Source: a virus. From it: 30,947 nucleotides of DNA. Shown piece after piece: positions 1 to 30,947 of the stretch. Location: the IMG/VR virus record IMGVR_UViG_3300035010_000020, positions 1 to 30,947 of that record. One strand, written 5' to 3'. How positions within the stretch are numbered: the first letter of the stretch is position 1; the number at the start of each line of letters is the position of its first letter. Both the position numbers and the translations under genes were made by a program. The notes below the pieces were generated by a model that made no database searches, was not told the origin of the DNA, and saw only the letters and a list, made by a program, of their open reading frames with translations.

Positions 1-390
1 ATGAAAAAGAATGAATTAATGCAATACAGCTGTCCTCTTGGTAAAGCGATGTCTGCCTTGGGAAGCAAATGGAAACCTATTATTGTATTGGTGATCAAAG
101 ACCGGAAACTGCGTTTTGGGGAACTTGCAGTGCGCATTAATGTTATTTCCAGAAAAGTTTTGACCGATCAACTGAGAGAGATGGAAGCCGACGGACTGGT
201 GATTCGTGAAGAATTTAAAGAGATCCCTCCGAGAGTAGAATATTCATTGACCGAGAAAGGTTTAGCATTACTTCCGATTTTATATCAGCTTGAAGAATGG
301 GAAACCAAATACCATGTATATGATCCGGAAAAGGAGAAGGATTGCAAAATGATTTTGGAGGGGAAGAAAGTGCAGAAGAGTGTTGTTTAA
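1..390 (+). CDS. HxlR-family winged-helix transcriptional regulator (host gene)
   Basis: This 129-aa protein is a one-domain MarR/HxlR-type DNA-binding regulator of the host. The family signature is clear: Cys11 followed by PLGKAMSALGSKWKPIIV (residues 12-29), a recognition-helix region with SRKVLTDQLREMEADGLV, and the wing ending in PRVEYSLTEKG. Cys11 matches the conserved N-terminal cysteine that senses electrophiles or oxidants in some HxlR/HypR proteins. The length is normal for the family. The ATG is the first base of the window, so its promoter and any longer start cannot be judged. It is chromosomal and lies outside the prophage. Confidence 0.9.
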   Translation: MKKNELMQYSCPLGKAMSALGSKWKPIIVLVIKDRKLRFGELAVRINVISRKVLTDQLREMEADGLVIREEFKEIPPRVEYSLTEKGLALLPILYQLEEWETKYHVYDPEKEKDCKMILEGKKVQKSVV

Positions 391-401
391 TGGTGTTTTT
401 A

Positions 402-699
402 TTATTTATTAATTAACAGTTTGTTTAATTTTATTTCAATGCGTTCAGGATATTTTCCTCCAAAATAATTTACGAAACCATTTGCTATTATTGCTTTCGA
501 ACCAGCCCTTGGAGCTAAACCGTTATATGTGAAATAAACTGTATCATTCTTTAATTCGTAAGTACCCGGATATTTGTCATCACTTCTTATCAGTCCATTA
601 GATATAAATTCAAAACTTTTATCATCATACATTTTAAGGTATATCCAACCTAATGGAGCTTCTCTGTCTGCCAAAAGAACCTTAAGGGGTATATCTAAA
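402..699 (-). pseudogene. 3' part of a host gene interrupted by the prophage
   Basis: A minus-strand reading frame encodes about 99 residues ending ...IEIKLNKLLINK. The only starts inside it are weak (TTG at 674), yet the frame stays open and protein-like upstream to about position 699, reading HLDIPLKVLLADREAPLGW before it meets a stop at 702-704. That is what a gene cut by an insertion looks like: the 5' part should sit beyond the prophage right end, outside this window. The visible part is rich in Tyr, Lys and Asp and contains DDKSFEFISNGL, in the style of small Bacteroidota secreted or lipoproteins. No specific function is recognised. Confidence 0.65.
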
Positions 700-868
700 T
701 GTTAAAATAGTATAGTGTTAGAAAAAGGCCGAAAAATAGGCGAAAATTGAAGTTTTGAGCATTAAAAGGTATATGAAAAAAACCGATATTACGCGATAAA
801 AAGCGTTATTAATGCGATATTTTCATAAGGTATTTGTTGGCTGGATTTCGTAAAAACGTTATTAAAGC
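700..868. repeat. Left-end repeats, candidate transposase (MuA) binding sites
   Basis: Between the inferred end and the repressor there is AT-rich DNA with short repeats. AGGCCGAAAAAT (726-737) is followed by AGGCGAAAATT (738-748). GCGTTATTAATGC (802-814) resembles ACGTTATTAAAGC (856-868). GCGATAAAA (793-801) resembles GCGATATTTT (813-822). In Mu, the transposase binds three sites of about 22 bp within the terminal region next to the repressor gene, so position and repetition fit. The binding consensus of this phage is unknown. This covers the 161-bp gene-free stretch 700-861. Confidence 0.45.
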
Positions 869-1740
869 AGTTTAGCCTTCCTGATTATTTCCTTTAAACT
901 TTCTATTTCGCCTTCAAAATCGCTCATACGATCATAAATATCAGCAGGATCCGGTAAATGAAAATTAAGGTGCAGTTTAATTTCCCATATTTCCTTTATG
1001 CTTTCAGGGTTAATGTTTTGGGTTGGGTAATTCCTTCGATTATCTGATTTGCAAATTAAATTATTGTATTTTTTAATCTTATTAATGCATCTTTTAACCA
1101 GACCATCCTCGACCTCATTGGAAATTACTGCATAGATCTGATTATCTTTAATATCGCGCTCCCAATTTTCCACGAACTGACCAACTACAAAACTTTTGTC
1201 TGGAAGTGTGGGAAACATAGAATTTCCCTCGATCTCAAACATCCTAAACACCCCGTTATTAAGCCCAGGCATACGATATGCGGGAAGTTTAGAAATAAAC
1301 GCTGTATTAGCATAGCCATTGAGATAACCGGCTTTTAAACGTTGAGGTACCAACACAATATTATCCCTGTTTAAAGAATCAACAGTAACTACAGCGGGTG
1401 CGGCAATTGTGGACGTTTTTTTTACTTTTGGTTTGTCCTCATTTACGTCCCCATTAATGTCCTCAAAGATTTTGAGGACATTATTTTTACTTTTGGATTT
1501 AAGCATTTCGCCCTCTCCAGTCACGAACCAATTCAGGTCTAAGTCTTCAAACTTGTTTGATAAATCTTGTAAAATATCAATTGAAGGCTTCGCATTTTCT
1601 TTCTTTAACCTATATAATTTCTCAGGAGAACTATAGCCCAGGGCCCTCGCAAGCTCAGGAACGCCGGAATATCCGTAAAATGCGGTAATCCGTAAGGTTC
1701 TTTCAAAGAAGTTTGAATTTATATTCAAATTTGTTTGCAT
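862..1740 (-). CDS. CI-type phage repressor: HTH plus S24 (LexA-like) peptidase domain
   Basis: This 292-aa protein should maintain lysogeny by repressing the divergent early promoter. Residues about 10-80 form a Bacteroidota-type CI/XRE helix-turn-helix (GVPELARALGYSSPEKLYRL; ending LNWFVTGEGEML). A linker at about 81-130 leads to a C-terminal S24 domain with EGNSMFPTL (catalytic Ser174) and the general-base lysine in DGLVKRCIN (Lys216). KAGYLNGY contains an Ala137-Gly138 pair at the usual autocleavage position, so SOS/RecA-stimulated self-cleavage is likely. The last 30 residues form a charged helix. It is transcribed divergently from the early operon, and operators overlap its first codons. 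It takes the place of Mu c, but Mu c is not an S24 protein. Confidence 0.88.
   Translation of the reverse strand: MQTNLNINSNFFERTLRITAFYGYSGVPELARALGYSSPEKLYRLKKENAKPSIDILQDLSNKFEDLDLNWFVTGEGEMLKSKSKNNVLKIFEDINGDVNEDKPKVKKTSTIAAPAVVTVDSLNRDNIVLVPQRLKAGYLNGYANTAFISKLPAYRMPGLNNGVFRMFEIEGNSMFPTLPDKSFVVGQFVENWERDIKDNQIYAVISNEVEDGLVKRCINKIKKYNNLICKSDNRRNYPTQNINPESIKEIWEIKLHLNFHLPDPADIYDRMSDFEGEIESLKEIIRKAKLL
1546..1559. promoter_or_regulatory. Intragenic operator copy (TTCAAACTTGTTTG)
   Basis: This 14-mer inside the repressor coding region is identical to the one at 1743-1756 in the promoter region. Its core CAAACTTGTTTG is a perfect 12-bp palindrome. In the repressor frame it encodes part of SNKFED, which is ordinary protein sequence. 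An exact repeat about 197 bp from the main operator suggests an auxiliary repressor site. Confidence 0.45.
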
Positions 1741-1756
1741 AGTTCAAACTTGTTTG
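1724..1756. promoter_or_regulatory. Repressor operators O1/O2 in the divergent switch
   Basis: Two copies of TTCAAAYTTGTTTG lie 19 bp apart at 1724-1737 and 1743-1756. The second has a perfect palindromic core CAAACTTGTTTG (1745-1756); the first differs by one base (CAAATTTGTTTG). O2 covers the -33 box and O1 the spacer just before the -7 box of the rightward early promoter, so binding there would block it. O2 overlaps the first codons of the repressor gene, which allows autoregulation. Repressor binding is inferred. Confidence 0.6.
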
Positions 1757-1764
1757 TATATTTG
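1734..1764 (+). promoter_or_regulatory. Early promoter (rightward), Bacteroidota consensus
   Basis: TTTG at 1734-1737, 19 bp of spacer and TATATTTG at 1757-1764 match the Bacteroidota primary-sigma consensus TTTG-N19-TAnnTTTG exactly. The transcript would start near 1770 and reach the Ner-like gene at 1795 and the transposase operon. The boxes overlap the operator palindromes. Confidence 0.75.
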
Positions 1765-1780
1765 CGTATAATTATTACGC
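1764..1780. promoter_or_regulatory. Palindrome between the divergent promoters
   Basis: GCGTATAATTATTACGC has perfect outer arms GCGTA/TACGC and a nearly symmetric centre. It differs from the CAAACTTGTTTG operators and sits at the likely start point of the early transcript, directly before the small HTH gene. It could be the site for that Cro/Ner-like protein. Confidence 0.4.
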
Positions 1781-1808
1781 AAAAATAAGAAAATATGACA
1801 AGCAGCAA
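1780..1808 (-). promoter_or_regulatory. Candidate repressor promoter (leftward)
   Basis: Read on the minus strand, TATTTTTG (1787-1780) fits the -7 box TAnnTTTG, and a TTG (1808-1806) lies 18 bp upstream as a -33 box. The transcript would start near 1773 and run into the repressor ATG at 1740. The match is weaker than that of the rightward promoter. Confidence 0.4.
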
Positions 1809-1986
1809 TGAGAAAATCAAAATAAAAGTGAGCGAGGTCGCCCGTTTGTTGGGCTGGAGCTATACTACAGCGAAGTCTATAAAGGACAGAAAGTCACCAA
1901 AAGACAAATATCAAACTTATTTGGATTGCGAAAAAAAGCTGATTGAGGCAAAAGAACAAATAAATATAGAACTATCTAAACATTAA
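1795..1986 (+). CDS. Small helix-turn-helix protein, Cro/Ner-like
   Basis: This 63-aa protein is the first gene of the early transcript. Residues 12-31 (VSEVARLLGWSYTTAKSIKD) read as a helix-turn-helix, followed by a charged C-terminal helix. Position (first gene opposite the repressor, before the transposase) and size match Mu ner, which turns down both early and repressor transcription once lytic growth is under way. The ATG at 1795 follows an A-rich leader of about 25 nt. Sequence-level homology to Ner is not claimed. Confidence 0.65.
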   Translation: MTSSNEKIKIKVSEVARLLGWSYTTAKSIKDRKSPKDKYQTYLDCEKKLIEAKEQINIELSKH

Positions 1987-1990
1987 CAAC

Positions 1991-2119
1991 ATGAAAAAGC
2001 TTATTCAAAATGTATTTAGTTACAAGAAAATTGATGTAACAGATGCGAACAGTGGTCAAAGTCAAGAAGCGACTTACTTCATGCTTTTTGGTTTAACGGT
2101 AAATATTACTTACAAATAA
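1991..2119 (+). CDS. Short early ORF, unknown (42 aa)
   Basis: The ATG at 1991 follows the stop of the HTH gene by 4 nt. The frame encodes 42 aa starting MKKLIQNVFSYKKIDV and ending LFGLTVNITYK. It contains no recognised motif and no clear membrane segment. Tight spacing and strand support translation as part of the early operon. Its TAA stop (2117-2119) lies 3 nt before the first tRNA-like element. Confidence 0.5.
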   Translation: MKKLIQNVFSYKKIDVTDANSGQSQEATYFMLFGLTVNITYK

Positions 2120-2122
2120 TAA

Positions 2123-2162
2123 TCCCAAATGGTTTCTGAGCGGTTCGATTCCGCTCCTGGGA
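2123..2162 (+). ncRNA. tRNA-mimic element, copy 1 (T arm plus acceptor-like stem)
   Basis: The outer stem is TCCCA (2123-2127) with TGGGA (2158-2162). The inner hairpin is GAGCGG (2138-2143), loop TTCGATT (2144-2150), CCGCTC (2151-2156). The loop is a canonical tRNA T loop (T54 T55 C56 G57 A58). There is no D arm or anticodon arm; about 10 nt (AATGGTTTCT) replace them. The second pair of the inner stem is A-U here but G-C in the other two copies, a compensatory change that supports an RNA fold. The element lies between a stop codon at 2117-2119 and the transposase ATG at 2170. Confidence 0.6.
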
Positions 2163-2169
2163 ACAATAA

Positions 2170-4278
2170 ATGACAATGAATTTTTTACACAGCGATATTA
2201 TTATACGAAATTCTGGCGACAAACAAACAGTTTGGCTGTCACAGCGTTTAGTAATTGACGTTTGTGGAATGTCAGAAGATTTTTTAAGAACAAAAGCGCG
2301 CCCGCGCTATAAGGCATCTGTTCAAGCTTGCTACCATCACCATAATATACTTCCGGATACAGGAAAAGGTTGGCGTTGGGCGAAAATGGAATCAGGATTT
2401 TATTATGATCTTTCACGTATTCCCAATAGAGCGCCACAAAATTACAGAGAATTGTTTGGTGATGCTACTGAATTGGTAAGAAACTATGAAGATTACATCA
2501 AAGGAAAGCAAAGTTCCAACTTTGAAACGGACTTTAAACGCCATTTAAACAATGTTTACAGATCGTATTTAGAATTTTACACCGATGCAAATGAAATACA
2601 ACGCCTGGCACTTGCTAAAGCGTGCGCGGTAATCGACTTCATACTGGATCACAAAGATTCTTACCCTGGTACAAAGAATAAACTGTACAAGGACCTGGAA
2701 CCTGTTCTGAAAAAGTTAGATCTGCAATATATCCCACATCATCATTTAAGACTTAAAGAGAAAATTGACGAACTATTTGCGACGGAAAGCCTGTCAATTC
2801 CTGATATCATAAAGCTTCCGAGAGCCGGAAACAGTAATTCAATGGTTTTCGCGGATCCTCAACTTGTATCCTGGGCTTTACAGCTTCGATCTATGCCAAA
2901 AAACTACAGTAACGATTACATAATCCGTAAAATAACGGATATGTGTTCGCTCACTGGAAAGCGTGTTCCTTCGCGCCGTTGGTTCGGACAAAACATATTT
3001 GAATTGCCAGGGACAAAATTTCTAACATCAAAAAGATTTGGATCCAGTAGAAAATCGCATATTCATAAATCATATATCCCTACTGAAGGTGCTTTGTATG
3101 CAGGAGACTGTTGGGAAATGGATGCAACCCGTGTTAATATTATCGGTCATTCTGTTGAAATAGTCGACGAAATCACCGGTAAAAAGAAAAAGGTTGAAAA
3201 GTTCCTGATGGTTGTTGCTATCAGAGACGTTCACAGCGGTGATATAGTGGGTTATTCTTTCGATCACTCTGAAAATAGAAGGGTGTACACTGATGCAATC
3301 GCAATGGCTGTTAAAAACACCGGTTATCTACCTTATGAAATTATTACTGACCGTTTCCCTGGCCACAATACTCCGGAAGTTGAGACACTGTTTGCAAGAA
3401 TGGAAGCATTAGGTGTGAAAATCGAAATATCTCACAATGCAAATGACAAAGCAGGAGTTGAAAGGTTCTTCAGAACATTACAGCAGATAACGATGCCGGA
3501 TTCTGATTTCTTTTATGGTGATGGTATTATGTCGCGAAGCTTATCGGCTTTCAGATCACCGGAATACCTTGAAGGAATCAAAAAAGAAAGTAAGAAGGCC
3601 GGATTTGATATGTATGCAGCTGTTGAAGAAAGTACATTCATCATTGAAACCTTCAGAGATACACTATACTCAAAATACAGCCGTAAACATTCAAAAATAA
3701 ATCTTTCACCGCGCCAAATTCATGATCAGTCAGAAAAGCCGCATGTAATTGAGGTTTCAGATGCAACCATATCCATGTTATTCGGACTTAAAAAGAAAAA
3801 CATCCAGATCAGAAACAACGGTCAGATTGAAACTGAAATTTACGGCGTTAAAATGCACTATTTCATTAGCCCGGCATATTATGACGTGATCAAAAATTAT
3901 CACCTGGAATCAGTTGTTCTTTCCTATGATATTGAAGATTTAAGCGTCGTATATCTATGGGAAAATCACGGAATACTATTGAAGTCACTTTGTGAAGCTG
4001 AGTTTTTTGTTCCTGCTAAAACAAAAGGTCCTAATAAAAACCTTCAGCAGATCGGAGTTGCCAAAGCCCGTGAAAAAGCAATTGAATCTTTGAAAAGTAT
4101 CGACTATGAGCAATCAATTGGAGAAGAGAATTATATGCTTGGCAAATACGGTAAAAAAGATATAACAAATACGGCAGATGATTATTATGGTGATCGACCG
4201 GTTAAAAAAGTATCCGGAAGTGATGTACAACCGGATGACTTTGAAAGCGATTACTTAAATGATCGTAATGCTTATTAA
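2170..4278 (+). CDS. MuA-like DDE transposase
   Basis: The 702-aa transposase cuts the phage ends and joins them to target DNA, driving both integration and replicative transposition. The N-terminal part (about 1-110) carries DNA-binding winged-helix-like sequence. The catalytic RNase H fold has Asp318 in CWEMDATRV, Asp394 in IITDRFPGHN and Glu431 in KAGVERFFRTL, giving a DD(36)E spacing, shorter than the 55 residues between Asp336 and Glu392 in Mu A. The following region (about 500-620) would be the beta-barrel, and the acidic tail (SDVQPDDFESDY) would be where MuB contacts it. Mu A is 663 aa, so the length fits. The ATG at 2170 lies 7 nt after the tRNA-like element, without a Shine-Dalgarno sequence. 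Confidence 0.93.
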   Translation: MTMNFLHSDIIIRNSGDKQTVWLSQRLVIDVCGMSEDFLRTKARPRYKASVQACYHHHNILPDTGKGWRWAKMESGFYYDLSRIPNRAPQNYRELFGDATELVRNYEDYIKGKQSSNFETDFKRHLNNVYRSYLEFYTDANEIQRLALAKACAVIDFILDHKDSYPGTKNKLYKDLEPVLKKLDLQYIPHHHLRLKEKIDELFATESLSIPDIIKLPRAGNSNSMVFADPQLVSWALQLRSMPKNYSNDYIIRKITDMCSLTGKRVPSRRWFGQNIFELPGTKFLTSKRFGSSRKSHIHKSYIPTEGALYAGDCWEMDATRVNIIGHSVEIVDEITGKKKKVEKFLMVVAIRDVHSGDIVGYSFDHSENRRVYTDAIAMAVKNTGYLPYEIITDRFPGHNTPEVETLFARMEALGVKIEISHNANDKAGVERFFRTLQQITMPDSDFFYGDGIMSRSLSAFRSPEYLEGIKKESKKAGFDMYAAVEESTFIIETFRDTLYSKYSRKHSKINLSPRQIHDQSEKPHVIEVSDATISMLFGLKKKNIQIRNNGQIETEIYGVKMHYFISPAYYDVIKNYHLESVVLSYDIEDLSVVYLWENHGILLKSLCEAEFFVPAKTKGPNKNLQQIGVAKAREKAIESLKSIDYEQSIGEENYMLGKYGKKDITNTADDYYGDRPVKKVSGSDVQPDDFESDYLNDRNAY

Positions 4279-4293
4279 TAAATAAACCTTGAT

Positions 4294-5214
4294 ATGACAA
4301 ACTTACAAAAAAATGAGATTGTAATTCTCATTGAAAACGAAAAAACTAGACTTGGAAGCTATGCCAAAGTAGCAACAAAGTGCGAAGTGAGTACAGCGAC
4401 GGTTTCACAAATGATAAACCGAAACTGGGACCTGATCAAACCGGAAATGTGGTCAAAGGTTGGGTTTTCACTTGGATTTGATGAAAGTGAGTGGCAGATC
4501 GCCGAAACAATGGGATACAGAAAGGTAGCGAACATTTGCACCGATGCAAAAAACGAAGCGTTTTTCATGATTCTTTCCTCACCGGCCGGTAGAGGTAAAA
4601 CAAAACCATTGGAAAAATACTACGAACTGAACGCTGATAATGAGGTTTTTTATATCAAATGCCGTGAATGGGCAAAACGTGAGTTCCTTGTGGAACTTTG
4701 TAAAAGCCTGGGAATAGATTCTACAAAATATTATGTGCATGTTGACAAACTGGGCGCTAAAGTTTCAGAGTTTTTCAACCAGAGAAAAGGCAGAAAACCT
4801 CTTTTAATCGTAGATGATGCTGGTAAGCTGAGAGATAGCGCAATCAGATGGTTCATTCATCTTTTTGATGAAAACGAAGATAATATGGGCTGCTTACTTG
4901 CAGGTACCGAATATCTGGAGAAAAGAATCCGTGATGGTGTGAGGCTTAAAAAATTGGGATTCGATGAAATTGAAAGCCGTTTCGGTAGAACGTACCTCGG
5001 TCTGATTGGTACAACCCAGAAAGATGCACAGCTGATCTGTTCCGCAAACGGTATTCATAACAATTCCCTTCAGATTCAACTATTCAAAGAATGCAACCCG
5101 CTAAAAAAAATCATTCAGACCCGTGACGGGAACCAATCGATTGAGGTTATTGAAGATATCCGCCGGCTCAAAAGAGCTATTAAAAGAGAAAAATTAAAAC
5201 TCCAATACAACTAA
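4294..5214 (+). CDS. MuB-like AAA+ ATPase, transposition target activator
   Basis: This 306-aa protein should bind target DNA as an ATP-dependent filament and deliver it to the transposase. An N-terminal helix-turn-helix at about 19-45 (LGSYAKVATKCEVSTATVSQ) is followed by an ATPase with Walker A SSPAGRGKT (residues 95-103) and Walker B LLIVDDAG (170-177). MuB has the same order (HTH, then ATPase) and is 312 aa long. It starts 16 nt after the transposase stop, as B follows A in Mu. Confidence 0.9.
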   Translation: MTNLQKNEIVILIENEKTRLGSYAKVATKCEVSTATVSQMINRNWDLIKPEMWSKVGFSLGFDESEWQIAETMGYRKVANICTDAKNEAFFMILSSPAGRGKTKPLEKYYELNADNEVFYIKCREWAKREFLVELCKSLGIDSTKYYVHVDKLGAKVSEFFNQRKGRKPLLIVDDAGKLRDSAIRWFIHLFDENEDNMGCLLAGTEYLEKRIRDGVRLKKLGFDEIESRFGRTYLGLIGTTQKDAQLICSANGIHNNSLQIQLFKECNPLKKIIQTRDGNQSIEVIEDIRRLKRAIKREKLKLQYN

Positions 5215-5215
5215 A

Positions 5216-5455
5216 ATGATTACAAAAGAAACCACAGAAGAGAAGATCATCGAAAGTCTCAAAGAGATTAAAAAGATCATGACAGAACACATTACAGATG
5301 TGCAGGCCTCAATTGCTTTAATGCAATCCAAAACAAAGCCTTTTGAAGATTATCTGCATAGCCTTCCATCAGTTCAGTTAGATTTTCATTACGGAAACTC
5401 ATATGCTGTCAGAACTCTTATAGATGAAATCAAAGCAATACAAGTAAATAATTAA
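5216..5455 (+). CDS. Hypothetical early protein (79 aa)
   Basis: The ATG lies 1 nt after the MuB stop, so it is in the same operon and probably translationally coupled. The N-terminal half (TEEKIIESLKEIKKIMTEH) is a charged amphipathic helix that could form a coiled coil. The second half is not recognised. No catalytic motif, signal peptide or membrane segment is visible. Confidence 0.7.
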   Translation: MITKETTEEKIIESLKEIKKIMTEHITDVQASIALMQSKTKPFEDYLHSLPSVQLDFHYGNSYAVRTLIDEIKAIQVNN

Positions 5456-5461
5456 ACCATT

Positions 5462-5605
5462 ATGAAAACAGTAAAAATTTATTTAAACAAAGAAAAAACA
5501 AGATTTAGAATTGTAAAACCAACTGCTCAATTCAACGGAAACTGGGATGCTCTTGTTTACGATGTAACTAACGGAAATTTTCACTCTTTTAAAGTATATA
5601 AATAA
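5462..5605 (+). CDS. Hypothetical small early protein (47 aa)
   Basis: This short frame starts with ATG at 5462 and encodes MKTVKIYLNKEKTRFRIVKP, ending in FHSFKVYK. It looks like a small beta-rich basic protein. It fills the gap between its neighbours exactly, and its TAA shares an A with the next ATG (TAATG at 5603-5607), which supports it as a translated gene. Function unknown. Confidence 0.6.
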   Translation: MKTVKIYLNKEKTRFRIVKPTAQFNGNWDALVYDVTNGNFHSFKVYK

Positions 5606-6273
5606 TGGAAAACACAATTCAAATACCAGATTTAACACCTGAGCAAATTGAAGCTGTCGCTACAAAGTTCAAAGAAGATAAAAAAAAGGCTAAAGAAAAA
5701 CTGACTGCAGATAAAAAGATTCTGAAGGGTCTTGAAGATAGCGTGGTGGTTGAAAACATCGATTATTTTATTGATGTACGAAAGGATTTAGAATCCCGGA
5801 TCCTGGGACTTTTTGCAAACATGGAACCGATCATTGACCTGAGAGCCGGTATTTATGGCAATAAAAAAAGAGAACAGGATACACACACTTTCACTCTCGA
5901 TGATGGTTCTGCCAGTATAAAAATCGGATGGAACACACGGACAACCTTTAACGGAACTGAAGCTGAAGGTATTGTAAAGATTAAACAATACATGGCAGCC
6001 CTGGCAGGAGAAACGGAAAATGAAAAAATCCTTATGGAGTTTCTGAATATCGCGCTCAAAACAGATATACAAGGGAACTATGATCCAAAAAAAGTAAGGG
6101 AATTAAATAAGATGCGCGACAAGGCTAACAGCGATCTGTTTAATGAAGGAATGGATATCATTATCCAGGGCATGATTGATATCAGAACTTCACGCGTTGT
6201 AACCGGTTACAAAATGGTTGATTTTGGTGAAGGTAATAAAAGACGTGTGAACTTCACTTTTTCAATTGACTGA
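5605..6273 (+). CDS. DUF3164-like phage protein
   Basis: This 222-aa early protein resembles the DUF3164 family common in B3/Mu-like transposable phages. It has a helical charged N-terminus (residues 10-60), a middle segment (IKIGWNTRTTF) and a C-terminal part with NYDPKKVRELNKMRD and ending DFGEGNKRRVNFTFSID. In that family, a stretch on position-by-position coupling to LNP-type motifs is followed by a beta-strand end, as here. Its biochemical role is not established; the gene regularly follows A and B. It overlaps the preceding ORF by one base. Confidence 0.65.
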   Translation: MENTIQIPDLTPEQIEAVATKFKEDKKKAKEKLTADKKILKGLEDSVVVENIDYFIDVRKDLESRILGLFANMEPIIDLRAGIYGNKKREQDTHTFTLDDGSASIKIGWNTRTTFNGTEAEGIVKIKQYMAALAGETENEKILMEFLNIALKTDIQGNYDPKKVRELNKMRDKANSDLFNEGMDIIIQGMIDIRTSRVVTGYKMVDFGEGNKRRVNFTFSID

Positions 6274-6371
6274 TGGAACAAATGTTAATTATAGGGACCT
6301 GCTGCTTTATGGGCGGCGTTCTGGTCGGAGTGATTGTAAGCGCTTTTATTACCTGGAAAATGGTAAAATAA
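6273..6371 (+). CDS. Tiny single-pass membrane protein (32 aa)
   Basis: The ATG overlaps the stop of the DUF3164-like gene (TGATG at 6271-6275). The frame encodes 32 aa with one hydrophobic segment, LIIGTCCFMGGVLVGVIVSA (residues 5-24), and a basic end WKMVK. A small inner-membrane protein is likely. Its early position argues against the lysis holin; roles such as superinfection exclusion are possible but not shown. Its stop is 1 nt before the second tRNA-like element. Confidence 0.55.
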   Translation: MEQMLIIGTCCFMGGVLVGVIVSAFITWKMVK

Positions 6372-6372
6372 A

Positions 6373-6412
6373 TCCCAAATGGTTTCTGGGCGGTTCGATT
6401 CCGCCCCTGGGA
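6373..6412 (+). ncRNA. tRNA-mimic element, copy 2
   Basis: The outer stem is TCCCA (6373-6377) with TGGGA (6408-6412). The inner stem is GGGCGG (6388-6393) with CCGCCC (6401-6406) around loop TTCGATT (6394-6400). It differs from copy 1 at one stem pair (G-C instead of A-U). The following bases GCAAATAAAAT are shared with copy 3. It separates the tiny membrane gene (stop 6369-6371) from the ATPase gene (ATG 6439). Confidence 0.6.
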
Positions 6413-6438
6413 GCAAATAAAATTTTAACACAATAAAT

Positions 6439-7071
6439 ATGAGAGCAATCGGAGTAAAGGCCTTTATAGATAAGACCTTTGATACATTCGCTTTTACAGG
6501 CGAATGGCTTGAAAGTTTCGGAGAGCCGGAAAAGAATTTTAAAATGATTTTGTATGGCGGATCCGGTGAAGGTAAAACTGAATTTACTGTCAGGTTTGCA
6601 AAGTATCTGGCATCGTTTGGTAAGATTTCGTATGTAAGCCCGGAACAAGGTATTTCTAAAAGCCTTCAGGATGCTATAATCCGTAATAACATGGATGAAG
6701 TTGCCGGAAAAGTAATGTTTTTGACTGGCGGATCCTTTGACGAACTGGTGATATACATCAAAAAAAGCAGGTCAAAGGTTATCATTATTGACAGTTTGGA
6801 TTATATGAAGCTTACCGTTGACCAGTTCAAGATCCTGATTGCCAAATTTCCTAAAAAAGCGTTCATCATTATCGCCTGGGCGAAGAATGGATCACCGAAA
6901 AGTCAGCACGCAAAAGATATTGAATTCATGTGTGACATCAAGTCTTTTGTTGAAAGCTTCAGAATTACCTTACCGACTAGCCGATTCGGCGGGAACAAAG
7001 AATTTGTTATCTGGAAAGGTGCCGGAAAGAAGAAAGCCGCTGTTTCAATTCCTTCACTATTTGATAATTAA
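6439..7071 (+). CDS. RecA-fold ATPase, Sak4-like candidate
   Basis: This 210-aa protein is a bare RecA/RadA-type ATPase core. Walker A is YGGSGEGKTEF (about residues 35-45), there is a characteristic YVSPEQGIS loop, and Walker B is KVIIIDSLDYM. Near the C-terminus TSRFGGNKEFVIWKGAGKKK would be the last strands. The size and motifs resemble Sak4-type single-strand annealing proteins (AAA_24), which aid phage recombination. A role in repair or replication-coupled recombination during lytic growth is inferred. The gene starts 26 nt after tRNA-like copy 2. It is distinct from the MuB ATPase. Confidence 0.65.
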   Translation: MRAIGVKAFIDKTFDTFAFTGEWLESFGEPEKNFKMILYGGSGEGKTEFTVRFAKYLASFGKISYVSPEQGISKSLQDAIIRNNMDEVAGKVMFLTGGSFDELVIYIKKSRSKVIIIDSLDYMKLTVDQFKILIAKFPKKAFIIIAWAKNGSPKSQHAKDIEFMCDIKSFVESFRITLPTSRFGGNKEFVIWKGAGKKKAAVSIPSLFDN

Positions 7072-7082
7072 AAAGAGAAAAA

Positions 7083-7391
7083 GTGGCGAAGTTTAAAAAG
7101 AGATTAAAAATCGAAAATGCAGAAATGTTTAAGCTTGAATACTTTGAAGGAGGAGCAGATCTGAAAACTAAAGAATTCAATTCTTATAAGGCATTAGAGC
7201 AATTTCACAGCCGACAGACTGATTTTATGTACATAGATTACCACAGGTATGCATTTATTAACGGAAAGTGGCATCGTTTCATAAAACTACTATCTCCGAT
7301 TGTTTTTGAAAGGGACGTTAATTTCATCAATAAAATATTCTATGAAAATGCTGAAGTTAAAAATCCTCAAAATTCAGATAATGAAGAATGA
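7083..7391 (+). CDS. Hypothetical early protein (102 aa, GTG start)
   Basis: The frame opens with GTG at 7083 (MAKFKKRLKIENAEM), 11 nt after the ATPase stop. The next ATG (7125) would remove a plausible basic N-terminus. The protein is rich in aromatic and charged residues (DFMYIDYHRYAFINGKWHRF), has an acidic tail and has no recognised domain. Spacing and strand place it in the early operon. Confidence 0.65.
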   Translation: MAKFKKRLKIENAEMFKLEYFEGGADLKTKEFNSYKALEQFHSRQTDFMYIDYHRYAFINGKWHRFIKLLSPIVFERDVNFINKIFYENAEVKNPQNSDNEE

Positions 7392-7415
7392 TTTCATCAC
7401 ATAAATAATAATATA

Positions 7416-7613
7416 ATGACACAAAAAGACCAGTTAAAAGTAATGCGTGCCGGGTTCACCATAATCAGAGCAGACGAACATAATCTGCTGCTGAAGTATA
7501 AAGATAGAAACAACCTTCACTGGAAGGTATTAAGGTCGGATTTTTCATCAAAAGCGGCCTTACAAAGAGAGGAAAAAGAGTTTTTAAAACAAAATTTATT
7601 TATAGAAGATTAA
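7416..7613 (+). CDS. Hypothetical early protein (65 aa)
   Basis: This small soluble protein (MTQKDQLKVMRAGFTIIRAD...) has predicted alternating strands and a C-terminal charged helix (SKAALQREEKEFLKQN). No family is recognised. It sits 24 nt after the previous gene and 1 nt before the next, consistent with coupled early expression. Confidence 0.6.
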   Translation: MTQKDQLKVMRAGFTIIRADEHNLLLKYKDRNNLHWKVLRSDFSSKAALQREEKEFLKQNLFIED

Positions 7614-7614
7614 A

Positions 7615-7857
7615 ATGCAAACAAACGATTTAAACAAATTAGTATCTCATTACGAAGATTTGACAAGTGTTTCAATATCCCAAATTCCATCAGGTTTTAT
7701 AGGTAACTCAGCAGATATGAAGGCACTTAAAACCGCTATTGACGAATCTTTAATAAGAAAAATAAGGATTGATGTTCAAAAATATGAAACATTAGGAAAG
7801 TCCCGCCGATGGATTAGACGATGGGTAAAAAGAAAATATAACATTGTAGAATATTAA
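7615..7857 (+). CDS. Hypothetical early protein (80 aa)
   Basis: The ATG lies 1 nt after the previous stop. The C-terminus is strongly basic and aromatic (KSRRWIRRWVKRKYNIVEY), a shape that could bind nucleic acid. The N-terminal part is helical and unremarkable. No family is recognised. Confidence 0.6.
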   Translation: MQTNDLNKLVSHYEDLTSVSISQIPSGFIGNSADMKALKTAIDESLIRKIRIDVQKYETLGKSRRWIRRWVKRKYNIVEY

Positions 7858-7860
7858 ATT

Positions 7861-7899
7861 ATGAGAAAAACAATACCAAAACTTTACCGGATCAACTAA
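7861..7899 (+). CDS. Possible 12-aa leader peptide before tRNA-like copy 3
   Basis: ATG at 7861 follows the preceding stop by 3 nt and opens a 12-codon frame (MRKTIPKLYRIN) that ends in TAA directly against the 5' stem of the third tRNA-like element. It could be a real micro-ORF or the remnant of a longer gene. It is listed because a stop codon lies next to the element in all three copies. Confidence 0.3.
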   Translation: MRKTIPKLYRIN

Positions 7900-7939
7900 T
7901 CCCAAACGGTTTCTGGGCGGTTCGATTCCGCCCCTGGGA
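7900..7939 (+). ncRNA. tRNA-mimic element, copy 3
   Basis: The outer stem is TCCCA (7900-7904) with TGGGA (7935-7939). The inner stem is GGGCGG (7915-7920) with CCGCCC (7928-7933) around loop TTCGATT (7921-7927). It matches copy 2 except for one base in the unpaired connector (AACGG for AATGG). Downstream GCAAATAAAAT is also shared. The next gene starts at 7959. Confidence 0.6.
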
Positions 7940-7958
7940 GCAAATAAAATCACATACA

Positions 7959-8426
7959 ATGAATTTAAGAATTAAAACCCTGAAAAAGAAGATTGAAACA
8001 AAGCATTCAGCTTTTGCAATCAGTCAAACAGTGTATCTGCACACTCGCAGAACTACTAACATCGATGAACTAACGCCTGAAGAGATTGAAACTATTTATA
8101 ATGTGTTCTTTCCGATGGAAATGTCAAACGAACAGGAGCTTGCTCATGCAAAGCTTCAGCAAAGTTTAAAGAATCATCGGTCAAACATCCTGACGATTGC
8201 AAGCAGATTAGGCTTAAAAGAGCCTGATTCTTGGGATAAGTTTAATAATTGGATGCTTACCATGAGCAAGTTTAAAAAACGGCTAAATGACCATAGTCTT
8301 GAAGAATTGAAAGAATTGGAGATCCAGTTTAGAGGTATGGAAAATAATTATGAAAGATCTGCACGCACGCCAGGAACAAAAGCCTGGTATCATAAAAATA
8401 AATTAATACCTCCATCAGCGAATTAA
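7959..8426 (+). CDS. Early phage protein, unassigned (155 aa)
   Basis: This is a helical charged protein. Its C-terminal half has a compact conserved-looking block, WDKFNNWMLTMSKFKKRLND, followed by an amphipathic helix and SARTPGTKAWYHK. Position, after the ATPase genes and among small early genes, is where Mu-like phages carry gp16/GemA-type proteins, but I cannot confirm that family. The ATG at 7959 follows tRNA-like copy 3, and the stop overlaps the next start (TAATG). Confidence 0.7.
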   Translation: MNLRIKTLKKKIETKHSAFAISQTVYLHTRRTTNIDELTPEEIETIYNVFFPMEMSNEQELAHAKLQQSLKNHRSNILTIASRLGLKEPDSWDKFNNWMLTMSKFKKRLNDHSLEELKELEIQFRGMENNYERSARTPGTKAWYHKNKLIPPSAN

Positions 8427-8656
8427 TGTGTAATAAAATAGGTTTTGCGAGCAAAAAAGAAGCGAATACAACAAAAAACTTCATTCGCAGAACTTCATCC
8501 CGGACCATACTTCCGGTACGAGCTTATTTCTGCACCGGTTGTGGTAAATGGGTTTTAACAAGTAAGAAAATTTTTAACAAAAATGAACATATTAGACAAA
8601 AATTATCCGGAAATCAGCGTAAAGACCGACGCAGAAGATTTGAGGGTGATGATTAA
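8426..8656 (+). CDS. Small basic protein with CxxC zinc-knuckle-like motif
   Basis: This 76-aa frame overlaps the preceding stop by one base. The middle YFCTGCGKWVLTS (Cys37, Cys40) resembles the half zinc ribbon in small Bacteroidota phage and plasmid proteins; Cys2 might be a further ligand. The C-terminus is very basic (RKDRRRRFEGDD). Nucleic-acid binding is a reasonable guess. Its last 74 nt overlap the next gene in another frame, which is unusual even in this compact region. Confidence 0.55.
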   Translation: MCNKIGFASKKEANTTKNFIRRTSSRTILPVRAYFCTGCGKWVLTSKKIFNKNEHIRQKLSGNQRKDRRRRFEGDD

Positions 8657-8936
8657 TTATCTCAATGAACTGGGTGAATTCATACAGGAGAACGGTGAAC
8701 TGAGCCGCACGGTATCAATTATGCTGCTGAAAGAAGTTAGAGATAAGCTTATGATGAAGGAATTTCAGAAGAAAGGCACAAAGAAGCTTTTTCTTATGAA
8801 ATTTAAAGCTTATCACATTGCAGCCCTCTATGAATCTTTCATCTTTAATAGTCAAATTAATCAGGTTAAACCCTTTGAACAGAACTGTATTCGCAGGTAC
8901 AAAAACCAGTTTCATCAAAAATTAATTGCACTATGA
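8583..8936 (+). CDS. Hypothetical helical early protein (117 aa)
   Basis: It starts with ATG at 8583 inside the end of the CxxC gene and ends 4 nt into the next gene. The protein is mostly helical (AEDLRVMINYLNELGEFIQENG; about 15-35) with a basic C-terminal half. No domain is recognised. The long overlap makes the exact start less certain; a later internal ATG (8649) would leave only a few bases of overlap. Confidence 0.6.
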   Translation: MNILDKNYPEISVKTDAEDLRVMINYLNELGEFIQENGELSRTVSIMLLKEVRDKLMMKEFQKKGTKKLFLMKFKAYHIAALYESFIFNSQINQVKPFEQNCIRRYKNQFHQKLIAL

Positions 8937-9352
8937 GGACATTCTTAGCAATTGGAAGAAAAACTGGATTAAGAATATCATTTAAATATGGTTTAAACGG
9001 GGTTTTAACGGCTGTTGAGTTTGACGGGGAATGGACCGATGAACTGGTGGAAAGAATCAAAACAAAAATTCCGGCAAATGTGATGTACTGCATTTCCCAG
9101 ATCAAACATCAGTCACCATCCAGTCAATGGATATTTAAGGAAATGACAGATCTTTCTTTTGATGGTTTTTATAAAAAATATCCCAATAAACTCGGAAAGA
9201 AAGCTGAAGCTTTAAAGGCGTGGAATAATCTCACAGACCCTTCGCGGATGGATGCAATGCTATACCTGGATATTTTCATCCCACAAAAACGAAAAGAAGG
9301 AACAAACATTCTTTATGCATCAAGCTATTTAAATGGAAGATACTGGGAATAG
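8933..9352 (+). CDS. Phage replication-associated domain protein, probable
   Basis: The 139-aa protein ends with a block typical of C-terminal parts of phage replisome-organiser/DnaD-like proteins: FDGFYKKYPNKLGKKAEALK, AWNNLTD, then LYASSYLNGRYWE. In other phages this block follows a winged helix and is linked to helicase loading or replication initiation. The N-terminal half here (about 1-75) is not a recognised winged helix. It overlaps the previous gene by 4 nt (ATGA). Confidence 0.55.
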   Translation: MRTFLAIGRKTGLRISFKYGLNGVLTAVEFDGEWTDELVERIKTKIPANVMYCISQIKHQSPSSQWIFKEMTDLSFDGFYKKYPNKLGKKAEALKAWNNLTDPSRMDAMLYLDIFIPQKRKEGTNILYASSYLNGRYWE

Positions 9353-9354
9353 AT

Positions 9355-9600
9355 ATGAAAATTAACGGATTTGAATATTCTAAAAGTGAGATTTTAGAAG
9401 CATTAAGAAAAAAAGGATACCTAATAATACCATTCAGAACTTACCACGAAAGGTCAATGCACGGAAGTTTATTTATTAAAGAGTGGTTCAACACTGAGTG
9501 TGCTGTAAAAGGTGAAGAGATTCCTTCAGATGAAAATATCTGGACCAATGTTGCAATCAAAGAATTTCAAACGGAATTCATAAAACCTAAACTTACATAA
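9355..9600 (+). CDS. Hypothetical early protein, paralogue A of a tandem pair
   Basis: This 81-aa protein begins MKINGFEYSKSEILEALRKK and is similar to the next gene through its length: NGFxYSKxEhhEAL, a central variable loop, then ECAVK...P.S.ENhW..V....Q...IKPKL. The first part resembles a short helix-turn-helix-like unit. A recent tandem duplication is the simplest explanation. Function unknown. Confidence 0.65.
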   Translation: MKINGFEYSKSEILEALRKKGYLIIPFRTYHERSMHGSLFIKEWFNTECAVKGEEIPSDENIWTNVAIKEFQTEFIKPKLT

Positions 9601-9660
9601 GTACGGAAAACCGTTTTTAAAGTGCCGTACAACAATCTAATTTTACAAAAAAAAATAATC

Positions 9661-9933
9661 ATGCAAGAATTTAAACTATTTGGAGCAACTGTAAAGCACA
9701 AACCTAATACAAAGGTCGAAATGCTGCAATTGAACGGATTTATGTATTCAAAAACTGAAGTAATCGAAGCCCTGAAAGCTCGCGGTTATCAGATTAAAAT
9801 CTGGAAATACCAGGATGATGATCAATACGCTGTTGAATGTGCTGTAAAAGACAATGACGAACCATCAGAAGAGAATATGTGGCACAAAGTGGGAAACAAA
9901 GTTTTACAAATAAGAATTAAACCAAAATTATAG
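9661..9933 (+). CDS. Hypothetical early protein, paralogue B of a tandem pair
   Basis: This 90-aa protein contains the same framework as its upstream neighbour (LNGFMYSKTEVIEALKARGY; YAVECAVKDNDEPSEENMW; IRIKPKL) plus an extra N-terminal 20 residues. I chose the ATG at 9661; a frame extension with GTG at 9622 would add MPYNNLILQKKII, which has no counterpart in the paralogue. Function unknown. Confidence 0.65.
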   Translation: MQEFKLFGATVKHKPNTKVEMLQLNGFMYSKTEVIEALKARGYQIKIWKYQDDDQYAVECAVKDNDEPSEENMWHKVGNKVLQIRIKPKL

Positions 9934-9936
9934 ATT

Positions 9937-10140
9937 ATGACTGAATTCAAAATCAGCGCTCAGGAAGATATCATCAACGAAATACTTGAGCATTTAGAAT
10001 GTGGCATTTTAGGCCAGGGATTTGCAATGTCTTGGGATTGCAAAGTGATAGACAAGAGTAATATCAAATTTACCTTAAAAGAAGGCGCTAAACTTGAACT
10101 GAGGGATATTTTCTGGTTTGGCTATTTAACAAAAGATTAA
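9937..10140 (+). CDS. Hypothetical early protein (67 aa), last gene of the early operon
   Basis: ATG at 9937 follows the preceding stop by 3 nt. The protein is acidic and appears mixed alpha/beta (SAQEDIINEILEHLECGILG; FTLKEGAKLELRDIFWFGYL). No family is recognised. A strong terminator begins 4 nt after its stop, which marks the end of the early transcript. Confidence 0.65.
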   Translation: MTEFKISAQEDIINEILEHLECGILGQGFAMSWDCKVIDKSNIKFTLKEGAKLELRDIFWFGYLTKD

Positions 10141-10144
10141 TTAT

Positions 10145-10177
10145 AAAATCCTGTTATGCAGGATTTTTTTATTTTTA
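10145..10177 (+). terminator. Rho-independent terminator of the early operon
   Basis: The stem AAAATCCTG (10145-10153) pairs with CAGGATTTT (10159-10167) around loop TTATG and runs into a T tract (10164-10170, then ATTTTT). It lies directly after the last early gene. Confidence 0.8.
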
Positions 10178-10191
10178 CAAAAAAATATTAC

Positions 10192-10629
10192 ATGAAAACA
10201 TTACTATTTCTACTCTTTCCAGTTCTTTTTTACTCGCAAACATCCTTTAGAAACCTGGATTCGGCTTCATTTGTCAGCCAAATAGACGCCATCATTAAAA
10301 CAACAGGAAAGGATTATAAATTTATTGAGAAAGGGACTGAAAAAAGCTTTGATTATTTAGTGTACAATACCGAAAATGACACTGACGATAATTTGCTTAT
10401 TACATACTATACTTATATGGAAGGTGATGATAAAAACCTTGAAATTGCGGGTGTTAAAAGGTGGGATTTTAGAAGTATCAGGGGGAAATATAGGACGTTG
10501 TTTCCAATTTGGAAAAAGTATGTGGAACCAGGGGCTGATATCGAAAAATTATCAAAATCCAGATATAAAATGAAAGGTAATTATTCAATAAGTGAACTGA
10601 GTGAGCCTCTTTGGTTAATGAGATTTTAA
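10192..10629 (+). CDS. Exported protein of unknown function, probable moron
   Basis: This 145-aa protein has a clear Sec signal peptide, MKTLLFLLFPVLFYSQ (1-16), ending in the YSQ motif common at Bacteroidota cleavage sites. I chose ATG 10192 over ATG 10156 because the latter would put 12 residues encoded by the terminator in front of the signal. The mature part (about 129 aa) is beta-rich and not recognised. The gene sits alone between two matching terminators, apart from the early and late operons. That is the usual setting of cargo (moron) genes expressed in the lysogen. No strong promoter is visible before it. Confidence 0.7.
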   Translation: MKTLLFLLFPVLFYSQTSFRNLDSASFVSQIDAIIKTTGKDYKFIEKGTEKSFDYLVYNTENDTDDNLLITYYTYMEGDDKNLEIAGVKRWDFRSIRGKYRTLFPIWKKYVEPGADIEKLSKSRYKMKGNYSISELSEPLWLMRF

Positions 10630-10657
10630 AATCCTGTATTTACAGGATTTTTTTTAT
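10628..10657 (+). terminator. Terminator after the exported-protein gene
   Basis: AAAATCCTGTA (10628-10638) and TACAGGATTTT (10641-10651) form a stem followed by a run of T to 10655. The core AAAATCCTG/CAGGATTTT is the same as in the terminator at 10145, so the cargo gene is bracketed by near-identical terminators. The gene's stop codon overlaps the stem. Confidence 0.8.
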
Positions 10658-10663
10658 ATGAAA

Positions 10664-10694
10664 TTTGCAGGAAAAAAAACTTCATATATTTTTG
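10664..10694 (+). promoter_or_regulatory. Promoter of the 64-aa regulator
   Basis: TTTG (10664-10667), 19 bp of spacer and TATTTTTG (10687-10694) match the Bacteroidota consensus. The sequence CAGG and eight A follow the -33 box, the same as in the rightward late promoter at 17503. The ATG of the next gene is only 4 nt past the -7 box, so the mRNA should be leaderless or nearly so. Confidence 0.7.
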
Positions 10695-10698
10695 CAGC

Positions 10699-10893
10699 AT
10701 GTGTGATGCGAAAAAAACTAAAACAACCACTGAAAACCGACACAGAGCAGTCAGAGCAGAATATAAAAGACTGTCAGATATTCAGGAGTACGGCGTGCAA
10801 AAGCATAGCTTTGATTGGATAGTAGCAAATTTGGCCCACAATTTTTTTTACAGTACCGCAACTGTAGAAAATATCATTTTCCACAGGGTATAA
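10699..10893 (+). CDS. Small HTH-like protein, candidate middle/late transcription activator
   Basis: This 64-aa basic protein has a C-terminal helix-turn-helix-like stretch at about residues 39-62 (FDWIVANLAHNFFYSTATVE, then NIIFHRV). It occupies the place between early and late genes where Mu has Mor and C, which switch on middle and late transcription. It has its own promoter. No sequence similarity to Mor/C is claimed; the short length would require dimer binding. Its target may be the repeats at 17437-17496. An alternative is a repressor or an immunity function. Confidence 0.5.
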   Translation: MCDAKKTKTTTENRHRAVRAEYKRLSDIQEYGVQKHSFDWIVANLAHNFFYSTATVENIIFHRV

Positions 10894-11008
10894 TTTGCAA
10901 GTAAATTAATTACCTATACATTTAAACTTTAATAACTGAAAACTAAAACCAAAAGCCAATGAAGTAAACAAAACAATTTCTCATACAAGTGTTATTTTTA
11001 AAGCAAAG

Positions 11009-11040
11009 AAAACCCCGCTATTTTTTAGCGGGGTTTTTTT
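11009..11040. terminator. Bidirectional terminator between convergent operons
   Basis: AACCCCGCTA (11011-11020) pairs with TAGCGGGGTT (11026-11035) around TTTTT, flanked by A runs on the left and T runs on the right. It can end rightward transcription from the regulator gene and leftward transcription from the head operon, whose last stop is at 11039. The 115 bases before it (10894-11010) show no ORF or other structure. Confidence 0.85.
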
Positions 11041-11608
11041 ATGGTTGATTGATTTGATATCCTGCCTCAAAGTCGATTCCTGAGAATGTTCCTTCTTCCG
11101 GATCCTGAGCGGCACTATCATCCCGGATGATACACTCAAAAGTTATTTTATAAAGGTTTCCGGTTCCACCGGTATCTTCAGGGTTAAAACCCAGTTTTCT
11201 CATGGAATTGTAGTTTATCCCGGATGTTCCGTGGAAACGACTATTAATAAAGTCCATGATCTTCAGGAAACGAATTGCATGGTCCTGGTTAAATGATCCT
11301 TGAAAGGTATTGGCAAAAGTTTCATAAAAGTAAAAGCAATCGACTTGAAGGGTGATCTGTTGTGTTTTTTCCCCCAGGTCAGTAATTGCCATTGTTCGGT
11401 AAGAAAAAAATACCGCCGGTGCCGGGAATTCAAGTTCATCAGATAAAAAATTCACCTGATTATTCCAAAGGTCAATCCATCTTATCGGTGTTTTGTTCTC
11501 ACGGCCGGCAATGGTATTAAGCATACCGTACTTTTCAATTTCTTTCTCGTTTAAATCGGCGGCCAGTATTTCAGCCATTTCCACATATAGATTACTCCAA
11601 CTTTCCAT
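11039..11608 (-). CDS. Mu gp37-like / tail-terminator-type protein
   Basis: This 189-aa protein is the last gene of the leftward structural operon. The features FPAPAVFFSYRTMAITDLGE, QQITLQVDCFYFYET, and a C-terminal YKITFECIIRDDS fit the fold of proteins that cap the tail tube or connect tail and head (Mu gp37, DUF1834-like, or HK97 gpU-like). It overlaps the preceding gene by 1 nt. Family assignment is from fold-like pattern and position. Confidence 0.5.
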   Translation of the reverse strand: MESWSNLYVEMAEILAADLNEKEIEKYGMLNTIAGRENKTPIRWIDLWNNQVNFLSDELEFPAPAVFFSYRTMAITDLGEKTQQITLQVDCFYFYETFANTFQGSFNQDHAIRFLKIMDFINSRFHGTSGINYNSMRKLGFNPEDTGGTGNLYKITFECIIRDDSAAQDPEEGTFSGIDFEAGYQINQP

Positions 11609-12129
11609 TATAAATTTTTAAATTTTTGAACAATAAACTCAAAGAACCAGTCATCCAGTCCTTCCATCATTTTCGCACTTTCACCAATAAATTGACGTTT
11701 CGGCATTTTAAAAGTGATCACATTTTTTTTTGTTAATGCCATCCACTTCCATTTTTCATCTTTTGTTTTTTTAAACATATACCAGAAATATTTCCTGCTT
11801 TTCGCGGTGATCTTTATTTGAACGGTTCCGCCTTCATTATGAAGCCCCGCGTATGGAGCATACGATCCGAATACGATCTGAAGCTTATTTCCTGATAGTA
11901 CTTTAATACTTTCCAATAGAAATGATGTTGAGATCAAGAGCGCTCCACCTGGACGGTAGTCCGGGCTTACTCTTTTATCCCATGCATCAAAGCTCTGATC
12001 TGTGAATCCTTGTTTACGGAAACTGTCTTTGAAATAATTCAGACAATATATCATTGCATAACGTCGGGCTTTGTCAATTGCTTCAGCAGCAATACCTTCA
12101 AAATCCGGCATAGGTGTTTGAACTTCCAT
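11608..12129 (-). CDS. Virion morphogenesis protein, Mu G-like
   Basis: This 173-aa protein matches the tail-completion/virion-morphogenesis family: a helical N-terminus, LLISTSFLLESIKVLSG, the hallmark FGSYAPYAGLHNEGG (about residues 87-101) and MPKRQFIGESAKMMEG near the end. In Mu, gpG acts in tail-to-head joining or tail completion. It lies directly downstream of the gp30-like gene, as G does in Mu. The ATG at 12129 is preceded by a 76-bp gap holding a hairpin. Confidence 0.78.
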   Translation of the reverse strand: MEVQTPMPDFEGIAAEAIDKARRYAMIYCLNYFKDSFRKQGFTDQSFDAWDKRVSPDYRPGGALLISTSFLLESIKVLSGNKLQIVFGSYAPYAGLHNEGGTVQIKITAKSRKYFWYMFKKTKDEKWKWMALTKKNVITFKMPKRQFIGESAKMMEGLDDWFFEFIVQKFKNL

Positions 12130-12207
12130 AATTTTTGTATATTTGCATTGAAGAGAAGAGTGATCTGATCTTCTTCCTTACGGGCGCGAGGTATGGCGCC
12201 CTTCTTT
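12117..12207 (+). promoter_or_regulatory. Plus-strand promoter-like boxes and hairpin in the gap before the G-like gene
   Basis: TTTG (12117-12120) and TATATTTG (12138-12145) lie 17 bp apart on the plus strand, opposite the operon. Downstream, GGGCGC (12182-12187) and GCGCCC (12196-12201) form a hairpin followed by TTCTTTATTT. Together they could make an antisense RNA of about 50 nt. The hairpin may instead act in the leftward mRNA between the gp30-like and G-like genes. Confidence 0.3.
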
Positions 12208-13468
12208 ATTTAATTAAATCCCTTACCTTTATTGTTTCAGCCTTGTTTCCGGTGATAATAATTATTTCCTCAAAAGCACCTTTGTAATGTGCTTTTAAAT
12301 GGCCTCTTAACTGATTTTTGAAAAATTCTATAGACTGTCTGAAATCTTCAGTAATATCAAAAACAACCGTTTTACAGCCTTGCCTTTTTGCTGAGTTAAG
12401 GTTTGAAGAAATATTTTTCCCGCGTTGTTCTTTACGGTCGGCCAGTTTACCATCAATCAAATATTCCGGATTCTTATGGTTCTGAACGTCAATATGAGGT
12501 CGTACAAATACATCTTTATCCAGTTTTTCAGCAATGATCATCCCGGTTTCCACATTTTTCACCTTGTCAGATTCATCAGCAAAGATGTTTGCATACACTT
12601 TTTTCCCGTTTTGTGCAGTATATGCTTCATCGTATGGTGCATTTAGTTTCATATATTCGGCATTTACTTTCGCCTTGTGATCCATATTCAACAGCTTGAA
12701 AAACCCGCCTTTCTTCGTGAAAATTTCTTCATCCAGGGCAACGTTTCCACGGAATTCAGGAAGTACGGATTCATCGTCAAATTTGCCGGGTGTTGCTTTT
12801 GCAGCTGTCTGGATGATGTAGCACCGGCAGCGCCATCCATTCGGGGTATAATAGATTTTCCAGAAGGCGTCTCCGATCGGTTTGATTATGCCGTTTAGCA
12901 GCTCATGTTCCGGCCGTACTCTATCATCACCAACGGTTCTGTATTCCAGATTTGGAAAGATATCGGCATCCTTCATGAAAATTTTCCACTGTTCAGCCGC
13001 CTGACAGCCTTTTATTGCTGTTTGGTGTTCTGCCTGGATATAGTTCTCATTAAACTTTTGATTGGTTTTCCTTGCTTGCTGAAGGAATTCCGGAAATAAT
13101 CGGATTCTCCCTTTATCCAGGAGATTGTTGTTCATTTCCTGAAGTTGTGTGTAAGTCTTTGCGCTTGAAAATTGCCAGAGATTTTTTTTAAATTTCTGCT
13201 GAAGGGATTGTGGTTCTTTTACATCAAATTTTTTCCACTTGTCGCCATAAACTGTTTCAGCACCTTCTGACAGATCTTTGTAAATTTGTTTTACAAGGTC
13301 TTTGTTCAGATCTTCCGGTTTTAAATTGCCATCGTGCATATCTTTAGCAATCTTTTGTATTAGCCTGGCGTACGGTTCCAGATCAATAGCTTTGAAAGCT
13401 TCAGATATTGATTTGCATTCTTTACAATCACAGCTATTTCCATTATAGGCCGCTTCGATATCGCGCAA
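12206..13468 (-). CDS. Head morphogenesis protein (Mu gp30/SPP1 gp7-like) with C-terminal nuclease-toxin-like domain
   Basis: This 420-aa protein has the Mu F/gp30 minor head protein signature: EYRTVGDDRVRPEHELLNG (about 175-193) and YYTPNGWRCRCYII (206-219). The N-terminus has a CDCKECK cluster (residues 13-19). After residue about 320, a separate domain reads NPEYLIDGKLADRKEQ (333-348), KTVVFDITED (366-375) and ends EEIIIITGNKAETIKVRDL. This resembles CdiA-CT/PBECR-type RNase domains that are often attached to phage head proteins and are thought to be injected. It lies between portal and G-like genes as in Mu. Confidence 0.75.
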   Translation of the reverse strand: MRDIEAAYNGNSCDCKECKSISEAFKAIDLEPYARLIQKIAKDMHDGNLKPEDLNKDLVKQIYKDLSEGAETVYGDKWKKFDVKEPQSLQQKFKKNLWQFSSAKTYTQLQEMNNNLLDKGRIRLFPEFLQQARKTNQKFNENYIQAEHQTAIKGCQAAEQWKIFMKDADIFPNLEYRTVGDDRVRPEHELLNGIIKPIGDAFWKIYYTPNGWRCRCYIIQTAAKATPGKFDDESVLPEFRGNVALDEEIFTKKGGFFKLLNMDHKAKVNAEYMKLNAPYDEAYTAQNGKKVYANIFADESDKVKNVETGMIIAEKLDKDVFVRPHIDVQNHKNPEYLIDGKLADRKEQRGKNISSNLNSAKRQGCKTVVFDITEDFRQSIEFFKNQLRGHLKAHYKGAFEEIIIITGNKAETIKVRDLIK

Positions 13469-13494
13469 AACGGCCCTGGTTTTTAGAAATGCGT

Positions 13495-14805
13495 TTATGT
13501 CAGGGCTTTTTTTTTTGAAGCACCCTGAGCGGCGGGTTCTGGTTGGGTGACACCGGAACCGGCGTTTTTAATTCCTAAAATTCTAAGACCGGTAATCTGT
13601 TCAATTTGCTCAGGATCAAAATCAAAATAATTTCCTAATCCGCTAATAATTTTAATCAGCTTATCAATAGTCATTTCATCTTCATCATCCCACTCAAAAT
13701 CATAGTTTGCAAGAATTGAGTAAGCAGGTGATAGCTTTACGAGTAACGGAATAAGTTTTTCGTTAACAACATTTCGGACCAGAAGTTTATCTGAAGTAAA
13801 CCGGAACTGCGCTAATTCAAACTGTATTTCCACGGAACCCACAAAACCTTTTTCATCAGTCAGTCCTGTTCCTCCCAGAATTCTTTTGGAAGTTTCATTG
13901 TCAGCCCGTTTGATCAATCCGTCAAATGCTTCCTGGCTATTGGTAGATGATATATTCGGAATTTCAAATTTTTCGTTTCCACGACCGATCATGAAATTAT
14001 TGCTTTTGAAATTTGTTGCCATTTCAAAAAGCTCCAGTAATCGTTCATCATCCTCCCGGTCGGTAGTAACAAACAAAGGCGGTACGCCGTACTTTTCAAT
14101 GAAATCGAGCCATGAACCCAGACCCAATTTTTTAGCCAAGATAATCGGCGCAATTAAAGCCCGGATCCCTAAATCTTTGTAGTCTTTACCAACCTGAATA
14201 TAATAAGTGGAAAGCGGCCCGTTTCTATAATCTTCACCAGTGGTCTGACCAGGTTCCTTCAGGATAATTCCTTTCTTTGCATTGAAATAGGGCTGCTCAA
14301 TCTCTTTTATTTCCGTTAAAAATCCTTCTTCATTGGTTTTGAAAACTTCAATAAGCTTTGTGCCGTCAAACTTGTACTCCAGGACCAGTTTGATAAATTC
14401 CTGAAACCATAAAGTTTTAAAAAGTTTTTCAGCCTCTTCATCCCGCTCTTTTGTTGTTTTGCTTACAAGCTTAAAAGGAGATTGTTGCGTTTTGGCTATC
14501 CTTGTTTCAATTGTAGATTCCAGGTGATTGTCGGTCCATTGGTTTCGGTATAACGCATGCAGATTTGTTTTGTCCGGGTTATCCGGATCCGTTGCGAGCA
14601 TTACGGCCGTTTTCCATGAAGCCAGATCTTCCACTCTCATAATGGTTGCCTGGTGTTTTACCACATCTGAAGGCATAGACGGATTCTGTCTTTTTCCCGC
14701 TGCCATTACCTGGTTTAACTGGGTGTATGAAGCATTGCCAATGAAAAATTTTTCAGCGGCTCTGTATATTGGATTTGTCTTTAAACGTTGTTTAAATGGT
14801 TTCAT
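13495..14805 (-). CDS. Portal protein, DUF935/Mu gp29-like
   Basis: This 436-aa protein should form the dodecameric ring at the DNA-entry vertex of the head. Family marks include HLESTIETRIAKTQQSPFKL near residue 95, LIAPIILAKKLGLGSWLDFI with EKYGVPPLFV, and LGGTGLTDEKG near the C-terminal third. Mu gp29 is about 510 aa, so this is a short version. The C-terminus is Ala/Lys-rich (AAQGASKKKALT). Its start overlaps the stop of the gp36-like gene by 1 nt, and it precedes the gp30-like gene. Confidence 0.85.
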   Translation of the reverse strand: MKPFKQRLKTNPIYRAAEKFFIGNASYTQLNQVMAAGKRQNPSMPSDVVKHQATIMRVEDLASWKTAVMLATDPDNPDKTNLHALYRNQWTDNHLESTIETRIAKTQQSPFKLVSKTTKERDEEAEKLFKTLWFQEFIKLVLEYKFDGTKLIEVFKTNEEGFLTEIKEIEQPYFNAKKGIILKEPGQTTGEDYRNGPLSTYYIQVGKDYKDLGIRALIAPIILAKKLGLGSWLDFIEKYGVPPLFVTTDREDDERLLELFEMATNFKSNNFMIGRGNEKFEIPNISSTNSQEAFDGLIKRADNETSKRILGGTGLTDEKGFVGSVEIQFELAQFRFTSDKLLVRNVVNEKLIPLLVKLSPAYSILANYDFEWDDEDEMTIDKLIKIISGLGNYFDFDPEQIEQITGLRILGIKNAGSGVTQPEPAAQGASKKKALT

Positions 14806-15227
14806 CAGATATAAAAGTTTTCATTTTTTAAATTGCCATACAGCATTTTTGAGGCTGTTGTTCCTGTTGATTCTGAGGGTTTAGCCGGCAGATCATCAAA
14901 CTTGATAATACCGCGATGCATCTTATCCAGTTCCCGTTCCGCCCATTCCAGATCCTTTTCATTGCTTTCGCCGGCTTTCCTTCCGTTCCGTCTCTTCATA
15001 TCATATCCTACCATTTTGGCCAGGATTTTTATGATATGTGGATGACGTACCGGTGAAGTTTTGGAAAAAATTGTCTCAACATCATAGTATTTTGAAATCA
15101 TGGATTTCACTTCTGTGATTCGGTGTTCCTCCAGTTCGTCCCTGGCCTGTTCAAAATCAGCCACGCTTTCATCCAGTAGGCGTTCAAGCGTGTACGTGTT
15201 TAAATCTTTATTCTGTAAGTAAATCAT
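14805..15227 (-). CDS. Head-tail connector, DUF1320/Mu gp36-like
   Basis: This 140-aa protein has the gp36-family layout: N-terminal LNTYTLERLLDESVADFEQA, helical KSMISKYYDV, PHIIKILAKMVGYDMKRRNG, and DLEWAERELDKMHRGIIKF near residue 95-115. The family makes the adaptor between portal and tail. In Mu the gene lies after the capsid gene; here it lies between terminase and portal on the minus strand. It overlaps its neighbours by 4 and 1 nt. Confidence 0.65.
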   Translation of the reverse strand: MIYLQNKDLNTYTLERLLDESVADFEQARDELEEHRITEVKSMISKYYDVETIFSKTSPVRHPHIIKILAKMVGYDMKRRNGRKAGESNEKDLEWAERELDKMHRGIIKFDDLPAKPSESTGTTASKMLYGNLKNENFYI

Positions 15228-16741
15228 ATACGTTCATTCTTTGGTTTCATTTTACCCATTAGGTTTTTAGCTTTTTTCTTTGGAGTGTATTTTTCAAGTT
15301 CTTTTGTGGTGGCTTCATGGCTGTCCGGCCAGTCATCATGGCCATTATAACCTGGTTCAATTCCTTTAAGCTGGCTTAATGCTACCTGCGTATCATTATT
15401 TCCCTTAATGGCTTTGTTTATATACATTCGGTTGTTCTGATAGTAGGACACCAATGATAAGATCCGGTCTTCCTTATTCCCTTTGATCGTAACTTTTTTT
15501 AGTCTGAGTTTTACGCCTGTCTCTTCCTCGACTTCTTCAATGGTCCGCTGTACTTCATCATTCCAGAACTGGGATTCATATTGCCAGTGAACCCGGACGC
15601 CTGGAGGCAGGTTTTTATCAAAAAAACTCATCCATAGCAGTGCTGCTTTCATTTTTGTTTGTTTACAGAAAAGATCATAGATGTAGAATTTCTTCGCCAT
15701 AAGCCCCTGAACATTTACTGCATTATAATCACTGTTTTCGTTCCCGGCGTATGCGATATCCCAATGACCAACGATATGCTCAAATTCTTCGATTGACATA
15801 TCTACCCAGTTGATCATTTCATCTTTAAAGTGAGTTCCTTCAACGTGTGGTTGGTGATTATATTCAGCATTTCCGGCAAGCGTTCCGATCCCTTCAAAAG
15901 GATCTTCAATCAGGATCCGGAAATAATCATCTGAATATTTCTGATGCCAGGTGGGTTTATAAGTTACAGGATCATACGCTTTAACTTCATGTACAATCCA
16001 TTTCGGGTGTTTGTCCTGGAGTTTTGTCTGAATCATTACCGGTGCAAAACGGTTGTTTGCTTGCCACCATCTTCGATATTCACCGTCCATACATGGAATA
16101 AGATCCTGTTCAATCCATTTTACAATTTCATTTTGTCTTTTTGGATTTTTTACAAGTTGCTTATCTTCGATATCATCACAAACAATCATGTTAGGACGGG
16201 TGTTTTTCACTCTTAAACCCCTCACAGATTGTCCCATCCCTAAAGCCTGGCCGATAAAGCCGCCTTTTGTTACGAACTTTTTATCCTCCCAGTTACCTAT
16301 TTGCTGCTGCTCACCGAAATCCGAAATAATACGGGGATTCGCCTCAAATTCTGCTTTGATATCCTCCAGGAGCTGTTTGGCTTTATCAAATGAATTCCCG
16401 ATAATAACCAGGTATACCGGCTCACCACAAAGCCATCGCCAGAAAGGTATAATGATATTACTCCAGACAGATTTTGCAAGCGCCCGGCCCCACTGGCAGA
16501 ATCCTTTAAATGTTTTGTGTTTTGCGATAAGCTCAGCAAATTCGATTTGGAAGTCAGCACATGCTGAAGTTGCATAGTGTGGAAAATAATATTCTACCAT
16601 CCCACGGATATCAGTTTTGTATCCGTCAATTCTTTTTTCTTTCTGTTTCTTTGTTTCGTTCAGGTTTGGTGAGCCTGCGCTGCGCGCAAACTCTAACTTT
16701 TCGAGATAGCGCTCTAAAGCCAGTTTATCCTGTCGTTTCAT
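15224..16741 (-). CDS. Terminase large subunit (Mu gp28-like)
   Basis: This 505-aa protein drives ATP-dependent headful packaging and cuts DNA. The N-terminal ATPase shows a divergent Walker A, WGRALAKS (residues 84-91), a Walker B MIVCDDIED (185-193), and a C-terminal RNase H-like nuclease beginning at HWDIAYAGNENSDYNAV with Asp328. The end HDDWPDSHEATTKEL fits the last acidic nuclease residue region. Length is close to Mu gp28 (about 550 aa). It lies after the small terminase gene with a 62-bp gap and overlaps the next gene by 4 nt. Confidence 0.88.
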   Translation of the reverse strand: MKRQDKLALERYLEKLEFARSAGSPNLNETKKQKEKRIDGYKTDIRGMVEYYFPHYATSACADFQIEFAELIAKHKTFKGFCQWGRALAKSVWSNIIIPFWRWLCGEPVYLVIIGNSFDKAKQLLEDIKAEFEANPRIISDFGEQQQIGNWEDKKFVTKGGFIGQALGMGQSVRGLRVKNTRPNMIVCDDIEDKQLVKNPKRQNEIVKWIEQDLIPCMDGEYRRWWQANNRFAPVMIQTKLQDKHPKWIVHEVKAYDPVTYKPTWHQKYSDDYFRILIEDPFEGIGTLAGNAEYNHQPHVEGTHFKDEMINWVDMSIEEFEHIVGHWDIAYAGNENSDYNAVNVQGLMAKKFYIYDLFCKQTKMKAALLWMSFFDKNLPPGVRVHWQYESQFWNDEVQRTIEEVEEETGVKLRLKKVTIKGNKEDRILSLVSYYQNNRMYINKAIKGNNDTQVALSQLKGIEPGYNGHDDWPDSHEATTKELEKYTPKKKAKNLMGKMKPKNERI

Positions 16742-16772
16742 GTCTTTGGTCGTTATTAGTTTTTTAAGGGCT

Positions 16773-16797
16773 AAAAAAGGCGTTTAAACGCTTTTTA
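16773..16797. repeat. Inverted repeat between the terminase genes
   Basis: The 12-bp perfect palindrome GCGTTTAAACGC (16780-16791) is flanked by AAAAAAG on the left and TTTTT on the right. On the minus strand the hairpin is followed by a T run and could act as a partial terminator between terS and terL. A role in packaging is another option. Confidence 0.45.
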
Positions 16798-16803
16798 AAT
16801 GCT

Positions 16804-17376
16804 CTAATTGTATAGTGTTGCGGCGTGAAGGATGTGTTCGTGTTGAAAGTCTAAAGTTTTCATGTATAATTTTTCGTCATATTCCCTCATAGCGCCAAAG
16901 ATTTTTTCCTGTATTTCGATATACCTGGTTAGAGTAATTTTGTTTTCAGTGTGAAAGTTTGCCAGTGTTTTGTTCCACATGGCAATTCCCTGATCTATAA
17001 AAACCGTTTGCCGCTTCAGGTCTTTTTCTTCTGCCTTCAGTTCCGCGACCTGGGTTTTTAGTTCAACCTGAATATTCTTATTGGAAACCTCGCGGATCTC
17101 TTTTTCAAGTTCGCGGATCTGCTGAGGGTATTCCTTGATTTTTTTCATGATATCCAACCGTTCCACGGCAAGGTCATCAATAACCTGTTGGATCCGGTCA
17201 AGCCTTTGCCCGGACTGATTAATTTTTGAATCCCTGATCTGTTTCCAGTTTCCGTTTTTTATCCAGTCACCTACCGTATTAGGTCTTACTTTGAGTTTTA
17301 TCGCAATTTCCTTTGCTTCCATCCTTTCTTCTGTAAAGTAGAAGAATGCGAGATTTTTCTGCTCTTGTTTGGCCAT
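16804..17376 (-). CDS. Terminase small subunit-like, N-terminal HTH and coiled coil
   Basis: This 190-aa protein begins with a helix-turn-helix (EAKEIAIKLKVRPNTVGDWI, about residues 20-39), followed by a long charged helix region (about 60-125, DDLAVERLDIMKKIKEYPQQ onward) that should form an oligomerising coiled coil. DNA-binding HTH plus coiled coil directly before terL is the usual form of a small terminase, which recognises packaging sites (Mu gp27 position). It is the first gene of the leftward late operon, with a leader of about 20 nt after the promoter at 17401-17431. Confidence 0.7.
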   Translation of the reverse strand: MAKQEQKNLAFFYFTEERMEAKEIAIKLKVRPNTVGDWIKNGNWKQIRDSKINQSGQRLDRIQQVIDDLAVERLDIMKKIKEYPQQIRELEKEIREVSNKNIQVELKTQVAELKAEEKDLKRQTVFIDQGIAMWNKTLANFHTENKITLTRYIEIQEKIFGAMREYDEKLYMKTLDFQHEHILHAATLYN

Positions 17377-17400
17377 CTTATCACTGTATAATTAATGAAG

Positions 17401-17431
17401 CAAAGTTGCGGTGAAGAAAATCCCCTGTAAA
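17401..17431 (-). promoter_or_regulatory. Leftward late promoter
   Basis: On the minus strand TTTA (17431-17428) followed by CAGG, then CAACTTTG (17408-17401) after 19 bp, matches TTTG-N19-TAnnTTTG with one change in each box. The rightward late promoter has the same two changes and the same TTTTACAGG block. Slightly weak boxes suit activator-dependent transcription. Confidence 0.6.
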
Positions 17432-17436
17432 ATTCC

Positions 17437-17496
17437 CGTACTAAATCGTACCGTAAATCGTACTAAATCGTACCGTGAATCGTACCGATCTGGTAC
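17437..17496. repeat. Tandem CGTAC repeats between divergent late promoters (candidate activator sites)
   Basis: CGTAC occurs at 17437, 17447, 17459, 17469 and 17481, and GGTAC at 17492. Spacing alternates 10, 12, 10, 12 (then 11) bp, about one helical turn. The unit is 22 bp, CGTACTAAAT plus CGTACCGTRAAT, present twice (17437-17458 and 17459-17480) with one A/G change, followed by a partial third. The array fills the space between the -33 boxes of both late promoters. Confidence 0.75.
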
Positions 17497-17502
17497 ACCG
17501 AT

Positions 17503-17533
17503 TTTACAGGAAAAAAAAGCCAGTGCAATTTTG
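17503..17533 (+). promoter_or_regulatory. Rightward late promoter
   Basis: TTTA (17503-17506) plus CAGG and, after 19 bp, CAATTTTG (17526-17533) mirror the leftward promoter. The transcript should start near 17539 and give a leader of about 14 nt before the ATG at 17553. This rules out an upstream GTG (17475) as start of the protease gene. Confidence 0.6.
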
Positions 17534-17552
17534 CCAATGTAAAACGAACGGA

Positions 17553-18641
17553 ATGGCAAAAAAGACAAAAATTGAGGCAGCAGTTACCAACGGGGTTTTA
17601 AAACTTCGTTTGTCCGGTAGGATCTGGCAGGGTGACGTTGCATCATCTTTTAAATGGGAAATTGATGCTGCATTGGCTCAAAATATCAGAACTGCTGAAC
17701 TATATATCAATTCTGAAGGCGGATCAGTATTTGAAGCCCAGGAAGCGATCAATGAACTAAAAAGACTTGATAATGTACTGGTCACTATTGGATCATTGGC
17801 TGCTTCTGCTGCAACGATGTTTCTCTGTCATTTTGAAGCTCAATCTTATAGCACGTCACAATTTATGATTCATAAGCCGCTAACCTGGGCAAGCGGAAAC
17901 GAAGACCAAGTGAAGGCGGAACTGAAGGCTCTTACCAATTTAACAAATGTCTACCGATCTGCTTATGCAAAAAAACTGAACATTACTGAAGAGGAGGTTG
18001 ACGATCTATGGAAAAATGACTATTGGATGGATGCAAAAGAAGCCAAAGAAAAGGGCCTGATATCGACAATCATCGACGAAGAAATTGAAGTGGATGAAAC
18101 AACCGTGGCGATGATGGTCGCTTGTGGTTGTCCGAATGTTCCGCAGCCAACTGCCAAAAAACCCGACAATACAAACAACAACGATACAAAAATGGACATC
18201 AATCAATTAAGAGTTGCATTAGGTATGTCAGCTACCGCTACAGAGCAGGAAGTTCTTACCAGATTAACAGAAAACAAAAACAAAGCTGAAGCCGCCGCTG
18301 CTTCTGAGGCTGTTTCTAAAGAACAGGCGAAAACCAACGCCGAAAGGGTTGTTAATAAAGCAATCCTGGATAAAAAGATCACAGCAGATATGAAAGAAAC
18401 CTATGTCAGCTTACATATTCAGGATCCGGCATCAACTGAAGCTATTTTAAACGGTATGAAAGGTGTTACTGCTGCTTCCGAAAGTCAAAAGCACACTGCT
18501 GACGGTGAACTCCCAAAAGGAAGAGAAAACTGGACCATTGATGATTACCTGGAAAAAGATCCACAGGCTTTCAATGATCTATGCGAAACCAATCCGGAAT
18601 TGGTTAAGAAAATGAACGCTGCTTATTCTCTTAAAAAATAA
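17553..18641 (+). CDS. Head maturation protease (ClpP-like, S14/S49 type) fused to scaffold
   Basis: This 362-aa protein shapes and processes the prohead. Residues 1-180 are a ClpP-like protease: LYINSEGGSVFEAQEAI, Ser85 in SLAASAATMF, His107 in FMIHKPL and Asp160 in DYWMDAKEAKEKGLI form the likely triad. After a low-complexity linker (KKPDNTNNNDTK), residues 214-362 form an Ala/Lys/Glu-rich helical scaffold. Mu has the same fusion (gpI protease with nested gpZ scaffold). I chose ATG 17553, which follows the late promoter; a longer frame from GTG 17475 would start upstream of it. Confidence 0.85.
   Translation: MAKKTKIEAAVTNGVLKLRLSGRIWQGDVASSFKWEIDAALAQNIRTAELYINSEGGSVFEAQEAINELKRLDNVLVTIGSLAASAATMFLCHFEAQSYSTSQFMIHKPLTWASGNEDQVKAELKALTNLTNVYRSAYAKKLNITEEEVDDLWKNDYWMDAKEAKEKGLISTIIDEEIEVDETTVAMMVACGCPNVPQPTAKKPDNTNNNDTKMDINQLRVALGMSATATEQEVLTRLTENKNKAEAAAASEAVSKEQAKTNAERVVNKAILDKKITADMKETYVSLHIQDPASTEAILNGMKGVTAASESQKHTADGELPKGRENWTIDDYLEKDPQAFNDLCETNPELVKKMNAAYSLKK
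18192..18641 (+). CDS. Possible nested scaffold protein (internal start)
   Basis: ATG 18192 begins MDINQLRVALGMSATATEQE in the same frame as the protease, right after the Asn-rich linker and behind an A-rich stretch, which is a favourable start context in Bacteroidota. It would yield a 149-aa scaffold alone, as Mu makes gpZ from inside gpI. This start is inferred from domain position and analogy. Confidence 0.4.
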   Translation: MDINQLRVALGMSATATEQEVLTRLTENKNKAEAAAASEAVSKEQAKTNAERVVNKAILDKKITADMKETYVSLHIQDPASTEAILNGMKGVTAASESQKHTADGELPKGRENWTIDDYLEKDPQAFNDLCETNPELVKKMNAAYSLKK

Positions 18642-18657
18642 TTTTTACTAATTAACT

Positions 18658-19560
18658 ATGTCACAAAAAGTAGTAAGCGTTTTAGCGCTTAAAAATGAGT
18701 TGGCGGTTACTGAGTTGGTTAAGAACTTTAACCATGAGCATACCTGGCTTCAGGAAGTGCCTTCAAAACCGCAATGGGTAGGAAATGACGTGATCAAAAT
18801 TCCGATCCAGGGAACGGCCCCGAAAGTTCTTATTGATAATAAAATTTATCCAATCAACGGGTCACAGCGTGAAGATGGTCACATCAAGATTTCTCTTCAT
18901 AAGTATGAAACGGAAAACACTGAAGTAACATCGGATGAACTTTACGCGCTTCCGTACGAAAAAGTGAATGACGTTCAGGTTCAACACAGAGAAACTTTGG
19001 AAGATGTTACGGCTGAACATGCTTTGTTTTCCTTAACACCTGAAGAGGATAGCCCGGTATCGCCTGTATTGGTGACAACAGGACCGGATGACGGAACTGG
19101 CAGAAAAAGGTTAATCACTAAGGACCTGAGAACACTTAAAAAGAAACTTGATAAACTGAAAGTTCCTAAAAAAGGGCGTGTATTGGTTTTATGTTCGGAT
19201 CACGTAGATGATTTACTGGAGCAGGACGAAAAGTTCAACCAGCGTTACATGAACCACGAAGAGGGCGCCATTGCCGCCAAATATTACGGATTTAAAATCT
19301 ACGAAAGTATTTATGCTCCTGAGTTTACGGATGCAGGCGTGAAAATTCCGTATGGCAGCGCTACTGAAGGAACTGAAGCTTCCGTTTGTTTCTTCGCTCC
19401 AATGACTGCGAAAGCACCGGGAACAGCTGAACGTTTTGCAATCGACAAAACTCAGAATCCTCAGTTTAGACGTCACGAAATTGGATTTGAATTGCACTGG
19501 GTGTGCGTAGCGATCAAAGATGAAGGTCTTGCCGCTATCAGATCAGGAAAAGCAGCTTAA
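18658..19560 (+). CDS. Major capsid protein (Mu T-like position)
   Basis: This 300-aa protein directly follows the protease/scaffold, which is the major head protein's place in Mu-like phages. Mu gpT is about 305 aa. The sequence has the expected mixed alpha/beta composition with capsid-like segments: KIPIQGTAPKVLIDN, an extended loop region (DDGTGRKRLITKDLRTL), RVLVLCSDHVDDLLEQD and an RHEIGFELHWVCVAI end. It should be made in large amounts. Assignment rests on length, order and pattern. Confidence 0.82.
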   Translation: MSQKVVSVLALKNELAVTELVKNFNHEHTWLQEVPSKPQWVGNDVIKIPIQGTAPKVLIDNKIYPINGSQREDGHIKISLHKYETENTEVTSDELYALPYEKVNDVQVQHRETLEDVTAEHALFSLTPEEDSPVSPVLVTTGPDDGTGRKRLITKDLRTLKKKLDKLKVPKKGRVLVLCSDHVDDLLEQDEKFNQRYMNHEEGAIAAKYYGFKIYESIYAPEFTDAGVKIPYGSATEGTEASVCFFAPMTAKAPGTAERFAIDKTQNPQFRRHEIGFELHWVCVAIKDEGLAAIRSGKAA

Positions 19561-19599
19561 TAATAACTAATAACCATTTTACTATATCAATCAGAAGCC

Positions 19600-20067
19600 A
19601 TGTCAACACTCAATCAATTATCATTAAAAATCGCTCAAAGCCAAAACGGCGTACAGGAAATTCCCAAAAACAGCAATGCTGGACCAGCAGTGGAATCATA
19701 TCTTAAAAGTGTTGGGCTTGGTAAAGGATACGCGTGGTGCATGGCTTTTGTTTATTGGTCGGTCAAAAAGGCCGCTGAAGAACTAAAAACAACTAACCCC
19801 CTGATAAAAACAGCCGGCGTATTACGCCAGTGGAATGAGATCAATCCAAAACTGAAGTTTGGAGGACCTAAGCCTGGAGATATATTCATAATGGATTTCG
19901 GAAAAGGCCAGGGACATACCGGATTTGTGGTGGAAGTTTACGGTAATGGTACTGTGAAAACCATCGAAGGTAATACCAATGATGACGGAAGCCGCGAAGG
20001 TTACGAAGTCGCCTACAGGATCCGGAAGAACTCAGTTTTCAAGGGATTTATCAGGATACCTAACTAA
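19600..20067 (+). CDS. Endolysin with CHAP-type amidase/peptidase domain
   Basis: This 155-aa protein should cut peptidoglycan at lysis. It is a single CHAP (NlpC/P60-like) domain: Cys47 in YAWCMAFVYW, His106 in GQGHTGFVVEV, and Glu123/Asn125 in TIEGNTND. It resembles the TIGR02594 group found in phages of Gram-negative bacteria. It has no signal peptide, so it needs a holin, none of which is obvious nearby. It lies between the capsid gene and a spanin-like gene, so lysis genes are embedded in the late operon. The start follows 39 nt after the capsid stop. Confidence 0.82.
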   Translation: MSTLNQLSLKIAQSQNGVQEIPKNSNAGPAVESYLKSVGLGKGYAWCMAFVYWSVKKAAEELKTTNPLIKTAGVLRQWNEINPKLKFGGPKPGDIFIMDFGKGQGHTGFVVEVYGNGTVKTIEGNTNDDGSREGYEVAYRIRKNSVFKGFIRIPN

Positions 20068-20070
20068 TCA

Positions 20071-20589
20071 ATGAAAACAGCATTCATATTTATATTTTTA
20101 ATTCTGGGTTGCCTTGCTTTTACCGGTTGTAAAAGCAAGCAGCTCCCAGGAGAAAAAACAGAACGTCTGATCTATCAGACAGAAACCGTAAAGGATACGG
20201 TTTTAGTAGTCGAAAAAGATAGTTCTTTTTATTCTGCTTACATCGAGTGTATCAACGGGAAACCCGTTTTAAAAGAGATTTCAAATTCAGAAAAAGCGAA
20301 GTCACTTCCAAAAAACAAAGCCGGAAAACATTTGGCAATTCCTAACGTGAAACTGCAAAACGGCGTTTTGTCAGTCGATTGCCAGAAGGAGGCCGAAAAT
20401 CTTTTTTTTCATTGGAAAGAAAAATTTAGAAAAGAATACGAGCTCACACACAAGCCGGTTCCGGTTCCGGTTCCACTAACTAAATGGCAAGAAGCAAAGA
20501 TGGTGATCGGGTCACTCGTGATCTGGGCGGTCGGTCTGGTCGCTTTGGCTTATCTCATCAGGTTTTTAATCCGTAGAAAAATATTTTAA
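20071..20589 (+). CDS. Probable unimolecular spanin (lipoprotein with C-terminal membrane anchor)
   Basis: The 172-aa protein starts with a lipoprotein signal, MKTAFIFIFLILGCLAFTGC (lipidated Cys20), and ends with a membrane helix, KMVIGSLVIWAVGLVALAYL (about 144-163), followed by RFLIRRKIF. Between them is a periplasmic region with a Pro-rich PVPVPVP turn. One protein anchored in the outer membrane by lipid and in the inner membrane by a helix is the plan of T1-type u-spanins, which fuse the two membranes in the last lysis step. It lies 3 nt after the endolysin gene. CKSKQ lacks the acidic surface-export signal of Bacteroidota lipoproteins, so the lipid should stay at the inner leaflet. Confidence 0.7.
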   Translation: MKTAFIFIFLILGCLAFTGCKSKQLPGEKTERLIYQTETVKDTVLVVEKDSSFYSAYIECINGKPVLKEISNSEKAKSLPKNKAGKHLAIPNVKLQNGVLSVDCQKEAENLFFHWKEKFRKEYELTHKPVPVPVPLTKWQEAKMVIGSLVIWAVGLVALAYLIRFLIRRKIF

Positions 20590-20590
20590 A

Positions 20591-21079
20591 GTGAAAAATA
20601 CTAAATCATTACAGGAACTGCTTGAACTTTCAGCAGATCTATTCAATAACGAAAAACACCAGGACGTTGATATCGTCTATGCCGCTGAAGATGGCTTCAT
20701 CTTTTTTGAAGATAACCGGGCGCGTGTACATTGCAGGAGAATTCCAGGACTGAAGTTTCACACTATTACAAGAACACAGGCCTTTCAGGCCGTTCCATTG
20801 ACAGATGAATGGGAAAACGTGACTGTAAATGTGAATTCTGAAGATGTACAAACAGTCAATGGAACGCTTGCTTTACATATTGCACCGGTGGTAACAAAAG
20901 AAGCTGATCAGGATCCTGAAGCTGAAGCAAAAGAACTGGAAGCGTTAAAAGTACAATATGAAGAGCTTTATGGAAAAGCAGCACACCACAATGTAGGCGC
21001 TGAAAGGCTAAAGGTTTTAATTGCTGAAAAATTGACTGAAGGAACAAAAACTGAAGAATCACAAAATCAACCTGAATAA
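20591..21079 (+). CDS. Head-associated protein, Mu/FluMu gp35-like
   Basis: This 162-aa protein starts with GTG at 20591, 1 nt after the spanin stop. The C-terminus has a HeH/LEM-like helical block: KVQYEELYGKAAHHNVGAER followed by LKVLIAEKL (about 114-142), the form seen in FluMu gp35-type proteins near the capsid gene. The N-terminal part (EDGFIFFEDNRARVHCRR) is beta-like. Possible roles are head decoration or stabilisation. It overlaps the sheath gene by 1 nt. Confidence 0.55.
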   Translation: MKNTKSLQELLELSADLFNNEKHQDVDIVYAAEDGFIFFEDNRARVHCRRIPGLKFHTITRTQAFQAVPLTDEWENVTVNVNSEDVQTVNGTLALHIAPVVTKEADQDPEAEAKELEALKVQYEELYGKAAHHNVGAERLKVLIAEKLTEGTKTEESQNQPE

Positions 21080-22308
21080 TGGGAAAATTTCAAGCAATTA
21101 AAGTCAAGCAAATAAACGGCGGGCTTGGAAGGACCGCACCCGCTACAGATGACGTTTCTCTATTGGTGGTATCCATGAGCATTGCCGGATCTACTCTTGT
21201 TTATGGCCAGGCTAAAAAACTACTGGAAACGAAAGATGCGGAAGTGTTGGGCTTAACTGAAGCAACCGATGCTAATAATAAAACCCTGGCGTATCACCAT
21301 ATCTCTGAAAACTTCAGATTGGCACCGGAAAGTACTTTGTACATTCTACCGGTAGAAGCTAACAGTACAATTCAAAGCAAAATCCCTGTTGTGATTACAG
21401 CTTTGAAGAAAAACAGGGAAATTAAAGGTATTGCGTTTGCCGGATTTACAAACGATCTTTCCACGCTTCCGGGTGAAGTGGACGCCATTCAGACGGCTCT
21501 TGCATCAGAGGCATTGAATGAGGGGATTGACCTGGATTACATTATCCTCGAAGGAAGAGGGCCGGCGGAAGCTATAGCGCTGAATGATCTGGTTGATCTT
21601 TCCACGAAACAGGGGGCTAAAATTTCAGTAGTAATCGCCCAGGATAGAGATATTGCGGCACTTGATGCAACGTATTCAAAATACGCTTCTGTTGGTGCTT
21701 ATTTGGGTATGATTAATGTGAGAAACGTTGCTGAAAATATCGGGTCGGTGAACATCGAAAGAAAGCCATCCGGCAGCGAAGCAATTGACACGTATCCATT
21801 GACACATTCAGGACTTGGAAGATTTATTAACGTGGGAATTTCCACTGGTCAGAGTATAGAAGAGCTGACAAATGTACAGATCAAAGACCTAAGCGATAAA
21901 AAATACATTTTCGCCGCTCAGTATGAAGCTGAAGCTGATTATTATTTTAGCAATTCACCCACATGCGTATCGGCCGCCAGTGATTATTCTTACATCGAAA
22001 GGAACAGAACCTGGAATAAAGCAAAGCGACTTATCTCCAGAACCTTGCTTCCGAAAGTAAAATCGAAAGTGCCGAAAGATCCATCCACTGGGTTTGTGAA
22101 AACTACAACGATTTCAAACTGGGAAACCTTACTGGAAGCGGCTCTGGATCAGATGGTCAAAGCTGACGAAATCAGCGGTTATTCTTTATTCCTGGATCCG
22201 CAACAATATCCGGACGAAAGTATGCCATTTAAAATCCAGTGTTCCCTGGTTGCTCATGGTATTGTACATGAGTTTGAAGTATCACTGGGCTTAACAAACA
22301 GTATTTAA
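21079..22308 (+). CDS. Contractile tail sheath protein (Mu L-like)
   Basis: This 409-aa protein forms the sheath that contracts at infection. It is followed by the tube gene, the pattern of all myovirus-type tails. Visible sheath-like parts include GLGRTAPATDDVSLLVVSMS at the N-terminus, a long alpha/beta middle region with repeated domains, and a C-terminal part with ERNRTWNKAKRLISRTLLP and a final strand (FEVSLGLTNSI). Mu gpL is about 495 aa, so this is somewhat shorter. Confidence 0.82.
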   Translation: MGKFQAIKVKQINGGLGRTAPATDDVSLLVVSMSIAGSTLVYGQAKKLLETKDAEVLGLTEATDANNKTLAYHHISENFRLAPESTLYILPVEANSTIQSKIPVVITALKKNREIKGIAFAGFTNDLSTLPGEVDAIQTALASEALNEGIDLDYIILEGRGPAEAIALNDLVDLSTKQGAKISVVIAQDRDIAALDATYSKYASVGAYLGMINVRNVAENIGSVNIERKPSGSEAIDTYPLTHSGLGRFINVGISTGQSIEELTNVQIKDLSDKKYIFAAQYEAEADYYFSNSPTCVSAASDYSYIERNRTWNKAKRLISRTLLPKVKSKVPKDPSTGFVKTTTISNWETLLEAALDQMVKADEISGYSLFLDPQQYPDESMPFKIQCSLVAHGIVHEFEVSLGLTNSI

Positions 22309-22312
22309 AATA

Positions 22313-22750
22313 ATGAGAGCAGGAAGTATTATTAATTCCCTGGGAAAATTACAGGGTTGGAATAACATCACGACAAACTTATTTGCTCATGATGTAGTAG
22401 GAATCACCGAACTGGCGTATGACGATACAACCAAAAAGGAAAATGTATACGCCGCGGGCCAATACATGGTGGGAAGATCAGAAGGAAACTACGAAGCGAA
22501 GGCTTCAGTTACCTTGCTGAAGGAAGAAGTTGACGCAATCCTGGATACGTTGCCACCAGGAACACGCCTTCAGGATATTGAACCATCTGATATCGTGGTT
22601 CAGTTTGCAATGAAAACCGGAAAGATCAGAAAAGATATCATCCGTAACGTGGAATTTACCGGTAATTCAATTGACGTCAAACAAGGAGACGGATCAATGG
22701 CAATAAAACTGGAGCTTATTGTTTCGCATATCGACTGGAATGTCCGATAA
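22313..22750 (+). CDS. Tail tube protein (Mu M-like)
   Basis: This 145-aa protein follows the sheath gene after 4 nt. It is beta-rich, with DVVGITELAYDD, YEAKASVTLLKEEVDAI, a helix (DIEPSDIVVQFAMK), and a final EFTGNSIDVKQGDGSMAIKL stretch, typical of small tail tube subunits. Size and position match Mu gpM (about 118 aa) and relatives. Confidence 0.75.
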   Translation: MRAGSIINSLGKLQGWNNITTNLFAHDVVGITELAYDDTTKKENVYAAGQYMVGRSEGNYEAKASVTLLKEEVDAILDTLPPGTRLQDIEPSDIVVQFAMKTGKIRKDIIRNVEFTGNSIDVKQGDGSMAIKLELIVSHIDWNVR

Positions 22751-22782
22751 AATTTTTATTAACCTTTAAACACTATTTAAAC

Positions 22783-23217
22783 GTGGATACAAACGTAAAA
22801 ACTGAAACTACACAAATGGTCGAAACCAATGACCAGGAAAATACAATCATAGAGAAAACACAGAAAGAACTTATCAATGATCTGTACTATGAATCCGATG
22901 ATTTCGGACGCTTTTCTGAAGAAGAAGTAAAAGCCTTCAGGTTGAAGCACGGAAAGAGACTGAGATATTTGAAGGTTGTGACGCCAGACGGCGAATCTGA
23001 ATTTATTATTAAAAAGCCCAGTCGCGCCACTTCCAGTGCTGTACGTGAGGCAATTGATAAAAATGATGAAGACCTGGCTCAAACCATTATGCTTGCAAAT
23101 TGCGTGGTTGAAGGTGATATTCAGGATATCGAAGAAGATGCCGTGGTCTTCACCAAAGTGACCACTTTCATCACTTCGATGGTAAAAGAAGCAGAACTGG
23201 AGGCAAAAAAGCTATAG
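22783..23217 (+). CDS. Tail assembly chaperone, short form (gpG/Mu gp41-like)
   Basis: This 144-aa acidic protein lies between the tube and tape measure genes, where tail assembly chaperones are found. Frame and spacing support the GTG start at 22783; an ATG at 22816 would drop 11 residues. DLAQTIMLANCVVEGDIQDI and VFTKVTTFITSMVKEAELEA are like chaperone cores. The stop at 23215-23217 lies two codons after a slippery heptamer, so a fraction of ribosomes should make the fusion described separately. Confidence 0.75.
   Translation: MDTNVKTETTQMVETNDQENTIIEKTQKELINDLYYESDDFGRFSEEEVKAFRLKHGKRLRYLKVVTPDGESEFIIKKPSRATSSAVREAIDKNDEDLAQTIMLANCVVEGDIQDIEEDAVVFTKVTTFITSMVKEAELEAKKL
23205..23211 (+). 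promoter_or_regulatory. Programmed -1 frameshift site (A AAA AAG)
   Basis: In the chaperone frame the codons are GCA AAA AAG, giving A AAA AAG, the most efficient bacterial -1 slippery heptamer. A short hairpin, ATCGA (23229-23233) with TCGAT (23239-23243), lies 17 nt downstream. The -1 frame stays open to 23474. Confidence 0.8.
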
Positions 23218-23474
23218 ACGCCTCACGTATCGAAATTCTCGATGACGATGAAGGCAACCCTATTCTGGGGATTGATTCAATAAGAAAAGCAAATGCTATT
23301 ATTCGCATTACGTACGGGCTTGATCCTGATACGCTGAGTGACGAAGAGTTTGGCCGCCTGGTCAATGATTATGCATTTGTAAAGCGCTTTGATAGTGAAA
23401 TCTATAAGATCAACATGCAGAACGCCCTTACCGAAGTCCTTAATGAACTATTCCCGGAACAGGTTTCAAAATAA
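23211..23474 (+). CDS. Frameshifted C-terminal part of tail assembly chaperone fusion (GT/Mu gp41-42 type)
   Basis: After a -1 shift at 23205-23211 translation continues AIDASRIEILDDDEGN and ends LFPEQVSK with TAA at 23472-23474. The fusion would be about 230 aa (143 from the upstream frame and 87 from this one). This frame has no good start of its own near the beginning, which supports production only by frameshifting. Tail chaperone fusions bind tape measure and tube proteins during tail assembly, and lambda G/GT and Mu show the same arrangement. Confidence 0.8.
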   Translation, partial: AIDASRIEILDDDEGNPILGIDSIRKANAIIRITYGLDPDTLSDEEFGRLVNDYAFVKRFDSEIYKINMQNALTEVLNELFPEQVSK

Positions 23475-23495
23475 CTAATAACCATAAACTATAAA

Positions 23496-23512
23496 AGCAG
23501 CTTCAGGCTGCT
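23496..23512 (+). repeat. Hairpin before the tape measure gene
   Basis: AGCAGC (23496-23501), loop TTCAG, GCTGCT (23507-23512) form a perfect 6-bp stem in the 54-nt gap between the chaperone fusion and the tape measure start. No T run follows, so it is not a terminator; processing or translation control is possible. Confidence 0.5.
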
Positions 23513-23528
23513 ATGATAAAACAAAGTA

Positions 23529-25853
23529 ATGAGTACGGCAACTACAACCTGGGTCTTAAAACTTTCGGAAAATATTATTCCGAAGTTTAAATCCGTTGGC
23601 CAGGAAGGAAAAAGTGCCGGTGACAAAATCGATGATTCTTTTGACAAAGCAGGGAAAAAGATCGATGAAACGAAGAAAAAAACGGACAAACTAAAGAGAT
23701 CCTTAGATGATGTAAATGCTATAAAATGGGGGTCTGTCTCTGAAGGGATTGACAGGATCACGAACCGTCTTTCAGAAATGAAAGAACCAGGAGCTGCCTT
23801 TGATGAGCAAATGCACGAACTCAAAGGACTTACCGGCGCCACGGATGAACAGATGTCAAAGATGAGCGAAAGCGCCCGTGATCTTGCCCTGGAGTTCGGC
23901 GGCAATGGTGCCTCACAGTTGGGAGCTTATCAGGGGATCCTGGGAAAACTGGGGCCTGAGATTGCTGAAAACGACAAAGCCCTGGCTAAGATGGGCCGAA
24001 ATGTCGCAGTCTTATCGAAAACCATGAAAAACGATGTTTCAGGCGCACAGGAAGCTTTGACCAACTCCATGATTCAATTCAAAACGGATCTTTCCGATCC
24101 GATGAAAGCGGCGGAAGAAATGGACCGAATGATGAATGTTATGGTTGCTTCAGCAAAGGCGGGTTCCGTGGAGGTTCCGGATATCTCAAAAGCGCTCTCT
24201 GAAGCCGGCGGTGTTGCCAAAATGAGTAATATGACTTTTGAGGAAACTAACGCTTTAATTCAGGGAATGGCCAAAGGTGGTGTGGAGGTTGGTAAACTTG
24301 GAGTTTCAGCCCGTAATGCGATCTTAAAGATGGCTGCACCGGCAACGCTCAGCAATGATGCCTCTGAATACCTGAAGGCGTACGGCGTGGATATCAAAAA
24401 AATATCTGATACCACCATTCCATTTACAGACCGTCTGAAGGAACTTAATAAGGTAGGTCATGATATGAATGCATTAGCGCTTATATTCGGAACAGAAAAC
24501 GTACAGGGCGCCCAGGCGATGTTATCAACCATTCAGTATCAGGAAGATCTTACTAAACAGGTTACCGGTACGAAAGATGCCTATGAAATGGCCGCCGAAA
24601 ATATGGGAAACTGGAATGAGAGGATGAAGAGATGGTCCGCCCAGGTCGATGACTGGAAAACAAGCATATTTGATTCTATCGCACCGGTGATTTCGGTTAC
24701 AGAAGCAAGCGGCGAATTCCTGAAAGTTGGTGCTGACCTCGCTAATATTTATAATGGATTTGGTCCGGTGCTGAAAAATTTCGTCACATGGGTTAAAAAT
24801 GCAGGACTGGGACAAAAGTTTCTATCATTCTGGACCGGGGTTTCTACCATTGCGCAAAATCTTTGGAACAAAACGATGAACTGGGGGCCATTAAAAACAT
24901 TTGTTTCCTGGCTTAAAAATACTGCGCTCGCTCAAAAACTTGTAAGTGCCTGGACCGGAATAGCAACGGCAGCTCAGTGGCTTTGGAATGCAGCCATGAC
25001 AGCCAATCCCATCGGGCTTATTGTTGTAGGCGTTGCTGCTTTAATCGGTTTCGTGGCATTGGCAATTAAATATTGGGATGATTGGGGTGCTACATTGGTT
25101 ATGTTCATGGGACCAATCGGCCTTATAATATCTGCTTTTAAGAATGTTTATGACCACTGGGATAGCATTAAAAAGGCCTTCCAAACTGACGGGATTATCG
25201 GAGGTTTAAAACGGCTTGGTCAGGTTTTACTGGATGTTTTGCTCAAACCAATACAGCAGATTGCCGGATGGATGGATTCTATTTTCGGAACCGACCTGGA
25301 AGCCGGCATGATGAAAATGCGCGGCAAAATGGATCTGCTTAACGATGAAGAGAAAAAAGACCTTGTGGCCAGGGATAACAAAGACATCGCAAAAGCGCTG
25401 AAAAGCGGTGGTCTGGTTATGTACAACGGGAAAGCCGTTCTTCCATCGACAAAAGCGAAATACGAGAAGCAGGATATTGATAAAGCCTTAAAGGATGGAA
25501 AACTGGTCATGTATAATGGTAAGGCTGTTCTTCCTGCAACAAAAGCAGCTGCTGAGAAAAGAGCAGCAGACGAAAAAAAGAAAGAGAAAACACCAAAAAT
25601 CCTTTCACCTGACAGTGTTCTGGGGGGCGATAAGGATAAGAAGAAAAAAGGTAAAAAGAAAAAGGGCGAAAAGGGTGACGGTGAAACATCCGTAAACGAA
25701 AATGGAGCCGGTGTAAAAACAATAAACGTAACGGTTAACATGCATAATCATTTTAGTATTGATAAAAGTTACGGGAGCATGGAACGGGCTGCGAATACTG
25801 TAATCTCAAAAATTAATGACCGCCTCCGTGATGGTATGGTGGCACTGGATTGA
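23529..25853 (+). CDS. Tail tape measure protein
   Basis: This 774-aa protein sets tail length and helps DNA exit. It is long, helical and Ala/Lys/Met-rich, with a TP901-type region (FDEQMHELKGLTGATDEQMS; about 98-117), hydrophobic segments near residues 495-525 (IGLIVVGVAALIGFVALAI), and a low-complexity Lys-rich end (DKDKKKKGKKKKGEKGDG) followed by a C-terminal beta-like tip. At about 1.5 A per residue, a tail near 115 nm is expected. It lies between the chaperones and the baseplate genes as in Mu. Confidence 0.88.
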   Translation: MSTATTTWVLKLSENIIPKFKSVGQEGKSAGDKIDDSFDKAGKKIDETKKKTDKLKRSLDDVNAIKWGSVSEGIDRITNRLSEMKEPGAAFDEQMHELKGLTGATDEQMSKMSESARDLALEFGGNGASQLGAYQGILGKLGPEIAENDKALAKMGRNVAVLSKTMKNDVSGAQEALTNSMIQFKTDLSDPMKAAEEMDRMMNVMVASAKAGSVEVPDISKALSEAGGVAKMSNMTFEETNALIQGMAKGGVEVGKLGVSARNAILKMAAPATLSNDASEYLKAYGVDIKKISDTTIPFTDRLKELNKVGHDMNALALIFGTENVQGAQAMLSTIQYQEDLTKQVTGTKDAYEMAAENMGNWNERMKRWSAQVDDWKTSIFDSIAPVISVTEASGEFLKVGADLANIYNGFGPVLKNFVTWVKNAGLGQKFLSFWTGVSTIAQNLWNKTMNWGPLKTFVSWLKNTALAQKLVSAWTGIATAAQWLWNAAMTANPIGLIVVGVAALIGFVALAIKYWDDWGATLVMFMGPIGLIISAFKNVYDHWDSIKKAFQTDGIIGGLKRLGQVLLDVLLKPIQQIAGWMDSIFGTDLEAGMMKMRGKMDLLNDEEKKDLVARDNKDIAKALKSGGLVMYNGKAVLPSTKAKYEKQDIDKALKDGKLVMYNGKAVLPATKAAAEKRAADEKKKEKTPKILSPDSVLGGDKDKKKKGKKKKGEKGDGETSVNENGAGVKTINVTVNMHNHFSIDKSYGSMERAANTVISKINDRLRDGMVALD
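25379..25550 (+). repeat. Internal repeat in the tape measure gene
   Basis: Two copies of about 31 codons each encode DIAKALKSGGLVMYNGKAVL and DIDKALKDGKLVMYNGKAVL, each followed by PxTKA. DNA identity is clearly lower than protein identity, so the duplication is old and kept under selection. Confidence 0.7.
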
Positions 25854-25854
25854 T

Positions 25855-26127
25855 ATGAAAGATATTTTACTCAATGAAAATAATGAACCAATGATTATAG
25901 GAGGTGACTTCAGAACCGGGAAAAGTGAGCTTCAGGAAGTAGCTATCATTTTACAGTTACGACAAGGAGAATTAAAGAGTGATCCGATTCTGGGTGTAAA
26001 TCTCCAACACTTTATCAAAAGTAAAGAGAACCGGACGGCAATTGAACGGAAAATTAGGATTCAATTACAGCGAGACGGTAAGAGGTATGAGGATATTGTG
26101 AACAACATAAAATATAATAATGGATAG
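25855..26127 (+). CDS. Baseplate wedge protein, gp25/W-like
   Basis: This 90-aa protein has GDFRTGKSELQEVAIILQLR, then KSDPILGVNLQHFIKSKEN and RKIRIQLQRDGKRYEDIV, a good fit to T4 gp25/P2 gpW-type wedge proteins (LLLTxxGExxxxPxLG-type core). I chose ATG 25855, 1 nt after the tape measure stop; a longer frame from 25816 would overlap it. It overlaps the next gene by 8 nt. Confidence 0.6.
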   Translation: MKDILLNENNEPMIIGGDFRTGKSELQEVAIILQLRQGELKSDPILGVNLQHFIKSKENRTAIERKIRIQLQRDGKRYEDIVNNIKYNNG

Positions 26128-26752
26128 ACGTATTGAGATCGCAGAGCTTTTTAAGCTTGCTTTTGGAGTAAGCAGCCCCGTTTATCTTACGGTTCCAATT
26201 GGAAAGCAAAGACAGCCGGAAATACAGTATTCTGGAATAGGTATTAAAGAAGCAGAACTTCCGGAAGCTGAGCGTTTGAGTAGATTCGGAACTCCTATTG
26301 TTTTTCCATTGAAATTCAGGGGCGGACTTTACCAACATTTTGATGAAAAAGGCAGAATTGTGAAACGAAAAGTTGATGACTTTTGGTTTCCGCCGGCGAC
26401 AATGGTTGACTTTAGCCAGTCGAAAAATATTACAAGGACTGATATTTTGGGTGGTAACGGTACAGTTAAGGAAATATTCGGGTTTGAAGACTGGAGTATC
26501 CGTATTAGAACCTTATGTATTACTGATGAGATGTCAGCGCGCGAATATGAGCAAAAGATCGTCCAGTGGTCGAGAGCAGTGGACTCGATTCAAGTCGAAA
26601 GTGATTTGTTTAATTGGAAAGAAATCTATCATTTAGTTATTGATGATATTGATATTAAAAGCATTGAAGGTAGCCCAAATGTTATCCCGATTGAGTTGCA
26701 ATGTTCCAGTGATGAGCCTTTTGAATTAATTTTCAAAACCCCTCAAAAATGA
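26120..26752 (+). CDS. Baseplate/tail protein, DUF6046-like
   Basis: This 210-aa protein begins MDRRIEIAELFKLAFGVSSP and has FGTPIVFPLKFRGG, then FWFPPATMVDFSQSKNITRT and FGFEDWSIRIRTLCI. This combination resembles DUF6046 proteins seen in Bacteroidota phage tail operons. It sits in the place of Mu gp43 (N), between tape measure and hub. A role as peripheral hub or DNA-circularisation-type adaptor is inferred. It overlaps both neighbours, so translation should be coupled. Confidence 0.5.
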   Translation: MDRRIEIAELFKLAFGVSSPVYLTVPIGKQRQPEIQYSGIGIKEAELPEAERLSRFGTPIVFPLKFRGGLYQHFDEKGRIVKRKVDDFWFPPATMVDFSQSKNITRTDILGGNGTVKEIFGFEDWSIRIRTLCITDEMSAREYEQKIVQWSRAVDSIQVESDLFNWKEIYHLVIDDIDIKSIEGSPNVIPIELQCSSDEPFELIFKTPQK

Positions 26753-27708
26753 CCTTGACACAATGTGCAGAAATAATATTTAATCCTGGTACTTCAGAAG
26801 AGTTCTCCATTTTTAAAATTAATAGTGTAGAACTTGAAAAAAGTTGGAAAATGCTCACAGCAACCGCACAAATAACATTGCCCCGTAATACAAAAGACTT
26901 TGATCGCTTAAAGGTTAATGAAGTCTTTAAACGGGACACAAAATGTATAATTCGCCTGGGTTACGATCAAATATTAATTGAAGAATTCAGTGGCTATATA
27001 TCTCAGGTTTCAGCGGATTTTCCAATTAAAATAAAGCTGGAAGATGATATGAGGATGTTGAGGCGTATTCCGGTGAACTTTTCAGCTAAAACTGTAGGCT
27101 TAAAGGAGTTTATTTCTAAGTACGTTACAAAGTATCCGATTGATATTGATGCTGATATTCAACTTGGGGCCGTTAGATTTAGCAAAACGACTTTAGGGGA
27201 AGTATTTGATAAGCTGCAAAAAGATATGAGTATTTACAGTTTTATCCGGAACGGAAAACTGACCATAGCAAAACCGTTCTCAGATATTGAAAAGGTTCAT
27301 CATTTTGATTTAGAAAGGAACTGTGTAGATAATAATCTTAATTATTTAAGTAGGGAAGAAAGATTAATCAAAATCGTAGGAAAATCAATATTTGGAAAAG
27401 GAAAGAAACTGGAGTTTGAATTTGGTGACGATGATCCAAAGGAAACGTTAAACTGGCATTTTACTTTTCGTGAAAAAAAGGATTTGGAAGCTGCTGTAAA
27501 AAAAATGTACAACGATCGGAAAAAGGATGGCTTTGATGGCTCCTTCACCACTTTCGGTCTTGACAGTGTACAGCATGGAGAAAAGGTTTATCTGACAAGC
27601 ACTCAGTATCCAGACAGAACAGGCACATATTACATAGATCGGGTACAGAAAAGTTTTGGTAAAGATGGATATAGACAAAATATTGAATTAGGACAAAGAG
27701 CATACTAA
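26749..27708 (+). CDS. Baseplate hub protein (Mu gp44/P2 D-like)
   Basis: This 319-aa protein fits the late-control/hub family: N-terminal strands (FSIFKINSVELEKSWKMLTA; TAQITLPRN), GYISQVSADFPIKIKLED, VGLKEFISKYVTK, and a C-terminal YLTSTQYPDRTGTYYIDRV that is typical of the hub's last domain. Hubs form the trimer at the centre of the baseplate. It overlaps its neighbours by 4 and 1 nt. The order hub then spike is standard. Confidence 0.7.
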   Translation: MTLTQCAEIIFNPGTSEEFSIFKINSVELEKSWKMLTATAQITLPRNTKDFDRLKVNEVFKRDTKCIIRLGYDQILIEEFSGYISQVSADFPIKIKLEDDMRMLRRIPVNFSAKTVGLKEFISKYVTKYPIDIDADIQLGAVRFSKTTLGEVFDKLQKDMSIYSFIRNGKLTIAKPFSDIEKVHHFDLERNCVDNNLNYLSREERLIKIVGKSIFGKGKKLEFEFGDDDPKETLNWHFTFREKKDLEAAVKKMYNDRKKDGFDGSFTTFGLDSVQHGEKVYLTSTQYPDRTGTYYIDRVQKSFGKDGYRQNIELGQRAY

Positions 27709-28193
27709 TGAGCGCGGAAATAGATGAATTTGTAAACCTTTCCGGAAGGAAAAATAAAAAACAGCAAACACTGATCTTGCAATGGGCCAAAGTGACAGCC
27801 GTTGACTGGGAGAATAGAACTTGTGATGCAAAAGGGGTTGATGATGACCTTGAGTTCTTTGATATCTTAATTGGCGCCGGTTGCTTTGATCAGAAACCAA
27901 AGGTAGGTGCGCTCATCATTATCGGAATGCTGAACAATACGGAAACTACACCGGTTCTACTGAGTGCTGAAGAAATTGACAGACTGGAGATAAAAGCAGG
28001 AAATTGTGAATTAACTATTGATGACGGTTTCCTTATAAAAAAGGAAAATGAAACGCTAAAAAAATTAATGTCCGATTTTATCCAGGCTTGCAGGAATATG
28101 GTTTTTAAAACCAATTCCGGGATAACTATAGAGCTATTAACAGATCCTGAATTCCAACTGTTACAGAACCGATTTAATAACTTTTTAAAATAG
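27708..28193 (+). CDS. Baseplate spike/assembly protein (Mu gp45/P2 V-like)
   Basis: This 161-aa protein has an OB-fold-like front (WAKVTAVDWENRTCDAKGVD; KPKVGALIIIGMLNNTETTP) and a C-terminal beta-helical-looking repeat part (LEIKAGNCELTIDDGFLIKK). This is the layout of central spike proteins that puncture the outer membrane. Unusually it ends in a helical stretch rather than the metal-binding His tip of P2 V, so the membrane-piercing tip may be another protein. It overlaps the hub gene by 1 nt. Confidence 0.65.
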   Translation: MSAEIDEFVNLSGRKNKKQQTLILQWAKVTAVDWENRTCDAKGVDDDLEFFDILIGAGCFDQKPKVGALIIIGMLNNTETTPVLLSAEEIDRLEIKAGNCELTIDDGFLIKKENETLKKLMSDFIQACRNMVFKTNSGITIELLTDPEFQLLQNRFNNFLK

Positions 28194-28199
28194 TATTTA

Positions 28200-28403
28200 A
28201 TGCCAATAATTGAGGCCGCCGCAAAGGCAAAAATTAAACAGAAGTTGCTTTTAGCACGAAATAATACTACCGATGCTGATGAAGCATTAGATGCTTTGGT
28301 AGATGCCATATATGAAATTATAAAAGAACTAATAACAAATGCTACCGTCATTGGGGTATGTCCTTCAGGCGGTGGTCCCTTAACACAGGGGAAAATTACC
28401 TAA
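28200..28403 (+). CDS. Small tail-operon protein (67 aa), possible spike tip
   Basis: This small protein (MPIIEAAAKAKIKQKLLLAR...) is helical until a Gly/Pro-rich end, VCPSGGGPLTQGKIT. It lies 6 nt after the spike gene. The location and C-terminal Gly/Pro-rich tail are compatible with a spike-associated tip or chaperone, but I recognise no family. Confidence 0.45.
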   Translation: MPIIEAAAKAKIKQKLLLARNNTTDADEALDALVDAIYEIIKELITNATVIGVCPSGGGPLTQGKIT

Positions 28404-28405
28404 CC

Positions 28406-28747
28406 ATGAAACAAATTTTATTAGAGAATGCCGGAATATTACTATCAGCATTAGCCACAGGTTTTGGCGGTTGGTTTTTCGGTAGAAAGAAAGCTAAAGC
28501 TGAAGCTGAAGCTTCTCAGATCGAAAACGCTGAAAAACTTCTGGAGTATTACCGGAAATTAGCCGATGATCTGGGTGGGCGTCTTGAAAAAGCTATTGAA
28601 AAACTCCAACTGTCTGAAATTGAAAAACAGGAAGTGATTAAAAAGTTCAGTGATGCCACGGAAACCATTCATCAATTGGAAGAAAAAGTGGAAAAGCTTA
28701 CTGAAGAGTTAAGGAAGTATAAACAATTAAGTGGTAAAACTCAATGA
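28406..28747 (+). CDS. Membrane-anchored coiled-coil protein (113 aa)
   Basis: The N-terminus has one hydrophobic segment (LLENAGILLSALATGFGGWF; residues 5-24) followed by GRKKAKAEAEASQ and a long coiled coil to the end (LEEKVEKLTEELRKYKQL). An N-in/C-out or signal-anchor protein is expected. It could be an accessory lysis protein (holin-like or spanin-like) or a tail-associated protein; position inside the baseplate block makes this open. I chose ATG 28406 rather than an upstream frame start at 28358, which overlaps the previous gene. It overlaps the next start (ATGA). Confidence 0.5.
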   Translation: MKQILLENAGILLSALATGFGGWFFGRKKAKAEAEASQIENAEKLLEYYRKLADDLGGRLEKAIEKLQLSEIEKQEVIKKFSDATETIHQLEEKVEKLTEELRKYKQLSGKTQ

Positions 28748-29037
28748 AGATAACTGTTCTGAGAAATCAATCCTTTATGGATTTGGCACTACAACATACA
28801 GGTGATGTTCTCAATGCATTTGATATCGCAGCGGCAAACAATATGGCTGTATCAGATACGCCGATTTCCGGAACAGTCATCACCATTCCGGAAACAATTC
28901 AGAGAAATATCGACGTGCTGAATTATTATGCAGCCAATGGGATAAGGCCTGCAACTGGTGTTCACGATGAAACAGTGTTTGCTGAACATAAAGGAATAGG
29001 TACTATGAGAGTAGGCGGCACTTTAAAAGTAGATTAA
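28744..29037 (+). CDS. LysM-like tail protein (P2 X / Mu gp46-position)
   Basis: This 97-aa protein reads as a LysM-like unit: QSFMDLALQHTGDVLNAFDI, AAANNMAVSDTPISGTVITI and P-E at about residues 9-52, with the characteristic pairing of a repeated-use motif, N-terminal helix and final I-P. Such proteins join the hub to the tail tube or bind peptidoglycan. It overlaps the previous gene by 4 nt. Confidence 0.6.
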   Translation: MKITVLRNQSFMDLALQHTGDVLNAFDIAAANNMAVSDTPISGTVITIPETIQRNIDVLNYYAANGIRPATGVHDETVFAEHKGIGTMRVGGTLKVD

Positions 29038-29038
29038 A

Positions 29039-29902
29039 ATGAATAGAAGTTTTGAAGAAATATTAAATGAAATGCTAACTGCAAAGGCGGCAAATACTTT
29101 ACTTGATGAACTTGACACTGAATCAAAGGTTTCCATCTGGAGACAGTTTTTAATTGTAATTGCCTGGTGTATTTTTAACTTTCAGAAGGCTTGTAACTTG
29201 TTCCTTCAGGAAATAAAAGAGCTGATTGCAACGCAAAAAGTTTTCCATTTAAGAAGATACAGATTCGAGGCTTTAAGATTTCAATACGGATTTGATCTGA
29301 TCGAAGATTCCGACCAATTTAAAAATACTTATTTGGTTAATGGAGAAGAAATAATTGCGAGTGATGATATTATTCAGAATTCTAAGATTATTAAATACGC
29401 AGCTTGTAGCCGGCTTGTTGATAATGGCAGGGCCAAAATAGTACTGAAGATTGCCCCTGAAAATATGAATGATATTTTTTCTTCAGATGTTATGAAAGCA
29501 TTTATAAAATTTCTTGAAGAAATAGCACCGGCGGGTGATCATGTAACTGTAATCAACTATTTGCCGGACCTCTTAAAATTTGCCTTCAGGATCAAATATG
29601 ATCCTATGGTCCTACTTAACGATGGGATGAATATTGTGAGCGGTAAATATCCGGTTAAAGATGCAATTGAAGGATTTTTAAAAAACTTACCATTTAACGG
29701 AGAACTCAGTATTCAAAAACTTGAAGCCGCGATTCTGGCCGTTGATGGTGTTGTGGATCTTGAAACTTTAAGTATGGAAACAAAATGGATTGATCCGGCG
29801 CAAACGGGTTACGGTTTATATCAACCGGTGATAATGTCAGTAATTCCTGCATCTGGAAGATTTAAAGTAGAAGATTTTACAGGGCTTCAATTTATAGTAT
29901 AA
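29039..29902 (+). CDS. Baseplate wedge protein, J/Mu gp47-like
   Basis: This 287-aa protein follows the LysM-like gene and precedes the I-like gene, the place of baseplate J. NSKIIKYAACSRLVDNGRAK, APAGDHVTVINYLPDLLKFA and LEAAILAVDGVVDLETLSME (about 229-248) fit the J-family pattern in which a VxxAILAVDGV motif is common. It is shorter than Mu gp47 (about 360 aa). It ends sharing one base with the next start. Confidence 0.7.
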   Translation: MNRSFEEILNEMLTAKAANTLLDELDTESKVSIWRQFLIVIAWCIFNFQKACNLFLQEIKELIATQKVFHLRRYRFEALRFQYGFDLIEDSDQFKNTYLVNGEEIIASDDIIQNSKIIKYAACSRLVDNGRAKIVLKIAPENMNDIFSSDVMKAFIKFLEEIAPAGDHVTVINYLPDLLKFAFRIKYDPMVLLNDGMNIVSGKYPVKDAIEGFLKNLPFNGELSIQKLEAAILAVDGVVDLETLSMETKWIDPAQTGYGLYQPVIMSVIPASGRFKVEDFTGLQFIV

Positions 29903-30393
29903 TGGATAAAGTTTATAAAATAAGTTTCAGAAAACTTGCCACTGAATGGTTACCGCTCTATATGCGAGGGAACTTTTTAACAGCTTTTGTCTTTGTGCTT
30001 CTGACTCCCTTACAATTAATATACTTGGAATTCTTAAAGGTAAGAAGACAGTATCTGATCAGGATTAGTACGACCTGCCAAAAGTTTTCCATGCAAAAAA
30101 GGCTTAATGATGTCTTTGATCCGGTTGAACGAAGAATAAGAATTGTTAAGGCGGTATTATTCGATGCAACCTATCTCTATACTGAAGCGGAAGACGATCA
30201 GTGGCGTACAAAGACGAAATGGCTTTTCGGTAATGAAAATCCGATTTATATCTACACGGAGGCGGAATTGTATTCTGAATTTGATTTCATTGTAAAGATT
30301 CCGGATTCCGATATCAATCAAATACAGCTGCGGGCAGAAATTGAATATTACATGCTCCAGTCAAAAAATTACAAAATCGAAATTATTATATGA
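29902..30393 (+). CDS. Tail protein I / Mu gp48-like
   Basis: This 163-aa protein sits between the J-like gene and the fibre, the place of P2 I / Mu gp48, which join baseplate and fibres. It has a hydrophobic segment (NFLTAFVFVLLTPLQLIYLE) followed by basic helix and a long alpha/beta C-terminal half (AVLFDATYLYTEAEDDQWRT). The hydrophobic stretch is unusual for this family and may be a buried helix. Assignment by position. Confidence 0.5.
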   Translation: MDKVYKISFRKLATEWLPLYMRGNFLTAFVFVLLTPLQLIYLEFLKVRRQYLIRISTTCQKFSMQKRLNDVFDPVERRIRIVKAVLFDATYLYTEAEDDQWRTKTKWLFGNENPIYIYTEAELYSEFDFIVKIPDSDINQIQLRAEIEYYMLQSKNYKIEIII

Positions 30394-30947
30394 AACTGAA
30401 TATAGAATTTTTACAGACCGGCGGGGTTCCTTTAACCAATGACCTTATGGCGAACATTATGGAAGCGATCAGGCTTTATGATGTATTGGGAAGCGTTGCA
30501 GGTCACATGACAATCCTGGCGGGTTGTGATCCCATAGCCGGTTCAGCGAATACCGTTTCGCCGGGTGTGGTTGCTATCAATGACGAAGTGCTTTTTTTTG
30601 AGGGTGGTCCGATCACAGCAAACGTTTTTGTCAATGAGGTGGAAATATCAAAAACATTTCAGGATCAGCAAAATAAAGTTCTCATTAGAAAACGAACCGC
30701 AAAATTCGGAAATGCTGCCCCACCGAACCAATACACTTGGGCGGATTTTGTAAAGCTTCAAACGCTGAAAGGTATTCAGGAAAGTTTAGATCAAAAAGCC
30801 AATCAATCGCAGGTTGATGATCATGAAGCTCGCTTAAAACGGTTAGAATTAAAAACCGCCCCAATCGAAAACGGAAAGGTGGTTTTTCTTTTCAGGAAGC
30901 CCGCTTCTGAAGTTCCTTTGGGTTGGAAGGAATGCACCGATTTTTAC
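30390..30947 (+). CDS. Tail fibre protein, 5' part (runs off window)
   Basis: ATG 30390 overlaps the preceding stop (ATGA). The frame is open to the end of the window (186 codons). It begins MKLNIEFLQTGGVPLTNDLM and continues with a helix and coiled region (ESLDQKANQSQVDDHEARLK), then ASEVPLGWKECTDFY, a motif commonly found at the start of the receptor-binding or collagen-like end of phage fibres (PxGWxEC). This is likely the gp49-type fibre. The missing part should carry host specificity. Confidence 0.7.
   Translation, partial: MKLNIEFLQTGGVPLTNDLMANIMEAIRLYDVLGSVAGHMTILAGCDPIAGSANTVSPGVVAINDEVLFFEGGPITANVFVNEVEISKTFQDQQNKVLIRKRTAKFGNAAPPNQYTWADFVKLQTLKGIQESLDQKANQSQVDDHEARLKRLELKTAPIENGKVVFLFRKPASEVPLGWKECTDFY

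Follow-up and report, generated by a model that had tools for sequence, protein, structure and literature searches.

A repeated 44-nt tRNA-like RNA element at gene borders of Bacteroidota phages is a candidate substrate of host tRNA-processing enzymes

The DNA analyzed here (the window) is a stretch of 30,947 nucleotides, positions 1–30,947 of the IMG/VR virus record IMGVR_UViG_3300035010_000020, and represents a Mu-type transposable prophage that encodes a transposase, a MuB-like ATPase, a portal, a terminase and a head protease. Three copies of a short element, all on the plus strand and all of the class we call subtype A, lie between its genes. Copy 1 (2123–2166, +) stands between a small open reading frame (ORF) of 42 amino acids, read from the sequence (1991–2119, +), and the gene for a Mu-type DDE transposase (MuA-like; 2170–4278, +; phrog_310, 2.8e-24). 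The transposase more likely starts at 2176 than at the first ATG because its relatives begin with MNF or MNL, and it is followed by the gene for the MuB-like transposition ATPase (4294–5214, +; phrog_296, 1.3e-28). Copy 2 (6373–6416, +) follows a small ORF of 32 amino acids, again read from the sequence (6273–6371, +), and the first gene after it encodes an ATPase that is weakly Sak4-like (6439–7071, +; phrog_6891, 6.7e-49; phrog_124, 3.6e-3). Copy 3 (7900–7943, +) adjoins the stop of a 12-codon ORF, likewise a reading of the sequence (7861–7899, +), and precedes a gene with no assigned function (7959–8426, +) that has relatives in many element-bearing phages.

The earlier note on this DNA had placed a stop codon 0–3 nt before each copy and an ATG shortly behind it, and this arrangement is present at all three. 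The stop before copy 1 is the TAA at 2117–2119, 3 nt upstream, and a second in-frame TAA directly adjoins the stem; the stop before copy 2 is the TAA at 6369–6371, 1 nt upstream of the element; and that before copy 3 is the TAA at 7897–7899, 0 nt away. The distance from the outer stem to the ATG is 7, 26 and 19 nt for copies 1, 2 and 3, respectively.

Each copy consists of an acceptor-like stem, a D-loop-like loop containing GG, a T arm and an R-CAA tail. From 5' to 3', copy 1 reads UCCCA - AAUGGUUUCU - GAGCGG - UUCGAUU - CCGCUC - C - UGGGA - ACAA. The outer stem TCCCA/TGGGA, the 6-bp inner stem and the loop TTCGATT were thus found as previously described, as was a compensatory exchange in the inner stem, where copy 1 has GAGCGG/CCGCUC (an A-U pair) and copies 2 and 3, both with the tail GCAA, have GGGCGG/CCGCCC (a G-C pair). 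The conserved tail belongs to the element, which brings its length to 44 nt, compared with the 40 nt originally given. Pairwise identity among the window copies is 85–98% across 53 nt. With a covariance model that had these three copies among its own training sequences, copies 1, 2 and 3 scored 66.0 bits (E = 4.6e-12), 65.3 bits and 66.4 bits, each with an E-value of ~1e-12 that is far beyond chance. ARAGORN found no tRNA or tmRNA gene in the window and no full cloverleaf at the copies. Furthermore, Rfam 15 assigned the elements to no family above its gathering threshold (tRNA, tmRNA and C4 families included), and an Rfam search by E-value with the window copies returned only chance-level matches, the best being 17 nt of the tmRNA T arm (E = 0.13).

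The window elements are members of an RNA family that is absent from Rfam, and the family itself is firm. All ten viral contigs found through similarity of their transposase protein (53–85% identity) carry two to five copies each, as detected by the covariance model together with a scan whose sole requirement was a T-loop-like heptamer with a closing helix of 5 bp or more. Pattern and covariance-model searches yielded well over 100 distinct elements in phages and prophages of Bacteroidota. The structural scan returned 112 distinct elements, compared with 5 unrelated chance matches in a reversed-sequence control, and most copies have covariance-model E-values of ~1e-10 to 1e-13. When 84,980 species genomes were scanned with a pattern, 29 stretches matched; all but three came from Bacteroidota, and those three lack the stems. 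Pattern matches without stems (L017, L030 and L038) were not counted as elements, and one match that is a genuine tRNA (L212) was excluded. The same type of scan gave 61 stretches in viral records, and the covariance model found one to six copies per record in 51 viral records, most of which were picked because they already held a match. An exact viral pattern built closely on the window copies had no matches because it was too tightly fitted to them. The matches in INPHARED phages were all of a chance kind, such as one to 35 nt of a tRNA-Met, and no match was found in PLSDB. No description of the element was found in the literature searched, a search mostly outside subscription journals.

Of the 296 genomes of a single host family, 271 had no match; the other 25 matched at E ≤ 0.001, in some cases weakly. 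The element is therefore unlikely to be a host gene. Nine records or loci without a MuA match also carry the element, some together with an integrase, a DNA primase or a DNA methyltransferase; these records, although partly fragments, rule out an exclusive tie to transposition. When they were compared with the Mu-type loci, no protein family was common to all, with several of the records being partial.

Covariation supports the tRNA-like fold. Among 58 distinct subtype-A copies, 98.9% of cells of the proposed structure are paired, and there are 147 two-sided changes, compared with 39 ± 5 in shuffles and at most 20 with a slid partner. Subtype B gives an independent result, with 95.5% of cells paired and 61 two-sided changes versus 14 ± 3 in shuffles; its loop is NNGGCANNC and its T loop UUCGAGU, the T loop of elements in general being UUCGAUU or UUCGAGU. 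Subtype C has a 7-bp outer stem, the loop ACGGC and a UUUCGACA-type loop. The outer stem of subtype A varies as TCCCA/TGGGA, TCCTA/TAGGA, TCCGC/GCGGA, TCCAA/TTGGA and TCCTG/CAGGA. The earlier note had also entertained a remnant of tRNA-Gly(CCC); however, the CCC lies in this covarying stem and not in an anticodon loop. Stem-breaking substitutions in relatives had been named there as grounds for refutation, and compensatory changes dominate instead. The proposal of a structured RNA under selection that mimics an acceptor stem and T arm is thus borne out by covariation in related phages. A nearest-neighbor energy model by itself prefers an alternative hairpin (GUUUC/GGGAAC) in the window copies, and we accept the tRNA-like outer stem because covariation, not folding energy, supports it. 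The alternative (GUUU/GARC) is impossible in subtype B, and outer-stem covariation favors the tRNA-like fold. Mismatched pairs are G-U in 14 cases and A-C in 5, which lends modest support to the sense strand being the RNA.

The loop AAYGGUUU of subtype A and the terminal UCC/GGA are more strongly conserved than RNase P requires, which hints that something else may also recognize them. The GG of the inter-stem loop is invariant among aligned copies and shows no covariation; because the search patterns demanded GG, GGA and RCAA, the invariance of these motifs in the pattern-found sets is partly built in. This GG resembles G18G19 of the D loop, and we infer that it could form a tRNA elbow with the T loop (G18-U55 and G19-C56).

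The position of the element relative to genes is also regular. Of 98 distinct subtype-A copies, 65 start 0–5 nt behind a stop codon that closes a frame of 35 codons or more, compared with a background of 3.9%; this background uses random rather than intergenic positions, and part of the stop spacing may therefore come from tight gene packing. In 96 of the 98, a frame of 30 or more codons opens with an ATG within 120 nt downstream, mostly at 10–35 nt. The element has the orientation of the gene that follows, and copies precede the transposase gene across wide divergence. Many subtype B and C copies sit a few nucleotides after an inverted repeat and not after a stop codon. The arms of the repeat change together between phages (CACTA/TAGTG, CCATAC/GTATGG and TTAATCA dyads), and the repeats are predicted from sequence to be promoter- or operator-like. 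Such a repeat was absent in 7 of 33 upstream regions tested and no better than shuffles in several others. Where the promoter-like repeat ends just before the element, transcription probably begins at the element or close to it. A Draconibacterium locus (L022) has three tandem elements with no clear ORF between them, and at two further loci (L213 and L223) two elements flank a conserved noncoding stretch. A transcription terminator was rejected because no T run follows the element, and Shine-Dalgarno sequestration (UCC/GGA) was rejected because the GGA lies ~20 nt before most start codons, which is too far.

With these features, the element imitates a host pre-tRNA in minimal form: it copies the ends and the elbow and lacks the D stem and anticodon arm. 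RNase P measures 12 bp from the T loop and pairs RCC with GGU, and interference with the enzyme occurs at G19, G53, A58 and G71 (PMC11143913). The element positions that match these four are invariant or almost so. From the T loop to the end, the acceptor/T helix spans 12 nt in 47 of 58 subtype-A copies (including all three window copies) and 11 nt in the remaining 11, and it is 11 bp in all aligned copies of subtype B. The tail is R-CAA, and none of the aligned copies of subtypes A and B ends in CCA. At the transposase-homology loci, every copy recovered by the structural scan and the model ends in ACAA, and two subtype-C copies end in ACAT; these tails escape the search bias because the loci were found by protein. 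We also read 35 distinct tRNA genes of Chryseobacterium herbae, whose genome carries an element. C74 is encoded in 34 of the 35, and the 3' end is CAA in 15 (the commonest end) and CCA in 4, so the element tail equals the commonest tRNA-gene 3' end in this genome. In Dysgonomonas, C74 is present in all 28 tRNA genes, with CAA, CCA, CTA and CTT in 5 each.

The RNase P RNA of C. herbae carries at its P15 region a GGGGUAA loop, a potential pairing partner for the R-C of the element; the third base of the element tail is A (A75), for which no pairing with the second G of GGU is possible. The first pair of the element is U-A (U1-A72) and N-1 is mostly A, while an initial G and U-1 are found in most host tRNAs. 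The 11-bp helices, U1-A72, the A at N-1, A75 and the extra loop conservation all fit processing imperfectly. The features of an RNase Z substrate are present (i.e., an acceptor/T helix and a discriminator without encoded CCA). RNase P is known to process other mRNAs and phage RNAs (PMC11143913).

We hypothesize that host RNase P and/or RNase Z cut the phage message at the element, a proposal to which its anatomy gives a roughly even chance. Embedded in a polycistronic early phage mRNA, the element would be cut at its 5' edge by host RNase P, a few nucleotides past the upstream stop codon, and/or after the R of the tail by host RNase Z. Each following gene block would thereby gain its own 5' end, either tRNA-like or an A-rich leader (CAA...AUG). 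At promoter-proximal copies, RNase P would be left little to do because transcription probably begins at the element or close by, and only 3' cleavage or a structural role of the 5' end would matter. That little-related phages carry the element without a common protein family points to a host factor and makes a phage-encoded partner less likely. The anatomy thus partly supports the idea of processing advanced in the earlier note. We consider it a real if tentative possibility that Bacteroidota phages evolved a dedicated pseudo-pre-tRNA at gene borders, which would recruit host tRNA end-processing to split early mRNA.

The main rival to processing is that the element stays uncut as a folded leader, located at the 5' end of the message or between genes. 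Through its tRNA-like elbow or through a host factor (e.g., the ribosome or a tRNA-binding protein), this leader would guard the mRNA from decay or promote initiation at the next gene. Subtype B and C elements often directly follow a promoter-like repeat, and transcripts are accordingly predicted to begin at these elements or close to them; this, the ATG usually 10–35 nt behind the element and the loop conservation above the needs of RNase P all agree with such a leader; however, it leaves unexplained both the tail's copy of an unprocessed tRNA end and the tight stop-codon spacing of internal copies, and we regard it as rather unlikely. Alternatively, a phage-encoded regulator of early expression (a translational repressor or activator, or an antitermination factor) may bind one site per gene block. 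Copies do lie at gene-block borders, with up to six in a phage, and those within one phage often have a common stem sequence (e.g., at L006 and L007), as expected for a shared partner. This explanation is improbable, though, given that the Mu-type loci and the non-MuA records, several of them partial, have no protein family in common and that the conserved core is identical across host orders.

The tandem triplet in Draconibacterium and the pairs around a conserved noncoding stretch would suit an element that is excised as a small tRNA-like RNA and serves a host tRNA-binding protein as decoy or sponge; its intergenic place would then be merely convenient. The start codon close behind nearly all copies and the stop just before most internal ones speak against this, and we give it very little weight. 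Least credible is a mobile or homogenized DNA repeat, or a tRNA-gene remnant, without RNA function. Copies inside one phage are often more alike than same-site copies in relatives, as such a repeat would have it, but the covariation of both stems already contradicts it, as it does the single mobile non-functional repeat of the earlier note, and the pairing constraint in both stems rules out a MITE- or REP-type repeat. The excess of G-U over A-C, an orientation that follows the next gene and the site before the transposase gene, kept over wide divergence, likewise argue for a functional RNA.

To our knowledge, the known natural non-tRNA substrates of RNase P are all single idiosyncratic structures, whereas the phage element is one covarying unit repeated at gene borders in many phages. 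These substrates, which include polycistronic operon mRNAs, the C4 antisense precursor of phages P1/P7 and phage M3 RNA, resemble it in that a transcript of a phage or an operon contains a structure like that of a tRNA (PMC11143913), and cutting by host RNase P is what we propose for the phage element. The model substrates AT1/pMini, which are cleaved by E. coli RNase P RNA, share its continuous acceptor/T helix, T loop and 3' R-C tail (PMC11143913); they are synthetic hairpins, while the phage element is natural, has a 10–13 nt GG-containing inter-stem loop, ends in RCAA instead of RCCA and lies in mRNA leaders. The 3' tRNA-like structures of plant viruses are also viral RNAs that mimic tRNA and are a reported RNase P substrate (PMC11143913), but they lie at genome 3' ends and not in mRNA leaders of DNA phages. 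The tRNA-like domain of tmRNA similarly has an acceptor stem, a T arm and a stemless D-loop-like segment; the phage element, in contrast, is 44 nt long, has no CCA, tag ORF or pseudoknots, and occurs in many copies per phage. Finally, mitochondrial transcripts are punctuated by functional tRNAs located near a stop codon and before the next gene. The phage elements likewise place a tRNA-like unit near a stop, ahead of the next gene, but lack an anticodon arm and cannot decode.

Together, these data establish a compact, easily searched RNA family, outside Rfam, in many transposable Bacteroidota phages and some non-Mu ones. If the elements are processed, phages would be using host RNase P and/or RNase Z as mRNA punctuation, and the elements would be natural minimal substrates for these enzymes. 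Processing would also be relevant to the way in which phages produce multiple messages with independent starts, in a phylum that does not rely on Shine-Dalgarno initiation. Were the pseudo-pre-tRNA reading true, the tRNA punctuation of mitochondria would have a counterpart in bacteria, one that uses a minimal, non-decoding tRNA.

Inverted repeats lie upstream of the tRNA-like element in nine phage or prophage loci (L010, L084, L100, L131, L205, L206, L223, L225 and L230), and both arms covary from phage to phage. The arms are spaced 15-32 nt apart, the repeat ends 1-7 nt 5' of the subtype B or C element, and a TTAG-like core is recurrent. These repeats preceding subtype B/C elements are operator- or promoter-like. 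Two subtype-B elements located 5' of the transposase gene also flank a conserved, noncoding stretch of ~180 nt (L223:1864-2044 and L213:369-549) that is ~90% alike between the two loci. This stretch, for which an Rfam search returned no match, is possibly a separate RNA.

Elements occur three times in tandem in a Draconibacterium contig (L022:3147-3462, minus strand), with no clear ORF between them and a start codon close 3' of the last element only. In a contig from Chitinophagales, L019:4580-4624 resembles a tRNA more fully, in degenerate form, and matched the element covariance model weakly (29 bits).

Within the window, the translation suggests that positions 1-390 encode a host HxlR-type regulator, and the left prophage end thus probably falls between ~390 and ~860. 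The neighbouring genes at 9355-9600 and 9622-9933, which share DNA repeats that are 71-72% alike, look like paralogues.

Copies of the element in one phage tend to have a common inner-stem sequence (GCGTGG, CGGCGG and GRGCGG in L006, L007 and the window), while same-site inner stems differ between related phages. This within-phage likeness may reflect either homogenisation or shared constraint.
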